The position numbers and the translations under genes are program-made. A DNA stretch of 64,000 nt, taken from NCBI GenBank assembly GCA_945869195.1, contig CAMBNV010000001.1, positions 186,001 through 250,000 of the forward strand. Reading direction: 5' to 3'. Below are positions 1 to 64,000 of the stretch, piece by piece. Each line of letters opens with the position of its first letter. Position 1 is the stretch's first letter. Origin of the DNA: Gemmatimonas phototrophica (lineage in GTDB: Bacteria > Gemmatimonadota > Gemmatimonadetes > Gemmatimonadales > Gemmatimonadaceae). The notes under the pieces are model-generated. The model searched no databases. It saw only the letters and a program-made list of their open reading frames with translations, and was not told the origin of the DNA.

Positions 1-62
1 GTACTGCTGCCGCTGGTGCGTTGGCTAAACGGCTCGCTCGGTTTCCCGCCCGCGACCTCCCG

Positions 63-2702
63 CTAGCCCAGATCGCCGCTGGGGGAACGACCGCGCACAA
101 TCCCTTCCACTCGGCGGCTCGGATCGAACCAGCGGGCTGCCGCTCTACGCATCCGCGCCGGCGTAACGGAACCAATATCTTCGGGATAGCGTGCGATTTC
201 CTCTAGCGTGCCATGCATCCAGGCGTCCGCAATCTCACCGAGCACCGACGCGCCGGATCCCTTGCGGAGCTGCCAGGCGCCAATCGCGTGGCGCCGTGCC
301 CGTTCGAGTTCATCGGGACGTACTTCCTCCGCGACAAAGCGCGCGAACTCGCGGAGGAGACTCTCCCGCGCCTGTTCCTCTTTCTCCGGCGAGGTCGCGA
401 TGTACGCCGCAAAGCTCCCACCGACCCGTCGGACGAACGGGCGGGCCATGACCGCATAGGCGAGTGACTGGCGGTCTCGTAGCTCCTCAAAGAACCGACC
501 GCCGAGTCCGCTCGCGACACTACTCAGCATCTCGGCGTCGAAGCGCGAGGGGTCGCCGTACGATGGTCCATCAAAGAGCAGGGAAAGTGCCGTCTGCGCC
601 TTCTCTCGCTCTTCGACGCAGACGCGGGAGAGCAGCGGCCAGGGCAGAACCTGCACCGCCGGCACCGCCGTGTGGCGCAGGGGGTCGAACCGACTCGCCA
701 GGAGGTCAGCGGCCTGCTGTGGGTCGATGTCGCCGACGGCGACGAGCACCGAGGACGAGTGCGGCACGCGCTCGGTGTGCCACTGTGCGATTCGGTCGCG
801 CGTTATCGCGCCAATCGACTCCTCGGTACCAAGCGTGGATCGGCCAAATGGATGCCCGGGCCAGGCGGCGGCGGCGGCGAGTCGCATGGGTTGGCGATAC
901 ATGTCGTCGCGGAGCGAGGCGAGGGCCGCGATCGCGACAGCCCGCTCGGCCTCCACACCGTCCGCGGGAAAGAGGGGCGACAGCACGAGGTCGGCGAGCA
1001 GCTCAGCCGCCGCGCCGAACTGACGTGCCGGAACACCGAGCGTCCACTGCATGGTCTCGGTGCCGACGCTCGCGGAGGGGATCCCGCCGAGCAACTCGGC
1101 GTCCTCGGCGAGACGCGATGCCGTACGCCGCGCGGTGCCTCGGAGCACGGCGCGCGCCATCAGCGTCGTGATGCCGCTCTCCGCCTCGGTTTCCTGGACT
1201 ACACCGCCGACAATGAAGCAGCCAAGATGCGCGAGTGCCGCCCCTGGACGGCGCCGCACGAGAATCGGCACGCCATGCGCCGACCGAAAGAGGTGAATGC
1301 CATCGACGACACGCTCACACTGGGCCACCAACTTTCGTGGTGAGGGAGTCGCCACGGAAGGTGCGGTCGGCTCGATCGGTGCCGGTCGCTCGGACTCGAG
1401 CGCCCGGCGCACTGCGGTGGCATCGACGCCGAGCGCGGCGGTACCCCGCGGGCGATACGTCACCAGCGCCGCCTGCTCGGGATCGATCCACCGCTCGGCG
1501 ACCTCGGTGATGCGGGCCGCATCGACGGCGAAGAGGGCCTCGTGATACGTCACCCCGCGACCCCAGTCGCCACGGAGTTCCCAGGACCCGAGAAAGTTGG
1601 CCTGACCGTCGGTGGATTCAAGGCCGCGCAGCCACTGGGCCTCGAGGAGGCAGCGCGCGCGTTCGATTTCTCCGGCGGAGACCTCCCCCTCGCGCACCCG
1701 GCGCAGCTGGTCCCAGATCGCACGCGCGGCCGCCGGGAGATCGGTGGCGCGGGCGCGGGCATGCACGACGAAGACACCCAGTTCAGTGGGCGCGTAACCG
1801 TAGGCCGTGACACTCGACACGAGCCGCCGATCGCGCGCCGCACGCACGAGCCGCGAGGCACGACCGCCGGCGAGCACCGTGGCAAGGACCTCGAGCGCGG
1901 GCGTGTCTGCGTGCGCAAGCTCTGGTGTACGCCAACCGAACACCAGCTCGGCCTGGGCGATGTCACCTTCCCAGTCGCGGGTGCGAAACCCCGGCAGCTC
2001 GTGCTCGACGGGTCCTGGGGTGCGTACTACGGTGGCGTCGGGAAGCGGGCCGTAGAGCCGCGTCGCCTGGTCAATCGCGTCGTCGACGTCGATATCTCCA
2101 ACAATCGCGATGACGGTGTTTGACGGCCGGTAGTAGTTGCGATAGAACGCGACGACCTGGTCACGCGTGAAGCCACGCAGCGCGTGTTCGCGGCCCATCC
2201 GCCAGCGCCGGATGCGGTGCCGGTCATGCAGCAGCTCGAAGAGCGACTCGGTCGCAAGCGCCGAGGGCGTGTCTGCCTTGCGCTTCGTCTCCTCGATGAT
2301 GACCTCGAGCTCGCGTGCGAGCTCGTCGGCGGCGATCACCGAGTTCGCATAGGCGTCGGCCTGCACCTCAAGACCCGCGACGAGGCCCGAGGCGGGGAGG
2401 ACCGTGTAGTAGTGCGTGTGGTCGTAAATCGTCCCGGCGTTGAGATAGCCGCCGGCAGCCTTCGTCTCGCGGGCGATCTCGCCGACGCCGCGGCTGGGGG
2501 TCCCCTTGAAATACATGTGCTCAAGTACGTGCGCGATGCCGATCAGATCGTCCGGCTCGTCAAAGTAGCCGGCCTTCACCCAGGTCACGATCGCCACGAC
2601 CGGCGCGGTGGCGTCCCGGCGTGCAAGGATGGTGAGTCCGTTGGGCAGCCGCGCTCGACGGACCGCGCCTGGCGTGATCAGGGCGTGCAGCTGGGCAGTC
2701 AC
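63..2702 (-). CDS. M16 family zinc metallopeptidase, two-domain (catalytic plus inactive half)
   Basis: Pitrilysin/M16 peptidase of about 879 residues. The inverted zinc motif HVLEH (H58xxEH62, counted from the GTG start) is followed 76 residues later by E138 in VIIEE, the usual spacing of the third ligand. The second half (from about residue 480) repeats the M16 fold, but the zinc motif is replaced by SGITTLMARA. The protein therefore looks like a natural fusion of a catalytic and a non-catalytic subunit, which many bacteria encode as two adjacent genes. The GTG at 2700-2702 is chosen because an upstream in-frame ATG would overlap the preceding TPR gene. No signal peptide follows this start, so location is uncertain. 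It is the last gene of a minus-strand run and its substrate is unknown. Confidence 0.88.
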   Translation of the reverse strand: MTAQLHALITPGAVRRARLPNGLTILARRDATAPVVAIVTWVKAGYFDEPDDLIGIAHVLEHMYFKGTPSRGVGEIARETKAAGGYLNAGTIYDHTHYYTVLPASGLVAGLEVQADAYANSVIAADELARELEVIIEETKRKADTPSALATESLFELLHDRHRIRRWRMGREHALRGFTRDQVVAFYRNYYRPSNTVIAIVGDIDVDDAIDQATRLYGPLPDATVVRTPGPVEHELPGFRTRDWEGDIAQAELVFGWRTPELAHADTPALEVLATVLAGGRASRLVRAARDRRLVSSVTAYGYAPTELGVFVVHARARATDLPAAARAIWDQLRRVREGEVSAGEIERARCLLEAQWLRGLESTDGQANFLGSWELRGDWGRGVTYHEALFAVDAARITEVAERWIDPEQAALVTYRPRGTAALGVDATAVRRALESERPAPIEPTAPSVATPSPRKLVAQCERVVDGIHLFRSAHGVPILVRRRPGAALAHLGCFIVGGVVQETEAESGITTLMARAVLRGTARRTASRLAEDAELLGGIPSASVGTETMQWTLGVPARQFGAAAELLADLVLSPLFPADGVEAERAVAIAALASLRDDMYRQPMRLAAAAAWPGHPFGRSTLGTEESIGAITRDRIAQWHTERVPHSSSVLVAVGDIDPQQAADLLASRFDPLRHTAVPAVQVLPWPLLSRVCVEEREKAQTALSLLFDGPSYGDPSRFDAEMLSSVASGLGGRFFEELRDRQSLAYAVMARPFVRRVGGSFAAYIATSPEKEEQARESLLREFARFVAEEVRPDELERARRHAIGAWQLRKGSGASVLGEIADAWMHGTLEEIARYPEDIGSVTPARMRRAAARWFDPSRRVEGIVRGRSPSGDLG

Positions 2703-2730
2703 GACGGAGCGAGCGTGTGTGGGACGACGA

Positions 2731-3843
2731 TCAGTGGAGAATCCGCAGCAGCCCGGCGTCGGCGCTGGCACGGAGAAAGCTCTCCGCGTCCCGCGTGGGA
2801 ATCAGCACGCCCGTGAGCGCGAATCCGCGGCGCGCTTCGGCCTGCATGAACTCCTCGAGCGAGCGATCCTTGGCACCGCCACTCGCATCACGCATTGCCC
2901 CAACGATCTCCTCCCAGGTGCCGTCGCAGCGCTGACCGTTGCGACCCTCGACGCGGTGTAGCTCGGGCGCTTTTTTGCTGTCCGACAGATCGGCGAGCAG
3001 CGCGCCGAACAGCTCGAGCTGCGCGCGCGCCTGCTTTTGCGCGCGCCTGCTCGCGCGCGTCTCGATCTCCGCAAGCATCTCCTCGAGCGCGTCGACCACC
3101 GGCGTGAGTTCGACGATACGCTCCTCCCAGATACCGAGCGACGGATCGTCATCCTTGATTCGGAGGTGCGACTTTTTGAGCTCCATCAGCCGCCAGATAC
3201 CGAGCTCGTCCCAGTGATCCTCGGGCTTGGTCCGCTCGAGATGGAAGAGCGCCGCCTCAAACTGTTCGCGGTCGTAGAGAAGGTTGCCGAGGTATATCCT
3301 GGCTTCACTGTGATCGGGATCGAGCTGGAGCGCGCGCTTGAGCGTCTCCTCCGCCCCGGCATCATCCCCGAGGCGATGCTGTGTGTAGGCGACCATCGAC
3401 ACCACCTCGGCGTTCTCCGGCTCCTGCTGCACCGCGACCTCGAAGAATTCCATGGCGGCGGCGACCATCTCCTCACGAAAGAGGGCGCGCCCGACCTGGA
3501 GCATGAGCTCGGTGTCATCTGCGTAGCCGAGCTCGAGAATGCGATTGAAGGCCTTGAGCGCCTGGGGCTTCTGACCGAAGCGCAAGAGCGTCTCGCCGAG
3601 GCCGGCGAGCGCGTCCTCATGCTCAGGATCGAGGACGAGTGACTCTTCGAAGGCCTTGCGGGCCCACGCGAACTCGTCACGCGCGAGGCGAGCATAGCCG
3701 ACTCCCACGTACAGCTCGACGGCGTTGGGATAGAGGCCGAGCCCCTCACGGAGCATCGTCAGGGCCTCGTCGTAACTCCCATCGTTGTACAGCTCGTGCG
3801 CGCGCTCGTCGTACTCCTCAGAACTCAGGAACGGAGAGGGCAT
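2731..3843 (-). CDS. Tetratricopeptide repeat protein
   Basis: Protein of 370 residues dominated by TPR units from about residue 10 to 230 (repeating A-L-x-x-G/A-x2-Y and A-x3-F/Y-x2-A-L-x-L-x-P signatures, for example LYNDGSYDEAL and YPNAVELYVGVGYA). A more charged Arg/Ala helical region follows at about 250-310, and the C-terminal part is unassigned. There is no signal peptide or membrane segment, so it is probably a cytoplasmic scaffold. A strong Shine-Dalgarno AGGAGG (3855-3860, minus strand) lies 11 nt upstream of the ATG. The M16 peptidase starts 28 nt downstream, which suggests co-transcription. The specific function is not recognisable. Confidence 0.85.
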   Translation of the reverse strand: MPSPFLSSEEYDERAHELYNDGSYDEALTMLREGLGLYPNAVELYVGVGYARLARDEFAWARKAFEESLVLDPEHEDALAGLGETLLRFGQKPQALKAFNRILELGYADDTELMLQVGRALFREEMVAAAMEFFEVAVQQEPENAEVVSMVAYTQHRLGDDAGAEETLKRALQLDPDHSEARIYLGNLLYDREQFEAALFHLERTKPEDHWDELGIWRLMELKKSHLRIKDDDPSLGIWEERIVELTPVVDALEEMLAEIETRASRRAQKQARAQLELFGALLADLSDSKKAPELHRVEGRNGQRCDGTWEEIVGAMRDASGGAKDRSLEEFMQAEARRGFALTGVLIPTRDAESFLRASADAGLLRILH

Positions 3844-3923
3844 GGGGCGTGTGACCTCCTGTTCGGGGGACTGTACGAGAAACTAGTCGGTCACTTCACC
3901 GCCCAACAGCGGACGAAAAACGT

Positions 3924-4826
3924 TTAGGCCGATGCGGCCAAGCAGACCGCCACCTCGGCCGCGAGGGCCGCGTTCTGCTCCAACAACGCAAGGTTCGCCT
4001 GCAAAGATCGACCGCCGGTGGCCCGCTCGACGGCGGCGAGCAGGAACGGGGTGAGTCCGGCGCCGCGCACGCCAGCCACCCTCGCCTCGACGAGCGCGGA
4101 TTGCACCGCGCGCTCGACCAGTTCGTCGTCGAGCGCTACCGCCGACGGCAGTGGTTGGACGACCAGGAGCGCGCTCGGTCGACCGAGTGACCGCGAGGCA
4201 GTGAACACGGCGGCAATTTCGGCGGCCGAGTCGACGCGGGATGAGACCCCGAGCCCTGTGCTCGAGGTAAAGAAGCCCGGAAATTCGTTGGTGCGGTAGC
4301 CGAGGACGGTGACGCCGAGCGATTCTAGGCGCTCCAACGTCGCGGGGAGATCGAGGATCGATTTGGCCCCGGCGCAGACGACCACCACACTCGATCGGCC
4401 GAGCTCGGCCAGGTCGGCCGACTCATCGAAGGCTGGTTCGCGATGAACTCCGCCAATCCCGCCAGTCGCGAATACGTCGAGTCCGGCGGCGACACAGCAG
4501 GCCAGCGTCGCCGCGACCGTGGTTGCCCCATCTCCCTGCCGCACGGCGATCAGGGGCAGGTCGCGAGCGGAGACCTTCGCGACGCCGTCGCGGCGGAGAA
4601 ATCGGTCGAGATCGTCACCGTCGAGTCCGACCATGAGATCCCCGCTGACGATCGCCGTGACGGCGGGGACCGCACCCTTTGCGTGGATGGCGGCGCGCAT
4701 CCGCCGGTCGGCCTCGCGGTTGGACGGGATCGGTAGTCCCTGGGCGAGAACCGAGCTCTCGAGCGCTACGATCGCGAGGCCCGCGGCGCGAGCGGCAGCG
4801 GCTTCCCTGCCCCAACGCAGCTGCAT
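3924..4826 (-). CDS. psuG: Pseudouridine-5'-phosphate glycosidase
   Basis: PsuG/IndA family enzyme of 300 residues. The family reversibly cleaves the C-glycosidic bond of pseudouridine 5'-phosphate to uracil and ribose 5-phosphate. Diagnostic blocks are ALESSVLAQGLP near the N terminus (E23), KVSARDLP (K84), ATGGIGGVHRE, and CAGAKSILDL (K155), matching the Glu/Lys/Lys active-site set of the family. Start: ATG at 4826 (MQLRWG); a GTG two codons earlier is possible, and longer starts would run into the upstream aminotransferase gene. No PsuK kinase is adjacent, so the source of the phosphate substrate lies elsewhere. Cytoplasmic. Confidence 0.93.
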   Translation of the reverse strand: MQLRWGREAAAARAAGLAIVALESSVLAQGLPIPSNREADRRMRAAIHAKGAVPAVTAIVSGDLMVGLDGDDLDRFLRRDGVAKVSARDLPLIAVRQGDGATTVAATLACCVAAGLDVFATGGIGGVHREPAFDESADLAELGRSSVVVVCAGAKSILDLPATLERLESLGVTVLGYRTNEFPGFFTSSTGLGVSSRVDSAAEIAAVFTASRSLGRPSALLVVQPLPSAVALDDELVERAVQSALVEARVAGVRGAGLTPFLLAAVERATGGRSLQANLALLEQNAALAAEVAVCLAASA

Positions 4827-4851
4827 CTTCACTGACCGACAGCCGTTGGAT

Positions 4852-6042
4852 TCAGGTGACAGTCGGGCGGCTGCCGTCGAACGCGCGCCACGCCTCGGTT
4901 GCGAGGATATCGTCGATCTCACCCACCACGCGCTCGACCTCGTCGTCGGTCGTATAAAAGTGCGGCGCCACGCGAATACCCGCGCCCGGGCGGTAGTCGA
5001 TCACGACGTCTCGAGCGAGCAGTGCCTGCGCCACCTCGGCGCCATGGGGAACGTCAAAGGCGAGGGACCCGCCCCGACGCTCGGGATCGCGCGGCGCCGA
5101 GAGACGGTAGCCGCGCGCATCAGCGAGGGTGACCAGCCGCGCAATCTGACGCACGCTCTTCGCGCGGATTGCCGGCACGCCCGCGGCCGCGACGATGCGA
5201 GGCCCCTCGGTGCCCGCATACAGCGCTGGAACGACGGGTGTCCCCCCGAGCCACCGCTGGATTCCCGAGGCGTACTCCAGAGCGCTGTCGAAGGCGAACG
5301 GCCGCTGGTGCGCCTGCCAGCCGGTGAGGGCGGGCGCGAAGCGTTCGCTCGCCGACGGAGACGCGTAGAGGAAGCAGCCTCCAGGCCCGCCGCAGAGCCA
5401 CTTGAGCACACCGCCCGTGTAGAAGTCCACACCGCTGGCTTTCACGTCAACGGGGATCACGCCGACGGCGTGATAGGCATCGAGCGAGACGACAGCGCCC
5501 ATGGCATGGGCATGCGCGCAGAGCGCATCGGCGTCGAGGATGAAGGCTGATCGGAACAGCACATGCGAGACGCAAACGAGTGCGGTGCGTTCGTCGATGG
5601 TGGCGTGGAGGCGCGCCTGGTCAATGCTGATGCCGTCGTCGCTGGGGACGACAACGACCCGGGCGCCGAGTTTGGGCGCGAGCTGCTCGACCGTGTAGCG
5701 CACACTCGGGAAGTCGAGCGCGGTCATGACCACGGTGTCGCGCCCGGCGCGAAAGTCCATCGCGGTGAGGATCGCGGCCTGCGCGAGGGTGACCGTCGGC
5801 GCCATCGCGACCTCGTGCGACCCCCCGCCGATCAGCGGAGCGATCAGGTCGCCGACGGTGAGGGGCAGCTCCCACCAACCGCGCGCCCAGGCGCGCACCC
5901 CCCACGTTGCCCACGAGTCGGCGTACTCGGCGAGTCGCTCCGGGACCGCACGCGGCATCGCGCCGAGCGAGTTGGAGACGAGATACGTACTGCGCGCGAG
6001 AATCGGGAACTCGTCGCGGAACCGCAGGAGCGGATCGGTCAC
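4852..6042 (-). CDS. Class V aminotransferase / kynureninase-like PLP enzyme
   Basis: Fold-type I PLP enzyme of about 396 residues, resembling kynureninase/isopenicillin-N-epimerase-like members of aminotransferase class V. The cofactor lysine is K214 in TGGVLKWLCGGPG, and LDAYHAVGVIPVDV supplies the PLP-pyridine Asp. The GTG at 6040-6042 (VTDPLLRFRDEFP) is chosen because the conserved region begins there; longer starts would invade the divergent patatin gene. No other kynurenine-pathway gene is nearby, so the substrate is unassigned. It lies 25 nt upstream of psuG and is probably co-transcribed with it. Confidence 0.85.
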   Translation of the reverse strand: MTDPLLRFRDEFPILARSTYLVSNSLGAMPRAVPERLAEYADSWATWGVRAWARGWWELPLTVGDLIAPLIGGGSHEVAMAPTVTLAQAAILTAMDFRAGRDTVVMTALDFPSVRYTVEQLAPKLGARVVVVPSDDGISIDQARLHATIDERTALVCVSHVLFRSAFILDADALCAHAHAMGAVVSLDAYHAVGVIPVDVKASGVDFYTGGVLKWLCGGPGGCFLYASPSASERFAPALTGWQAHQRPFAFDSALEYASGIQRWLGGTPVVPALYAGTEGPRIVAAAGVPAIRAKSVRQIARLVTLADARGYRLSAPRDPERRGGSLAFDVPHGAEVAQALLARDVVIDYRPGAGIRVAPHFYTTDDEVERVVGEIDDILATEAWRAFDGSRPTVT

Positions 6043-6169
6043 AGGCGTATCGACAGGGGGTAGACAGAGACGGGGTCGACGGAAAGTTACCCCCAGAGTA
6101 CGTTGAATGCAGCGGCAGTCCAAGCTCAGACGGAGCCGACCTGTCCGATGAAAATTGGAGTCCGCCATT

Positions 6170-7285
6170 ATGAGTTCGCTAATGAAGACCGACCTCGTGC
6201 TTCCACCCAAGGTCGCCCTTGTCCTTGGCGGCGGTGGGCTCAAGGGGTTCGCGCATATTGGCGTGTTGCGCGCGTTCCAGGACCGCGGAATCCGCCCGAC
6301 GGTGGTCGCGGGCACGAGCATCGGCTCGTTGATCGCCGCGGCCTACGTGGGCGGGATGCCGATCGACGAGATGGAGCGGCGCGCACTCGCCCTGACAAAG
6401 CCCGACCTCTTTCGGATCGACCACGTGTCGATGCTGACTAAACGGATGCTCTCGCCGGCACTGTATCTCGGAAAACCGCTCGAAAAACTGGTTCGCGACA
6501 TCGTGCCGAGTGGGACGTTTCGGGATCTCTCTCGTCCGTTGCTCGTGAACACCGTCGACCTCGAGTCGGCCTCCCAAGTCGTATGGGGACTTCCCGGCCT
6601 ACAGGACGTCACCGTCTGGGAGGCGGTCTATGCCTCCTGCGCGCTCCCGGGGTTCTTTCCGCCGGGCATCGTGGCTGGGCGAACCTGCGCGGACGGCGGC
6701 ATCTCGGACAACGTCCCAGCCCTTGCCGCCTCGTACGGCATGGACGCGGTCATTGCGGTCGACGTCGGGAGCACGAACATCGCGCGGGCGCGTCGAATCA
6801 GGCAGAAGGGGTTTGCCGCGATCTACATGCGCTCGGCCCAGATCCTGATGAAGCGGCTGCAAGGGCTCCAGCTCGAATCCTGGACAGGGCCGCCGCTTCT
6901 GCTCGTGCGCCCCGCCATCTGGCAGTACGGCATGTTCAGCTTTGCGCACGTGGAACGGATGATTGTGCTCGGGTACGAGGCGGCGAACGACGCGCTCGAC
7001 CGCGCCGGTGCGTCGATGATCCTCGGTGGCGTCTGGCCGCGTCGACTGGTGGAGGTACGCGTCGACCGCGAGGCCTGCACCGGTTGCACGCTCTGCGCGA
7101 CTCTCGCGCCTCACCTGATGACCATGGACCAGGACGGGAAGGCAGAGGTGCTGGTGAGTCCCGTGGAGTGGTCCCGCGCCGACGGCGAGTTCGTACACCA
7201 GTGCCCGACGCACGCGATTCATGCCTCGAGCATCCACGGCGAAATCCGGCGTGAAACACTCAAAATGCCTGTCCTCGAGGAGTGA
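6170..7285 (+). CDS. Patatin-like phospholipase with C-terminal 4Fe-4S ferredoxin segment
   Basis: 371 residues. Residues 15-230 form a patatin domain: oxyanion loop GGGGLKG (20-26), nucleophile elbow GTSIG (S50) and DGG (D175), the complete Ser/Asp dyad. After a linker, residues about 297-352 carry C303-x2-C306-x2-C309 and C345-P, the pattern of a single-cluster 4Fe-4S ferredoxin. Lipid acyl-hydrolase activity is expected from the family; the role of the cluster is unknown. The ATG at 6170 is preceded by GGAG at 6157-6160 with 9-nt spacing. No signal peptide. Only 14 nt separate it from aconitase, itself an Fe-S enzyme. Confidence 0.9.
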   Translation: MSSLMKTDLVLPPKVALVLGGGGLKGFAHIGVLRAFQDRGIRPTVVAGTSIGSLIAAAYVGGMPIDEMERRALALTKPDLFRIDHVSMLTKRMLSPALYLGKPLEKLVRDIVPSGTFRDLSRPLLVNTVDLESASQVVWGLPGLQDVTVWEAVYASCALPGFFPPGIVAGRTCADGGISDNVPALAASYGMDAVIAVDVGSTNIARARRIRQKGFAAIYMRSAQILMKRLQGLQLESWTGPPLLLVRPAIWQYGMFSFAHVERMIVLGYEAANDALDRAGASMILGGVWPRRLVEVRVDREACTGCTLCATLAPHLMTMDQDGKAEVLVSPVEWSRADGEFVHQCPTHAIHASSIHGEIRRETLKMPVLEE

Positions 7286-7299
7286 GATAGATTCCACCC

Positions 7300-10017
<2,718 letters not shown>

Positions 10018-10033
10018 TCCAGCGGACGGCTGC

Positions 10034-10912
10034 ATGAGCGTCCGGGTCCTCTACAACCCAGCCTCCGGTCGCGGCCGAGGTGCGCGGGCGATCGTCGGCA
10101 TTCGTGCCGCGTTCGCCCGTTGTGGTTTCACCGACGTGCGCGGGACGAAGCACGCGGGCGATGAAGACCGGCTCCTGCGCGAAGCGATCGAGGACGGGAT
10201 CGAGACGATCGTCGTCTCAGGGGGCGACGGCACGTGGAGCAGGTGCGCCGTGCCCCTCGCGCGGGCGGGCTCGCCAGCACGCATGGCCTTTCTCGCGGCG
10301 GGCACGGGCAACGATTTCGCGAAGAATCTCAGAATCGATGCGCGCGATCCCCGCGCACTCGCCGAGGGCCTGGCCGACGGAGGGTTGCGCGAACGTCGGG
10401 TCGACCTGGGCCGCGTGGACGACTGCTGGTTCCTTAACGTCGCCGGCTTCGGGTTCGACGTCGCCGTGTTACGTGCCAGCTTGCGGCAGCAGCGGTTGCG
10501 AGGCGCCGCCGTCTACGTGGTGAGTGCGCTACAAGAGCTCTTCCGCTTCCCGGGGCTCCCGATCGCCGTCGACGGTGCGCCGCCGCGGACGCACCTGCTC
10601 GCGGTCTTCTCCAACGGAACGCATTTCGGCGGCACTTTTCATATTGCACCCGGGGCGCGGATCGACGATGGGATGATCGACACCGTCCTGGTCCGCGACC
10701 TGCCGCGCCTCGCGCGGCTACCGCTGTTGGCGCGCGCGATCCGCGGTACCCATCTCCGCGGCCCGCACGCCACGCAGCAGCGCACGGCGCAAGTCAGCTT
10801 GCAGTTCGCGGACGCGCCCTGGTTCCAGGCCGATGGCGAACTCTGCCGCGCTGCGGGCGCGTCGGTTCAGGTCGCGAGCGTGCCTGGCGCACTCCGCGTC
10901 ATCGACGCGTAG
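10034..10912 (+). CDS. Diacylglycerol kinase family lipid kinase
   Basis: 292-residue protein of the DAGK catalytic / YegS-BmrU family. It has the N-terminal YNPASGRG motif, the nucleotide-binding SGGDGTW loop, AAGTGNDFAKN, and the downstream F-x-N-G-x-x-F-G-G segment (FSNGTHFGGTFHIAP). Such enzymes phosphorylate diacylglycerol or related lipids using ATP. The substrate cannot be fixed from sequence. ATG start, 16 nt after acnA. Cytoplasmic or peripheral membrane. Confidence 0.9.
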   Translation: MSVRVLYNPASGRGRGARAIVGIRAAFARCGFTDVRGTKHAGDEDRLLREAIEDGIETIVVSGGDGTWSRCAVPLARAGSPARMAFLAAGTGNDFAKNLRIDARDPRALAEGLADGGLRERRVDLGRVDDCWFLNVAGFGFDVAVLRASLRQQRLRGAAVYVVSALQELFRFPGLPIAVDGAPPRTHLLAVFSNGTHFGGTFHIAPGARIDDGMIDTVLVRDLPRLARLPLLARAIRGTHLRGPHATQQRTAQVSLQFADAPWFQADGELCRAAGASVQVASVPGALRVIDA

Positions 10913-10953
10913 CGCGATTGCGCCGGGCACGCCGGCACTCCAGACTTCTTTCA

Positions 10954-11517
10954 ATGCGAACCTCACTCGGAAGTTTGGCGGGCCTCGTCTTCATTGCGCT
11001 GGCATCGCCCGCACTTGCTCAGGCCCCAACTGGCGAACTGAAGGTCGGCGATCTAGCCCCCGACTTCACCCTGCCGGCGTCTACGAAAGCGGGCGTCAAC
11101 CCTACGCCGATCACCCTGAGCGGCCTGCGGGGGCAGACCGTTGTCCTTGCCTACTTTCCCAAGGCGCGGACCGCTGGCTGAACGGCTCAAATGGAGGCGT
11201 ACCGTGATCAGTACGCCACGATTTTCAATAACGGCAATGGTGTCACAGTGCTGGCAATCAGCACCGATGCCGTGGCGGTGCAGCAGAGCTGGGCGGCGGA
11301 GAAGAACTTCTCCGTGACGTTTGTCAGTGACGCCAATGGCGTGACTGGCGAGCTCTACGCCGTAAAGTTTCCCGTCGGCAACTTTCTCCGGCGGGTTGTT
11401 TTCGTGATCGGACCGGATGGCCGGATCGCGCACATCATGCGGCCGTTCCGCGAACTCTCGGCGGAGGCCTACATCGAGCTGGGAGCTGCTGTGAAAAAGG
11501 CGCGCGGCGGAGACTGA
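10954..11517 (+). CDS. Exported peroxiredoxin with in-frame UGA at the peroxidatic Cys (candidate selenoprotein)
   Basis: Read through the TGA at 11179-11181, this is a 187-residue AhpC/TSA-type (BCP-like) peroxiredoxin. Residues 1-22 form a signal peptide ending ALA, so the protein is probably periplasmic. The fold motif GDLAPDFTLP is followed by PKARTAG-UGA-TAQMEAY. In the family, the position occupied by UGA (residue 76) is the peroxidatic cysteine of the TxxC motif, and T73 is conserved. The 111 codons after UGA are open, use normal codons and contain the expected FVIGPDGRI strand. No resolving Cys is present, so it would act as a 1-Cys type. The stop overlaps the glycerate kinase start by one base. 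Alternatives are a recent Cys-TGC to TGA nonsense mutation or a sequencing error. A SECIS-like hairpin follows the UGA. No sel genes are in this window. Confidence 0.75.
11196..11217 (+). promoter_or_regulatory. Candidate bacterial SECIS hairpin
   Basis: Perfect inverted repeat GGCGTAC / GTACGCC (11196-11202 and 11211-11217) enclosing the 8-nt loop CGTGATCA. The loop begins 21 nt after the in-frame UGA, within the 16-37 nt window used for bacterial SECIS models, and it has G as its second base as those models require. The hairpin is inside the coding sequence, as bacterial SECIS elements are. Recognition by SelB is an inference. Confidence 0.6.
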
Positions 11518-12824
11518 TGGACAGCCGTGACGTCGCGGCAACGCTCCGACAGTGCTACGACGCGGCGATCGCGGCCGCCGACCCCGCCCGGGTCGTCCGT
11601 GACGGGCTGCGCGCGCATGAGGTGACGCTGGAGGTTGGGCGCGATCGTCCCCACTGGATCATCGCACTGGGCAAGGCCGCCCCCGCCATGGCGCATGCGG
11701 CCGTCATGCACTGTGACGCGGCCGGACTCGAGATCGCCGGCGGGCTCGTCGTCGGCGTGGCGTCGAGTGAGGCGCCAGACCGGCGTCTTGAATCGATCGT
11801 CGGCGATCATCCGGTGCCGGGCGCACGGTCGGCCCGCGCGAGCGAGCGCCTGAGCTCCCTCACGGACCGTATCGGACGGAACGATGTGGTGCTCGTACTC
11901 ATCTCCGGCGGCACGTCGAGTCTCGTGGGCGCGCCGATCGATGGCGTGCGCGCCGCCGACCTCGCCGCCCTCGGCGCGCTACTCCTTGGCACCGGCGTCC
12001 CAATCGCGCGCATCAATGCCGTGAGGAAACGGTTCTCCCGTTGGGGCGCCGGCCGGCTTGCCGAGGCATTACACGGCGCGCGGGTGGTCCCAATCCTGCT
12101 CGCGGATGTGCCAAACGAAGACCCGGCGATGATCGGCTCCGGCCCGGTCACGCCCGACCCGCTGGAGGCGCGACATGTCGAGCGCATCCTGAGAGAGGCG
12201 GGATTGGCGGTGCGAATCCCTCTTTCCGTGGCCTCGACCCTCGGTGCCATGCGCGCCGGTCTCATACCCGAGACGCCGAAGCGGGACCATGCCGCGTTCG
12301 CGAGGGTCTCCGACCCATTCGTAGTCGGAAACTCGGTGGCACTCGACGCGGTGGCGGCGACCGCGACCGCGGCGGGGTTTGCGCCGGTGCTGCTCTCGCG
12401 GACGCCACTTCAGGGCGACGCGACCGGCGCTGGTCGCGTGATCGCGCATGCGCTGGCGCGTGCGCCGCGCGGGGCCTGCCTCGCCTGGGGCGGCGAGACG
12501 ACGGTCAGACTTCCCGAACATCCTGGACTCGGGGGCCGGTGTCAGCAGCTGGCCCTCGCGGCGGCGGAGGTGCTCAGCGATCTCGCCGCGGAAGGCACCT
12601 GGATCCTTGCTGCGGGAACCGATGGTCGCGACGGACCCGCACAGGCTTCTGGCGCGCTCGTCTCGTGGACAAGCTGGCACGCCAGCGAGGAGGCGGAGGG
12701 TCGCCCGGCCCAGTCGCTTCGCCGGTGCGACGCCCACGCCGCGCTTGCGGTGGCGGGCGCGATACTCCCGCCGATCGCGACCGGGACCAACGTCATGGAT
12801 ATCGTGGTGGCGTTGCGGGTGTGA
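11517..12824 (+). CDS. Glycerate 2-kinase (MOFRL family)
   Basis: 435-residue glycerate kinase of the DUF4147-MOFRL type, which phosphorylates D-glycerate (normally at O2) with ATP. Visible blocks are ALGKAAPAMAHAA near the N terminus, SGGTSSLV, INAVRKRFSRWGAGRLAEA, the long LLADVPNEDPAMIGSGP segment, and the MOFRL-type C terminus GGETTVRLP...GGRCQQLALAAA...AAGTDGRDGP. The ATG overlaps the stop of the peroxiredoxin gene (TGATG), so translation is probably coupled to ribosomes that have passed the upstream UGA codon. Cytoplasmic. Confidence 0.92.
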   Translation: MDSRDVAATLRQCYDAAIAAADPARVVRDGLRAHEVTLEVGRDRPHWIIALGKAAPAMAHAAVMHCDAAGLEIAGGLVVGVASSEAPDRRLESIVGDHPVPGARSARASERLSSLTDRIGRNDVVLVLISGGTSSLVGAPIDGVRAADLAALGALLLGTGVPIARINAVRKRFSRWGAGRLAEALHGARVVPILLADVPNEDPAMIGSGPVTPDPLEARHVERILREAGLAVRIPLSVASTLGAMRAGLIPETPKRDHAAFARVSDPFVVGNSVALDAVAATATAAGFAPVLLSRTPLQGDATGAGRVIAHALARAPRGACLAWGGETTVRLPEHPGLGGRCQQLALAAAEVLSDLAAEGTWILAAGTDGRDGPAQASGALVSWTSWHASEEAEGRPAQSLRRCDAHAALAVAGAILPPIATGTNVMDIVVALRV

Positions 12825-12842
12825 GATGGCGAAATTGCCACA

Positions 12843-13781
12843 ATGACCCCTCGCCCTCCTTTCACTGTCGCGATTATCCAGGACGGAGTCTCGCCTTCGG
12901 CCGAGTCGACGCTCGTCGCCAGCGAGCAGCGGATCCGCGACGCGCACGCCAAGGGCGCGCAGGTGATCTGCCTGAAGGAGCTCTTCAACGCGCCCTATTT
13001 CTGCAAGACGCTCGACGCGTCGCACTTCGACATCGCTGAGCCGGTACCGGGGCCGACGGTCGCGCGGCTGCAAAAGGTCGCGCAGGAACTCGCGGTGGTG
13101 CTCGTGGCGCCGCTCTACGAGAAGCAGGGGCCCGGCGTCTACCGTAACAGCGCGGCCGTGATCGACGCCGACGGCGCGCTGCTCGGCGTCTACCGTAAGA
13201 TGCACATCCCCCACGACCCGCTGTTCGAGGAGAAGTACTACTTCGCTCCCGGCGAGTCGACGGCATCGGTGCAACCGCGAGGGGCGCGCGGACCAGACGG
13301 CGAGGCGGGCGGATTTATGGTATGGAAGACGCGCTACGCGACGATCGGCGTGCTCATCTGCTGGGACCAGTGGTATCCCGAAGGCGCACGCATCACGTCC
13401 CTGCTCGGCGCGGACATCCTGTTCTACCCGACCGCCATCGGCTGGCATCCGGCCGAAAAGGCCGCGTGGGGTGCTGCGCAGGTCGATGCATGGCGCACGA
13501 TGCAGCGCGCCCATGCGATTGCCAATGGAGTCTTCGTCGCGTCCCCCAACCGCAGCGGTTTCGAGGCCAAGGCGGGCACCGACGGTATCGAGTTCTTCGG
13601 ACACTCAATGATTGTCGACCCGTACGGCCGTTATCTGGCGCAGACCGAGACCGGCGACGCGACGCTGATGGCGACCTGCGATCCGGCACTCATCGAGTAC
13701 ACGCGTCGCAACTGGCCCTTCCTGCGCGACCGACGCGTCGACGCGTACGGACCGATTCTCAATCGCTGGATCGGTTCGTGA
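12843..13781 (+). CDS. aguB: N-carbamoylputrescine amidase
   Basis: 312-residue carbon-nitrogen hydrolase hydrolysing N-carbamoylputrescine to putrescine, CO2 and ammonia. The nitrilase triad is present: E46 (CLKELFNAPYF), K119 (YRKMHIP) and C173 (LICWDQWYPE). The block IGWHPAEKA and the neighbouring agmatine deiminase fix the subfamily as AguB rather than a general nitrilase. ATG start 18 nt after the glycerate kinase stop. The stop overlaps the aguA start by 4 nt. Cytoplasmic. Confidence 0.94.
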   Translation: MTPRPPFTVAIIQDGVSPSAESTLVASEQRIRDAHAKGAQVICLKELFNAPYFCKTLDASHFDIAEPVPGPTVARLQKVAQELAVVLVAPLYEKQGPGVYRNSAAVIDADGALLGVYRKMHIPHDPLFEEKYYFAPGESTASVQPRGARGPDGEAGGFMVWKTRYATIGVLICWDQWYPEGARITSLLGADILFYPTAIGWHPAEKAAWGAAQVDAWRTMQRAHAIANGVFVASPNRSGFEAKAGTDGIEFFGHSMIVDPYGRYLAQTETGDATLMATCDPALIEYTRRNWPFLRDRRVDAYGPILNRWIGS

Positions 13782-14854
13782 CCACGAAGGGCGTACGATG
13801 GCCCGCTGAGTGGGAACGGCACGACGCGACGTGGATCGCTTGGCCGCACCACGAACCCGACTGGCCCGGGAAGTTCGCTCCGATTCCGTGGGTCTACGCC
13901 GAGATCGCGCGCGCGCTGGCCGAGCATGAGCCGGTGCACATCCTGGTGCATGACAGTGCGACCGAGGCACAGGCCTGGCATTGCCTGCGGATGCATGAGG
14001 TCCGCCACTCGCGGATTCATCTGCATCAGTGCCCCAGCGATCGGGTGTGGCTGCGCGATTCGGGCTCGACCGGCGTGCACCTCGCCGATGGCAGTGTGCG
14101 GCTGGTGCACTGGGGATTCAACGCCTGGGCCAAGTACGACAACTACGCCCACGATGCGCGCCTCGGCGCGTTCATGGCGGCCCAGACGGGACTCGCATCT
14201 CACGCACCGAGTCGACACGACGGCAACGGGCGCGTGGTCCTCGAGGGCGGCGGTATCGAGACCGACGGTCAGGGGACAATACTCGTGACCGAGGAGTGGT
14301 TGCTCAGCGACGTGCAGGTGCGAAACCCCGGATACGCACGTGCGGAGTACGAGCGCACCTTTGCCGACGAGCTGGGAATCACAAAGACAATCTGGCTCGG
14401 TGAAGGGTGCGTTGGCGACGACACCCATGGGCATGTGGATGACATTGCTCGTTTTGTCGCGCCCGGTGTCGTGGTGCTCGCCCACGAGGAGGATCCCGCC
14501 GATGAGAATCATCTACGGTCGCTCGACAATCTCGCGAGGCTCAAGGGCGCCACGGATGCACGCGGCGAGCCGATCCGGACAGTGACCCTGCCCTACCCTC
14601 GCCCGGTGGTCATGGACGGCACGCGGCTCCCGGCGAGTTATGCGAACTTCTACATCGCCAATGGCCTGGTGCTCGTCCCGACATTCAATGACGCCAACGA
14701 CCGGATCGCCCTGCAGACGCTCTCGGAGCTCATGCCCGACCGACAGATCGTCGGCATCCATGCGGTGGACCTCGTCTGGGGGCTCGGCACGCTGCACTGC
14801 CTGACGCAGCAGCAGCCCGCGGCCAAGCGCCCCCGCGGTCAGGTACGGGAATGA
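13778..14854 (+). CDS. aguA: Agmatine deiminase
   Basis: 358-residue peptidylarginine-deiminase-type enzyme converting agmatine to N-carbamoylputrescine. Visible features are the N-terminal [25 protein letters not shown], the [12 protein letters not shown] block, the central [16 protein letters not shown] (catalytic His and Asp) and the catalytic C341 in [13 protein letters not shown]. The start is GTG at 13778, overlapping aguB in a GTGA quartet; there is no ATG near the conserved N terminus. Together with aguB it gives a complete agmatine to putrescine route. Confidence 0.94.
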
Positions 14855-14891
14855 ACGAGATCGACGCCGCCCTGCGCGGGAGCTGACGGTC

Positions 14892-15590
14892 ATGCCGCTC
14901 GCGTCACTCGCCTCGGTGCCGGTCGGCACGCCCGCGGTCCTGCTCCTCTCAGGCGGACTCGACTCCACTACACTGCTCGCGCTCGCGACGCGCGCGGGAT
15001 ACGCCGTCAACGCCCTGACCTTCCGGTACGGTCAACGACAACTGGTGGAGATCGACCGGGCGCGCGCGATCGCCTCGCGCTGGCGCGTCGCGCGGCATGT
15101 CGTGGCCGACATTGACCTCCGACTCTTCGGCGGATCGGCACTCACGTCGGACCTGGAGGTGCCCAAAGATCGTGACGCCGACTCGATGGCCGAGGGGATT
15201 CCGATCACCTACGTCCCGGCACGCAACACGATCTTCCTTTCGCTCGCCCTCGCCTGGGCTGAGGTGCTCGGGGCGACCGACATCTTGATCGGCGTGAACG
15301 CCCTGGACTACAGCGGCTATCCGGACTGTCGTCCGGAGTACGTCGCCGCCTACGAGGCGATGGCAAATTTGGCGACGCGCTCCGGCGTGGAAGGCACCGC
15401 CCGCACGCGGATTCTCACTCCGCTCATTGCCCTGACCAAGGCCGACATCATCCGCACGGGCCTTGGGCTCGCCGTGGACTACAGCGAGACGATCAGTTGC
15501 TACGATCCCACCGTGTCGGGAGTGCCGTGCGGGCATTGCGATGCGTGCGTGCTGCGAGCGAAGGGGTTTGCGGAGATTGGGAGCAGGTAG
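14892..15590 (+). CDS. queC: 7-cyano-7-deazaguanine synthase
   Basis: 232-residue QueC, which converts 7-carboxy-7-deazaguanine to preQ0 with ATP and ammonia. The PP-loop is [11 protein letters not shown]. The structural zinc site is C203 in SCYDPT plus C213, C216 and C219 in [28 protein letters not shown] is characteristic of the family. ATG start 37 nt after aguA. It is followed by queE, so this is a queuosine/7-deazaguanine pair. Confidence 0.95.
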
Positions 15591-15677
15591 CGCGTAGAAA
15601 GTAGATGGTCGACGCCCTGGTACCCGGCGTCACCTTGGTCGTGCATCTTTCGACCGTCACCTCCAGCGTCGCCGCCG

Positions 15678-16307
15678 TTGTATTCAATCAAAGAGATCTT
15701 CTATACGTTGCAGGGCGAGGGGATCCACGCCGGTCGCCCCGCCGTCTTCTGCCGCTTCTCCGGCTGCAACCTGTGGACCGGGCGTGAGCAGGACCGGGAG
15801 ACGGCGGTCTGCACTTTCTGCGACACAGACTTCGTCGGGGTGGGGCCGGACGGGGGGAAGTTCGCAACCCCGACGGAGCTGGCCGAGGCGGTGGCGAGCC
15901 GGTGGCCTGGAGGAGCGGGGGGACGGCCGTTCGTCGTCTGCACCGGCGGTGAGCCACTCCTGCAGTTGGACGAGGCGGCGATCGACGCTTTGCACGCGCG
16001 CGGCTTCGAGGTCGCCGTCGAGACCAACGGAACCCAGCCCATCCCCCGCGGCCTGGACTGGGTCTGTGTGAGCCCAAAAGCCGACGCCGCCCTGGTCGTG
16101 AGCGGCGGGGACGAACTCAAACTCGTGTACCCGCAGCCGAAGGCCTTGCCGGAGCAATTCCTCGGGCTCGACTTCCGTCACTGGTTGCTGCAGCCCCTGG
16201 ACGGCCCTGAGCTGGCGACGGCCACTCGCGCCGCCGTCGCCTACTGTTTGGCGCATCCTCAGTGGCGGCTTTCGGTCCAGACGCACAAAGTCATCGGCGT
16301 CCGCTGA
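15678..16307 (+). CDS. queE: 7-carboxy-7-deazaguanine synthase
   Basis: Radical SAM enzyme of 209 residues converting 6-carboxy-tetrahydropterin to 7-carboxy-7-deazaguanine. The cluster motif is the QueE-specific C30-x14-C45-x2-C48 (CNLWTG...CTFCDTDF) rather than the usual CxxxCxxC. Other blocks are FYTLQGEGIHAGRPAVF, CTGGEPLLQLD and VETNGT. No ATG exists before the conserved IKEIFYTLQGEG, so the start is assigned to TTG at 15678. No queD or queF is in the window. Confidence 0.93.
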   Translation: MYSIKEIFYTLQGEGIHAGRPAVFCRFSGCNLWTGREQDRETAVCTFCDTDFVGVGPDGGKFATPTELAEAVASRWPGGAGGRPFVVCTGGEPLLQLDEAAIDALHARGFEVAVETNGTQPIPRGLDWVCVSPKADAALVVSGGDELKLVYPQPKALPEQFLGLDFRHWLLQPLDGPELATATRAAVAYCLAHPQWRLSVQTHKVIGVR

Positions 16308-16339
16308 CCCGGTCGCACCGGGGCGGACGCAAAATTTCT

Positions 16340-16350
16340 CCCCCCCCCCC
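16340..16350. repeat. C11 homopolymer tract upstream of the TonB receptor
   Basis: Eleven consecutive C residues, 133 nt before the receptor ATG in the queE-receptor intergenic region, followed immediately by TCTATTGACG. Tracts of this length are prone to slippage and occur in phase-variable promoters of other bacteria. A role here is inference only. Confidence 0.6.
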
Positions 16351-16483
16351 TCTATTGACGTACGCAGTGGGACAATGGAGCTTTGTGGTGGTCCAGACGG
16401 AGCGTGGCGTCGGTCACGTTCTTCTTGGTGGGTCGCGCCTCCCGCGGCCTCACACACCCCATGCAATTCGAGGTGTCATTCGT

Positions 16484-19345
16484 ATGCGTATTCCTTTCGT
16501 CAGCAAGGCACTCGCCGTTCTCGGCTTCGTCGCCGTGGCGAGTTCCGCCGACGCCCAGTCCGGTTCCATTGCCGGCCGCGTGACGCGGGCCGAGGGTGGG
16601 ATTCCGGTCGGCGGCGCTCAGGTCCGTGTCCGCTCGGGCTCCACGGTGGTCGCGCCAGGACAGTCGGGTGACGACGGCAGCTATCGCATCGCCAACGTGC
16701 CTGCGGGCGTGTACACCGTCTCAGTGACCCGGATCGGGTTCACAGCCGGGCGCACCGAGCGTGTGCAGGTCACGGCCAGTGGAACCGCGACGGTGGACTT
16801 CGTACTCGCGGAGGTGCCGACCCAGCTGAACCAGATCGTGACCACCACGACGCGCGGCGCGGAGCCGGAGAAGATCCTCGACTCGCCGAACTCCATCTCG
16901 GTGGTGACCTCGGAACAGATCGCCAACCGTCCTTCTGCGACTATCGCCGACCACCTCAAGTCGTCGCCGGGGCTCTCGATCTCCTCGGGCGGCATCGCGC
17001 AGGCGAACATCGTCTCGCGCGGGTTCAACAACGCCTTCTCTGGATCGATGCTGATGCTGCAGGACTACCGGTTCGCCGGCGTCCCGTCGCTCCGCGTCAA
17101 CGTGCCCTTCCTCTTCACCGGCACGAGCGAGGATATCGACCGGATCGAGGTCCTGCAGGGACCGGCGTCGGCGCTTTACGGCCCCAACTCCGGCGCTGGC
17201 GTGCTCCACGTGATCACCAAGTCGCCGTTCACCTCGCAGGGGACGTCACTCACGCTTGACGGCGGCGAGCGCTCGCTGGCCCGCCTGAGCGGCCGCACGG
17301 CCGGGACCCTCGGCAAGAAGCTCGGCTACAAGTTGTCGGGTGAGAAGTTCTCCGCGATGGATTGGGAATATCTCGACCCGAACGAAACACAGCTCGGCCC
17401 GACGGCGACCCCGTTGGAGCGCGAGACTCAGAAGATCTGGTCGGCGACCGACGCGCGCATCCCGGCGTCGCGGCAGGGCCTGCCCAAGACCCGCGATTTC
17501 CATCTCGAGAAGGTCACGGGCGAGGCACGTCTCGACTACCGGCCGAACGACGACACGGAAGCGATTACGACGTTCGGCTATTCCAAGATCGGCTCCGGCC
17601 TCGAGATTACGACGACCTTTGGCGCGGCACAGGTAAAGAACTGGAGCTATAGCAGCCTGCAGCAGCGCTTCCGTCACAAGAAGTTCTTCGCGCAGGTCTT
17701 TCTCAACTCGAATGACGCCGGCAATGACACCCCGACGGACGACGCGGGGACGTTCTACCTCCGCTCGGGTATCCCGGTCGTCGACCAGTCGACCGTCCTG
17801 GTGGGCCAGCTGCAGCAGGGCTTCACTCTGATGGGCTCGAAGTTCACCGCGGGATTCGACTACATCGCCACGACGCCGCAGACGGCCGGGACGATTCATG
17901 GCCGCAACGATGCCGATGACAACATCACCGAGATGGGCACGTATCTGCAGATGACGCATCCCCTCAGCGACCGCGTCGATTTCACGGGCGCCGTCCGCGG
18001 TGACATGCACTCCCGGATCGAGGGGACGCAGTTCTCCCCACGCGCGGCCTTCGTCTTTAAGGCGACTCCGACGCAGAACTGGCGCCTGACGTTCAACCGC
18101 GCCTTCAACTCGCCCGCCGCATTCTCGTTCTTTCTCGACCAGTGGTCCGGCCAGCGCAGCAACCTCGGTCCGGCACTGGGCACCGTCGACGTCCAGATCT
18201 TCGGGAACGCGCCGAAGACCGGATGGCAGTACGATCGCAGCTGCGACCCCCTGATCAACGGCGGCCTCTGCATGCGCTCGCCGTTCACCGGTGCAGCCCC
18301 GACGAGCGCGAATGGGGCCTCGATGATCCCCGGAATCATGGCGGTGAACGCTGCGACGATGGCAGGAGGCCTGGCTGCACTCGGCCTTCCGGCGCCACAG
18401 ATCGCCAACATCACGACGGCGCTGCAGGCCCTTCGGCCGACGAACACGCAGGTGCTCGGCGTCCTCCGCAACCTGCTCGCGGCGGGCACTCCGATCGTCC
18501 CCTGGTCCAACCCGGTCGACCTCGGCGCCCTCGGCGCGAACTTCTCGAATACCTGGGAAGTTGGCTACAAGGGGCTCTTCGGCAACAAGCTCCGCCTCTC
18601 GGTGGACTTCTGGTATCAGATCCGCCCGGCCGATCCGACGACACAGGTCGTGAATGCCGATGATGCCGTTTTCCTCGACCCGGCCACGCTCGCCAGCTAC
18701 CTCGGCACCGCCATGGGCCCGACGCTCGTCGGCAACGGCGTCCCCGGCGCTGCCGTCCCTACCGTCATCACCAACTGGGTCACCTCGCTCGCCCAGCTCC
18801 CTGGCGGACTGCTGAACCTCGACAGCCCGCTCTACGATAAGAACTACCTCGTCTTTACGTATCAGCGGGCGACTGGTCAGATCGACGTACGCGGTATCGA
18901 CCTCGCGGCCGATTACGTCTTCACGGACAAGCTCACGCTCGCGGCGACCTTCTCAGGCCTCAACCGCAATGTCTGGGCGAATGCGGCGGGTGCGACGGCC
19001 GCCAACCCGCTGAGCGCCAACGCCGCGAGGAACCGCGGGACGCTTTCCCTCCGGTACGATGATCAGGCGCAGGGCATCTCGGCCGAACTCCGAGGCCGCG
19101 CCGCCAGTGCCTTCCCGGTCAACTCTGGCGTGCTCAACAGCTACAATGTCGGGACACCGATCCGGTACGCATCGATCCCGGCTAGCAACTTTGTCGACGC
19201 CGGCTTCTCCATGCGTCTTCCGTTCGCGACGAACGTCCGCTGGTCGCTGAACGCGCAGAACCTGCTCAACAATAAGTTGCAGTCATTCGTCGGCGTGCCC
19301 GAGATGGGCCGCATGATGACCACGCGCGTGCAGTACACGTTCTAG
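16484..19345 (+). CDS. TonB-dependent receptor with N-terminal carboxypeptidase-like domain
   Basis: 953-residue outer-membrane receptor. Residues 1-24 are a signal peptide (ends SADAQ). About 26-105 form a carboxypeptidase-regulatory-like beta domain (GSIAGRVTRAEGGIPVGGAQV). About 115-250 form the plug, with SPNSISVVTSEQIANRP and IEVLQGPASALYGPNSGAGV. The remainder is a 22-strand barrel ending in aromatic YTF. The ATG at 16484 is chosen because the signal peptide starts there; the frame is open further upstream without coding character. The substrate (siderophore, vitamin or oligosaccharide) is not deducible. It stands alone, with a C11 tract before it and a strong terminator after it. Confidence 0.93.
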   Translation: MRIPFVSKALAVLGFVAVASSADAQSGSIAGRVTRAEGGIPVGGAQVRVRSGSTVVAPGQSGDDGSYRIANVPAGVYTVSVTRIGFTAGRTERVQVTASGTATVDFVLAEVPTQLNQIVTTTTRGAEPEKILDSPNSISVVTSEQIANRPSATIADHLKSSPGLSISSGGIAQANIVSRGFNNAFSGSMLMLQDYRFAGVPSLRVNVPFLFTGTSEDIDRIEVLQGPASALYGPNSGAGVLHVITKSPFTSQGTSLTLDGGERSLARLSGRTAGTLGKKLGYKLSGEKFSAMDWEYLDPNETQLGPTATPLERETQKIWSATDARIPASRQGLPKTRDFHLEKVTGEARLDYRPNDDTEAITTFGYSKIGSGLEITTTFGAAQVKNWSYSSLQQRFRHKKFFAQVFLNSNDAGNDTPTDDAGTFYLRSGIPVVDQSTVLVGQLQQGFTLMGSKFTAGFDYIATTPQTAGTIHGRNDADDNITEMGTYLQMTHPLSDRVDFTGAVRGDMHSRIEGTQFSPRAAFVFKATPTQNWRLTFNRAFNSPAAFSFFLDQWSGQRSNLGPALGTVDVQIFGNAPKTGWQYDRSCDPLINGGLCMRSPFTGAAPTSANGASMIPGIMAVNAATMAGGLAALGLPAPQIANITTALQALRPTNTQVLGVLRNLLAAGTPIVPWSNPVDLGALGANFSNTWEVGYKGLFGNKLRLSVDFWYQIRPADPTTQVVNADDAVFLDPATLASYLGTAMGPTLVGNGVPGAAVPTVITNWVTSLAQLPGGLLNLDSPLYDKNYLVFTYQRATGQIDVRGIDLAADYVFTDKLTLAATFSGLNRNVWANAAGATAANPLSANAARNRGTLSLRYDDQAQGISAELRGRAASAFPVNSGVLNSYNVGTPIRYASIPASNFVDAGFSMRLPFATNVRWSLNAQNLLNNKLQSFVGVPEMGRMMTTRVQYTF

Positions 19346-19376
19346 GTCCAGTAGAGCCCTTACCAAGGGCGCAGGT

Positions 19377-19410
19377 GAGGCGGGGTGGGCCGCAAGGCTC
19401 ACCCCGCCTC
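19377..19410 (+). terminator. Hairpin terminator after the TonB receptor
   Basis: A 15-bp stem (one G-U pair) with GNRA loop GCAA: arms 19377-19391 and 19396-19410, built from GAGGCGGGGTG. It lies 31 nt after the receptor stop. The following sequence GTGTATTATC has only a short T content, so termination efficiency is uncertain. It ends 16 nt before the GDPD start. Confidence 0.75.
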
Positions 19411-19426
19411 GTGTATTATCCCTAGA

Positions 19427-20206
19427 GTGTTCGTCCTCCTTGACCCCTCCCGGCGCCCGGTCATCGGCCACCGCGGCAACCGCGCCCATGCGCCGGAAGA
19501 CACGCTCGTTTCATTCGCGCAGGCCGTGGCCCTGGGAGTCGACGCGCTGGAGCTGGACGTGCGACTCTCGCGGGACGGCGTGCCCGTCATCATCCATGAC
19601 CCCACGCTCGACCGCACGACAGGCGCAACTGGGCCCGTGGCCGAGCGCACTGTGGCCGAGTTGGCGCGTGTGGACGCCGGGACTCGGTTCTCGACCGACG
19701 GCGGTCGCACGCGGCCCTACCATGGGCTCGGTATCGGCGTCCCGACGCTTGAAGAGATCCTCGTCACGTATCCCGCGATGCCCTGTCTCATCGAGATCAA
19801 GGCCGTCGCCGCGGCGGAGCCGGTGCTCCGGCTCCTCGGACGCCTGCACGCGACGGACCGTGTGTTGATGAGCTCGTTCCGTGACGAGGCGTTGCTCCCC
19901 TTTACGGCCGCCGGCCTCCCCGTGTCTGCGGCCACGCGTGCTCTCTCAAAGCTTTATCTTCCAGCGCTCGTCGGCGCCCGCCCGGCGTCCCTCTCCTTCC
20001 AGGCCATGTGCATCCCCAGATCCTTCCGCGGCCTGCCGCTCCCTGTCGCTGGATTGACGCGGCTCATGGCCTCGCACGGCGGCCCGGTGCACCTCTGGAC
20101 CGTGAATGACCGCGCCACCGCACGCGCACTCTGGGGCGTCGGAGTCTCTGGCATCATTACCGACGACCCGGCCGTGATCCTCGCCGAACGGGGGATCGTC
20201 GGATGA
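19427..20206 (+). CDS. Glycerophosphodiester phosphodiesterase
   Basis: 259-residue GDPD-family enzyme hydrolysing glycerophosphodiesters to glycerol 3-phosphate and an alcohol. Diagnostic residues: GHRGN followed by APEDTL (catalytic HRG and PENT-like motif), ELDVRLSRDGVPVIIHD (metal-binding E/D and catalytic His), and the C-terminal LWTVNDRATARALWGVGVSGIITDDP. The GTG at 19427 is preferred because an in-frame upstream ATG lies inside the terminator stem. The stop overlaps the ABC transporter ATG by 4 nt. No signal peptide, so cytoplasmic. Confidence 0.9.
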   Translation: MFVLLDPSRRPVIGHRGNRAHAPEDTLVSFAQAVALGVDALELDVRLSRDGVPVIIHDPTLDRTTGATGPVAERTVAELARVDAGTRFSTDGGRTRPYHGLGIGVPTLEEILVTYPAMPCLIEIKAVAAAEPVLRLLGRLHATDRVLMSSFRDEALLPFTAAGLPVSAATRALSKLYLPALVGARPASLSFQAMCIPRSFRGLPLPVAGLTRLMASHGGPVHLWTVNDRATARALWGVGVSGIITDDPAVILAERGIVG

Positions 20207-22041
20207 GTGCGCCCGCTGAACATTCGCAGAAGACAAAGAAGAAAACTGACTACTCGGCCGCCATGGTCGAGACCAGGAAACTGATGTGGCAGCACCGCCG
20301 ATCACTTGGGATTGGGCTCGCGCTGATGCTCGTCAATCGTTTCGCCGGCCTCGTCCTGCCCGGCAGTACCAAGTGGATTATCGACGAGGTGCTCACCAAC
20401 AAGCGCCTCGAGCTCCTGGCACCCATCGCGTGGGCTGCCGGGATCGCGACGGTGCTACAAGCCTCGAGTTCGTTCGCACTCTCGCAGGTCATCTCGGTCG
20501 CCGCGCAACGCGCGATTACCGAACTGCGCCGCCGCGTGCAGGCACGCATCCTGCGCCTCCCGGTGAGCTTCTTTGATTCGACGCAGAGCGGCGTGCTGAT
20601 CAACCGCGTCATGAACGACGCCGAGGGGATCCGCAACCTGATCGGCACCGGGATTATCCAGCTCGTGGGCGGGATGCTCACGGCGACGATCGCGCTCGGC
20701 TATCTCTTCTGGCTCAACTGGTTTCTGACCACGCTGACGCTCGGCTTTCTCGCGATCTTCGCTGGCGTGATGGCGTACGCTTTCGCGAAGTTGCGCCCGG
20801 TGTTTCGTGAACGGTCGAAGATCCAGGCCGAAGTTTCAGGACGGCTTGGCCAGGCGATGGGCGGCGCACGCGTGGTGAAGGTCTACACTGCAGAAAAGCG
20901 CGAAGAGATCGTGTTCACGCGCGGCGTGCATCGACTGTTCCGCAACGTCGCCTCGACGATCACCGGCACGAGCGCGATCGCGGCCGTCTCGACGGTGATC
21001 ATCGGCGCGGTGGGCGTGCTCATTCTCACGGTGGGCGGTCGCGCGGTCGCGCGCGGCGAGATGACGCTGGGTGATCTCATCTCCTACATCTTCTTCGTCG
21101 GCCTCGTGTCGTTTCCTGTGGTCCAGATGGCGAGTATCGGGACGCAGATCACCGAGGCCTTCGCGGGACTCGACCGCATTCGTGAGATTTTCGCGACGCC
21201 GACCGAGGACGAAGACGACGCCACGCGTCAACCACTGTCGCGCACGGATGGCGATGTCGCATTCGAGCGTGTCTGGTTCGAGTATCGCGAGGGGATCCCA
21301 GTACTCAAGGACCTCACCTTTCGCGCGAAGGGAGGCACGACCACGGCCCTCGTGGGTTCGAGCGGGTCGGGTAAGAGCACGCTGATCTCGATCATCCTTG
21401 CATTCAACCGCCCACTCAGGGGACGGGTGATGATCGGGACGCAGGACCTGACCCACCTGCGCCTGCGCGACTACCGCGCCACACTCGGCGTGGTGCTGCA
21501 GGACAATTTTCTCTTTGACGGTACCGTGGCGGAGAACATCGCCTTTTCGAAGCCAGGGGCCACAATGGCCGAGGTGCGCGAGGCGGCGCGAATTGCCAAC
21601 TGCGAGGAGTTCATCATCGGATTCCCCGACGGCTATGAGACGATCGTCGGCGAACGTGGCGTGAAGCTGTCGGGCGGTCAGCGCCAGCGCGTGGCGATCG
21701 CGCGCGCCATCCTCGCCGACCCGCAGGTCCTGATCCTCGACGAGGCAACGTCGAGCCTTGACTCCGAGAGCGAGCGCGAGATCCGTGAGGCACTCAAGTC
21801 GTTGCGCACGGGACGTACGACCTTCGTGATCGCCCATCGACTCTCGACCATCCGTAGCGCCGACCAGATCCTCGTGCTCGAGCATGGCGAGATCGTCGAG
21901 CGCGGGACGCATCGCGAGCTGATGATGCTCGCGGGACGCTACAAGGAGTTGCACGACACGCAGCACGAGATTGAGCGCGACCTGTTCATCAACCCGGGCG
22001 AGGATTTCTCAGATACCTCACCGCCCGGCGGCACACTCTAG
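20203..22041 (+). CDS. ABC transporter, fused permease and ATPase (MsbA/exporter type)
   Basis: 612-residue half-transporter. The N-terminal membrane domain (about 30-330) has six transmembrane segments. The C-terminal ATPase has Walker A GSSGSGKST, Q-loop LQDNFLFDGTVAENI, signature LSGGQRQRVAIARA, Walker B VLILDEATSSLD and the H-loop VIAHRLST. It resembles lipid/multidrug exporters such as MsbA. Overlap with the GDPD gene (ATGA) implies translational coupling and perhaps a role in envelope lipid turnover, though the substrate is not shown. Confidence 0.92.
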   Translation: MSAPAEHSQKTKKKTDYSAAMVETRKLMWQHRRSLGIGLALMLVNRFAGLVLPGSTKWIIDEVLTNKRLELLAPIAWAAGIATVLQASSSFALSQVISVAAQRAITELRRRVQARILRLPVSFFDSTQSGVLINRVMNDAEGIRNLIGTGIIQLVGGMLTATIALGYLFWLNWFLTTLTLGFLAIFAGVMAYAFAKLRPVFRERSKIQAEVSGRLGQAMGGARVVKVYTAEKREEIVFTRGVHRLFRNVASTITGTSAIAAVSTVIIGAVGVLILTVGGRAVARGEMTLGDLISYIFFVGLVSFPVVQMASIGTQITEAFAGLDRIREIFATPTEDEDDATRQPLSRTDGDVAFERVWFEYREGIPVLKDLTFRAKGGTTTALVGSSGSGKSTLISIILAFNRPLRGRVMIGTQDLTHLRLRDYRATLGVVLQDNFLFDGTVAENIAFSKPGATMAEVREAARIANCEEFIIGFPDGYETIVGERGVKLSGGQRQRVAIARAILADPQVLILDEATSSLDSESEREIREALKSLRTGRTTFVIAHRLSTIRSADQILVLEHGEIVERGTHRELMMLAGRYKELHDTQHEIERDLFINPGEDFSDTSPPGGTL

Positions 22042-22094
22042 CGTGATACCCTCAGCCCCGCCCACGCCATAGTCGCAGGCGGGCCTGGGGGAGG

Positions 22095-22547
22095 TCAGTT
22101 CCGTTTGCCGGTGACCTTCGAGCCCTCGCCGGGCATCGACCACTCACCCTCGGCGACGTCGCCATCAAAGTGGAGCGTCATCGTACCGGTGTCACCGGTC
22201 GGGACAGGGAAGGTCACGACGAGCGTTTTGCCGGTGAGCGTCGCCGTGGTGAGCGGCATCGTCGGAAACTGCTGCGTGGAGATGGTGCCGGCCCACGTAC
22301 CATCGGCGAGCTTCACGAGCTCCATGACGACTTCGAGCGTCTGGCCCTGCGCGGTGAGCGCGACGGTCCATTTGCCTGCGGGGCTGTAGACTGCCGCCGG
22401 TGTCGTGATCGGTACAGCGACCGGTACAACGACCGGTGCGGGCTCGAGGCGGGGTGTACCGCTGATCCTTGTCGAGGTGGCGGTGGTGGTCTTGCAGGCA
22501 CCTGCGAGGAGCGCGAGGCCGGCGACAATCAGGGTGCGAGGGCGCAT
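22095..22547 (-). CDS. Small lipoprotein of unknown function
   Basis: 150-residue protein with lipoprotein signal MRPRTLIVAGLALLAGAC, predicted lipidated Cys18. A Thr/Pro/Val-rich linker follows, then about 95 residues of beta-rich sequence (GKWTVALTAQGQTLEVVMEL...GTWAGTISTQQ...GTMTLHFDGDVAEGEWSM). That pattern of alternating strands resembles small periplasmic beta-barrel or lipocalin-like domains. No known family is recognised with certainty. It is convergent with the ABC transporter gene and divergent from the MFS gene. Confidence 0.75.
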   Translation of the reverse strand: MRPRTLIVAGLALLAGACKTTTATSTRISGTPRLEPAPVVVPVAVPITTPAAVYSPAGKWTVALTAQGQTLEVVMELVKLADGTWAGTISTQQFPTMPLTTATLTGKTLVVTFPVPTGDTGTMTLHFDGDVAEGEWSMPGEGSKVTGKRN

Positions 22548-22677
22548 GGCTGGTGTATTGAAGGGTGCGAAGACAGAGCGGCGCTGTGCACTACGATAGC
22601 CAAGCCGTCATTGTTCCGACAGTCCGACGGCGCGGAAGGATTGAGCGACTCGTGTGGAGCATCCATATCTTTCCGCG

Positions 22678-23949
22678 ATGCAGCCGCCCAGCGTGCCCCC
22701 GAGCGAAGTGCCGGCCCCGATGAGCGCGCCGCCGCTCGGGGACAGCGGTCGCGCCTGGGTGATGCTCGCGCTGCTCTCAGGCGCCGAGCTGCTGGGGATG
22801 TCCCCCTGGTTCACTGGGTCGGCGGTCGCGCCGGAGTTGGTCGCACGCTGGGCGCTGACGGAGACGCAGGTTGGTGGCCTGTCGACCGCGGTGCAACTCG
22901 GATTCGTGGTCGGGACGGGACTCGCGGCACTGCTCAACCTCGCGGACGTGGTCCCGGCGCGACGCTACTTCGCCTGGGCGGCTGTTGCCGCCGCGGTCTC
23001 GAACGCAGCGCTCGTCTGGGCGCCCACCTATCCCGCGGCGATGGCGACGCGCGCACTCACCGGCCTCTGCCTCGCCGGCGTCTATCCGCCTGCGATGAAG
23101 ATGGCGGCGACCTGGTTTCGCGCGCGGCGAGGGCTGGCGGTGGGCACCGTGGTCGGAGCGCTCACCGTCGGAAAGGCCGCGCCCTATCTGTGGCGCCTCG
23201 TGCCACATGCCGCCGTTGAGACCGTGGTGTTCGCGTCCTCCGCCGCCGCCGCGATGGCGGCGTTGCTCATCGCGCTCTTCTGGCACGACGGTCCGTTCGC
23301 GTTCCCCTCCCGACGCTTTTCCTGGGGACTCGTGAGTGAGGTGGTCGCCGCGCCACGCTGGCGTCTCGCGACCGGCGGATATCTCGGGCACATGGCAGAG
23401 CTCTACGCCTACTGGACCTGGATTCCCGCGTTCGTCGCAGCGAGCGCGGTGGCGTGGGCCGGTGATCCCGTGGCCGCGAACGCATCGTGGGTGAGCGCGC
23501 TCAGCTTTGGCACGATCGCCGTGGGTGGGATCGGCTGCGTCTGGGGCGGTCTCGCGAGCGATCGACTGGGCCGCGAGCGACTCGTCATTTTCGCGATGGC
23601 GATGAGTGGCCTCTGTGCGCTCGCGATCGGCCTGGCGTTCGGCCGGACGCCCTGGCTCCTCGCGCCGCTCGCGCTCGCTTGGGGCTTCTTCGTGATCGCC
23701 GACTCGGCCCAGTTCTCCGTGCTCGTCACCGAGTCAGTACCGTCACATGCGGTGGGCACCGCGCTCACGGTGCAGGTCTGTGTGGGCTTTCTCCTGACGA
23801 CGATCACGATCCAGATGGTCCCGCCCCTCGTCGCGTGGGCAGGGTGGCGCGCGGCGTTCGCGTTCCTCGCGGTGGGACCCGCAGTCGGGATTCTCTCGAT
23901 CCGTCGCCTGCAGTCGCACGGCGCGGACGCGAGCGTTCACCGGGGTTAG
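22678..23949 (+). CDS. MFS transporter
   Basis: 423-residue major facilitator protein with twelve predicted hydrophobic segments starting near residue 27 (WVMLALLSGAELLGMSPWF). It has the inter-TM2/3 region and a second-half loop WGGLASDRLGRERLVI, which matches the MFS GxxxDRxGR motif. ATG at 22678 is preferred over a GTG eight codons earlier. Substrate unknown. Ten nucleotides separate it from a second MFS gene. Confidence 0.85.
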   Translation: MQPPSVPPSEVPAPMSAPPLGDSGRAWVMLALLSGAELLGMSPWFTGSAVAPELVARWALTETQVGGLSTAVQLGFVVGTGLAALLNLADVVPARRYFAWAAVAAAVSNAALVWAPTYPAAMATRALTGLCLAGVYPPAMKMAATWFRARRGLAVGTVVGALTVGKAAPYLWRLVPHAAVETVVFASSAAAAMAALLIALFWHDGPFAFPSRRFSWGLVSEVVAAPRWRLATGGYLGHMAELYAYWTWIPAFVAASAVAWAGDPVAANASWVSALSFGTIAVGGIGCVWGGLASDRLGRERLVIFAMAMSGLCALAIGLAFGRTPWLLAPLALAWGFFVIADSAQFSVLVTESVPSHAVGTALTVQVCVGFLLTTITIQMVPPLVAWAGWRAAFAFLAVGPAVGILSIRRLQSHGADASVHRG

Positions 23950-23958
23950 ATTGCGAGC

Positions 23959-25158
23959 GTGACACACCTGAACCGCCCGGCGCTCCGCGCGATCGCCCTC
24001 GCGACGTTTCTCACGCTGGTCCCGATCACGCTACTCGTGCCCGGGCTCACCGAACTCGTCTCCGGCGAACACGGCGGGACGCGCTTTCAGGCGCATCTCT
24101 TCGTCTCGCTCAATCAATTGACCGGGATCATCGCGGTGCCGTTCGTGATGCATTGGCACCGCACACTGCCGGACACGCGCCTCTGGATCTTCGCGCTACT
24201 CGCCCTCGACGCCGTCTCGTTCCTCGGCATGGGGGCCGCGGAGTCACTCGGTGCGCTGTTCGCCTGGCGCGCGATCGACGGCCTGGCGCACCTGCCGGCG
24301 GTGACTCTCCTGATCCTTGCGGCGAACCGCGCCGGCGGCGAGAGACGTGGCGCTTCGCTGGGCGTCGTAGCGGCGGCGCTGATGGTTGGCGTAGGCGTGG
24401 GCGCGCCAGTCGGCGGTATCCTCGTGGACCGTGACCCGGCGCTTGTGTACCGCGTGGGTGCCGCGCTGCTCACGGTCGCCGCGATCGCGGCGATGGCGAT
24501 ACCTCAGGTCGATCGCACCGGCGACGCGTCGCCGCGGTCGCGTTACGCATGGGACCGCAGCCGGGTCGCGAGCTGGATGCCGCTGGCGTACGGCTTCGCC
24601 GACCGATTCTTGATCGGGGTCTTCGTGTCGACGTTCACGCTGTTTCTTGCCGAGGTACACGGCGCCACGGCGGCCACGCGTGGCATGTTGATGTCACTGT
24701 TCCTGCTGCCGTTCGCCGCGCTCTGCTGGCCCGCCGGCCGACTCGCCGACCGAGTGGGCTGGTACGGCCCGATCGTCACGGCCAACGTCCTTTTCGGTCT
24801 GGTTTACGCGAGCTACGGGTTTCTGCCGCTCTCACTACTCCCGGTCGCGATGGTCCTCTCTGGCATTCTCAGCGCGATGATGTTCTCACCGAGCCTGGTG
24901 CTGGTGAGCGAGTTCGCGCGACGCGGCGCTGGCGAAGGGCTGTTCGGTGTGTTCCAGGTGGCGGGCGCGTTTGGGTTCCTCTTCGGGCCCCTCGTGGGTG
25001 GCCTGCTCGTCGAGACGATGCGCGGCAGCGATGGCGCCCCCGCTTGGAAGCTGATCTTCGCGGTGGTCGGCGTCCTCCTCATCGGACTCGGACTACTGAG
25101 CTGGCGAATCTTGGGGCGGCTGTCCGCCGAGTGGAAGGTGATGGCGCCGGTCGCGTGA
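23959..25158 (+). CDS. MFS transporter (second of a tandem pair)
   Basis: 399-residue major facilitator protein with about twelve hydrophobic segments and GRLADRVGWYGPI as the conserved loop in the second half. It starts with GTG at 23959, 9 nt after the preceding transporter. The two proteins are clearly diverged, so this is not a recent duplication. It is followed after about 75 nt by a PlsC-type acyltransferase. A lysophospholipid role for this group is possible but unproven. Confidence 0.84.
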   Translation: MTHLNRPALRAIALATFLTLVPITLLVPGLTELVSGEHGGTRFQAHLFVSLNQLTGIIAVPFVMHWHRTLPDTRLWIFALLALDAVSFLGMGAAESLGALFAWRAIDGLAHLPAVTLLILAANRAGGERRGASLGVVAAALMVGVGVGAPVGGILVDRDPALVYRVGAALLTVAAIAAMAIPQVDRTGDASPRSRYAWDRSRVASWMPLAYGFADRFLIGVFVSTFTLFLAEVHGATAATRGMLMSLFLLPFAALCWPAGRLADRVGWYGPIVTANVLFGLVYASYGFLPLSLLPVAMVLSGILSAMMFSPSLVLVSEFARRGAGEGLFGVFQVAGAFGFLFGPLVGGLLVETMRGSDGAPAWKLIFAVVGVLLIGLGLLSWRILGRLSAEWKVMAPVA

Positions 25159-25232
25159 ACGGCGCGCGCCGGTGACGGTACCGGCGACCTGCACTCTTGA
25201 CCGCCGCCAACGGTCACCTACGTTCCCATCTC

Positions 25233-25862
25233 ATGATCGCTTCTCACGCCACTCGGATCGGCGGCGCCGTGAACGTCCCCAGGGTGCCGTCACACGTCGC
25301 GCGCCGCGGCAACGCGTTCACGCGCGTGCTGATGATTGCGTTGATGCGCCTGACCGGGTGGCGATTCTCCGGGGCTGACTTTCCCGACTGCCGGAAGTTT
25401 GTACTGATCGTCGCGCCGCACACGTCCAACTGGGATTTTCCCGTCGGCATCATGGCGATGTACGCACTGGGAATCCGCATTACCTTCCTCGGAAAGGACA
25501 CGCTCTTCAAGTTCCCGCTTGGGATCATGATGCGCTTCCTCGGTGGGTTCCCGGTGGATCGCACCTCACGAAGCGATGTCGTGACGCAGACGGTCGAGTT
25601 GGTGGAACGATCCGAGCGCATCATCATCGTCCTCTCGCCCGAGGGGACGCGCAAGCTCACGGCGCGCTGGCGCTCGGGGTTCTACTGGATCGCGCAGAAG
25701 TCGGGCGTGCCTATCCTCCCGATCGCCCTCGACTTCTCGAAGAAAGAGATCCGATTCCATCCCCTCTTCGCACCGACGGGAGTTCAGGAGGAGGATATAG
25801 TTGCATTGCGCCGGCTATTCAGCGTCGAGATGGCGCACTCTCCAGCGAATTACGCCCCCTGA
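25233..25862 (+). CDS. PlsC-like 1-acyl-sn-glycerol-3-phosphate acyltransferase family protein
   Basis: 209-residue acyltransferase. The catalytic box H63-TSNW-D68 (APHTSNWDFP) corresponds to HX4D. Block II is FLGKDTLFKFPLG and block III is LSPEGTRK (EGTR), followed by PILPIALD. A hydrophobic segment at about 30-40 may anchor it to the membrane. The acyl acceptor is not deducible. ATG at 25233 is chosen as the first ATG after the MFS gene. It is followed 11 nt later by the TIM-barrel protein. Confidence 0.85.
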   Translation: MIASHATRIGGAVNVPRVPSHVARRGNAFTRVLMIALMRLTGWRFSGADFPDCRKFVLIVAPHTSNWDFPVGIMAMYALGIRITFLGKDTLFKFPLGIMMRFLGGFPVDRTSRSDVVTQTVELVERSERIIIVLSPEGTRKLTARWRSGFYWIAQKSGVPILPIALDFSKKEIRFHPLFAPTGVQEEDIVALRRLFSVEMAHSPANYAP

Positions 25863-25873
25863 CCGCGAATCGA

Positions 25874-26728
25874 ATGACGACGCGACGCGACTTTCTCCTG
25901 GCTGTTGGTGCCTCCGCACTGGTGCCAACCGCCCTCCGCGCCGCCGAGCGCTCGCACACGCCCGCGCGCGCTGGCATCCTGACCGGCGTCGGCATTCAGA
26001 TGTACATGATGCGCGACGAGATGAGAGCCGACCTCGACGCTTCGCTCGCACGGGTGGCGCGCCTCGGGTACGAGGAGATCGAGTGGTGGGGGAGCTGGGG
26101 CCGCACGCCAACGCAGCTGCGCACGGTGCTCGACGGACTCGGCCTCCGCGCGCCCACGCAGCATGTCGGCTCGGAGGCGCTCGAGGTCGCGCGACTAAGT
26201 GAGACGCTCGACACCGCAGGGACGATGGGACATCGCACGGTCATCGTTGCCGGGATGGGTGCCAACTACAGCGACGACGCGGACGGCTGGAAGCGCGCGG
26301 CCGCGTTGCTGAGCGCCGCCGGAGCGAAGGCGGCACCGCTCGGAATCCGCGTGGGATACCACAATCATTCACGCGAGTTCAAGAAGCACAGGGGCGTCCC
26401 CGCGCTCGAAATCATGATACGGGCGTCGGATCCGTCGACGGTCGACTTCCAGCTCGACTGCTACTGGGCGTTCAAGGGCGGGCAGGACCCACACGCGTTC
26501 CTACGCGCGCACAGGGACCGCATCGCGCAGCTCCATCTCAAGGACGCCGCCGCCGCCGCGCCCAATGCGCAGGTGGACCTCGGCAATGGGACCATCGACT
26601 GGCGCGCGCTCATCTCTACCGGTGTCTCGCAGCGCGTCACCAACATCACCCTGGACCTCGACGACCCGGTAGACGCGTGGGCGTCGGCGGGATCGTGCCG
26701 CGCGTATTTGCGGGGGCTTGGGTACTAA
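25874..26728 (+). CDS. Tat-exported sugar phosphate isomerase/epimerase family protein
   Basis: 284-residue xylose-isomerase-like TIM-barrel protein (AP endonuclease family 2 fold). The N terminus TTRRDFLLAVGASAL is a twin-arginine signal, cleaved near residue 25. Metal-site candidates are E in YEEIEWWG, H in YHNHSREF, D in DFQLDCYW and H in IAQLHLKD. Relatives take part in periplasmic or cytoplasmic sugar epimerisation and in 3-keto-sugar processing. It lies directly before the GMC oxidoreductase pair. Confidence 0.87.
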   Translation: MTTRRDFLLAVGASALVPTALRAAERSHTPARAGILTGVGIQMYMMRDEMRADLDASLARVARLGYEEIEWWGSWGRTPTQLRTVLDGLGLRAPTQHVGSEALEVARLSETLDTAGTMGHRTVIVAGMGANYSDDADGWKRAAALLSAAGAKAAPLGIRVGYHNHSREFKKHRGVPALEIMIRASDPSTVDFQLDCYWAFKGGQDPHAFLRAHRDRIAQLHLKDAAAAAPNAQVDLGNGTIDWRALISTGVSQRVTNITLDLDDPVDAWASAGSCRAYLRGLGY

Positions 26729-26826
26729 TCGCGACTGCTACCCTATGGGTTGCAGCCCGTTCCGAGGCCAGACTTCACTCGCAGCATGATTGACGGATTC
26801 CCCTCACTTCACGCATTTTTTCGTCT

Positions 26827-28539
26827 ATGCCACAGACATCCTCAGGGGCACAGGCCCCCACCGTCTATGACGTCGCCATCGTCGGCTCAGGCGCCGGCGG
26901 CGGCATGGCCGCGCACCAGCTCACCAAGGCCGGGGCGAAGGTGGTCCTCCTCGAAGCCGGCGGCTACTGGGATAACCAGAGCGCGCAGTACTCGGCGATG
27001 CTCAAGATGCCGTACGATTCTCCGCGGCGCGGCGCATCGACCCCCGATCGTCCGTTCGGTGAGTGGGACGCCTGCATCGGTGGGTGGCAGATCCCCGGCG
27101 AGCCGTACACCAAGGCCGAAGGCACCAAGTTTGATTGGTGGCGCGGCCGGATGCTCGGCGGGCGCACGAATCACTGGGGCCGGATCTCACTCCGGTTTGG
27201 ACCCGACGACTTTCGTCGCAAGTCACTCGACGGGCTCGGTGACGATTGGCCGATCAGCTACGACGACGTCAAGCCCTACTACGACGAGGTCGACACGCTA
27301 ATTGGCATCTTCGGCAGCCGCGAGAACCTGCCGAACGATCCCGACGGCATCTTCCACGATGCGCCGGCACCGCGCTACTACGAGCACCTGGTCAAACGCA
27401 CCGCCGACCGGATGAGCATCACCTGTATCCCGGCGCGCCTCTCGATCATCACCAAGCCGCTCAATGGCCGCGCGCCCTGCCACTATTGCGGGCAGTGCAA
27501 TCGCGGCTGCACGACCAACTCCAACTTCTCCTCGGGCAACGTGTTGGTGATGCCGGCGCTGCGCACCGGTCGCCTCACGCTTCTGACCGACGCGATGGTG
27601 CGCGAGGTGATGACCGGCGCCGACGGTCGTGCAACCGGCGTCGCATACATCGACAAGAAGACGGGTGAAGACCGCGAGGTGCGCGCGAAGATCGTCGTGC
27701 TCGCCGCGAGTGCGCTCGAGTCGTCGCGTATCATGATGAACTCCAAGTCGTCACATCACCCGCAGGGGCTCGGGAATGCGAGCGGCGTGCTCGGCAAGTA
27801 CATCACGGATACGACCGGCACCGACGTCGCCGGCTTCATCCCCAGCCTCGTCGACGTCCCGCGCCACAATGCCGACGGCGTGGGTGGCGGACATGTCTTC
27901 ATGCCGTGGTGGCTCGACAACAAGACACTCGACTTCCCGCGCGGCTATCACATCGAGGTCTGGGGTGGGCTCGGCATGCCGAGCTACGGCTTCATGGGTG
28001 GCATTCAGAGCTATCCAGAAGGCGGCGGCTACGGCGCGGGGCTCAAGCAGCAGTATCGCAAGTATTGGGGTGCGACGGTCGGTTTCTCTGGTCGCGGCGA
28101 GATGATCCCCAACGACAAGTCATTCGCGGAACTCGACCCGCAGGTGAAGGACCGCTTCGGCATCCCGGTGCTCAAGTTCCACTGGGAATGGGCGGACCAC
28201 GAGCTCAAGCAGGTGAAGCACATGCAAGAAACCTTCCGTGCGATCGTCGCCGAGATGGGGGGCGAGGTCTGGAGCCCGATGCCGACGCGCGAGCAGGGCT
28301 ACGGGATCGCCAACGGCGGTGCGATCATCCACGAACTCGGTGGCGCGCGCATGGGCCAGCGTGAGCGCGACTCGGCCGTCAACAAGCATTGCCAAGCGTG
28401 GGACTGCGACAATCTCTTCGTCGCCGACGGCGCCCCCTTCGTCTCGCAGGCCGACAAGAATCCCACCTGGACGATCCTCGCGCTCTCGATGCGCACGAGT
28501 GCATTCATCACGCAGCAGCGGAAGGCGGGGGTACTCTGA
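26827..28539 (+). CDS. GMC family oxidoreductase (large subunit)
   Basis: 570-residue flavoprotein. The FAD Rossmann motif is VGSGAGGGMAAHQL near residue 19. The block GGRTNHWGRISLRF and the C-terminal IIHELGGARMG (catalytic His) and NPTWTILALSMR (Asn partner) are typical of GMC sugar/alcohol dehydrogenases, as in glucoside 3-dehydrogenase and gluconate 2-dehydrogenase. CHYCGQCNRGC (about residues 218-228) is a Cys-rich segment seen in this subgroup. It has no signal peptide; export by hitchhiking on its small subunit is plausible. The stop overlaps the next start (TGATG). Confidence 0.92.
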   Translation: MPQTSSGAQAPTVYDVAIVGSGAGGGMAAHQLTKAGAKVVLLEAGGYWDNQSAQYSAMLKMPYDSPRRGASTPDRPFGEWDACIGGWQIPGEPYTKAEGTKFDWWRGRMLGGRTNHWGRISLRFGPDDFRRKSLDGLGDDWPISYDDVKPYYDEVDTLIGIFGSRENLPNDPDGIFHDAPAPRYYEHLVKRTADRMSITCIPARLSIITKPLNGRAPCHYCGQCNRGCTTNSNFSSGNVLVMPALRTGRLTLLTDAMVREVMTGADGRATGVAYIDKKTGEDREVRAKIVVLAASALESSRIMMNSKSSHHPQGLGNASGVLGKYITDTTGTDVAGFIPSLVDVPRHNADGVGGGHVFMPWWLDNKTLDFPRGYHIEVWGGLGMPSYGFMGGIQSYPEGGGYGAGLKQQYRKYWGATVGFSGRGEMIPNDKSFAELDPQVKDRFGIPVLKFHWEWADHELKQVKHMQETFRAIVAEMGGEVWSPMPTREQGYGIANGGAIIHELGGARMGQRERDSAVNKHCQAWDCDNLFVADGAPFVSQADKNPTWTILALSMRTSAFITQQRKAGVL

Positions 28540-29180
28540 TGAGCGAGATGAATCGCCGCGAGGCGCTGCAAAACCTCCTCGCCATTCCCGCGGGGCTCGC
28601 GATGGCCCCTGGGGCCCTCGAGCGTGCCGCCGCGCATGCGCACGACGCACTCGAGCCGCCGCACGAAACGCCCGCACAGGGCGGGAGCGAGCAAGGGGCC
28701 GGCGCGCAGTCGGCGGCGGCGCGCCCGTACAGCCCCAAGCACTTCACCACCGATGAGTGGCGCCTCGTGCGGCTGCTCGTGAACTACGTGATCCCGCGCG
28801 ACGCACGCTCCGGCAGCGCCACCGACGCCGGTGTGCCCGAGTTCATGGACTTCATGCTCGGCGAGAACGCGGGCATGCGCACCTGGATGAAGAACGGACT
28901 CGGCTGGATGAACGCCGAGTGCCGAGCGCGCTTCGGCAAGGGATTCGTGAGCTCCAACGACGTGCAACGGCGCGAAGTGCTCGACGCGATCGCGTTCCCC
29001 AAGAAATCCGCAGCCGAGCTGAAGGCCGGTGCCGACTTCTTCAGCAACTTCAGGAATCTGACCGCGAGTGGATTCTTCTCGAGCCGCGTCGGGATCGCGG
29101 ATCTCGGCTACATCGGGAACCGTCCGGTGACAACGTGGCAAGGAACCCCGCCCGAGGTCATGCGGAAGCTCGGCCTCTAG
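28539..29180 (+). CDS. Gluconate 2-dehydrogenase subunit 3 family protein
   Basis: 213-residue small subunit of membrane or periplasmic GMC dehydrogenases. The N terminus MNRREALQNLLAIPAGLAMAP looks like a Tat-type signal. The remainder matches the family (FTTDEWRLVRLLVNYVIPRD, DAGVPEFMDFML). It starts at ATG 28539 inside the stop of the GMC gene, so the two subunits are translationally coupled. The subunit probably provides export and maturation for the flavoprotein. Its stop overlaps the convergent ctaA stop by 4 nt. Confidence 0.9.
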   Translation: MSEMNRREALQNLLAIPAGLAMAPGALERAAAHAHDALEPPHETPAQGGSEQGAGAQSAAARPYSPKHFTTDEWRLVRLLVNYVIPRDARSGSATDAGVPEFMDFMLGENAGMRTWMKNGLGWMNAECRARFGKGFVSSNDVQRREVLDAIAFPKKSAAELKAGADFFSNFRNLTASGFFSSRVGIADLGYIGNRPVTTWQGTPPEVMRKLGL

Positions 29181-30238
29181 ACGGCCCCCGCGCGCCAGAC
29201 CCGATGCAGCGCCAGAACCCCCGCGCTGAGCGCAAGGACGCCCGTCAACTGATGCAGCACACCGAGCAGGACCGGCACTGCCAGCAGCAACGTGGCGATC
29301 CCGAGCGCCACCTGCAGGAGCACGACAATTCCCATGATGCGGATACTGCGCACCGCATCAACGCCGAGCGAACCCGACGACGCTCTCCAGGACATCACGA
29401 GGACGGCGCAGCCGGTCCCGAGCGCCAGCAGGCGATGATGAAACTGCACCGCAGTGGGATTCTCGAATGCGTCGCGCCACCAGGGCGTGAGCTGGCCGTA
29501 CCCCGGCGGCACGAGCGCCCCGTCCATGAGCGGGAAGGTGTTGAAGATTTTCCCCGCGCGCAGGCCGGCGACGAAACCACCAGAAAGGACCGTAATCGCC
29601 AGCAGTCCGACGACCGCGAGAAGGCTCCAGCGCCAGGCCGTCGGCGCTGCGCGTTCGCGCACGCGCGGCCGCAGGTCAGCGAGCGTCCAGAGCGCCACCA
29701 CTAATATTCCGAGCGCGAGCGCGAGGTGCGCCGTGAGTCGGTACGCGCTCACCGAAGAACGCACCGTGAGGCCGCTTTGCACCATATACCAGCCGAGCAC
29801 CCCCTGGGCCAGCGTGAGGAGCGGTAGCAGGGCGAGACGTGAACGGAGGCGGTTCGGAATCCCGCCGCGCCACAGAAGCACCAGAAACGGGATCGCGAAG
29901 ACGAGGCCCACGCCGCGCGCGAGCAATCGGTGGAACCACTCCCACCAGAAAATCAGTTTGAATCCCTGGAGGGTGATGCCCCGATGCGTGGTCTCGGCCT
30001 GTGGAATGCGCTGGAACGCCGCGAAGGCCGCCTCCCACTCTTGAGCGGTGACGGGCGGCAACACCCCGGAGACCGGGCGCCACTCGGTAATCGAGAGCCC
30101 GCTCTCGGTGAGCCGCGTGATGCCGCCCACCATCACGACGAGCAGGACCGCGACGATGCAGGTCACGAGCCAGCGTTGCAGCGGGAGGTCGGCTCTCACT
30201 GTGGCGGCAGCGGCAGGCGCTGGCACGTGCAATGGCAT
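29177..30238 (-). CDS. ctaA: Heme A synthase (COX15/CtaA)
   Basis: 353-residue polytopic membrane protein with eight predicted transmembrane segments, oxidising heme O to heme A for aa3-type cytochrome oxidase. Conserved histidines are in THRGITLQGFK, WWEWFHRLLARGVG, YRLTAHLALA, VQFHHRLLALG and LHQLTGVLAL. The N-terminal GGITRLTESGLSITEWRP is diagnostic. It is a single gene, convergent with the GMC subunit gene and divergent from a Gfo/Idh gene. It shows that the organism makes heme A and so probably respires with oxygen. Confidence 0.95.
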   Translation of the reverse strand: MPLHVPAPAAAATVRADLPLQRWLVTCIVAVLLVVMVGGITRLTESGLSITEWRPVSGVLPPVTAQEWEAAFAAFQRIPQAETTHRGITLQGFKLIFWWEWFHRLLARGVGLVFAIPFLVLLWRGGIPNRLRSRLALLPLLTLAQGVLGWYMVQSGLTVRSSVSAYRLTAHLALALGILVVALWTLADLRPRVRERAAPTAWRWSLLAVVGLLAITVLSGGFVAGLRAGKIFNTFPLMDGALVPPGYGQLTPWWRDAFENPTAVQFHHRLLALGTGCAVLVMSWRASSGSLGVDAVRSIRIMGIVVLLQVALGIATLLLAVPVLLGVLHQLTGVLALSAGVLALHRVWRAGAV

Positions 30239-30330
30239 GAACGGACGATGGGAGGGGATGCCGCCGGAGCGCTGGCCGGCGACGTTACATCAAGCTATCT
30301 CTTTCGGTCGTCTCAATGGAATCCCCTACT

Positions 30331-30358
30331 CGCACTTCCTCCCTCGCAGTTCCTCCCT
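30331..30358. repeat. Two 14-nt direct repeats before the Gfo/Idh start
   Basis: CGCACTTCCTCCCT followed directly by CGCAGTTCCTCCCT (one mismatch) and then a partial third copy CGCACTCGCAGG, ending a few bases before the ATG at 30374. The pyrimidine-rich repeat sits where a Shine-Dalgarno would be expected, and no purine-rich site is seen there. Confidence 0.6.
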
Positions 30359-30373
30359 CGCACTCGCAGGGCA

Positions 30374-31606
30374 ATGTCTAAACGACTCGGCGTAGGCTTC
30401 ATCGGCTCTGGCTTCAACACCCGCTTCCACATCCAGGGCTGGCGGGGCGTCCGCGACGCCGACGTGCTCGGCGTCTGGTCGCCCAACGCGAAGAACGCGG
30501 CGAGCGCGGCGACGCTCGCGCGCACACTCGACGTCGGTCAAGCCAAGGCCTACACGAGCATCACCGCGATGGTGGCCGATCCCAAGATTGACGCGCTCTG
30601 GCTCTGCGGTCCGAATCAGGCCCGCATCGAGAACGTCGAGGAGATCGTCCACGCGATCAAGTCCGGCAGGGGCACGCTCACCGGCATCGCATGCGAGAAG
30701 CCGCTCGCGCGCAACGTCGCGGAGGCGAAGCAGGTGGCGAAGCTCGCGAAGAGTGTCGGCCTCAAGACCGGATACCTCGAGAACCAGCTGTTCGCGCCTC
30801 ACGTCGAAGCCGGTAAGAAGCTGATCTGGGCTCGCGGTGCTGCGACCACGGGCCGCCCCTATCTCGCGCGCGCCGCCGAGGAGCATGCGGGTCCGCACAT
30901 GCCCTGGTTCTGGAACGGCGCGCTGCAGGGTGGTGGCGTGCTCAACGATATGATGTGCCATTCAGCGCTCGTCGTTCGGCATCTGCTCTGCGAGCCCGGC
31001 CAACCCCTCAGCACGGTGAAGCCGGTGCGCGTCACGGGGCACATCGCCTCGCTCAAGTGGTCGCGGCCCGGGTACGCCAAGCGGCTCAAGGCGACCATGG
31101 GCGCCGACTACATCAAACGTCCGAGCGAGGACTTCGCGAGCGTGTTGATCGAGTTCGAGACAAACGATGGGCACAAGGTGATCGGCGAGGCGACGACGAG
31201 TTGGAGCTTCGTCGGCGCGGGCCTACGGCTCTCCGCCGAGTTGCTGGGTCCCGAGTACTCGATGAAGTGGAACTCGCTCGACAGCGGGCTGCAGCTCTTC
31301 TTCTCGCGCGAGGTGACCGGCCGCGCCGGTGAGGATCTCGTGGAGAAGCAGAACGCCGAGCAGGGCGTGATGCCCGTGGTGCCGGAGGAGTATCTCGCGT
31401 ATGGGTACACGGGCGAGGATCGGCACTTCGTGAGAGTGTTCCTCGGCAAGGAGAAGGCGATGCTCGACTTCGACGATGGCGTGGAGGTAGTGAAGATGCT
31501 CATGACTGCATACCAGAGCGCTGAGAGCGGGCGCACCGTCGCGTTCCCCGGCAAGGGAATCGAGAAGTTCATTCCTGCGGTGGCGAAGGGGACCTGGGCG
31601 CCATGA
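30374..31606 (+). CDS. Gfo/Idh/MocA family oxidoreductase (cytoplasmic)
   Basis: 410-residue NAD(P)-dependent sugar oxidoreductase. N-terminal Rossmann motif GFIGSGFNTRFHIQG; the catalytic-lysine block is CEKPLARNVAEAK; the substrate domain contains GGVLNDMMCHSALVVRHLL. No signal peptide is present, unlike the Tat-exported paralogue at 41794-43134. ATG at 30374 is chosen because it directly precedes the Rossmann strand. The family includes glycoside 3-dehydrogenases such as ThuB. Context with GMC and DUF1080 genes suggests oxidation or reduction of 3-keto sugars. Confidence 0.88.
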   Translation: MSKRLGVGFIGSGFNTRFHIQGWRGVRDADVLGVWSPNAKNAASAATLARTLDVGQAKAYTSITAMVADPKIDALWLCGPNQARIENVEEIVHAIKSGRGTLTGIACEKPLARNVAEAKQVAKLAKSVGLKTGYLENQLFAPHVEAGKKLIWARGAATTGRPYLARAAEEHAGPHMPWFWNGALQGGGVLNDMMCHSALVVRHLLCEPGQPLSTVKPVRVTGHIASLKWSRPGYAKRLKATMGADYIKRPSEDFASVLIEFETNDGHKVIGEATTSWSFVGAGLRLSAELLGPEYSMKWNSLDSGLQLFFSREVTGRAGEDLVEKQNAEQGVMPVVPEEYLAYGYTGEDRHFVRVFLGKEKAMLDFDDGVEVVKMLMTAYQSAESGRTVAFPGKGIEKFIPAVAKGTWAP

Positions 31607-31770
31607 CCGCCTTCTCGCGCGGGCGCCGACACCTGTCGATCGCGGGCGTCATGGGTCGGGTCGGGTCGGGTCGGAGCGGCGCCGTGCTCGCTGGCGGCGC
31701 ATTGCGCTGCGGCATGCCGCGCAGCGATCGCGACGTGCGCATCGGCAAGGTGCGGATCCGCGCCATATTC

Positions 31771-32175
31771 GCGCTCGACAGCGCGACAATCCGAAACATC
31801 ATAGGCTTCCATGGCGCAGTGAATGGCGGCGTATGACGCAGTGAATGGCCGAATGCTCCAGATCGGTGTCCCACCTGCCGAGTCGATCCACACGATGGGA
31901 GTTGAGATTCCCCCGTCCAGGAGCCTCGCCTCGCGACCGCGATCAACTGCAAGCCGACCAGCGCCGGCAAGACGGCAATCATTGGCGACTTCGTCCTGCT
32001 CGCCGTTGAAGTGAATCCCGTGATCCGGGTGCTGCAGTCGCAGGAAATCGCGGTGACGAGCCTGCACAATCACTTCCTCGACGACGAGCCTCGCCTGTTC
32101 TTCTTGCACTTCTGCGCGGGGCTCGACGTGACGAAATCACGCCGTCCCGTACCGGGGCCCATCCCCACCCGTTGA
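31771..32175 (+). pseudogene. Frameshifted remnant of a DUF1259 (LppY/LpqO) gene
   Basis: Three frame-shifted pieces rebuild the C-terminal repeat of a DUF1259 protein: LDSATIRNIIGFHGAVNG, then MLQIGVPPAESIHTMGVEIPPS, then ATAIN...DFVLLAVEVNPVIRVLQ...TSLHNHFLDDEPRLFFLHF. The first shift coincides with a 13-nt direct repeat CGCAGTGAATGGC at 31815 and 31837 (22 nt apart). The second coincides with a 5-nt duplication CCTCG-CCTCG at 31924-31933. Removing 22 and 5 nt restores one frame. The N-terminal half is missing and the C-terminal tail is altered. The remaining 31607-31770 shows no recognisable gene. It is unlikely to encode a functional protein. Confidence 0.8.
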
Positions 32176-32215
32176 CGGACTAGCCTTGGGTTCCGGCGTC
32201 GACTAGGCTTCCCCC

Positions 32216-32668
32216 ATGCGTCGCACGGCGTTCTCACCCGCTCTTTCCCTGCTGGTCGGCCTGCTGGTGGCGTCATCCGCCCCCGGTCTGGCAGTCGCGC
32301 ATGGCAGCGCGCATCGACAGACGTCACAGCACGAGCGGGAGCATCAGGCCGACTTCGCGGGTGAGGACCACGAGGATGGTGTCGCGGCCGATCGGGCGCA
32401 CGCACTTGCGCCCGATCACCTGCCGACGCGCGCACAGGTGGGGGCTGCCATCGGCGCGACCGATCACGAGGATCATGCGCATCCCGAGCTGAGTGCCGCG
32501 ATCAGCACGCGGCCGGAGGCCCAGCTGTTCGTCGTCACGACCAGACCGCCGATCGCCGCTCCGACCGAGTCGATCACCTCCGCGACATCGTTCGACGAGA
32601 TCCGCGCGGTCCCACGAGGACCGCCACTCCACGCCCTCCGACAGCCTCGAGCGCCGCCGCTCGGCTGA
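32216..32668 (+). CDS. Histidine-rich exported protein of the metal-efflux operon
   Basis: 150-residue protein with signal peptide (residues about 1-28, ending AVAHG). The stretch 29-95 is rich in His, Asp and Glu (clusters such as HEREHQ, GEDHED, TDHEDHAHPE). The C-terminal part is Pro/Arg-rich. Such small His-rich proteins often precede czcCBA operons and may buffer or sense periplasmic metal. It is first in the plus-strand efflux cluster, about 185 nt before czcC. Family assignment is by context, not by a known domain. Confidence 0.72.
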   Translation: MRRTAFSPALSLLVGLLVASSAPGLAVAHGSAHRQTSQHEREHQADFAGEDHEDGVAADRAHALAPDHLPTRAQVGAAIGATDHEDHAHPELSAAISTRPEAQLFVVTTRPPIAAPTESITSATSFDEIRAVPRGPPLHALRQPRAPPLG

Positions 32669-32803
32669 TCGCACGCCGGTGCTCGCGCGCTCCAACGGAG
32701 CGCGCACCGTGCGTCCGTGGCAGCTGCCTATCGCGAGTCTACCGAGCGCACTCCGGACTCGGAAGGCAGTCGCCGCGCATTGACCGCCGCGGATCGCCCG
32801 CTC

Positions 32804-32831
32804 CACATCAAGCGCTGCACATCGAGCGCTG
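32804..32831. repeat. Two 14-nt tandem repeats before czcC
   Basis: CACATCAAGCGCTG followed directly by CACATCGAGCGCTG (one mismatch) in the 184-nt gap before czcC. It is just upstream of the purine-rich GAAGGAAG that probably serves as ribosome binding site. Confidence 0.6.
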
Positions 32832-32852
32832 CACACCATCCGAAGGAAGCCG

Positions 32853-34142
32853 ATGTCCCCACACCGCGTTGCCGCGATGCTCCTCGCCTCGTTCAGTCTA
32901 CTCGTGCCCCGCCCCGGCTCCTCCCAGGGAACGACCATGGCAGGAGCGGAGCTCACTCTCACGCTCGCTGACGCCCAGGAACGCGCACGACGCGTGAGTC
33001 CCGCCCTCCGGTCCGCGCGCGAGGCCGCGACCGCGGCGGACGCACGAGCGAGGCAGGCTAGCGCGTTCGCGAACCCGACCATCTCGTTCCAGCGTGAGCA
33101 GACATCGCGAGGCACGCAGGAGAACTCGCAGAACATCGTCACGGTGGACCAACCGATCGAGTTCGGCCTGAGACCGGCGCGACGCGAAGCGGCCGCTCAC
33201 CGGAGCGAGGCCGCCGCCGCCCGCGTGCGCGACGTCGAGTCGCAGCTCGCGCTCGACGTCACGCGCGCTTATGCGGACGCGCTCGCCACCGACCGGCGCG
33301 CCGCACTCGCACACGAGGCGGCGACGGCGTTCGAGCGCGCACGTCGTGTGAGTGACGAGCGCGTCGCCGCCGGCGACATCTCGGGCTACGCGAACCGGCG
33401 CATTCGGATGGAAGCAGCACGCTACGCCGTGCTGCGCGCGCAGGCACTGCTCGGACAGGGCAACGCGCGGCGCACGCTTGCGGCGCTGATCGCGCCGAGT
33501 ACCAGCGCACTCGGCGATGCGGCGCTTGTGCTCGTGGAGCCAACGCTCGCCGCGGGCGCTCCGCAACCCGTCGACTCACTCGTCGCCCTCGCCCTCACGC
33601 ACCGCGACGAGCTCGTGGCCATTCGTCTTGACGGCAAGGCGGCGCAGGCCGACGCGGCGCTCGTCTCGCGCGAGCGTTGGCCGACGCCAGTGATCACGGG
33701 CGGGCTCAAGACCGAGGAGCAGACCGGCATCGGCGCGCTCAGCGGCATCGCCGTCGGCGTCGCGCTGCCGTTGCCGCTCTGGGATCGTCGTCGGGGCGCG
33801 ATCGACGCTGCGGCGGCCGACGCGCGGCGGGCGGAGTCCGCCGTCGCGCTGGTGCGACGCCGCATCGAGTTCGAGGTACGCGACGCCGCTGCCTCGCTGC
33901 ACGTGGTGGACGAGCAGCTCGCGCTGTTGCGCCCAGTGCTCGGCGAGGAGTCCACGCTCGCACTGCGCGCTGCTGCACTCGCGTACACCGAGGGAGAGAT
34001 CGCGCTGGTCGAGTGGCTCGACGCCGTCCGCGCCTACCACGAAGCGGAGTCGGCGTTCGCCACGCTCCGCGCCGAACTCATCATCCACCGTGCCGCGCTC
34101 GATCGCGCGGTCGGCCTTCCGCTCCGGAGATCCGCCCAGTGA
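32853..34142 (+). CDS. czcC: TolC-family outer-membrane efflux protein (CzcC-like)
   Basis: 429-residue outer-membrane factor. It has a signal peptide (ends SSQG, about residue 25) and two OEP repeats rich in long Ala/Arg/Glu helices (LADAQERARRVSPALRSAREA; AYADALATDRRAALAHEAA; GIAVGVALPLPLWDRRRGAIDAA; LAYTEGEIALVEWLDAVRAYHEAE). The last two blocks are typical of CzcC/CusC-type partners of heavy-metal RND pumps. The stop overlaps the adaptor gene's GTG by 4 nt. It forms the outer-membrane channel of the tripartite pump. Confidence 0.9.
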   Translation: MSPHRVAAMLLASFSLLVPRPGSSQGTTMAGAELTLTLADAQERARRVSPALRSAREAATAADARARQASAFANPTISFQREQTSRGTQENSQNIVTVDQPIEFGLRPARREAAAHRSEAAAARVRDVESQLALDVTRAYADALATDRRAALAHEAATAFERARRVSDERVAAGDISGYANRRIRMEAARYAVLRAQALLGQGNARRTLAALIAPSTSALGDAALVLVEPTLAAGAPQPVDSLVALALTHRDELVAIRLDGKAAQADAALVSRERWPTPVITGGLKTEEQTGIGALSGIAVGVALPLPLWDRRRGAIDAAAADARRAESAVALVRRRIEFEVRDAAASLHVVDEQLALLRPVLGEESTLALRAAALAYTEGEIALVEWLDAVRAYHEAESAFATLRAELIIHRAALDRAVGLPLRRSAQ

Positions 34143-35659
34143 CCCGACGCTCGACGCGCGCACCGCATCATGCGGCCGCACTGCTACTTGCCGGCGCCTC
34201 GCTCCTCCTCGCTTGCGGCGGTGACCCCAACGCAGCGGCGGACACCGAGGAGGCCGGCCCGGCCGGCGGCGCCATCACGATCTTCACCGACTCCACCGAA
34301 CTCTTCCTGGAGCACCCGGCCCTCGTCGTCGGCGCGCCGGAGAAGTTCGCGGTGCATCTCACGGACATCACCGATTTCGCGCCACTTCGCTCAGGGCGCG
34401 TGACCCTGCGATTCGTCCCGCGCGACGGTGGCGAGACGCTCACGGTGGTGCAGGAGACACCGCGCGCACCGGGCATCTATGGCCCATCGCCGGCGTTCGT
34501 GCGCGCGGGGATCTACGACCTCACCATCCTCGTCCGCAGCCCCCAGGCGAAAGATAGCATCAGCGTCCGCGGGCTCCTCGTGTACGCCACCGTCGCCGAG
34601 GCGCCGATCGACTCCGGCGGCGCGGAGCCGACTGGCGTTTCATTCCTCAAGGAGCAACAGTGGAAGACGGATGGGTTCCGGACCGCGTTCGCGACCGTCG
34701 GCACGGTCGCCGACGCGTTCGAGGCGCCGGGTGACGTGGTCGCGGCGAACGGTCGCTTGGCCGAGGTCGCGGCCCCGACGGCGGGACTGCTCGAGGTCTC
34801 TGGACTCTCGGACGCACCGGTCGTCGGCGCGCGCGTGGCCAAGGGGCAGGTGCTGGCGCGCCTGCGTCCCGCGCTCGGGGATGCAGGCGCAGTCTATCCC
34901 GAGGCGCGCGCGCGGCTACGCGAGGCCGAGGACGAGTATGCGCGGGCCAAGCGGCTCTTCGCCGCAGAGGCGGTGCCGGAACGGCGCGTTCACGAGGCAG
35001 AGATCCGCCTTGCGGCCGCACGCGAGGCGTTGACGGGGACCGGCGGCGGTGCGCTCGACGCCGAAGGACGTGTCGAGATTATTGCGGCGATTCACGGCGT
35101 AATCTCGGCACGCACGCTCACGCCTGGCGCGCGTGTGGAGGCAGGCACCGCGCTGTTCACGATCGTGGATCATGAGGTGGCCTGGCTCACAGCACATGTG
35201 CCTGCAGCGCTGGCCGCGCGCGTGGACCGTGCATCGCGGGCGACCTTCCAAGTGGAGGGATCGCGCACGACGCTGCACACCGTGCGCGTCGTCTCGATGG
35301 GCAGCATCATCGATCCCATGTCGCGCACCGTGCCCGTGACGTATGAGTTCGCCAATGGCGACGGCGCCGTGCGGATCGGCTCGGTGGCGCGAGTCTCGGT
35401 CGCGACAGCTTCCCGGCTCACCGGTCTCGTCGTACCGACCGCGGCGATTCTCGAGGAGGATGGTCGGCCTTTCGTGTTCGTGCAGGCCAGCGGCGAGCGC
35501 TTCGAGCGGCGCGAGGTCTCGCTCGGCGGCACCGATGGCGTGCGCACGCTCGTCCGTAGCGGCCTCAGGGCCGGTGACCGCGTGGTGACCGGCGCGGCGT
35601 ATCAGATCAAGCTGGCATCGCTCTCCACGGCCGTGCCCGCGCACGGCCACGAGCACTAG
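34139..35659 (+). CDS. czcB: RND efflux periplasmic adaptor (CzcB/CusB-like) with extra N-terminal domain
   Basis: 506-residue membrane-fusion protein starting at GTG 34139 within the czcC stop. It has a lipoprotein signal AGASLLLAC (Cys near residue 21). Residues about 40-145 form an additional beta-sandwich (FixH/YtkA-like appearance; EHPALVVGAPEKFAVHLTDI). The adaptor proper begins at VSFLKEQQWKTDG and carries the lipoyl, helical hairpin and beta-barrel parts (LEVSGL, EDEYARAKRLFAAEAVPERRV, VRIGSVARVSV). It bridges CzcA and CzcC in the periplasm. The C terminus is His-rich (HGHEH), a possible metal ligand. Confidence 0.9.
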   Translation: MTRRSTRAPHHAAALLLAGASLLLACGGDPNAAADTEEAGPAGGAITIFTDSTELFLEHPALVVGAPEKFAVHLTDITDFAPLRSGRVTLRFVPRDGGETLTVVQETPRAPGIYGPSPAFVRAGIYDLTILVRSPQAKDSISVRGLLVYATVAEAPIDSGGAEPTGVSFLKEQQWKTDGFRTAFATVGTVADAFEAPGDVVAANGRLAEVAAPTAGLLEVSGLSDAPVVGARVAKGQVLARLRPALGDAGAVYPEARARLREAEDEYARAKRLFAAEAVPERRVHEAEIRLAAAREALTGTGGGALDAEGRVEIIAAIHGVISARTLTPGARVEAGTALFTIVDHEVAWLTAHVPAALAARVDRASRATFQVEGSRTTLHTVRVVSMGSIIDPMSRTVPVTYEFANGDGAVRIGSVARVSVATASRLTGLVVPTAAILEEDGRPFVFVQASGERFERREVSLGGTDGVRTLVRSGLRAGDRVVTGAAYQIKLASLSTAVPAHGHEH

Positions 35660-35669
35660 GGGCCTCGAC

Positions 35670-38600
35670 GTGCTCAACCAACTGATCGCGTGGTCGCTGC
35701 GGAACCGCGTCATCGTACTCGCGGCCGCCGTGGTCCTGCTCGTGGCCGGTGCGTGGACCGCGCGACGCATGCCAGTGGATGTCTTCCCCGACCTCACGGC
35801 GCCGACCGTCACAATCCTCACGGAGGCGCATGGCATGGCCCCCGAGGAGGTCGAGATGCTCGTCACCTTCCCGATCGAGACGGCGGTGAACGGTGCCACG
35901 GGAGTGCGCCGCGTCCGCTCGTCGACTGCGCAGGGGATCGGCGTGGTCTGGGTGGAGTTCGACTGGGGGATGGAGATCTTCCGCGCGCGGCAGATCGTCG
36001 CCGAGAAGCTGCAGGCTGTGGCCGCTTCGTTGCCCGAAGGGATCGCGCCGCCGGTGCTCGCGCCGGTGTCGTCGGTGATGGGCGAGATCATGATGATCGG
36101 CCTCACGTGGAAGGTGGACAGTGCCACTGGAATGGCGCGCGGATCGGCGATGGACCTGCGCACCGTCGCCGACTGGACGCTGCGCCGCCGGCTGCTCGCG
36201 CTCCCCGGCGTGGCGCAGGTGATCCCGATCGGCGGCGAGGTGAAGCAGTACCAGGTGATCGCCGATCCGGTGCGCATGCGCGCGGCTGGGGTCTCGCTCG
36301 ACCAGGTGGTGAAGGCCACAGCGGCTTCGAACATGAACGCCTCCGGCGGCGTCTACATGGACAAGGGACAGGAGTTCGTGATCCGCGGGATCGGCCGCGC
36401 GCGGAGCATCGAGGACATCGGCGCGGCGCTCGTCATGGTCCGCGGTGGCGTACCGGTGACGATCGCGCAGGTCGCCGACGTGCGCGTGGCGGCCGCACCG
36501 CGCTTCGGCGACGGCGCGGTGAACGCGCGCCCGGGGGTAGTGCTCGCGGTGCAGAAACAGCCGGGGGCCAACACCCTCGCACTCACCGAGCGCATCACGG
36601 CGGAGCTGGCCGCGATCCAGCCGACGCTCCCCGTTGGAATGATCATCGAGCCAGCACTCTTCCGCCAGTCGGACTTCATCACGGTCGCGATCGGAAACGT
36701 GGTCAAGGCGCTGCGTGACGGTGCGCTGTTCGTGGTGGTGATCCTCTTCCTGTTCCTCTGGAACCTGCGCGCCACGGCGATATCGATCGTCGCGATCCCG
36801 CTCTCGCTCGTGGTCGCGATCTTCGCGATGCGGCTCCTCGGCATCACCATCAACACGATGACGCTCGGCGGGATGGCGATCGCCATCGGCGCGCTCGTGG
36901 ACGACGCGATCATCGATGTCGAAAATGTCTTCCGCCGATTGCGTGAGAACCATCAACGCCCGCCGAAGGCGCGCCGCGGCGCCCTCGCGATCGTCTTCGA
37001 CGCGTCCCGCGAGATCCGCGCGTCGATCGTCAATGCGACCGCGATCATCATCGTCGTCTTCGTCCCGCTCTTCTTTCTCGGTGGTGTCGAGGGGCGCCTG
37101 TTGCGACCGCTCGGCTTCGCGTACGTCGTATCGATCCTCGCCTCGCTCCTCGTGGCGGTGACCGTGACGCCCGTGCTCTGCAGCTACCTGCTCCCCGCCT
37201 CAAAGGCCGTGGAGACCGAGCACGAGGGCCGGCTCGTGACCTGGCTCAAGGCGCGTTACGCGAGGACGCTCGAGCATGTGCTCTCAATGCCGCGCGCCGT
37301 GATCGGCGGCGCCGCAGTCGCACTCGCAGTCACCGTGGCCGTGATCCCCTTCCTCGGCTCGGCCTTCCTGCCTGAGTTCAATGAGGGCGCCCTCACCGTG
37401 AGCGTCGTGACCGTCCCCGGCACCTCGCTCGCCGAGTCGAACGCGCTCGGGCACCGCGTGGAGCGGATCCTGCTCGCGCAGCCCGAAGTCGCGACCACCG
37501 ACCGGCGTCAGGGTCGCGCCGAGCTCGACGAACATGCACAGGGTGTGAATGCCGCCGAGATCGACGTCACACTCCGCGAGGAGGTGGAGAAGGACTCGCT
37601 CTTCGCACGCCTGCGACGCGAGTTCTCGGCGTTGCCGGGCACGAACGTCACCATCGGTCAGCCGATCGGCCACCGCATCGACCATATGCTCTCGGGCACG
37701 CGGGCGAACATCGCGGTGAAGATCTTCGGTCCTGACTTGCCGGTCCTGCGCGATGTGGGGGCGCAGGTGCGGGACGCGATGCAGGGTGTTGCCGGGATCG
37801 CCGACCTGCAGCTCGAACAGCAGATGGACGTGCCGCAGTTGCGGATCGAGGCCGAGCGCGGCGCACTCGCGCGCCACGGCATGACGGTCGGCGACCTGGC
37901 CACGGCGATCGACGTCGCCTTCAACGGCGAGGTCGTCTCGCAGGTGCTCGAGGAGGGTCGGGCCGTCGACCTCGCCGTGCGCTTCCCCGAGTCGATGCGC
38001 GCCAACGCCGCGGCGATCTCCCAGGTGGTCTTCGACACGCCGACCGGCCAGCGCGTCCCACTCTCGCAGCTGGCACGCGTGACCACGGCGCGCGGCCCCA
38101 ACACCGTCTCACGAGAGAATGTGCAGCGGAAGATCGTCGTGCAGGCCAACGTGGCCGGCCGCGACCTCGGCAGCACGGTGGAGGAGATCCGCCAGGTGAT
38201 CGGCGCCAGGGTCCCAATGCCCAGGGGCTATCACGTGGAGTACGGGGGGCAGTTCGAAGCGCAAGAGGAGTCCACGCGCACGCTCTCGGCGCTCTCGCTC
38301 CTCTCCGTCGCCGCGATCTTCCTGATCCTCTTCGCGGAGTTCCGTTCGGCGCGAACGGCCATTCTCGTGATGGCGAACCTGCCGCTCGCACTCATCGGCG
38401 GCGTGCTTGCCGTCGCGCTCACGGGGGGCGTCGTGAGCATCGCCTCGCTCGTCGGGTTCGTCACGCTCTTCGGCATCGCGACGCGGAACGGCATCCTGCT
38501 CATCACGCACTACCGGCACCTGCTGGCCGAGGGCGTCCCCTTTCGCGAGGTGATCGTGCGCGGCTCGCTTGAGCGACTCTCGCCGATCCTCATGACGGCG

Positions 38601-38834
38601 CTCACGGCGGGGCTCGCACTGATCCCGCTCGCGATCGGCGGTGGCGAGCCGGGGAACGAGCTTCAGACGCCGATGGCGATCGTGATCCTCGGCGGCTTGC
38701 TCTCGGCGACCGCCCTCAACATGATCGTGCTCCCGGCACTTTATTGGCTCTTCGGTGACCGCATCCCCGACGCACCGATCACCGGAGCGGATCTGATCGA
38801 CGGCTCACCCCTTTCCGAGGTTCTGCGCTCGTGA
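35670..38834 (+). CDS. czcA: Heavy-metal RND efflux pump (CzcA/CusA family)
   Basis: 1054-residue inner-membrane RND transporter with twelve transmembrane segments and two large periplasmic loops. HME-class signatures: MPVDVFPDLTAPTVTILTEA at the first loop, RSSTAQGIGVVWVEFDWG, and TM4 IAIGALVDDAIIDVENVFRRLRE with the proton-relay Asp residues. SGTRANIAVKIFGPDLPVL lies in the second loop. It uses the proton gradient to export divalent or monovalent metal cations. Co, Zn, Cd, Cu or Ag specificity cannot be fixed from this reading. It starts 10 nt after the adaptor gene and overlaps the HupE gene by 4 nt. Confidence 0.94.
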   Translation: MLNQLIAWSLRNRVIVLAAAVVLLVAGAWTARRMPVDVFPDLTAPTVTILTEAHGMAPEEVEMLVTFPIETAVNGATGVRRVRSSTAQGIGVVWVEFDWGMEIFRARQIVAEKLQAVAASLPEGIAPPVLAPVSSVMGEIMMIGLTWKVDSATGMARGSAMDLRTVADWTLRRRLLALPGVAQVIPIGGEVKQYQVIADPVRMRAAGVSLDQVVKATAASNMNASGGVYMDKGQEFVIRGIGRARSIEDIGAALVMVRGGVPVTIAQVADVRVAAAPRFGDGAVNARPGVVLAVQKQPGANTLALTERITAELAAIQPTLPVGMIIEPALFRQSDFITVAIGNVVKALRDGALFVVVILFLFLWNLRATAISIVAIPLSLVVAIFAMRLLGITINTMTLGGMAIAIGALVDDAIIDVENVFRRLRENHQRPPKARRGALAIVFDASREIRASIVNATAIIIVVFVPLFFLGGVEGRLLRPLGFAYVVSILASLLVAVTVTPVLCSYLLPASKAVETEHEGRLVTWLKARYARTLEHVLSMPRAVIGGAAVALAVTVAVIPFLGSAFLPEFNEGALTVSVVTVPGTSLAESNALGHRVERILLAQPEVATTDRRQGRAELDEHAQGVNAAEIDVTLREEVEKDSLFARLRREFSALPGTNVTIGQPIGHRIDHMLSGTRANIAVKIFGPDLPVLRDVGAQVRDAMQGVAGIADLQLEQQMDVPQLRIEAERGALARHGMTVGDLATAIDVAFNGEVVSQVLEEGRAVDLAVRFPESMRANAAAISQVVFDTPTGQRVPLSQLARVTTARGPNTVSRENVQRKIVVQANVAGRDLGSTVEEIRQVIGARVPMPRGYHVEYGGQFEAQEESTRTLSALSLLSVAAIFLILFAEFRSARTAILVMANLPLALIGGVLAVALTGGVVSIASLVGFVTLFGIATRNGILLITHYRHLLAEGVPFREVIVRGSLERLSPILMTALTAGLALIPLAIGGGEPGNELQTPMAIVILGGLLSATALNMIVLPALYWLFGDRIPDAPITGADLIDGSPLSEVLRS

Positions 38835-39538
38835 CCATCCGACCATCGCAGTGGCTCCCACTTGCCGCCGCCCTGTTCCTTGTTGCCGTGCTCCCGAGCG
38901 AGACGCTGGCCCACGGCGTCACCGCGGGCGACAAGGGCTTCCTGCAAGAGGTGTCCGGCGTGCTGTTGATCCCGTTCACCTACCTCGGCGCCAAGCACAT
39001 GGTCACCGGCTACGACCACCTGCTCTTCCTGCTCGGCGTGATCTTCTTCCTGTATCGCCTCAAGGATGTCGCGCTCTACGTCACGCTCTTCGCGCTGGGG
39101 CACTCGCTGACGCTGATCAGCGGTGTGCTCACCGGCGTGAGCGTGAGCGCGTTCCTGATCGACGCCGTGATCGGACTCTCGATCGTGTACAAGGCGCTCG
39201 ACAACATCGGCGCGTTCCGCGCCTGGTTCGGCGTCAACCCTGATGCGCGCATCGCCACACTCGGCTTCGGGCTCGTGCACGGATTCGGCCTCGCGACCAA
39301 GATCCTCGACTACGAGGTCTCGCCGGACGGACTCGTGCCGAACCTGATCGCATTCAACCTCGGCGTCGAACTCGGACAGGTCCTGGCGCTCTGTGCGATC
39401 CTGATCGTCATGAACCATTGGCGACGCACACGAAGTTTCACCCGGCACGCCTACACCGCGAACATCGCGATGATGTCCGCGGGCTTCGTGCTGGCGGGCT
39501 ATCAGCTCGCCGGCTATCTCATTCTCGACTTCGCCTGA
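38831..39538 (+). CDS. HupE/UreJ family membrane protein
   Basis: 235-residue protein with a signal peptide ending LAHG and about six transmembrane segments. The family pattern is FTYLGAKHMVTGYDHLLFLLGVIFFL, LFALGHSLTLI and FGLVHGFGLA; the His/Asp residues in membrane segments may bind metal. HupE/UreJ proteins are proposed secondary nickel/cobalt permeases. Start GTG 38831 overlaps the czcA stop. It is frequently carried in RND metal-efflux operons, consistent with this context. Confidence 0.87.
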   Translation: MTIRPSQWLPLAAALFLVAVLPSETLAHGVTAGDKGFLQEVSGVLLIPFTYLGAKHMVTGYDHLLFLLGVIFFLYRLKDVALYVTLFALGHSLTLISGVLTGVSVSAFLIDAVIGLSIVYKALDNIGAFRAWFGVNPDARIATLGFGLVHGFGLATKILDYEVSPDGLVPNLIAFNLGVELGQVLALCAILIVMNHWRRTRSFTRHAYTANIAMMSAGFVLAGYQLAGYLILDFA

Positions 39539-39548
39539 GGTACTCTCC

Positions 39549-40133
39549 ATGAATAAGATACCCGCACACGTCGACGTCGAGCTGCCCCCGGCCGACCACC
39601 TCCTTCGCTCCACGCTGATCGCGGTCGCGGTGGCTGTCGCGATCCTCGTGATCGCGGTGCTGCCCGCTGAGTACGGCGTGGATCCCACCGGGATCGGACG
39701 GACGCTCGGCCTGACACAGATGGGCGAGATCAAGGCCTCGCTCGCGCGTGAGGCTGCGGCCGATGCCGCCGCGGACGCGGCCGAAGCCGAGCCGCTGGTA
39801 CCCGCCGACGCCGGTTGGAGGGACGTGACGATCGTCACGCTCGCGCCGAACGAGGGAAAGGAGGTCAAGCTCGTGATGCAGAAGGGCGACGAAGCGCAGT
39901 TCGCCTGGGTCACCGTCGACGGCGTGGTCAATCACGACACGCACGGCGACTCCACGAGAGCGCCCAAGAGCTACATCAACTACCGCAAGGGCACCGGAGT
40001 GACCGCCGACTCCGGGGAGCTCGTCGCGGCGATGGACGGGTCGCACGGCTGGTTCTGGCGCAACCGCTCGAACGCAACGCTCACTGTCACGCTGCGCACG
40101 AGGGGAGCGTACGCCGCGCTCAAGAAGATGTAG
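39549..40133 (+). CDS. Single-pass membrane-anchor protein of the metal-efflux operon
   Basis: 194-residue protein with one transmembrane helix near residues 20-40 (STLIAVAVAVAILVIAVLPA). A periplasmic Ala/Glu linker follows, then a C-terminal beta domain (VTIVTLAPNEGKEVKLVMQKGDEAQFAWVTVDGVVNHDTHGD...GWFWRNRSNATLTVTLRT). Homologues are usually annotated only as transmembrane anchor proteins next to HupE and CzcA genes. It is the last gene of the plus-strand operon, 10 nt after hupE. The biochemical role is unknown. Confidence 0.82.
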   Translation: MNKIPAHVDVELPPADHLLRSTLIAVAVAVAILVIAVLPAEYGVDPTGIGRTLGLTQMGEIKASLAREAAADAAADAAEAEPLVPADAGWRDVTIVTLAPNEGKEVKLVMQKGDEAQFAWVTVDGVVNHDTHGDSTRAPKSYINYRKGTGVTADSGELVAAMDGSHGWFWRNRSNATLTVTLRTRGAYAALKKM

Positions 40134-40152
40134 TGAGCCCGGGGGGGGTCGG

Positions 40153-41007
40153 CTATCGAACTTGGAACGTGATCGTGGCCCACTTCGACTCGTAGTCGAC
40201 GCCGCCTCGGCCGACGCGAGTCATGTTGATGAACTTCACGTACCAGATACCCGCGGACGCCAGGGGGATACTGGCGATCCCTTCGGCGTTCGACCGTACG
40301 CTCTTCTGCTCGATACCGGCGTCCGCGGCATCGGTGCCGCCGTAGAGGACGTACTGGTTCGCGGCCGGCTTGCCGTCGACCAACGTGCGCACGCGGAGCG
40401 TGCCGCCCTTGGCGACCGAGTAGGGATTCTCGAGCGGCATGATCTCGGCCGGGTAGCCCAGCGGCGTCGCGTAGAGGTCGGAGCGTGCATCGCCGACTTG
40501 CACGAAGGCCTTCACATGTTTGTGGTAGCGTTCGCGGGCCGGTTTTTGCAGTTCGCCCGCGCGGCGGCGCGCGTCGAGGACGTCGGGGATCCCGTCGTCC
40601 GCGAGATACAGGTTGAAGTCGTCCGCCGAGAGGTCGATCTCATTCGGCTTCGTCGAGGCGCCGATCACGTACGTTCCGGCAGTGCGCGTGTGGATGTGAA
40701 AGGTGCTCGTATCTCCGCGCACCGACCATTCGGCGGTGTCGAGCTTGGTCCGGCCCCGGGGCGTGAGTACGCTGGCGTCGGCGAGCCGGTCGCGGGCGAT
40801 CGAGTTCTCACTCTGGGTGAAGGTGCCGTTGAGCACGCGGACACGCACCTCGGCGTTCTCCGGCGCGAAGTAACGCGTCGGCTTGAGGAACATGTCGTGT
40901 GCGAATGCGAGCGAGGCGCTGGCGACGATGAGCACGAGCGCGAGCGCGGTCGCACGGACCGCGAGGTCTTGAGAACGGGTGGCGGGGGAACGGGTCGAGC
41001 GCGTCAT
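40153..41007 (-). CDS. DUF4198 domain protein (exported, metal-associated)
   Basis: 284-residue exported protein. The signal peptide runs to about residue 36 and ends LAFAHDMFLKP; this His directly after the cleavage site is typical of DUF4198/NikM-like proteins. Two Ig-like beta domains follow (AEVRVRVLNGTFTQSEN; GGTLRVRTLVDGKPAANQYVLYGG). The family is associated with nickel/cobalt or copper handling. The ATG at 41007 is chosen for the signal peptide. It is convergent with the efflux operon, with a G8 run in the 19-nt gap between the two stops. Confidence 0.85.
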   Translation of the reverse strand: MTRSTRSPATRSQDLAVRATALALVLIVASASLAFAHDMFLKPTRYFAPENAEVRVRVLNGTFTQSENSIARDRLADASVLTPRGRTKLDTAEWSVRGDTSTFHIHTRTAGTYVIGASTKPNEIDLSADDFNLYLADDGIPDVLDARRRAGELQKPARERYHKHVKAFVQVGDARSDLYATPLGYPAEIMPLENPYSVAKGGTLRVRTLVDGKPAANQYVLYGGTDAADAGIEQKSVRSNAEGIASIPLASAGIWYVKFINMTRVGRGGVDYESKWATITFQVR

Positions 41008-41101
41008 GACGGTCCTCGTGGGGGCGAAGTGAACGGGGAGTGAACATACAGTCCAGGCCCGCGGCGAGCGAGCCGGGGCGCGAGCGCGCCCTGCGCCTGG
41101 A

Positions 41102-41767
41102 CTACGAGCCCTCGGCATTCCCGCCGGCCCGCACGGCTGCCGCGAGTTCAGCGAACACCTGCGGGTCCGATGCGCGGGCATGGACCTCGCCGCAGCCGGT
41201 CCGTTCGATGATCGCGCGTACATTGTGCGCGCGTACGCCGCCGCCGGGCATGATCACGGTGCGCCCAGCGGCACGTTGGACCAGCCGCTCGAGCATCCCG
41301 ATCCCCTCCTCGGCGGTGGGTGCGTGACCGGCCGCGAGCACCACGTCGACGCCCATTGCGATCAGCTGATCGAGCGCCACGTCCGCGTCGGGAGTGCGAT
41401 CGAAGACGCGGTGCACTCCCACGCGCAGCGGCCGCGCGCGCGCGATCAGCTCCCGCATTCGAGGCACGTCGAGTGTGCCATCGGGGTTCGAGATACCGAG
41501 CACAACGCCCGCAGCCCCAGCCGCCGTGATCATCGCCACCTCGTCGCACATCTGCGCGAACTCGGCGCCGGTGTAGACGAAGTCACCCGTCCGCGGACGG
41601 GTCATCGCGTGCACCGGGATGCGCACCGTGGCCAGCACAGCCGCGAGCAGCTCGCGCGATGGCGTGAGCCCGCCCTCTCCCGGCCCACAGAGCTCGAGCC
41701 TGCCTGCGCCATTGCGTTCGGCGGCGAGCGCCGTGTCCAACTGGTCGACGTACGCTTCAACGAGCAT
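41102..41767 (-). CDS. cutC: Copper homeostasis protein CutC
   Basis: 221-residue TIM-barrel CutC family protein. Motifs: LVEAYVDQLDTALAAERNGAGRLELC at the N terminus, GGLTPS, VHAMTRPRTGDFVYT, VLGISNPDGTLD and the C-terminal TVIMPGGGVRAHN. The family was linked to copper tolerance but its biochemical role is not settled. ATG at 41767 is the first start in front of the conserved barrel. Location next to the RND efflux operon, though on the opposite strand, fits a metal-homeostasis region. It is 26 nt after the stop of the upstream Gfo/Idh gene. Confidence 0.92.
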   Translation of the reverse strand: MLVEAYVDQLDTALAAERNGAGRLELCGPGEGGLTPSRELLAAVLATVRIPVHAMTRPRTGDFVYTGAEFAQMCDEVAMITAAGAAGVVLGISNPDGTLDVPRMRELIARARPLRVGVHRVFDRTPDADVALDQLIAMGVDVVLAAGHAPTAEEGIGMLERLVQRAAGRTVIMPGGGVRAHNVRAIIERTGCGEVHARASDPQVFAELAAAVRAGGNAEGS

Positions 41768-41793
41768 GAACGGGATCCGCCGAGGATGACAGA

Positions 41794-43134
41794 CTACAGT
41801 GACCACCCCGCCCGGAACGTCGGATTCACCCACTCCGTCGGCGGCACCGCATTCTTGATCATGCCCGTGTCGGGATCCATCTCCAACGCCCGCCCCATAC
41901 GCGTGGCGAGGCACCCGATCACGATCATCTCGGTCATCGGCCCCGCGTAGCCGGCGAAGTCGCTCCCGGGCTGCTTCCCCTCCTTGATCGCCGAGATCCA
42001 CTCCTTGTAGACGCCCTCGGTGCGCGGATACCTCTTCGGCAGCGGCGTGGCCGCGACCTCGGCAGCCACCTTGGGGTCGAGAAGGCGCGGGTTCTCGCCA
42101 TACGTCCCGGCGAGCAGCATCCCCTTGTCTCCATACCACACTTGGCCACCCTCGCGGTCGAAGGGCCAGTCCTCGGCCTCGCTCCATCCTTCCGGTCGCG
42201 GCGGGAAGAGCGATCCGTCGCGCCAGATGAGAGTCACCGCAGGACGATTGCCGATTGCCGGGAACTCGTACTCAATGCGCTCCGACGTGGGTGCGGTCTC
42301 CGAGAAGAGCAGCGTGCTCTCGGGCGTGATGCGCGACGGATACTTGAGGCGCAGCGTCCAGTAGGCGGCATCCATGAGATGACAGGCCATGTCGCCCATC
42401 GCGCCGGTGCCGAAATCCCACCAGCCGCGCCAGTTGAAGGGCGCGTACGACGGATTGTACGGGCGTTCAGCGGCGGGGCCGATCCAAAGATTCCAGTCGA
42501 GCGTGTCGGGCACGTTGTGGGCAGCGGTGGGACGGTTAATCGCCTGCGGCCAGATGGGGCGGTTGGTCCAGTACTCCACGCGCCTCACTGGACCGATCAG
42601 TCCAGCCTCGACCCACTCCCGAATGAGGCGAATGCCCTCGGCCGAATGCCCCTGGTTGCCCATCTGCGTCGCCTGCCGTGGGCGCTTGGCCGCCTCGCTC
42701 TTGAGCGCACGCACTTCACCGAGCGTGCGCGCGAGCGGTTTCTGGCAGTAGACGTGCTTGCCCATCTTGAGCGCCATCATCGCCGCGGCGGCGTGTACAT
42801 GATCGGGGGTCGAGACCGTGACGGCGTCGATGTTGTTGCGCTCTTTCTCGAGCATCTCCCGGTAATCCTTGTACCGTCGCGCGTTCGGGAACGCACGAAA
42901 GGCGCGCTCGGCGCTCTTCCAGTCGACGTCGGCGAAGGCGACGAGCTCCTCGCCCGCCATGCCGCGTACGTCGCTGAAGCCCATCCCTCCGACGCCGATG
43001 CAGGCGACGCGAAGCCTCTGGCTGGGCTGCTTACGGTCGGCGAGTGCGTGTAGCGGGCGCGGCATCGCGGCGAGCGCGCCGGCGACCGCGAGCCCACCAA
43101 CGAAGCTGCGACGATCGAAATGGTTGGGCGACAT
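41794..43134 (-). CDS. Tat-exported Gfo/Idh/MocA family oxidoreductase
   Basis: 446-residue oxidoreductase with twin-arginine signal DRRSFVGGLAVAGALAA at the N terminus. It continues with the Rossmann motif CIGVGGMGFSDV, CQKPLARTLGEVRAL (catalytic Lys) and GDMACHLMDAAYWTL. Exported Gfo/Idh proteins with tightly bound NAD(P) act on sugars or glycosides in the periplasm. Start ATG 43134, 10 nt after the permease stop. Together with the downstream-encoded cutC and upstream permease and DUF1080 it forms a minus-strand operon. Confidence 0.9.
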   Translation of the reverse strand: MSPNHFDRRSFVGGLAVAGALAAMPRPLHALADRKQPSQRLRVACIGVGGMGFSDVRGMAGEELVAFADVDWKSAERAFRAFPNARRYKDYREMLEKERNNIDAVTVSTPDHVHAAAAMMALKMGKHVYCQKPLARTLGEVRALKSEAAKRPRQATQMGNQGHSAEGIRLIREWVEAGLIGPVRRVEYWTNRPIWPQAINRPTAAHNVPDTLDWNLWIGPAAERPYNPSYAPFNWRGWWDFGTGAMGDMACHLMDAAYWTLRLKYPSRITPESTLLFSETAPTSERIEYEFPAIGNRPAVTLIWRDGSLFPPRPEGWSEAEDWPFDREGGQVWYGDKGMLLAGTYGENPRLLDPKVAAEVAATPLPKRYPRTEGVYKEWISAIKEGKQPGSDFAGYAGPMTEMIVIGCLATRMGRALEMDPDTGMIKNAVPPTEWVNPTFRAGWSL

Positions 43135-43144
43135 GAGACAGTCC

Positions 43145-44355
<1,211 letters not shown>

Positions 44356-44359
<4 letters not shown>

Positions 44360-45066
44360 CGTGAGAGCTCCCGGATGCGGATATGGCGAAAACTCGCCAC
44401 TGCGCCGTGTTCCTGCAGACCAATGCGCCCGCGGCGCGCGAGTCCGTACGTCGGCCACTGCGCAAACTTCGACTTCGCAACTTTGGCCGTCCACTCCGGC
44501 GTCCAGCGTTCATACTCCAGCAGCTTCACATCGTTGAGCCAGTGCTCCACATGCGAACCGACCACGACAACGCGGGCCCTATTCCATTCGCCGAGCGGCT
44601 TCGTCACGTCGCGCACCGGCTGGTCGAGCGCGTAGTTCGCGCCAGCTGAGGTGAGCACATTCTTGCCGTCGGGGTGCCCTGCATTGTCGAGGATCTGCAT
44701 CTCCGGGGCGTTCTCGTAGATGATCGCAGTCGCTTCGGTCGCATGGTAAAAGATTCCACTATTCCCTTTTTCGCCCACGCGCCACTCGACCTCGAGTTCA
44801 AAGTCCGTGTACTCCTCCCGCGTGACGATGTCACCGCCGGGGCGCGTGCGGACGAGCACACCGGTCGCGGTGTCGAACGCCCACGCCGACGGGAGCAAGT
44901 CGAGTCGGTACCCGCGCCAGTGCGTACCGGGATTTGTGCCGAGCAGGTCGGTCCATGGTCCGGCCCGCACACCCTGCGGCAGTTGCTGCCCCTGCGCGCC
45001 TCCCGAGAATGGCAGGATGCAGAGGGCGCCGAACCCAAGGGCGGTACGTAAGAATCGCTGGGACAT
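44356..45066 (-). CDS. DUF1080 exported protein (3-keto-disaccharide hydrolase family)
   Basis: 236-residue exported protein with signal peptide to about residue 26. The jelly-roll DUF1080 domain shows [14 protein letters not shown], the [18 protein letters not shown] block, [33 protein letters not shown] and the C-terminal [24 protein letters not shown]. Members characterised in other bacteria cleave 3-keto-glycosides. First gene of a minus-strand operon with the permease and Tat Gfo/Idh. A C9 tract lies 18 to 26 nt before its ATG. Confidence 0.9.
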
Positions 45067-45240
45067 TCAAGGCCTGATGGCGCGGGGGGGGGACAACGAC
45101 GGCACGGCGGGAACGTACCCCCTTCCCCAGGGAGCCGAAAGGTTGGCGCATCTGCCTCACGCTGGCGTGACCACTTCCCGAGCAGAGCGAGCACTTCTCC
45201 CTATCGCATTTCCCGGTCGATCTCGCAGACCGTGAGTTCA
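45067..45240. other. Intergenic start of the divergent region 45067-45673
   Basis: This is the first part of a 607-bp gap between the DUF1080 operon (minus) and the DUF5916 gene (plus). It holds the G9 tract at 45084-45092 and must contain the minus-strand operon promoter. I see no clear -35/-10 pair. The middle of the gap (45241-45516) has a DUF4136-like remnant, and 45517-45673 shows only leader sequence with an A7 run at 45520-45526. Confidence 0.5.
45084..45092. repeat. G9/C9 tract just before the DUF1080 operon start
   Basis: Nine G residues on the plus strand (C9 in the coding direction of the minus-strand operon), 18 nt upstream of the DUF1080 ATG, where 5' leader or ribosome-binding sequence is expected. 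Slippage could alter expression; this is inference. Confidence 0.55.
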
Positions 45241-45516
45241 TGAGACTCTCCATGGAGTCCACCAGATAGCGATGGACCGCGGCAGGAACAGGGTTCCTTG
45301 GTGCCCGACGACTCAGCCGCTAGAAGCATCGCCCCGGCGATCGAGGCAGAACTAGTCGCCAAGGGATTCCCCCTGGTAGGCCCGCACGAGGCGCGGCTCC
45401 TGGTGCACTATCATCTGACTCGGCGCACCGTGACCTGGCGGGAGATGATCAGGGGCGAAGTCCCAGCGAAGGCCGAAAAACGACCTGAGTCAGCGATGCG
45501 GGACGCGGCGCGCTGA
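45241..45516 (+). pseudogene. DUF4136-like fragment
   Basis: An open stretch of about 90 codons with no convincing start (TTG at 45298 or GTG at 45301). Its part AARSIAPAIEAELVAKGF followed by ARLLVHYHLTRRT resembles the core of DUF4136 lipoproteins (I-x3-I-x2-E-L-x-x-K-G-F ... D-L-L-V-x-Y-H). The N-terminal lipoprotein signal and the C-terminal half are absent. It could be a decayed gene or a small ORF of unknown function. Homology is by eye and weak. Confidence 0.35.
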
Positions 45517-45673
45517 CCCAAAAAAATTCTCAACGAGGGGCACGGCGACATCGTAAATTGGGGGCGGATACTCCCGTGTTCGCTCTCCCTCGGTGGTGAG
45601 AGCAGGTACCAGACCTGCCCGACCACCTTCCGTGCTCTTTCACGAGGCACGGAGTCCCCGTGACCGCCCCCAC

Positions 45674-47911
45674 GTGCCCATCGCCCGCCCGCTCGCCGTC
45701 GCCGTCGCCCTGATCGTCGCCTCTGCAGCCCCCGGACAGGCGCAGACCATGTCACCGACCACCGCAGCCGGTCGCACCGGTCGCGCGACGGTCGTGCCGG
45801 TCGCGCCCGAGATTGACGGACGACTCGAAGACGCCGCCTGGAAGAGCGCAACGATGCTCAGTGATTTCGTCCAACGCGAGCCGGTCGAAGGCAGCCCCGT
45901 CTCCGAGCGCACGGAGGTCCGCATCGTCACCGACGGTGAGGCGCTCTACGTCGCCGCCTGGCTCTACGATCGTCAACCCCAGCTGATTGCACCGAGCGAG
46001 AAGATCCGCGACGTCACGCTCACCAATAGTGATTACTTCGCCTTCATCCTCGACACGTACCACGACAAACAGAACGGATTTCTCTTCGGCACGACGCCGT
46101 CGGGGGTGGAGCATGACGCCCAAATTATCCGCGAAGGGGAGGGCGGCGGCGTGTTCAGCGCCGGACAGAACCGCGCGCAGGCCGGCTCCCTTGGCGGCGT
46201 GAACCAGAACTGGGACGCAAGCTGGACCGTGAAGACGACGCAGGACTCGCTCGGCTGGTACGCCGAGTTCCGGATCCCGTTCTCGACGATCCGCTACGGG
46301 AGCGGCGCCACGCAGACCTGGGGCCTCAATATCATGCGCGGCATTCGCCGCCTGAACGAAGAGGCGCTCTGGTCGCGCGTCTCCCGGCAGTTCAACATCA
46401 ACCGCCTCTCGCAGGCGGGGACGCTCGAGGAGATCGCGGTCCCGAGCCAGCGGATCGCCACGGTCACGCCGTACCTCCTCGGCAGTTCGTCGCGCGCGTA
46501 CGCGACACAACCGAACTTCAACAGCATGGGCGAGGTCGGTCTCGACGCCAAGTACGGCATCACACCGAGCCTCACGCTCGACCTCACGTACAACACCGAC
46601 TTCGCACAGGTCGAGGTCGATGAGCAACGCACCAACCTGACGCGTTTTCCGCTCTTTTTTCCTGAGAAGCGTCCGTTCTTCCTCGAGAACGCCGGCATCT
46701 TCTCGGCGGGCACTCCCCAGGCAGTCGATCTCTTCTTCACGCGCCGGATCGGGATCGACGCGGCAAGCGGCCAACCGGTGCCAATCCTCGGCGGCGGACG
46801 TCTCACGGGTCGGATTGGCGGGTTCACGGTGGGCGCGCTGCAGCTGGTGACCGGCGAACGGAACGCCACCGAGGGCAACTCCTACACCGTGCTCCGGACC
46901 GTGCGCGAACTCTCCGCTCGCTCGCGCGTCGGCGTGATGGTCGTGCAGCGCCAACGTATGGGCGACGCCAGCGACCACAATCGCGTCTACGCCCTGGATG
47001 GGCGCGTGGGGGTTGGACAGGCGTGGACCGGCGACGCGTGGGCCGGTCGGTCGGAGACGCCTGGGGTCACTGGTAATGCGAACTCCTGGAGCAGCCGTCT
47101 CGCGTACCAGACGCGCGACTGGAACAACTCTGTGCGCCTGCTGCAGGTCGGTGACGCGTTTAATCCCGAAGTCGGCTTCATGAGCCGACCGGCGGGCTAC
47201 CGATTCGATGAACTCATGTTGATGCGCCTGGTGCGCCGCGATTCATGGAAACAGGTGCGGCAGTGGAACCCCCACATCAGCTTGCGCCGCTATGTCGGCA
47301 CCGACGGATTTCTGCAGTCAACCTGGTCACACATTGACCTCACCGAAGTCGAGTTCAACGGCGGCGGACGCTTCGGCCCCGACATCAACGTCTTCTCCGA
47401 AGGATTACAGGCACCGTTCGAGATCGCCCCCGGCGTGATCCTACAGCCGGGCCAGTACACCTTTTCGCTCCCGGGCCTCGACTGGGGCTCCGACCCGAGC
47501 GCGCCGTTCTCGTTCCTCACGCGGATCGAAGTCGGCCAGTTCTACTCGGGGACCAAGAAGGGGGGTAACATAGCGGTGACGGCCCGCAAAGGCGCAGCCT
47601 TCTCGTCGGCGCTCACCTTTGACCATCAGGACGTCAAGTTGCCTGAGGGCAACTTTGTGCGGGACCTAATTGGTGTGAAGTTCGCGTACTTCTTCACGCC
47701 GCAGATCTTCGTGCAGTCGCTGACGCAGTTCAACGACCAGGCGAACATCTTCACGTCCAACATACGGTTCGCCTGGCTCCGGACGGCGAATACCGGACTC
47801 TTCATCGTGCTCAATGACGGCGAGCAGGCCGACGGGTTCACGCGTTGGCGCCAACCGATTGCGCGTTCGGTGACGTTCAAGTACTCCTACCAGCTCGGCA
47901 GCGGCGGCTGA
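45674..47911 (+). CDS. DUF5916 / carbohydrate-binding family 9-like outer-membrane protein
   Basis: About 745 residues. The signal peptide ends APGQAQ near residue 23. An N-terminal CBM9-like domain begins VPVAPEIDGRLEDAAWKSA and runs to about residue 225 (DGEALYVAAWLYD, SDYFAFILDTYHDKQNGFLF). A large DUF5916 beta-rich barrel-like region follows (LDLTYNTDFAQVEVDEQRTNLTRFPLFFPEKRPFFLENAG). GTG at 45674 is chosen because it directly precedes the signal peptide. Probably an outer-membrane protein; the ligand is unknown. A small secreted protein follows 107 nt downstream. Confidence 0.82.
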   Translation: MPIARPLAVAVALIVASAAPGQAQTMSPTTAAGRTGRATVVPVAPEIDGRLEDAAWKSATMLSDFVQREPVEGSPVSERTEVRIVTDGEALYVAAWLYDRQPQLIAPSEKIRDVTLTNSDYFAFILDTYHDKQNGFLFGTTPSGVEHDAQIIREGEGGGVFSAGQNRAQAGSLGGVNQNWDASWTVKTTQDSLGWYAEFRIPFSTIRYGSGATQTWGLNIMRGIRRLNEEALWSRVSRQFNINRLSQAGTLEEIAVPSQRIATVTPYLLGSSSRAYATQPNFNSMGEVGLDAKYGITPSLTLDLTYNTDFAQVEVDEQRTNLTRFPLFFPEKRPFFLENAGIFSAGTPQAVDLFFTRRIGIDAASGQPVPILGGGRLTGRIGGFTVGALQLVTGERNATEGNSYTVLRTVRELSARSRVGVMVVQRQRMGDASDHNRVYALDGRVGVGQAWTGDAWAGRSETPGVTGNANSWSSRLAYQTRDWNNSVRLLQVGDAFNPEVGFMSRPAGYRFDELMLMRLVRRDSWKQVRQWNPHISLRRYVGTDGFLQSTWSHIDLTEVEFNGGGRFGPDINVFSEGLQAPFEIAPGVILQPGQYTFSLPGLDWGSDPSAPFSFLTRIEVGQFYSGTKKGGNIAVTARKGAAFSSALTFDHQDVKLPEGNFVRDLIGVKFAYFFTPQIFVQSLTQFNDQANIFTSNIRFAWLRTANTGLFIVLNDGEQADGFTRWRQPIARSVTFKYSYQLGSGG

Positions 47912-48018
47912 TCGTCCGCGCCCAGGGCATCCTCGGCGCTGGCGATGGCGGCGAAGGTGCGTATCTTGGAATGGGTCGGGGGGCACGACCATCCGACTCT
48001 ATCTCACCGGAGGATCGC

Positions 48019-48471
48019 ATGACATCACTGACCACTCGACTCGGTCTGCTCGCGCTCACACTCGCAGTCAGCGCGCCGGCGGTCGAGGCGCAGGGAAAAG
48101 ATTCCACGCCACCGAAACGCGCCGCGCCCAAGCGCGGTGACCGCAACCGTATCACGCGCGACGAGATCGATGCCGCCGGCGGCGGCGTTGTCACCGCGCG
48201 CGATGCCGTACGCCTGCTCCGGCCCCAGTGGCTCAGTCCGTCGATGGGGCGAGTGGCGAGTTCGAACATCGTGGATGAAACGAGCGGAGCGTCCCAGGTC
48301 GTCGTGTACATCGATGACGTGCGTCAGCCCGATCTCGAGTCGGCGCTCATCACGGTGCGGGCGGCCAAGATTGTCGAGATGCGCTTTCTCGACCAGAATC
48401 GTGCGATTCAGATGCGCGGTCCGGGACATGAGGCCGGGGTCATCGAAGTCAGCACGACTGACAAAAAGTAG
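48019..48471 (+). CDS. Exported stand-alone plug-like protein
   Basis: 150 residues with signal peptide to about residue 25 (ends VEAQG) and a Lys/Arg/Pro linker. A compact domain follows: ITRDEIDAAGG, DAVRLLRPQWL, VVYIDDVRQPDLESALITV, IVEMRFLDQNRAIQMRG and AGVIEVST. These correspond in order to pieces of a TonB-receptor plug (EI..., DGVR..., IE-V-L..., GVI-I-T), but no barrel follows. A strong site GGAGG (48009-48013) precedes the ATG. Function unknown. A strong bidirectional hairpin lies after the stop. Confidence 0.75.
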   Translation: MTSLTTRLGLLALTLAVSAPAVEAQGKDSTPPKRAAPKRGDRNRITRDEIDAAGGGVVTARDAVRLLRPQWLSPSMGRVASSNIVDETSGASQVVVYIDDVRQPDLESALITVRAAKIVEMRFLDQNRAIQMRGPGHEAGVIEVSTTDKK

Positions 48472-48488
48472 ACGGTCACAAGGCGAGA

Positions 48489-48526
48489 CAATGCAGGGGC
48501 CGCCCGATGGGGCGGCCCCCGCATTG
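48489..48526. terminator. Bidirectional hairpin terminator
   Basis: CAATGC-A-GGGGCCGCCC (48489-48105 direction left arm, ending 48505), loop GATG, right arm GGGCGGCCCC-C-GCATTG ending 48526; 16 pairs with one mismatch. It lies between the convergent stops of the plug-like protein gene (48471) and glnS (48535), so it can serve both. Confidence 0.8.
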
Positions 48527-48534
48527 TTACCCTC

Positions 48535-50292
48535 TCACTTCTGCCCCTTATTCACTTCCTTGACCCAGCTGTCCCTCAACCCGACGATGCGATTGAATAC
48601 GAGCTTCTCGGCCGTGCTCTCCTCGTCACTCATGAAGTACCCAGTCCGCTCGAACTGATAGCGCGTTCCCACCGGATCGAGCGCCACACCCGGCTCCACC
48701 TTCGCGTTGGCGATGACCACGAGCGAGTGCGGATTGAGTGCCGAGAGGAAATCCTTGCCCTCGGGCACATCGTCAGGATTGGGCTGGGCGAAGAGTCGGT
48801 CGTAAAGCCGGACCTCGCACGACTTTGCCTGCGCGGCTGAGACCCAGTGAATCGTGCCCTGCACCTTTCGGCCGTCGGGCGGGTTGCCGCTGCGCGTCTC
48901 TGGATCGTAGGTGCAACGCAACTCGACCACCTGGCCGGCCGCATCTTTCACCACCTCGCGGCAGGTGATGAGATAGCCGAAGCGCAGCCGCACTTCACGA
49001 CCGGGGGCGAGCCGGTAGAACTTCTTTGGCGGCTCCTCCATGAAGTCGTCGCGATCTACCCAGAGTTCGCGCGAGAACGGGATGGTGCGGGTCCCTGTCT
49101 TGGGCACGTCGTGCGGGTAGTTCTGCGCGGTAAGTTCCTCGACCAACCCTTCCGGGTAGTTGGTGAGCACCACCTTGAGCGGATTCAGCACACAGAGCAC
49201 GCGCGGCACTTCCATGTTCAGGTCGTTGCGCACCGCGTGCTCGAAGGCGCCGATCTCGACCCGTGCGTCCTTGCGCGCCACGCCGATCGTCTCGGCGAAG
49301 ATGCGGATCGCCTCGGCACGGACGCCACGGCGTCGCAGTCCGGCGATCGTCGGCATCCGCGGGTCATCCCACCCGTTCACGTGGCCCTCGGTCACGAGGC
49401 GCAGCAGCTTCCGCTTGCTGAGCACCGTGTAGTCGAGCTCGAGCCGCGCAAACTCGATCTGCGTGGGTGGCGCGGTGAACCCCGCCGCCGCTACGAGCCA
49501 GTCGTAGATCGCGCGGCTGTCCTTAAACTCAAGCGTGCAGAGTGAGCGCGTGATTCCCTCGATCGCGTCGCTCAGTCCGTGCGCGAAGTCGTAGAGCGGG
49601 AAGATCTTCCACGCGGTCCCGCGGCGGTAATGATGGGCATCACGCCGAATCCGCAGCAGCAGCGGGTCCCGCATGATCATGTTCGGATGCCCGAGGTCAA
49701 TCTTCGCACGCAGCACGTGCGCGCCGTCAGGAAACTCACCCGCTTTCATACGTCGCAGGAGGTCGAGGTTTTCCTCGGTGGGGCGTGAACGGCCTGGGCT
49801 CGCCGTCCCTGGCGATGTGACCGTGCCGCGGTTGGTGCGGATCTCCTCCTCACTCTGCGAGTCAACGTACGCCTTGCCACCAATAACGAGCGACTCGGCG
49901 ATCTCGTAGAGTTTCTCGAAGTAGTCGGAGGCGTAGAGTTCGTTGTCCCACGTGAACCCGAGCCAACTGATGTCGCGCTTGATCGCGTCGACGTACTTCA
50001 CGTCTTCGGTGAGGGGGTTCGTGTCGTCGAAGCGTAGGTTGCAGGTGCCGCCGAACTCGGTCGCAATCCCAAAGTTGAGGCAGATCGACTTGGCGTGGCC
50101 CATGTGCAGGAAGCCGTTGGGCTCCGGCGGGAATCGGGTGGCTGGCCCGCGGTTAAATCGGCCTGTTGCCACATCCTCCGCGACCATCTCACGGATGAAG
50201 TCGCGGCGGGGAGGGGTGGAGTCGAGGGAGGTGGGTTCTGGCACGGCGTTCGGCGGTGGGAGAGAAGTTGAAAGGTATCGGGGCGCCCCCAT
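48535..50292 (-). CDS. glnS: Glutaminyl-tRNA synthetase
   Basis: Class I aminoacyl-tRNA synthetase of 585 residues (569 if the GTG at 50244 is used). HIGH-like motif: FPPEPNGFLHMGHAKS. KMSKS-like motif: YTVLSKRKLLRLV. The anticodon-binding beta-barrels occupy the C-terminal third (FSRELWVDRDDF, CEVRLYDRLF, FERTGYF). It charges tRNA-Gln directly, so the organism need not make Gln-tRNA only by transamidation. A GAGGGG lies upstream of the ATG at 50292. The conserved part begins at RRDFIREMVAED, so the shorter start is a real alternative. A tRNA-Gln gene lies about 1.5 kb away. Confidence 0.96.
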   Translation of the reverse strand: MGAPRYLSTSLPPPNAVPEPTSLDSTPPRRDFIREMVAEDVATGRFNRGPATRFPPEPNGFLHMGHAKSICLNFGIATEFGGTCNLRFDDTNPLTEDVKYVDAIKRDISWLGFTWDNELYASDYFEKLYEIAESLVIGGKAYVDSQSEEEIRTNRGTVTSPGTASPGRSRPTEENLDLLRRMKAGEFPDGAHVLRAKIDLGHPNMIMRDPLLLRIRRDAHHYRRGTAWKIFPLYDFAHGLSDAIEGITRSLCTLEFKDSRAIYDWLVAAAGFTAPPTQIEFARLELDYTVLSKRKLLRLVTEGHVNGWDDPRMPTIAGLRRRGVRAEAIRIFAETIGVARKDARVEIGAFEHAVRNDLNMEVPRVLCVLNPLKVVLTNYPEGLVEELTAQNYPHDVPKTGTRTIPFSRELWVDRDDFMEEPPKKFYRLAPGREVRLRFGYLITCREVVKDAAGQVVELRCTYDPETRSGNPPDGRKVQGTIHWVSAAQAKSCEVRLYDRLFAQPNPDDVPEGKDFLSALNPHSLVVIANAKVEPGVALDPVGTRYQFERTGYFMSDEESTAEKLVFNRIVGLRDSWVKEVNKGQK

Positions 50293-50349
50293 CGCCGGCC
50301 ACGCCCCTCGCTCCCTTCAACTGCCGCGAGACCTTAGACTTCACCCCTG

Positions 50350-50922
50350 ATGATCGAGCGCCCGCGGATCCTTGTTGTAGCAGCGACCGAGCGCGAGCTC
50401 GCGTCGCCGGATGGCTGGCTCGCCCTGGAGTGCGGGGTCGGTCCGGTCGAGGCCGGCGCCACCACCGCGATGGCAATCGCCCGCCACCGCCCGACCATCG
50501 TCCTCCACGTCGGCATCGCGGGCGCGTGTCGGCGTCGTGCGTTCGCCCCGGCCACCCTGGTGATCGGGACCGCCGCCCGCTACTGCGACCTCGGCGTGAA
50601 GACCTACTTCGCGCCGAGCACTGTTCTCGCAGCGCCGGCGCTGCTCGCGGCGGCCGCCCGCCTGCTCCCCGCCGCGCCGCAACTCGTGATCGGCACGAGC
50701 GCGCGCATCGGAGGCGCGACGGATTGCGACGTCGAGGCGATGGAAGGGTTCGCGGTCCTGCGGGCCGCTGAGCTCGCCGGTGTGCCGGCGATCGAGATCC
50801 GCGCCATCTCGAATGACATAGACGAGCTCGATCGCGGTCGCTGGCACTTCGACGCCGCCTTTGCCGCCATCACCGAGGCCACGCCGATCCTCGTCCGGGA
50901 GTTCATTCGTTGCGCCAGCTGA
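50350..50922 (+). CDS. mqnB: Futalosine hydrolase
   Basis: 190-residue nucleosidase-fold protein splitting futalosine to hypoxanthine and dehypoxanthine futalosine. Motifs: ILVVAATERELAS at the N terminus, VLHVGIAGAC, the VEAMEGFAVLRAAELAGVPAIEIRAISNDI block (family equivalents of the catalytic Glu and Asp), and overlap with mqnD. It belongs to the futalosine route of menaquinone synthesis. ATG at 50350, divergent from glnS over 57 nt. Confidence 0.9.
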   Translation: MIERPRILVVAATERELASPDGWLALECGVGPVEAGATTAMAIARHRPTIVLHVGIAGACRRRAFAPATLVIGTAARYCDLGVKTYFAPSTVLAAPALLAAAARLLPAAPQLVIGTSARIGGATDCDVEAMEGFAVLRAAELAGVPAIEIRAISNDIDELDRGRWHFDAAFAAITEATPILVREFIRCAS

Positions 50923-51695
50923 CGTTCGGCTACTCGCCCTGCCCCAACGACACGTTTGCATTCCACGCGCTGGCGCATGGGCTCGTAGAGGCGCCGTTCC
51001 GAGTCCGGCCAGTGCTGCTCGACATAGAGGAGCTGAACCGTCGCGCCTACACGAGGGAGTTCGACCTCACGAAACTGAGTGTGGGAGCCTTCGCCGGTGT
51101 GGGCGATCGTTATCGCCTCTTGCGCAGCGGTGCGGCACTGGGCAAAGGTGTTGGACCACTCGTCGTCACGCGGGCGTCGATGTCACTGACCGACGCCGTA
51201 CGCGGACGCGTGGCGATCCCGGGGCGCGACACGACCGCTTTCCGGCTGCTACGACTTGCGGCGCCGGAGCTGGGCGAGGTCGTGGAGATGCGGTACGATC
51301 GGATCCTGCATGCCGTGAGCGCGGGAGAGGTGGCGGCGGGCCTCATCATCCACGAGAGCCGGTTCACGTACGCCGAGCAGGGGCTGGTACGGGTGATTGA
51401 TCTCGGGGAGTGGTGGGAACGTGAGACCGGACTCCCGGTGCCACTGGCAGGAATCTGTGCGCGCTCCGACCTCGACGAGGCGACCCGCGTGTCGGCCGAA
51501 CGCGCGATCCGCGACTCGGTCCAGTACGCCTTCAATCACCCCGAGGCGAGCCGCGACTATGTCCGCGAGCATGCGCAGGAGCTGTCGGCCGAGGTGTGCG
51601 CGGCGCACATCGCCCTCTACGTGAACGCGCTGAGTCTGGACGTGGGCGACGAGGGGTTGCGCGCGATTGAGAGGCTGGTCGGATCACCGGGCTGA
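50910..51695 (+). CDS. mqnD: 1,4-dihydroxy-6-naphthoate synthase
   Basis: 261-residue MqnD, forming 1,4-dihydroxy-6-naphthoate from cyclic dehypoxanthine futalosine. It opens LTFGYSPCPNDTFAFHAL, the family signature, and has FDLTKLSVGAF, GKGVGPLVV and AGLIIHESRFTYAEQGL (with the catalytic His). Start is TTG at 50910, 13 nt inside mqnB; no ATG or GTG exists before the conserved TFGYSPCPND. mqnA, C and E are not in the window. Confidence 0.94.
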   Translation: MRQLTFGYSPCPNDTFAFHALAHGLVEAPFRVRPVLLDIEELNRRAYTREFDLTKLSVGAFAGVGDRYRLLRSGAALGKGVGPLVVTRASMSLTDAVRGRVAIPGRDTTAFRLLRLAAPELGEVVEMRYDRILHAVSAGEVAAGLIIHESRFTYAEQGLVRVIDLGEWWERETGLPVPLAGICARSDLDEATRVSAERAIRDSVQYAFNHPEASRDYVREHAQELSAEVCAAHIALYVNALSLDVGDEGLRAIERLVGSPG

Positions 51696-51756
51696 CCTGC
51701 GAGGGCGCTGGACGGCCGAAGGGCCCGCTCATCGTGGGATGCGCAGGCCCTTCGAG

Positions 51757-51829
51757 TTGCCCCTCTTGGAATCGAACCAAGAACCTTCTGATCCAGAATC
51801 AGACGCTCTGCCAATTGAGCTAAGGGGCA
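51757..51829 (-). tRNA. tRNA-Gln (anticodon CUG)
   Basis: Reads on the minus strand as a full cloverleaf: acceptor TGCCCCT / AGGGGCA with discriminator A, D-arm GCTCAATTGGCAGAGC, anticodon arm TCTGA-TTCTGGA-TCAGA giving anticodon CTG, and T-arm CTTGG-TTCGATT-CCAAG. No CCA is encoded. Confidence 0.93.
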
Positions 51830-51956
51830 TCAGATCGCGCGGTTCCGCGAGACAGGAAAGTTAGGGGCCCTCTACTTCGGCGGCAACCCCTACTGCACTG
51901 CATCACACGCTGTCGTACCGGGGCGCGAACGCCGCCTGGCGCCATATCTTTCGCGC

Positions 51957-52481
51957 ATGACCACCGACCTCTCGTACCCGATCGGAAAGTTCGAGCGTCC
52001 CGCGTCGAGCACGGCCGCAGATCGCGCCGGACGCATGGCGAACCTCGCCGCCCTCCCAGCCAATCTGCGCGCCGCCACGCGCGGTCTCACCAAGGCCCAG
52101 ATCGACACGCCGTATCGGCCCGGCGGCTGGAGCGTGCGGCAGTTGGTACATCACGTCGCCGACTCGCACATGAACTGCTTCACGCGCGTCAAGCTCGCCC
52201 TCACGGAATCAAATCCCGTCATCAAACCCTATGACGAGAATCCGTGGGCCGCGCTCCCAGACTCGACGCTCCCGATAGAGCTCTCGCTCGCGATCCTGGA
52301 GGGCGTGCATGCACGCCTCGACGTGCTGTTGCGTTCGCTTACCGCGGAGCAGTTCGCGCGTCCGTTCCTCCACCCCGCGAGCGGGCCGCAGACGGTCGAC
52401 TCCTGCGTGGCCCTGTATGAGTGGCACAGCCGCCATCACACGGCACACCTGACCAACCTGCGGACGCGCGAGGGGTGGTAG
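51957..52481 (+). CDS. DinB/YfiT family putative metal-dependent hydrolase or thiol transferase
   Basis: 174-residue four-helix DinB_2 protein of the YfiT type, starting TTDLSYPIGKFERP. The metal-binding histidines are in VRQLVHHVADSH and in the C-terminal EWHSRHHTAHL. YfiT-like proteins have been linked to bacillithiol S-transfer, others are only putative hydrolases, so the function stays open. ATG at 51957; no partner genes. It is followed by a strong hairpin at 52544-52569. Confidence 0.87.
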   Translation: MTTDLSYPIGKFERPASSTAADRAGRMANLAALPANLRAATRGLTKAQIDTPYRPGGWSVRQLVHHVADSHMNCFTRVKLALTESNPVIKPYDENPWAALPDSTLPIELSLAILEGVHARLDVLLRSLTAEQFARPFLHPASGPQTVDSCVALYEWHSRHHTAHLTNLRTREGW

Positions 52482-52684
52482 CCGACTGCAGGCGCAGACG
52501 CGAGCGCACCACTCGCGGCCCACTCACCGCCTCCGACGCAGAACGCCGCGGACCCGTGGGTCCGCGGCGCTTCGGGTAGCTGGTCGCGCGCGGGCAGGTC
52601 GCCTCGCACACTGTCATTGGAACTATACGTCCTACCGAACAGCGGCGGGCTAAGTGCCTGCTCGCGAACCAGCGAAAAAACAGA
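52482..52684. other. Intergenic region between the YfiT gene and tRNA-Ala
   Basis: Part of the 518-bp gap 52482-52999. It contains the 12-bp hairpin at 52544-52569 and, at 52675-52681, an A-run that reads as oligo-T downstream of tRNA-Ala on the minus strand. The rest of the gap after the tRNA (52758-52999) shows a C8 run at 52910 and no recognisable gene. Confidence 0.5.
52544..52569. terminator. Strong hairpin after the YfiT gene
   Basis: Perfect inverted repeat CGCCGCGGACCC / GGGTCCGCGGCG with two central bases (11 pairs around a 4-nt loop in practice), 63 nt after the stop. It has no T-tract, so it may be a terminator or an mRNA-stabilising hairpin. Confidence 0.55.
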
Positions 52685-52757
52685 TGGAGCTGAGGGGGAT
52701 CGAACCCCTGACCTCTGCAGTGCGAGTGCAGCGCTCTCCCAGCTGAGCTACAGCCCC
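52685..52757 (-). tRNA. tRNA-Ala (anticodon CGC)
   Basis: Minus-strand cloverleaf with acceptor GGGGCTG / CAGCTCC and discriminator A. It includes the G3-U70 wobble pair that marks alanine tRNAs. D-arm GCTCAGCTGGGAGAGC, anticodon arm CTGCA-CTCGCAC-TGCAG (anticodon CGC), T-arm AGGGG-TTCGATC-CCCCT. An oligo-T run follows the 3' end. Confidence 0.95.
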
Positions 52758-52999
52758 GCATCACGTTCCGGTCAGTCCCTCATCACCCGGGGCAACTCTA
52801 CACATCCGGGACGACTCAGCTTGGTTCCGGTAACGTTGCGATCCCGCCGGATGAATCATGGCAGGGCCGCCAGTCGAGTAATAATAGTAGCCCCCGGGAC
52901 CGAGCGCCACCCCCCCCACGGGCTCGAGGATCGGCAGCGCCATGAGAGGTTCACCGCCGTGGGTGGGGCCTCGCCCGCGACTCCTCGTAAGTTCCCCTC

Positions 53000-53998
53000 A
53001 TGATCCCATTGGGAATCCTCCCCACGCCCGCCGAGGTCCGCGCAGCGGCCGCCCGCATCGCTGGCATGGTGGTGCACACGCCGCTGATCCCGTCCCCCGC
53101 GCTCTCGGCGATCGCCGGAGGCGAGGTGCTGCTCAAGCTCGAGTGCACTCAGGTCGGCGGATCGTTCAAGATCCGCGGCGCGCTCAACGCGGTGCTCTCG
53201 CTCGGACCCGAAGCGCGCGCGCGTGGGGTTGTCGCCTCGTCGGCCGGCAACCACGGCCGCGGCATCGCGATCGCCGCGGAACGACTCGGGCTGGTGGCGA
53301 CGGTATTCGTGCCGAGCACCGCGCCGGCGATCAAGCGCGATGGCATCGTGGCGCACGGTGCGCATGTCGACGCGACAAGCGCTAGCTACGATGACGCGGA
53401 GGCAGCCGCCCGACAGTTCTCCGAGCGGACTGGCGCGACGTTTGTGAGTCCCTGCACCGGTCGCACCCTGCTCGCCGGTGCGGGTACGATTGCCATGGAG
53501 GTGCTCGACGACCTGCCGACGCTCCGCTCCATCGTCGTCTGCGTCGGCGGCGGCGGACTCGCGGGTGGGATCGGTGGCTACCTGCGCGGAATGGCGCCCG
53601 CGGTGCGCATTTTCGGTGCACAGAGCGTGCGGACGAACGCGATGGCGCTCGCGCTCGCGAGTAGGCAGCCGACCGAGATTCCCGACCTCATCACCCTCGC
53701 CGACGGACTCAGCGGGCTCGTCGACGCCGAGATGCTCGCCCAGGGTCAGGCTGCGCTTGACGGTATCGTGACCGTAGAGGAGGAGGAGATCGCCAAGGCG
53801 ATCGCGTGGGCGCATCGCGAGCACGGACTCACCGTCGAGGGCGCCGGTGGGGTGGGGATTGCAGCGATCCACTCAGGCAGGCTCAAGCCGCAGACGTTCC
53901 CCACGGTCGTGACGGTGAGCGGCGCGAATATCGACGCGCTCCAGTGGAATGTGCTCATCGAGCGGTACCAACACGCCACGGCTACGTTTCAACGATGA
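53000..53998 (+). CDS. Threonine/serine dehydratase-type PLP enzyme
   Basis: 332-residue fold-type II PLP enzyme. The cofactor lysine is in GGSFKIRGALNA (about residue 56) and the phosphate-binding glycine loop is VCVGGGGLAGGIGG. ASSAGNHGRGIA and PSTAPAIKRDGI are typical of the serine racemase/threonine dehydratase group. There is no ACT regulatory domain, so this is a catabolic or racemase-like form rather than biosynthetic IlvA. The exact substrate is open. Cytoplasmic, monocistronic or leading the spermidine-synthase-like gene 76 nt downstream. Confidence 0.9.
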   Translation: MIPLGILPTPAEVRAAAARIAGMVVHTPLIPSPALSAIAGGEVLLKLECTQVGGSFKIRGALNAVLSLGPEARARGVVASSAGNHGRGIAIAAERLGLVATVFVPSTAPAIKRDGIVAHGAHVDATSASYDDAEAAARQFSERTGATFVSPCTGRTLLAGAGTIAMEVLDDLPTLRSIVVCVGGGGLAGGIGGYLRGMAPAVRIFGAQSVRTNAMALALASRQPTEIPDLITLADGLSGLVDAEMLAQGQAALDGIVTVEEEEIAKAIAWAHREHGLTVEGAGGVGIAAIHSGRLKPQTFPTVVTVSGANIDALQWNVLIERYQHATATFQR

Positions 53999-54074
53999 TC
54001 GTTCACCGCATGATCGAAGCGCCGGCGCAGTCGGCCTCCACGGCCCGACGGGTCGTACGGGCCTCGTTCGTTCG

Positions 54075-54755
54075 ATGAAGCGCGTTGAACGCCTCGGCGA
54101 GGCGCGGACTCCCGAAGGGACGCTCATCGAACTCCACCGGCATGACGGCGCGTACCTCATCCGCGCCGACGGTGTTGAACTCATGTCCACTCGCCGCCAT
54201 CTCTCCGAGGATCGACTGGCCGAGGTAGCCTGTGGCGGGCTCCGCGATGTTCCGAACGCGCGGGTGCTGATCGGCGGGCTCGGACTCGGATTCACCCTCC
54301 GTGCCGCGCTACGGCACCTCGCCGCCGATGCCGAGGTGGTAGTCGCCGAGCTGATGGCTGAGGTGATCGCCTGGAACTCAGAGCCCACGTACAACATTTC
54401 AGTCGAGGCGATCCGCGACCCGCGTGTGCGGATTGTGCATGACGACGTCTTCAATGTGCTGCGGTCACATCCCGGTGGATTCAATGCGATTATGCTCGAC
54501 ACCGACAATGGCCCGGACGGGATGATCATGTCGGAAAACACGCAGCTCTATGCAGCCTACGGGATCGGGATCACCATGAACGCGCTCCGCGTCGACGGCG
54601 TGATCGCGTACTGGTCGGTGGCCGATGATGCGCGCTTCGTCGACGCGTTGGAACGGTCCAAGCTCACCGTCCAATCGGAGCGCGTACGGGCGCACACCAC
54701 CGCGGGTCCGATGCACACGCTGTACGTGGCTCGCGAGCGACGCCCGGCGCGCTAG
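54075..54755 (+). CDS. Spermidine-synthase-like protein
   Basis: 226-residue Rossmann-fold protein resembling the spermine/spermidine synthase family. It has VLIGGLGLGFTLRAALRH (nucleotide loop), VVVAELMAEVIAWN, RVRIVHDDVFNVL and the FNAIMLDTDNGPDG block (the family's catalytic Asp region). The N-terminal tetramerisation part is short. It may be a true aminopropyltransferase or a SAM-dependent methyltransferase-like relative. ATG at 54075 is chosen as the first start before the conserved sequence. Confidence 0.75.
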   Translation: MKRVERLGEARTPEGTLIELHRHDGAYLIRADGVELMSTRRHLSEDRLAEVACGGLRDVPNARVLIGGLGLGFTLRAALRHLAADAEVVVAELMAEVIAWNSEPTYNISVEAIRDPRVRIVHDDVFNVLRSHPGGFNAIMLDTDNGPDGMIMSENTQLYAAYGIGITMNALRVDGVIAYWSVADDARFVDALERSKLTVQSERVRAHTTAGPMHTLYVARERRPAR

Positions 54756-54784
54756 CGCCCGCGACACTCGCGCGACACTCGCGC

Positions 54785-57700
54785 TCAGCTCGACTGTCGC
54801 GGCAACTCGTCCAGCGCGCGCGTCAACGTCTCGACGATCCGATCGGCATCGGAGAGCGAGAGCGGCATCGGTCCCCGAATTTTGATCACGTTGTGGAACG
54901 GACCATCGGTGCCCACGAGCACACCACGCTCGCGCATCCGGTTCACCACGAACGTGGCCTCGTCGGGCGCGGGCGCCTTGGTCTCGCGGTCGCGCACGAG
55001 CTCGACGCCAAGGAAGAGCCCGGATCCGCGGACGTCACCGACGATCTCGCTGGTGTCGAGAAGCGGCCGCAATCCGTTCAATAACCGCTCGCCGACGATT
55101 AGCGCGTTCTCTTGGAGTCGCTCGTCGAGTGTCACCTGCAGTGTGGTCGCTCCCGCCACGCAGGCGGCGGTGCTACCGCCAAAGGTGCTGAAAAACTCCA
55201 TACCATTGTCAAAACTGTCGGCGATCGCGCGCGTGGTGATCACCGCACCCATCGGGTAGCCGTTGGCGATCGGCTTTCCGAGGACCACGATGTCTGGAAC
55301 AACACTGTGCGCCTCGAACGCCCAGAAGTGGGTCCCCAGACGCCCGAATCCAGTCTGCACCTCATCGGCGATGCAGAGGCCACCGGCGGCACGCACCTGG
55401 GCGTAGACCGCCGGCAAAAAGCCAGCGGGCATCAGGATCTGCCCGCCGACGCTTGGGCAGGTCTCGGCGATGTAGCCCGAGAGCCGGCGTCCATTGGCCG
55501 TCAACGCTTCGATCACGGACGTCACCTGGGACGCGAACCAGGTGCCCGGGTCGGCGTGGACGCCCAGCATGCGATACACATCAGGGATTGGTGAGCGGTG
55601 CACCCAGTCGGGCGCACCGGCGCCGCCCGGTCCCGCATGCTTGTACGGACTAATGTCGATCAAGGTCGTCGTATGGCCATGATACGCGCCGTCCATCACG
55701 ATCAGATCGCGGGCACCGGTGTGGGCGCGCGCGAGGCGGAGCGCAAGTTCGTTGGCTTCACTGCCCGATGGCGTGAAGTAGCAGACGGCGAGCGACGCCG
55801 GCAGCAACGCCGTCAGCTGTTCAGCGTACTGCGTGAGCTGTTCCTGGAGGTATCGCGTGTTCGTATTCAGCACCGCCAACTGTTCACTCACGGCACGCAC
55901 CACTCTGGGGTGAGAGTGCCCGACGTGCGCGACGTTGTTGTAGCCGTCGATGTACCGATGCGCGGCTGCGTCGTAGAGGTATTGCCGGTGACCACGGACG
56001 ATGTGGAGCGGCCTACTCCCGTACGATAGACTGAGATTGGGGCCCACCTGTGCGCGCCGCGCGGCCGAGATCTCCGGCGTGCGCGCCTGATGCGGCAGTC
56101 TCGCCGGCGGGATTCCCAGGATCAGATTGGGGTCGGGGCAGACGCTGGTCCAGACGCGACGCTCACTGGCACGCACGGCTCCGTCCATGTTGCACGGGAC
56201 GTCGAGCAGGTCAGTAATGAGTTGCACATGCACATGGGCCCACCAGTCCCCGTTAGTCGGCGCGCTGCCGACACGGGCGAACTCCGTTCCCTTTCCGATT
56301 GGCTGACCGATCCCTAATCCGTCGAGTGAATCGACCGTCAGATGGCCATAAAGCGAGAAGAACTCGACCGGGTCTGCACCGTCGGTACAGTGGCGGAGAA
56401 CAATCACGGGACCGTAGTCATGGTGCGCGGCGGCATTCTCGAAGCCGTGCACGACTCCGTCGAGCGGTGCGAACAATGGCGTCCCCTCGGCAACCGAGAG
56501 GTCGAGTCCGAGGTGGATCGTGCGCGGCTCAAGCGCCGCGGGGTCGTTCGGCCAGGCGTAAATAAGGCGCGCTTCGTCGTAGCCCCCGACGCCGATCGCC
56601 GCGCCCTGCTCACTGAGCGTCCGCCGTATTCGGCGGTCCAACTCAGCAGGCGCGTTCTCAAGCGGGTCGCTGGACACGAGCCTGCTGCCGGCGCTCAGAT
56701 CAATGGGGGCGACCGGTGTCGTCCGAAGATCGTGACCCAGCAGCGGCGCGAACGAGGTGGCGTGCTGCGCAAGCCAATCGGTAACACGCGGGGTGTGCGG
56801 CACCGGCGACAGGCCGCAGGCGTCGCGGAGGGTATAGTGTGCGAAGCGCGGATGAATCGACGCGAGGCGCGGCAGCGTCGCGGCGAGTGGACCCTGACTA
56901 ATCCCTAGATAGCTGTCCGACGGCCGCTCGGCCATCTGCTTTGCGGCCACGCAGGCGCTCGCGCAGAGTCGCATGCACATGAGACTGAAGAGCGCGGCGA
57001 CTTCGGGCTCAGTGAGCGGATACGTTTCGTGGTAGCCGGCGAGGACCGTCGCGGCAGCGGCGAGTGGGTCGTCCGCTCCGAGAGCGACGTACGCCATCGC
57101 GATGGCGGCGTCATTGACGGTGTGGCTGTAGACCATGTCCCCAAAGTCGATGATACCGGTGACGGTCTGCCGGGACTCATCAACGAGGAGGTTGTAGTCG
57201 TTGGGATCGCTGTGGATCACGCTCTGACGGAAGTCCGCGAGCCCCGGGACGACCTGGCGCTCGTGGTACGCCAAGAGCTGTGCGATGTGCCCGGCGAGCG
57301 CGGCATCGGCGACGAGGGAGAGATGCGCGCGGACCACCTGGTCCGCCCGCGCGAGGTCCCAGTGGAACTCGCGGTGAAAGGCCGGGTGATCGAATGTTGC
57401 GAGTGCACGATCGAGTACACCGACGGCGCGGCCGATGTCGCGGCGGAGCGCGTCAGAATGCAGGCGTGTCGAGCCGAGCGTCCGCCCGGGAAGTGCCGTG
57501 ACGAGCCGAACCTGATGCGGGCCGTGCGCCCCGACGTCGTGCCCGTCGACGGTGCGGATCAGCTGCGGTACGAGCCCTGTCGGCGCGAGATGACGCATGA
57601 CCGCGCACTCGGCTTCAAGGACCTCGGCCGGCTCATCGACGTGGGCCAGCTTGAGGATGACCGACTGGCCGGCGTCGGTCCGCAGGAGGAGATTCTGGTC

Positions 57701-57790
57701 GCGTTCCGACGGCAGATCCGTCGCCACCGCGGTGAGTCCGTAGAGGCGCGCAGCTAGCGGTGGCGCGTCGGTCAGTGAGAGACGAGGCAC
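54785..57790 (-). CDS. Fusion protein: APH-type kinase, M23 peptidase domain, class III aminotransferase
   Basis: 1001 residues with three domains. About 1-330: aminoglycoside-phosphotransferase/choline-kinase fold with HSDPNDYN (catalytic loop) and IIDFGDM. About 400-540: M23/LytM domain with all zinc ligands, H426-x3-D430 and H519-V-H521, plus LYGHLT. About 590-1001: class III PLP enzyme with K839 in GKPIANGYP, close to ethanolamine-phosphate and phosphohydroxylysine phospho-lyases. A kinase fused to a phospho-lyase suggests phosphorylation of an amino alcohol or hydroxy-amino acid followed by elimination. The M23 role is unclear. No signal peptide. This architecture occurs in other bacteria, but its substrate is unknown to me. 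Confidence 0.88.
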   Translation of the reverse strand: MPRLSLTDAPPLAARLYGLTAVATDLPSERDQNLLLRTDAGQSVILKLAHVDEPAEVLEAECAVMRHLAPTGLVPQLIRTVDGHDVGAHGPHQVRLVTALPGRTLGSTRLHSDALRRDIGRAVGVLDRALATFDHPAFHREFHWDLARADQVVRAHLSLVADAALAGHIAQLLAYHERQVVPGLADFRQSVIHSDPNDYNLLVDESRQTVTGIIDFGDMVYSHTVNDAAIAMAYVALGADDPLAAAATVLAGYHETYPLTEPEVAALFSLMCMRLCASACVAAKQMAERPSDSYLGISQGPLAATLPRLASIHPRFAHYTLRDACGLSPVPHTPRVTDWLAQHATSFAPLLGHDLRTTPVAPIDLSAGSRLVSSDPLENAPAELDRRIRRTLSEQGAAIGVGGYDEARLIYAWPNDPAALEPRTIHLGLDLSVAEGTPLFAPLDGVVHGFENAAAHHDYGPVIVLRHCTDGADPVEFFSLYGHLTVDSLDGLGIGQPIGKGTEFARVGSAPTNGDWWAHVHVQLITDLLDVPCNMDGAVRASERRVWTSVCPDPNLILGIPPARLPHQARTPEISAARRAQVGPNLSLSYGSRPLHIVRGHRQYLYDAAAHRYIDGYNNVAHVGHSHPRVVRAVSEQLAVLNTNTRYLQEQLTQYAEQLTALLPASLAVCYFTPSGSEANELALRLARAHTGARDLIVMDGAYHGHTTTLIDISPYKHAGPGGAGAPDWVHRSPIPDVYRMLGVHADPGTWFASQVTSVIEALTANGRRLSGYIAETCPSVGGQILMPAGFLPAVYAQVRAAGGLCIADEVQTGFGRLGTHFWAFEAHSVVPDIVVLGKPIANGYPMGAVITTRAIADSFDNGMEFFSTFGGSTAACVAGATTLQVTLDERLQENALIVGERLLNGLRPLLDTSEIVGDVRGSGLFLGVELVRDRETKAPAPDEATFVVNRMRERGVLVGTDGPFHNVIKIRGPMPLSLSDADRIVETLTRALDELPRQSS

Positions 57791-58016
57791 GCCGGTCGTG
57801 AAAGAATGTGAGGGTGGGTCCGTGCGACGTCTCGGCGCACGGTCCAGTCGCCGCGATGCCAGTGAAGTCGCCCTGCTCCCACGAGTGCCTTGTTCGGATC
57901 CACGGACGCCTCCGGGTGTGCCGGTTCGAGATCGATCCCCTGAATGCTAGCGCGGGGAAGCGATTCCGGCGCCCACCCCCCGTAGCGCTCCCCCAGAGTG
58001 CGAGTATTCTTTGCGG

Positions 58017-58985
58017 ATGCCAATCCCGATGATTCGCCTGCTGCGCGCCACACTCCTCGTGGTGTCTACGACGGTCGCTACGTCGTCCTGCTCGACCGTC
58101 CGCGACCACCCGAGCGCCGCAACCGTCGAGCGTCCGCGCATCGCCGTGGTCTCGGCCTTCGATGCGGAACTCGTTGCGCTCCGCGCGGCGACCACGATTA
58201 CCGATACGCGGGTCGTGAACGGACGAACGCACTACCTCGGCGCGCTGGCCGGCCATGACGTCGTGCTCATGCTCAGTGGCTTCAGTATGGTGAATGCCGC
58301 CATGACAACGCAGTCGCTGCTCGACCAGTACACGATCACCCGCATCGTCTTTTCCGGCATCGCCGGTGGCGTGAACCCCACGTTGAATGTTGGGGACGTC
58401 ACCGTCCCCGCGCAGTGGGGCAACTACCAGGAGCAGCTCTTCGCCCGAGAGACGCCGACCGGCTTCGCACCGGCCCGCGTCACCACGCCATTCGCCAACT
58501 TTGGCATGATGTTCCCGCAAGGGACCTCGGTCACGGTTCACGGGGCGCCGGCAGATTCGCTCGAACGACGCTTCTGGTTTGCGGTCGACTCCGGGGCACT
58601 GGCCACGGCGCAGAGTATTGCGCCGCAGGTACAGCTCACACGATGCAATGGCGAGGGTGACTGCCTCGCGCACGCGCCGCGGATGGTCGTGGGTGGCAAC
58701 GGCGTGAGCGGCCCGACCTTTGTCGACAATGCGGCGTATCGGGAGTGGGTGTGGACGACGTTCCACGCTGACGCACTCGATATGGAAACGGCAGCGGTCG
58801 CCGTGGTGGCCTACGAGAACCGAGTTCCGTTTATCGCGTTCCGCTCGCTCTCTGATCTGGCCGGGGGGGGCGCCGGCCAGAACGAAGTGGGCCTGTTCGG
58901 GCGCCTCGCGGCTGCAAACTCTGCCGCGGTCGTCATCGAGTTCCTCAAGGCGCTGGCGCCGACTCGCGCCGTGGAGCGCCCATGA
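58017..58985 (+). CDS. Exported 5'-methylthioadenosine/S-adenosylhomocysteine nucleosidase family protein
   Basis: 322-residue nucleosidase of the MTAN/PNP fold with an export signal MPIPMIRLLRATLLVVSTTVATSSC, possibly a lipoprotein (the lipobox TSSC is imperfect). Catalytic equivalents: Glu in SAFDAELVALR, Met-Glu in ALDMETAAVAVV and Asp in FRSLSDLAGG. VFSGIAGGVNPTLNVGDVTVP is a family block. It would release a purine base from nucleosides in the periplasm. ATG at 58017 is preferred over TTG 58011. The stop overlaps the purine permease ATG by 4 nt. A G8 run lies in the coding sequence at 58863-58870. Confidence 0.87.
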   Translation: MPIPMIRLLRATLLVVSTTVATSSCSTVRDHPSAATVERPRIAVVSAFDAELVALRAATTITDTRVVNGRTHYLGALAGHDVVLMLSGFSMVNAAMTTQSLLDQYTITRIVFSGIAGGVNPTLNVGDVTVPAQWGNYQEQLFARETPTGFAPARVTTPFANFGMMFPQGTSVTVHGAPADSLERRFWFAVDSGALATAQSIAPQVQLTRCNGEGDCLAHAPRMVVGGNGVSGPTFVDNAAYREWVWTTFHADALDMETAAVAVVAYENRVPFIAFRSLSDLAGGGAGQNEVGLFGRLAAANSAAVVIEFLKALAPTRAVERP

Positions 58986-60295
58986 TGCAGTTCGTCACGC
59001 AGTACTTCGAGTTTGGCCGTCACCGGACCACGTTCCGCACCGAAACGCGCGCCGGGATCGCGACCTTCCTCACGATGGCCTACATCATTATCGTGAATCC
59101 GGCGATCCTCGAGGCCGCCGGCCTGCCGCGGGAGGCGTCGATCACAGCGACCATTTTGTCGGCCGCGTTCGGCACCCTGCTCATGGGCGTCTACGCCAAG
59201 CGACCGTTCGCCATCGCACCGTACATGGGAGAGAACGCCTTCATCGTCTTCACGGTCGTGAAGGGGCTGGGGTTCCCGTGGCAGACCGCACTGGGCGCGA
59301 TTTTTCTTGCCGGCGTGATCTTCACCCTGCTGACGGTCTTTCGCGTGCGCGGCTGGCTGGCCAACGCGCTGCCGATGTCGCTCAAACAGAGCTTCGCGAT
59401 TGGGATCGGACTCTTTCTCACGTTTATCGGGCTGAATCAGATTGGCGTCGTCGCACTCGGTGTGCCTGGAGCGCCGGTCACGCTCGGCGCGTTGAATCAA
59501 CCCACGACGCTACTGGCCCTTGTCGGCTTTTTGTTGACGGTCTGGTTGCTAGCGAAACGCGTTACGGGGGCGTTGATCATTGGAATCCTCGCGACCACCG
59601 CGCTGTCGGTGCTGGTCGGCGTAACCCCGTTGCCGCACGCGCTCGTGAGCATGCCGCCGAGCCTTATGCCGGTGTTCGCGCAGTTGGATATCGCCGGCGC
59701 CCTGACACTCCAGGCGCTCCCGGTGGTCGTGATCGTCTTCGTCATGGCATTCGTCGACACCATTGGCACGTTGCTCGCGCTCTCTAGGCGCGCCGGGCTG
59801 CTCAACGCAGAGGGGAATCTCCCCGAGATTGAGAAGCCAATGCTCGCGGATGCACTCGTCAACATCTTCGCGCCCCTGGTCGGGACGACGACGTCCGGCG
59901 CGTTCGTCGAGTCGGCCGTGGGTATCGAGGAAGGCGGTCGCTCGGGGTTCACGGCGGTCGTCGTGGCCCTGCTCTTCCTCTGCGCGCTGTTCATCGCGCC
60001 GCTGCTCACCGCGATTCCCCTGCATGCCACGGGGGTGGCGATGGTGGCGATTGGACTGTTGATGGTCGAACCGATCGCCACGCTCGACCGGCACGATCTG
60101 ACTGAATGGATACCCGCCCTGCTCACGATCGTGCTCATGAGCTTCACGTTCAATATCGGCGTGGGGATGACGGCCGGATTGCTCCTGCATCCGGTGTTGA
60201 AAGTGCTCTCGGGGCGCGGCCGAGAGGTGCGTGCGCCGATGTGGCTGCTCGCCGGGATGTCGCTGGTGTTCTACCTCGTGTACCCGTATCGCTGA
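58982..60295 (+). CDS. NCS2 family purine (adenine/guanine/hypoxanthine) permease
   Basis: 437-residue AzgA/PbuG-type permease with about twelve membrane segments. Signatures: TETRAGIATFLTMAYIIIVNPAIL near the N terminus, FAIAPYMGENAFIVFTVV, FAIGIGLFLTFIGLNQIG, FVDTIGTLLALSRRAG and TTTSGAFVESAVGIEEGGRSG. It imports free purine bases with protons. It overlaps the exported nucleosidase gene (ATGA), so the pair probably salvages purines from extracellular or periplasmic nucleosides. Confidence 0.94.
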   Translation: MMQFVTQYFEFGRHRTTFRTETRAGIATFLTMAYIIIVNPAILEAAGLPREASITATILSAAFGTLLMGVYAKRPFAIAPYMGENAFIVFTVVKGLGFPWQTALGAIFLAGVIFTLLTVFRVRGWLANALPMSLKQSFAIGIGLFLTFIGLNQIGVVALGVPGAPVTLGALNQPTTLLALVGFLLTVWLLAKRVTGALIIGILATTALSVLVGVTPLPHALVSMPPSLMPVFAQLDIAGALTLQALPVVVIVFVMAFVDTIGTLLALSRRAGLLNAEGNLPEIEKPMLADALVNIFAPLVGTTTSGAFVESAVGIEEGGRSGFTAVVVALLFLCALFIAPLLTAIPLHATGVAMVAIGLLMVEPIATLDRHDLTEWIPALLTIVLMSFTFNIGVGMTAGLLLHPVLKVLSGRGREVRAPMWLLAGMSLVFYLVYPYR

Positions 60296-60310
60296 CGGCT
60301 CAGGTCGGAG

Positions 60311-60583
60311 TTAGCGCAAGAATCGCCGCGCAACCTGTTCGAGCCGATCATCCCGTGCCTCTTCCGCCTCGACAAGCATCTCCTCAACGTACCTGCGCAG
60401 CACCGGCTCACCCCAGTAGTAGCCGGTCGCTCGCTCGGCGAGCTGTGTCTCGCTCACCCGCGCCGCCTCGAGCAACGCCCGCGCGGCCGCGCGATCGTAG
60501 CCAGGATCATCCCGCGCGGGGAGCCCGTAGTTGCGGCGTGGCATCTCCCCCTCCGCGTCGTCCCGCAGGAATGCCCTCGACAT
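60311..60583 (-). CDS. Small conserved-looking protein of unknown function
   Basis: 90-residue highly charged, helical protein (MSRAFLRDDAEGEMPRRNYG; then AAARALLEAARVSETQLAERATGYYWGEPVLRRYVEEMLVEAEEARDDRLEQVARRF). No Cys, no signal peptide and no membrane segment. The codon pattern and start context look genuine, and it is convergent with the purine permease. I do not recognise a domain and assign no function. Confidence 0.6.
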   Translation of the reverse strand: MSRAFLRDDAEGEMPRRNYGLPARDDPGYDRAAARALLEAARVSETQLAERATGYYWGEPVLRRYVEEMLVEAEEARDDRLEQVARRFLR

Positions 60584-60711
60584 TCACGCTCCTCCGGTCA
60601 GTCGTCAGTCCTTCGAATCCACCTATCAAGGATAGCGGCGGCGGCCCACTCTCGTCTGGGCGAGCGCCCACGGCATCCGCTCGACACCGCTGAGCGCGTT
60701 ACTTTTCACAT

Positions 60712-61662
60712 ATGTCGCTCCATCTCCGATTCCTCGGCACCTCCGCCTCCCGCCCGACCGTCGAGCGCGGCCTCTCGTCGATCGCGGTGACGCGGGAAGG
60801 CGAGACGATGCTGTTCGACTGCGGCGAGGGCACCCAACGCCAGATGATGCGTTGGGGCGTCGGCTTCACCCTTGGCGACATCTTCTTCACGCACTTCCAC
60901 ACCGACCACTTCCTCGGCGCGCTCGGCCTGCTCAAGACTCTCTCGTTGCAGGCACGCACGGAGCCGCTGCGTATCTGGGGCCCGAAGGGCGCCGTCGCCC
61001 TATTCAAACGCGCCGAAGGACTGGGGACTGAGCGGCTCACCTTTTCTCTCATCGTCGCGGAGGTCGAGCCCGGGACGCCGATCAGGCGCAAGGACTATGA
61101 GATCCGGCCGTTCGCGGTAGAGCATCGCAACGGCGCGGCGGTGGGCTTCGCGCTCGTCGAGTACGAGCGCCGGGGACGCTTCGATCCGGATCTCGCGCGT
61201 GCGCTCGGCATCGAAGAAGGCCCGCTCTGGGGCCGGATTCACAAGGGAGAGTCGATCACCCTCGGGGACGGTCGCGTGATCGCCCCCTCGGTCCTCGTCG
61301 GTCCGACACGACCGGGCCGTACCATCGTCATCACCGGAGACACGCGTCCCTGCGCCGCGACCATCGCGCACGCCGAGGGCGCCGACCTGCTCGTGCACGA
61401 ATCGACGTTCGGCGATGAAGACGCAACGCGCGCGGTGGAGACGATGCACTCGACGGCCCGCGAGGCCGCGACGGTCGCACAGATGGCGGGGGTCGGTACC
61501 CTCGTCCTCACGCACTTTTCGGCGCGCTACTCGCGCGACACTAGCGATCTCGCGCGCGAGGCGCGTGAGGTGTTCACGGGCCCGGTGGTGATGGCGAAGG
61601 ACGGGATGGAGATTGAGGTGCCGTACCGGGATGAAGTGCCGGCCGCGGACGCGCCGGCCTGA
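60712..61662 (+). CDS. rnz: Ribonuclease Z
   Basis: 316-residue metallo-beta-lactamase-fold tRNA 3'-endonuclease (tRNase Z, ElaC type). The zinc motif is H61-F-H63-T-D65-H66 in FFTHFHTDHFLG. It opens with LRFLGTSASRPTVERGLSS (family start). Other ligands are in VEHR, ITGDTRP and VLTHFSARY. It matures tRNA 3' ends, which fits the tRNA genes seen here that encode no CCA. Cytoplasmic. ATG at 60712. Confidence 0.95.
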   Translation: MSLHLRFLGTSASRPTVERGLSSIAVTREGETMLFDCGEGTQRQMMRWGVGFTLGDIFFTHFHTDHFLGALGLLKTLSLQARTEPLRIWGPKGAVALFKRAEGLGTERLTFSLIVAEVEPGTPIRRKDYEIRPFAVEHRNGAAVGFALVEYERRGRFDPDLARALGIEEGPLWGRIHKGESITLGDGRVIAPSVLVGPTRPGRTIVITGDTRPCAATIAHAEGADLLVHESTFGDEDATRAVETMHSTAREAATVAQMAGVGTLVLTHFSARYSRDTSDLAREAREVFTGPVVMAKDGMEIEVPYRDEVPAADAPA

Positions 61663-61719
61663 TGGGCACCGCCCTGTCGCTGGGAATTTCGGCGGGTGAT
61701 ACCGGCGGGAGCTGACCGG

Positions 61720-62121
61720 CTACTCGAGCGGCTGGCGCCCTGCGAACCCGCCGTCCACTTCGTGCCAGTGCGAGACACTCTGCTCGCCCTGCCGCCAGCA
61801 GAGATAGACCACGCGCCCGTCGCGCTCGCACGGGAAATCGAACAGCCCGCTCTCGAACGATTTGCACTCGACGCCGAGTTCAGTGAGTTCCTGCACGAAC
61901 TCCTCGATGTCAGCCGCGGCGCGCTGCACCTCGCGCTGCAGTCGCTCCCCTTCGGCAGTCGCGGCCGGCGTCAGGCCGATCGTGACCACCTCAAATCGTG
62001 CGATGAGGGTACGCCACTCCTCGTAGGTGCGCACAAGGTCGGCGGCGATTCGGCGGACGAGCGGCAGGGCGCGGTTCGCGCGCTCTGGGGTCCAGAGTGT
62101 CCCCGCCTGCGGCGCGTTCAT
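61720..62121 (-). CDS. DUF2203 family protein
   Basis: 133-residue protein: WTPERANRALPLVRRIAADLVRTYEEW, a long helix, then VQELTELGVECKSFESGLFDFPCERDGRVVYLCWRQGEQSVSHWHEVDGGFAGRQPL. This last part is the DUF2203 signature. Function unknown. ATG at 62121 overlaps the stop of the upstream lipoprotein gene (ATGA), so the two are coupled. Cytoplasmic by sequence. Confidence 0.9.
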   Translation of the reverse strand: MNAPQAGTLWTPERANRALPLVRRIAADLVRTYEEWRTLIARFEVVTIGLTPAATAEGERLQREVQRAAADIEEFVQELTELGVECKSFESGLFDFPCERDGRVVYLCWRQGEQSVSHWHEVDGGFAGRQPLE

Positions 62122-63356
62122 GCCCCCGTCCTCGGGCGCGCGTTCCGCGCCCTCCGTCGGAGGGGGGGGGGTGCTTGGCGCAGGCGCGATGCCGGCCGCA
62201 TCAACGCCCCGGGCGCCTGGCCGCGCGGCGCCTGCCGTACGATCCGGTTCTCTCCCGAATAGAACGAGGCCTCGTTGAATGCCCTCGTGAGGGCCGCCCG
62301 CATGCCGGGCACCTCCGTGGTGTCGCCGATCCACATCACACGACTGATCGGCGAGGGGACGGAGCCGAGTCGCCACTCCGTGCCGGCGATATCGCGAATC
62401 ACGAGCGAGACGCGTGCCTGTGGTGCATCGGCTGCGTGGCCGACGAGCACGAATCCATCACGGGTCCAGATACGCTCCCCGACGCGATCGGCATCGAGCT
62501 CATCGGTCGAATACTCGGTGCGCACGAGGCTCCACCACTCGGGCTGCTCGACGTCGAAGGGGTCGAGCTCGACCACACCGACCTCTTCCTCCGCGCCGGC
62601 CTGCGTCACGGCGAACCGTACCTGCAACCGGCGGTCGAATACGCCCAGGGTGAAGCTCAGCGGGTCGAAGGTTCGCTGCGCCACCACGGGGAGGTCGGCG
62701 GCCGTCGAGTCGGCGTCGAGTGTGGCGATCGAGTCCCGCAGCGCGGCCCAGCTCGCTCGTGCGGTCGCCAGCGCGCGGCGCCCTGGCGCCATCCCGATAA
62801 CCGCATCGAGCGGAGCCGCGACCGCGGTGCGCAGATCAACGACGCCACGCCGCGCCCCATGCAACGAGGCGCCGCCGATCACATCGATGTCGGTAAGATG
62901 CTCGTACGAGAGCCACGGCCCTACCACGTCGAGCACGATGATGTCGGCCGTGGCGAGCGAGCGGGGATTTTCACTCCCCTGCTCGTCTTGATCGAGCGGT
63001 CGTTCCGCGGGATTCGCCGCGGCGTAGGCACGCGCGAGCCCGGGCATGAGGGTGTCGGCCACGAGCTGGACCGAATCGCCACTGACGAGGTCGCGCTTAT
63101 ACAGCCGCTGCCCAATGAAGACGGCATCGTAGAACGAGTAGTCGGCGTCGGAGACGTAAAGTTCGGCGAAGCGTCCATCGATTTGGGCGAGCACCATCGG
63201 GGCGCCACGCACCCGGATGCCGTCGGCGTCGGATCGGATCCAGAACACTGAATCGGCCGCGGCGACGATGAACTCGGCCGGCGGCGCGGAAGCCGGCGGC
63301 TCGGCGCGCCCGCAGGCGACCGCGAGGAGAACGAAGAACAGCCGTCGCGCGCGCAT
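62118..63356 (-). CDS. Lipoprotein of unknown function with a C10 tract near its 3' end
   Basis: 412 residues. Lipoprotein signal MRARRLFFVLLAVAC (lipobox AVAC). The body has alternating beta-strand segments (SVFWIRSDADGIRVRGAPMVL, FAELYVSDADYSFYDAVFIGQRLYKRDL, EEEVGVVELDPFDVEQPEWWSLV, SLVIRDIAGTEWRLG) suggestive of a beta-propeller or sandwich, but no family is recognised. The last about 35 residues (APRGQAPGALMRPASRLRQAPPPLRRR) look unlike the rest and follow a C10 tract, so a frameshift in the tract may have extended or altered the tail. It lies 11 nt after the desulfurase stop. Confidence 0.72.
   Translation of the reverse strand: MRARRLFFVLLAVACGRAEPPASAPPAEFIVAAADSVFWIRSDADGIRVRGAPMVLAQIDGRFAELYVSDADYSFYDAVFIGQRLYKRDLVSGDSVQLVADTLMPGLARAYAAANPAERPLDQDEQGSENPRSLATADIIVLDVVGPWLSYEHLTDIDVIGGASLHGARRGVVDLRTAVAAPLDAVIGMAPGRRALATARASWAALRDSIATLDADSTAADLPVVAQRTFDPLSFTLGVFDRRLQVRFAVTQAGAEEEVGVVELDPFDVEQPEWWSLVRTEYSTDELDADRVGERIWTRDGFVLVGHAADAPQARVSLVIRDIAGTEWRLGSVPSPISRVMWIGDTTEVPGMRAALTRAFNEASFYSGENRIVRQAPRGQAPGALMRPASRLRQAPPPLRRRARNARPRTGA
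62162..62171. repeat. G10/C10 tract inside the lipoprotein gene
   Basis: Ten G residues on the plus strand (C10 in the coding direction), encoding the Pro-Pro-Pro of RQAPPPLRR near the C terminus. Length changes would move the frame and alter the overlap with DUF2203. Confidence 0.65.
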
Positions 63357-63367
63357 GCCGCAATATA

Positions 63368-64000
63368 TCACCCGCGCGAGGCAACCTCGGCCACGCCCGC
63401 GATGAGACGGTCGACCTCCTCCTCGGAGGTGTAACAGGCGACGCCAGCGCGCACGAGTCCCTCGACTTCGAGACCGAGGCGCTTGACGATGGTTGCCGCG
63501 TAGAAGTCACCATGACTCGTGAACAGGCCGTGCGCGACAAGTGCCGACGTGACCGCTTCGGCAGTATGCCCGCGTACCGTGAACGCGACGGTAGGCGTTC
63601 GAGGCTGGTCGGGACCAGGGCCGTACCGCCGGACGCCGTCGATCGCGCCGAGGCCATCCCAGAGACGAGTGAACAGGGTCATTCCTCGTTCGTGCAGCCG
63701 ATCGAACGCGTTTTCGAGGCGCGCGCGCCGCGTGGCTCCTTCGCCAATCGACGCCAAAAACTCGACAGCGGCGGCGGCGCCGACGATCCCCTCATGATTC
63801 TGGGTCCCGGTCTCCATCCGATCGGGTGCCTCGCTCGGCGCGGGCTCAAGTCGTGGCACGTCGGCCGCGTTGAGTAATCGCTCGCGGCCGTAGAGGACGC
63901 CGATGTGCGGCCCGTAGAACTTGTAGGCAGAGCAGCCGAGAAAATCGCAGTCGATCGCGCGAACGTCGACCAGGTTGTGCGGGGCGTAATGCACGGCGTC
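63368..64000 (-). CDS. Cysteine desulfurase-like class V aminotransferase, partial
   Basis: C-terminal about 210 residues of a class V PLP enzyme; the 5' end lies beyond the window. DAVHYAPHNLVDV and CDFLGCSAYKFYGPHIG (PLP lysine in SAYKFYGPH) match the cysteine-desulfurase-like group that lacks the usual active-site Cys loop. ETGTQNHEGIVG and TPTVAFTVRGHTAE also fit. The substrate is uncertain; many such proteins are annotated only as desulfurase-like. It is upstream of the lipoprotein and DUF2203 genes in a minus-strand operon. Confidence 0.88.
   Translation of the reverse strand, partial: DAVHYAPHNLVDVRAIDCDFLGCSAYKFYGPHIGVLYGRERLLNAADVPRLEPAPSEAPDRMETGTQNHEGIVGAAAAVEFLASIGEGATRRARLENAFDRLHERGMTLFTRLWDGLGAIDGVRRYGPGPDQPRTPTVAFTVRGHTAEAVTSALVAHGLFTSHGDFYAATIVKRLGLEVEGLVRAGVACYTSEEEVDRLIAGVAEVASRG

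Follow-up and report, generated by a model that had tools for sequence, protein, structure and literature searches.

A probably exported peroxiredoxin of Gemmatimonadota whose in-frame UGA is almost certainly a selenocysteine codon

Does the UGA that interrupts a peroxiredoxin gene of Gemmatimonas phototrophica encode selenocysteine (Sec), or does it mark the end of a broken or divided gene? In the window (the whole 64,000-nucleotide stretch of DNA that was analysed), the gene runs on the forward strand from a putative start ATG at 10954 (alternative start TTG 10918) through an in-frame TGA at 11179-11181 to a second TGA, the stop, at 11515-11517; the read-through product has 187 amino acids, and the UGA is residue 76 in the active-site stretch FPKARTAG-U-TAQMEAYRDQY. 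An earlier note on this DNA had proposed a candidate selenoprotein, a '1-Sec' peroxiredoxin with UGA at the catalytic cysteine, had named a TGC-to-TGA nonsense mutation as the alternative, and had asked, among other checks, for a look at sel genes and a tRNA-Sec (UCA) in the same genome, the corresponding column in related genomes, and a bacterial SECIS after the UGA. We regard the UGA as almost certainly a Sec codon because the machinery is present in the genome, a conserved hairpin lies downstream and the UGA is kept across the class. The features concerned are collected in Table 1.

Table 1. Coordinates of the predicted Sec-peroxiredoxin gene, its elements and its flanking genes, as positions in the window
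Feature	Position	Strand	Evidence
Predicted Sec-peroxiredoxin gene	10954..11517	+	Read-through frame, Pfam AhpC-TSA, UGA in 86/107 homologues, AlphaFold model
Putative signal peptide, residues 1-22, MRTSLGSLAGLVFIALASPALA/QA	10954..11019	+	Basic start, hydrophobic core, AxA motif
Active-site Pro69 codon of P-x3-T-x2-U	11158..11160	+	P in 21/21 Cys forms, 16/86 Sec forms
Active-site Thr73 codon	11170..11172	+	T/S in all but 1/107 homologues
UGA, peroxidatic position, residue 76	11179..11181	+	UGA or Cys in all homologues read; tRNA-Sec co-occurrence
Predicted SECIS stem-loop, 7-bp stem 11196-11202/11211-11217, loop CGUGAUCA 11203-11210	11196..11217	+	Pairing, compensatory changes, frozen wobble codons
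Arg147 codon, candidate active-site Arg of the peroxiredoxin tetrad	11392..11394	+	Invariant in 11- and 32-sequence alignments
Downstream gene, DUF4147/MOFRL, glycerate 2-kinase type	11517..12824	+	ORF and Pfam match; follows the peroxiredoxin directly in close relatives as well
Upstream gene, diacylglycerol kinase/YegS family	10034..10912	+	Pfam DAGK_cat, YegS_C

The read-through protein matched the AhpC-TSA family of Pfam (PF00578) over residues 31-160 (E 1.2e-24; 87 bits against a cut-off of 26), and its AlphaFold model (mean pLDDT 90, pTM 0.82) showed a thioredoxin-like fold and had peroxiredoxins as top PDB matches, while sequence comparison with the PDB gave BCP- and AhpE-type peroxiredoxins as the best matches. 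The P-x3-T/S-x2-C/U motif with its Arg is complete (P69, T73, U76 and the invariant R147). The proposal that UGA occupies the catalytic Cys position of a peroxiredoxin was thus borne out by the Pfam match, by the stretch PKARTAG-U-TAQMEAY and by a column that holds UGA or Cys in the homologues; the '1-Sec' class also fits, since the read-through protein has no cysteine anywhere. Its N-terminus, judged by eye and from hydropathy, combines a basic start, a hydrophobic core (mean hydropathy up to 2.9) and an ALA/QA cleavage motif, and similar N-termini occur in its relatives. The protein is therefore probably exported, with a periplasmic location suggested by this signal-peptide-like N-terminus.

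The neighbouring genes (aconitase, diacylglycerol-kinase-like, glycerate-kinase-type and nitrilase-like) form a housekeeping synteny common to near relatives, and the ATG of the DUF4147/MOFRL gene overlaps the peroxiredoxin stop (TGATG). Among the neighbours examined at the window locus and at the loci of relatives, no redox partner gene was found beside the peroxiredoxin.

When 107 homologues were read base by base, the catalytic codon was TGA in 86 and Cys (TGC/TGT) in 21, with nothing else in any of them, so that every homologue read had one or the other in this column, a regularity far beyond chance. The nearest relative, from another metagenome-assembled genome (MAG; L143, 86% identical), has the same UGA, and a single TGA interrupts most of the best matches listed for 198 genomes of this class. 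When named genomes were scanned, 80 loci with 89 copies (74 TGA, 15 Cys) came up; all are Gemmatimonadota or near-identical in kind, and MAGs of lake, soil and groundwater origin make up the majority. The genomes used in the comparisons seem to be mostly MAGs as well. In a tree of 171 copies, which does not polarise the changes, the Sec/Cys label switches at least 11 times, 7 of these forced by starred branches. Tandem arrangements were also seen: a Cys copy just upstream of a Sec copy (L153, L154, L155, L156, L157, L158 and L160), two Sec copies (L161, at 5464 and 6001), and Sec followed by Cys (L178).

The assembly that holds the window (2.33 Mb, 98% complete, 15 contigs) encodes selA (532 bits), selB (310 bits) and selD (387 bits), all above the NCBI curated cut-offs, together with a tRNA-Sec of anticodon UCA that adjoins selD; all four components that the earlier note had named are present. 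The selD gene itself (L017, G000:C2:139627-140550) has an in-frame UGA (GAG-U-ASK), and together with the peroxiredoxin this makes at least two selenoprotein genes in the genome. Across the class, tRNA-Sec scored above threshold in 114 of 120 genomes with a UGA copy; it was not found in the other 6, all of which have selA. It was present in 4 of 19 genomes with Cys only among the close homologues listed (Fisher p 4e-12, with genomes counted as independent despite kinship). The same split runs through the window's own genus, where G000, G008 and G066 have UGA and tRNA-Sec, while in G138 and G154, both with Cys, the search for tRNA-Sec found none. Some class genomes have tRNA-Sec and no UGA copy among the matches listed, either with no peroxiredoxin match (G061, G073 and G098) or with Cys only (G148, G150, G033 and G002), and Sec is therefore probably used for other proteins there. 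A TAG flagged within the G148 match (L061, G148:C3:469500-471100) was considered as a Sec codon and rejected: it simply terminates a Cys gene, since the catalytic codon is TGC and the tRNA-Sec of that genome is UCA.

A hairpin with a 7-bp stem (GGCGUAC/GUACGCC) and the loop CGUGAUCA begins 14 nt after the UGA. The bSECIS model allows a loop of 3-9 nt, a stem of 4-16 bp, a spacing from UGA to loop of 16-37 nt and a minimum free energy (MFE) of at most -7.5, with a G among the first two loop bases and G or U after it (PMC13188914). The window hairpin agrees with all of these constraints (loop 8 nt, stem 7 bp, UGA-to-loop 21 nt; MFE -13.8 for the 54 nt from the UGA), having G at loop position 2 and then U, which is G in 6 of 86 relatives. 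Pairing was found in all 54 distinct relatives (378/378 cells), doubly changed cells numbered 20 against 4.5 in shuffles of these sequences, and sliding the partner strand by 1 to 3 columns destroyed the pairing. The basal pair occurs as G-C, C-G, U-A and A-U and the second variable pair as G-C, A-U and G-U, both of these wobble pairs joining third codon positions; in about one third of the wider set (n=86) the two bases of the basal pair do not match, mostly being A-A, which leaves the six upper pairs there. One locus (L192:6157-6201) carries a double compensatory change in the stem (GGCATAC..GTATGCC) at two synonymous sites.

Codon use in the hairpin is frozen in comparison with the rest of the same genes: CGT stands in 80/86 sequences against 10% of Arg codons elsewhere, GAT in 85/86 against 28%, and GCG in 85/85 against 44%. 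The 6 exceptions to CGT are CGG, by which the G[G/U] loop rule is still kept. At E <= 1e-5, a covariance model of the hairpin had matches in 204 of the 298 phylum genomes, and among the weakest of these are a few Cys genes with hairpin-like coding sequence (e.g. G116, G084). These two Cys copies (L045 in G116, E 6.5e-9; L040 in G084, E 3.5e-9) come from genomes where tRNA-Sec was not detected and keep a partial palindrome, perhaps a fossil SECIS left after a Sec-to-Cys change, or perhaps only coding similarity. Within the window's genome the model found no second hairpin of this type (the other match had only E 0.7), and no SECIS family of Rfam matched the hairpin region. A bacterial SECIS with compensatory changes is thus found where one had been sought, and together with the sel genes and the UGA/Cys column it supports the candidate selenoprotein of the earlier note.

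Other readings of the UGA must be set against these observations. That a reassigned or suppressor tRNA decodes the UGA as a different residue, such as Cys or Trp, has in its favour that Cys is the alternative residue in homologues; it is nevertheless very improbable, as TGA is also the predicted stop of the same gene, the UGA tracks tRNA-Sec and is accompanied by a SECIS, and the full palindrome is gone from most relatives with Cys. Equally little credit can be given to a split gene or pseudogene halves, in which the UGA would end translation and an internal ATG at 11191 would start another short protein. Open reading frames at 10918-11181 and 11191-11517 do exist mechanically and would probably be called by automatic annotation. 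However, the Met at 11191 varies (His in 4/86 and Val in 1/86), a single domain would be cut at its catalytic residue, Cys codons alone replace the UGA and never another stop or residue, and the conserved loop and stem of the hairpin would be left unexplained.

An ordinary Cys peroxiredoxin with a TGC-to-TGA nonsense mutation or a sequencing error would need only one base change, Cys homologues exist, and the assembly behind the gene is in 15 contigs. Against the seven nearest relatives, however, dN was 0.07-0.29 and dS 0.5-1.4, and the dN/dS ratio of about 0.1-0.25 was similar before and after the UGA; the part beyond the UGA therefore behaves as translated protein in the same frame, with purifying selection equal to that upstream. 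The same UGA also recurs throughout the class in many independently assembled genomes (86/107 homologues, 74/89 named copies), the hairpin is structurally constrained and the Sec machinery is present. These results contradict the alternative offered in the earlier note, and mutation or error is excluded for practical purposes.

We are accordingly left with very high confidence, drawn from sequence comparison, in a genuine selenoprotein gene, whose product would be a probably exported 1-Sec peroxiredoxin of the BCP/PrxQ-like kind with Sec76 inserted through SelB. SelB and Sec-tRNA(UCA) would bind the hairpin and selenocysteine would be placed at residue 76, as the machinery and the hairpin sequence suggest, and the product would probably leave the cytoplasm by the Sec pathway. 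By analogy with the family, the selenolate would attack H2O2 or an organic hydroperoxide positioned by Thr73, Arg147 and Pro69; because the protein lacks a resolving Cys, an external thiol would then reduce the resulting selenenic acid.

Sec-peroxiredoxins with TxxU are an established bacterial family (PF00578, COG1225/BCP-type; PMC13188914, PMC1088965, PMC1794560), with which the window protein shares the fold, the Pfam family, Sec at the peroxidatic position of P-x3-T-x2-U, a bacterial SECIS directly downstream and the existence of Cys homologues elsewhere. The window branch differs in its putative export signal and its class-wide distribution, and most relatives, though not the window protein, replace the motif Pro, which is described as conserved in the family (PMC13188914). 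As such proteins are already known, the window gene represents a new class-wide, probably exported branch and no new kind. In the open-access papers searched, no mention of the family in Gemmatimonadota was found. The best sequence and fold matches were Cys peroxiredoxins of the BCP/PrxQ and AhpE types (NF006960; PDB 2ywn, 2cx3, 5epf, Rv2238c AhpE), with similar GCT-x-Q/E active-site surroundings; these use Cys, and the window protein scored 66 bits against a cut-off of 140 for NF006960. It is also homologous to the thioredoxin-dependent PrxU of the Eubacterium acidaminophilum type (NF040737), a protein with Sec at the same place, over residues 28-159; unlike PrxU, it lacks cysteine, and its 54.3 bits against a curated cut-off of 270 place it outside that equivalog.

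The motif Pro, which the window protein keeps, is replaced in Sec forms only (homologue loci L022-L051, L061-L140 and L143-L222). Among the 107 homologues it was retained in 21/21 Cys copies against 16/86 Sec copies, the remaining Sec copies having mainly Phe (43) or Tyr (23) and also Val, Ile or Ser in its place, and in the 171-row set it was missing from 0/31 Cys and 94/140 Sec copies. Pro is present, too, in every Cys copy that is nested within non-Pro Sec relatives (L033/L166/L173, L040, L072 and L073). Independent pairs on supported branches numbered five, with a mean of 3.6 in the expected direction and none against, and the association is suggestive only, because five such pairs give p 0.125 at best. 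It is conceivable, though we hold this tentatively, that a Sec nucleophile makes the motif Pro dispensable and has given rise to an (F/Y)-x3-T-x2-U subfamily, possibly with altered access of substrate or water; if confirmed, the Sec-only replacement would tell what selenium buys chemically.

Standard annotation would probably cut the window gene in two at the UGA, and routine annotation would likewise truncate genes throughout the Sec-peroxiredoxin branch. With this finding a whole bacterial class, widely sampled in soil, lakes and groundwater, joins the organisms known to use selenium against peroxides. The sharp switching between Sec and Cys, which tracks tRNA-Sec even within one genus, and the tandem copies make the group well suited to studying what keeps selenium in use.
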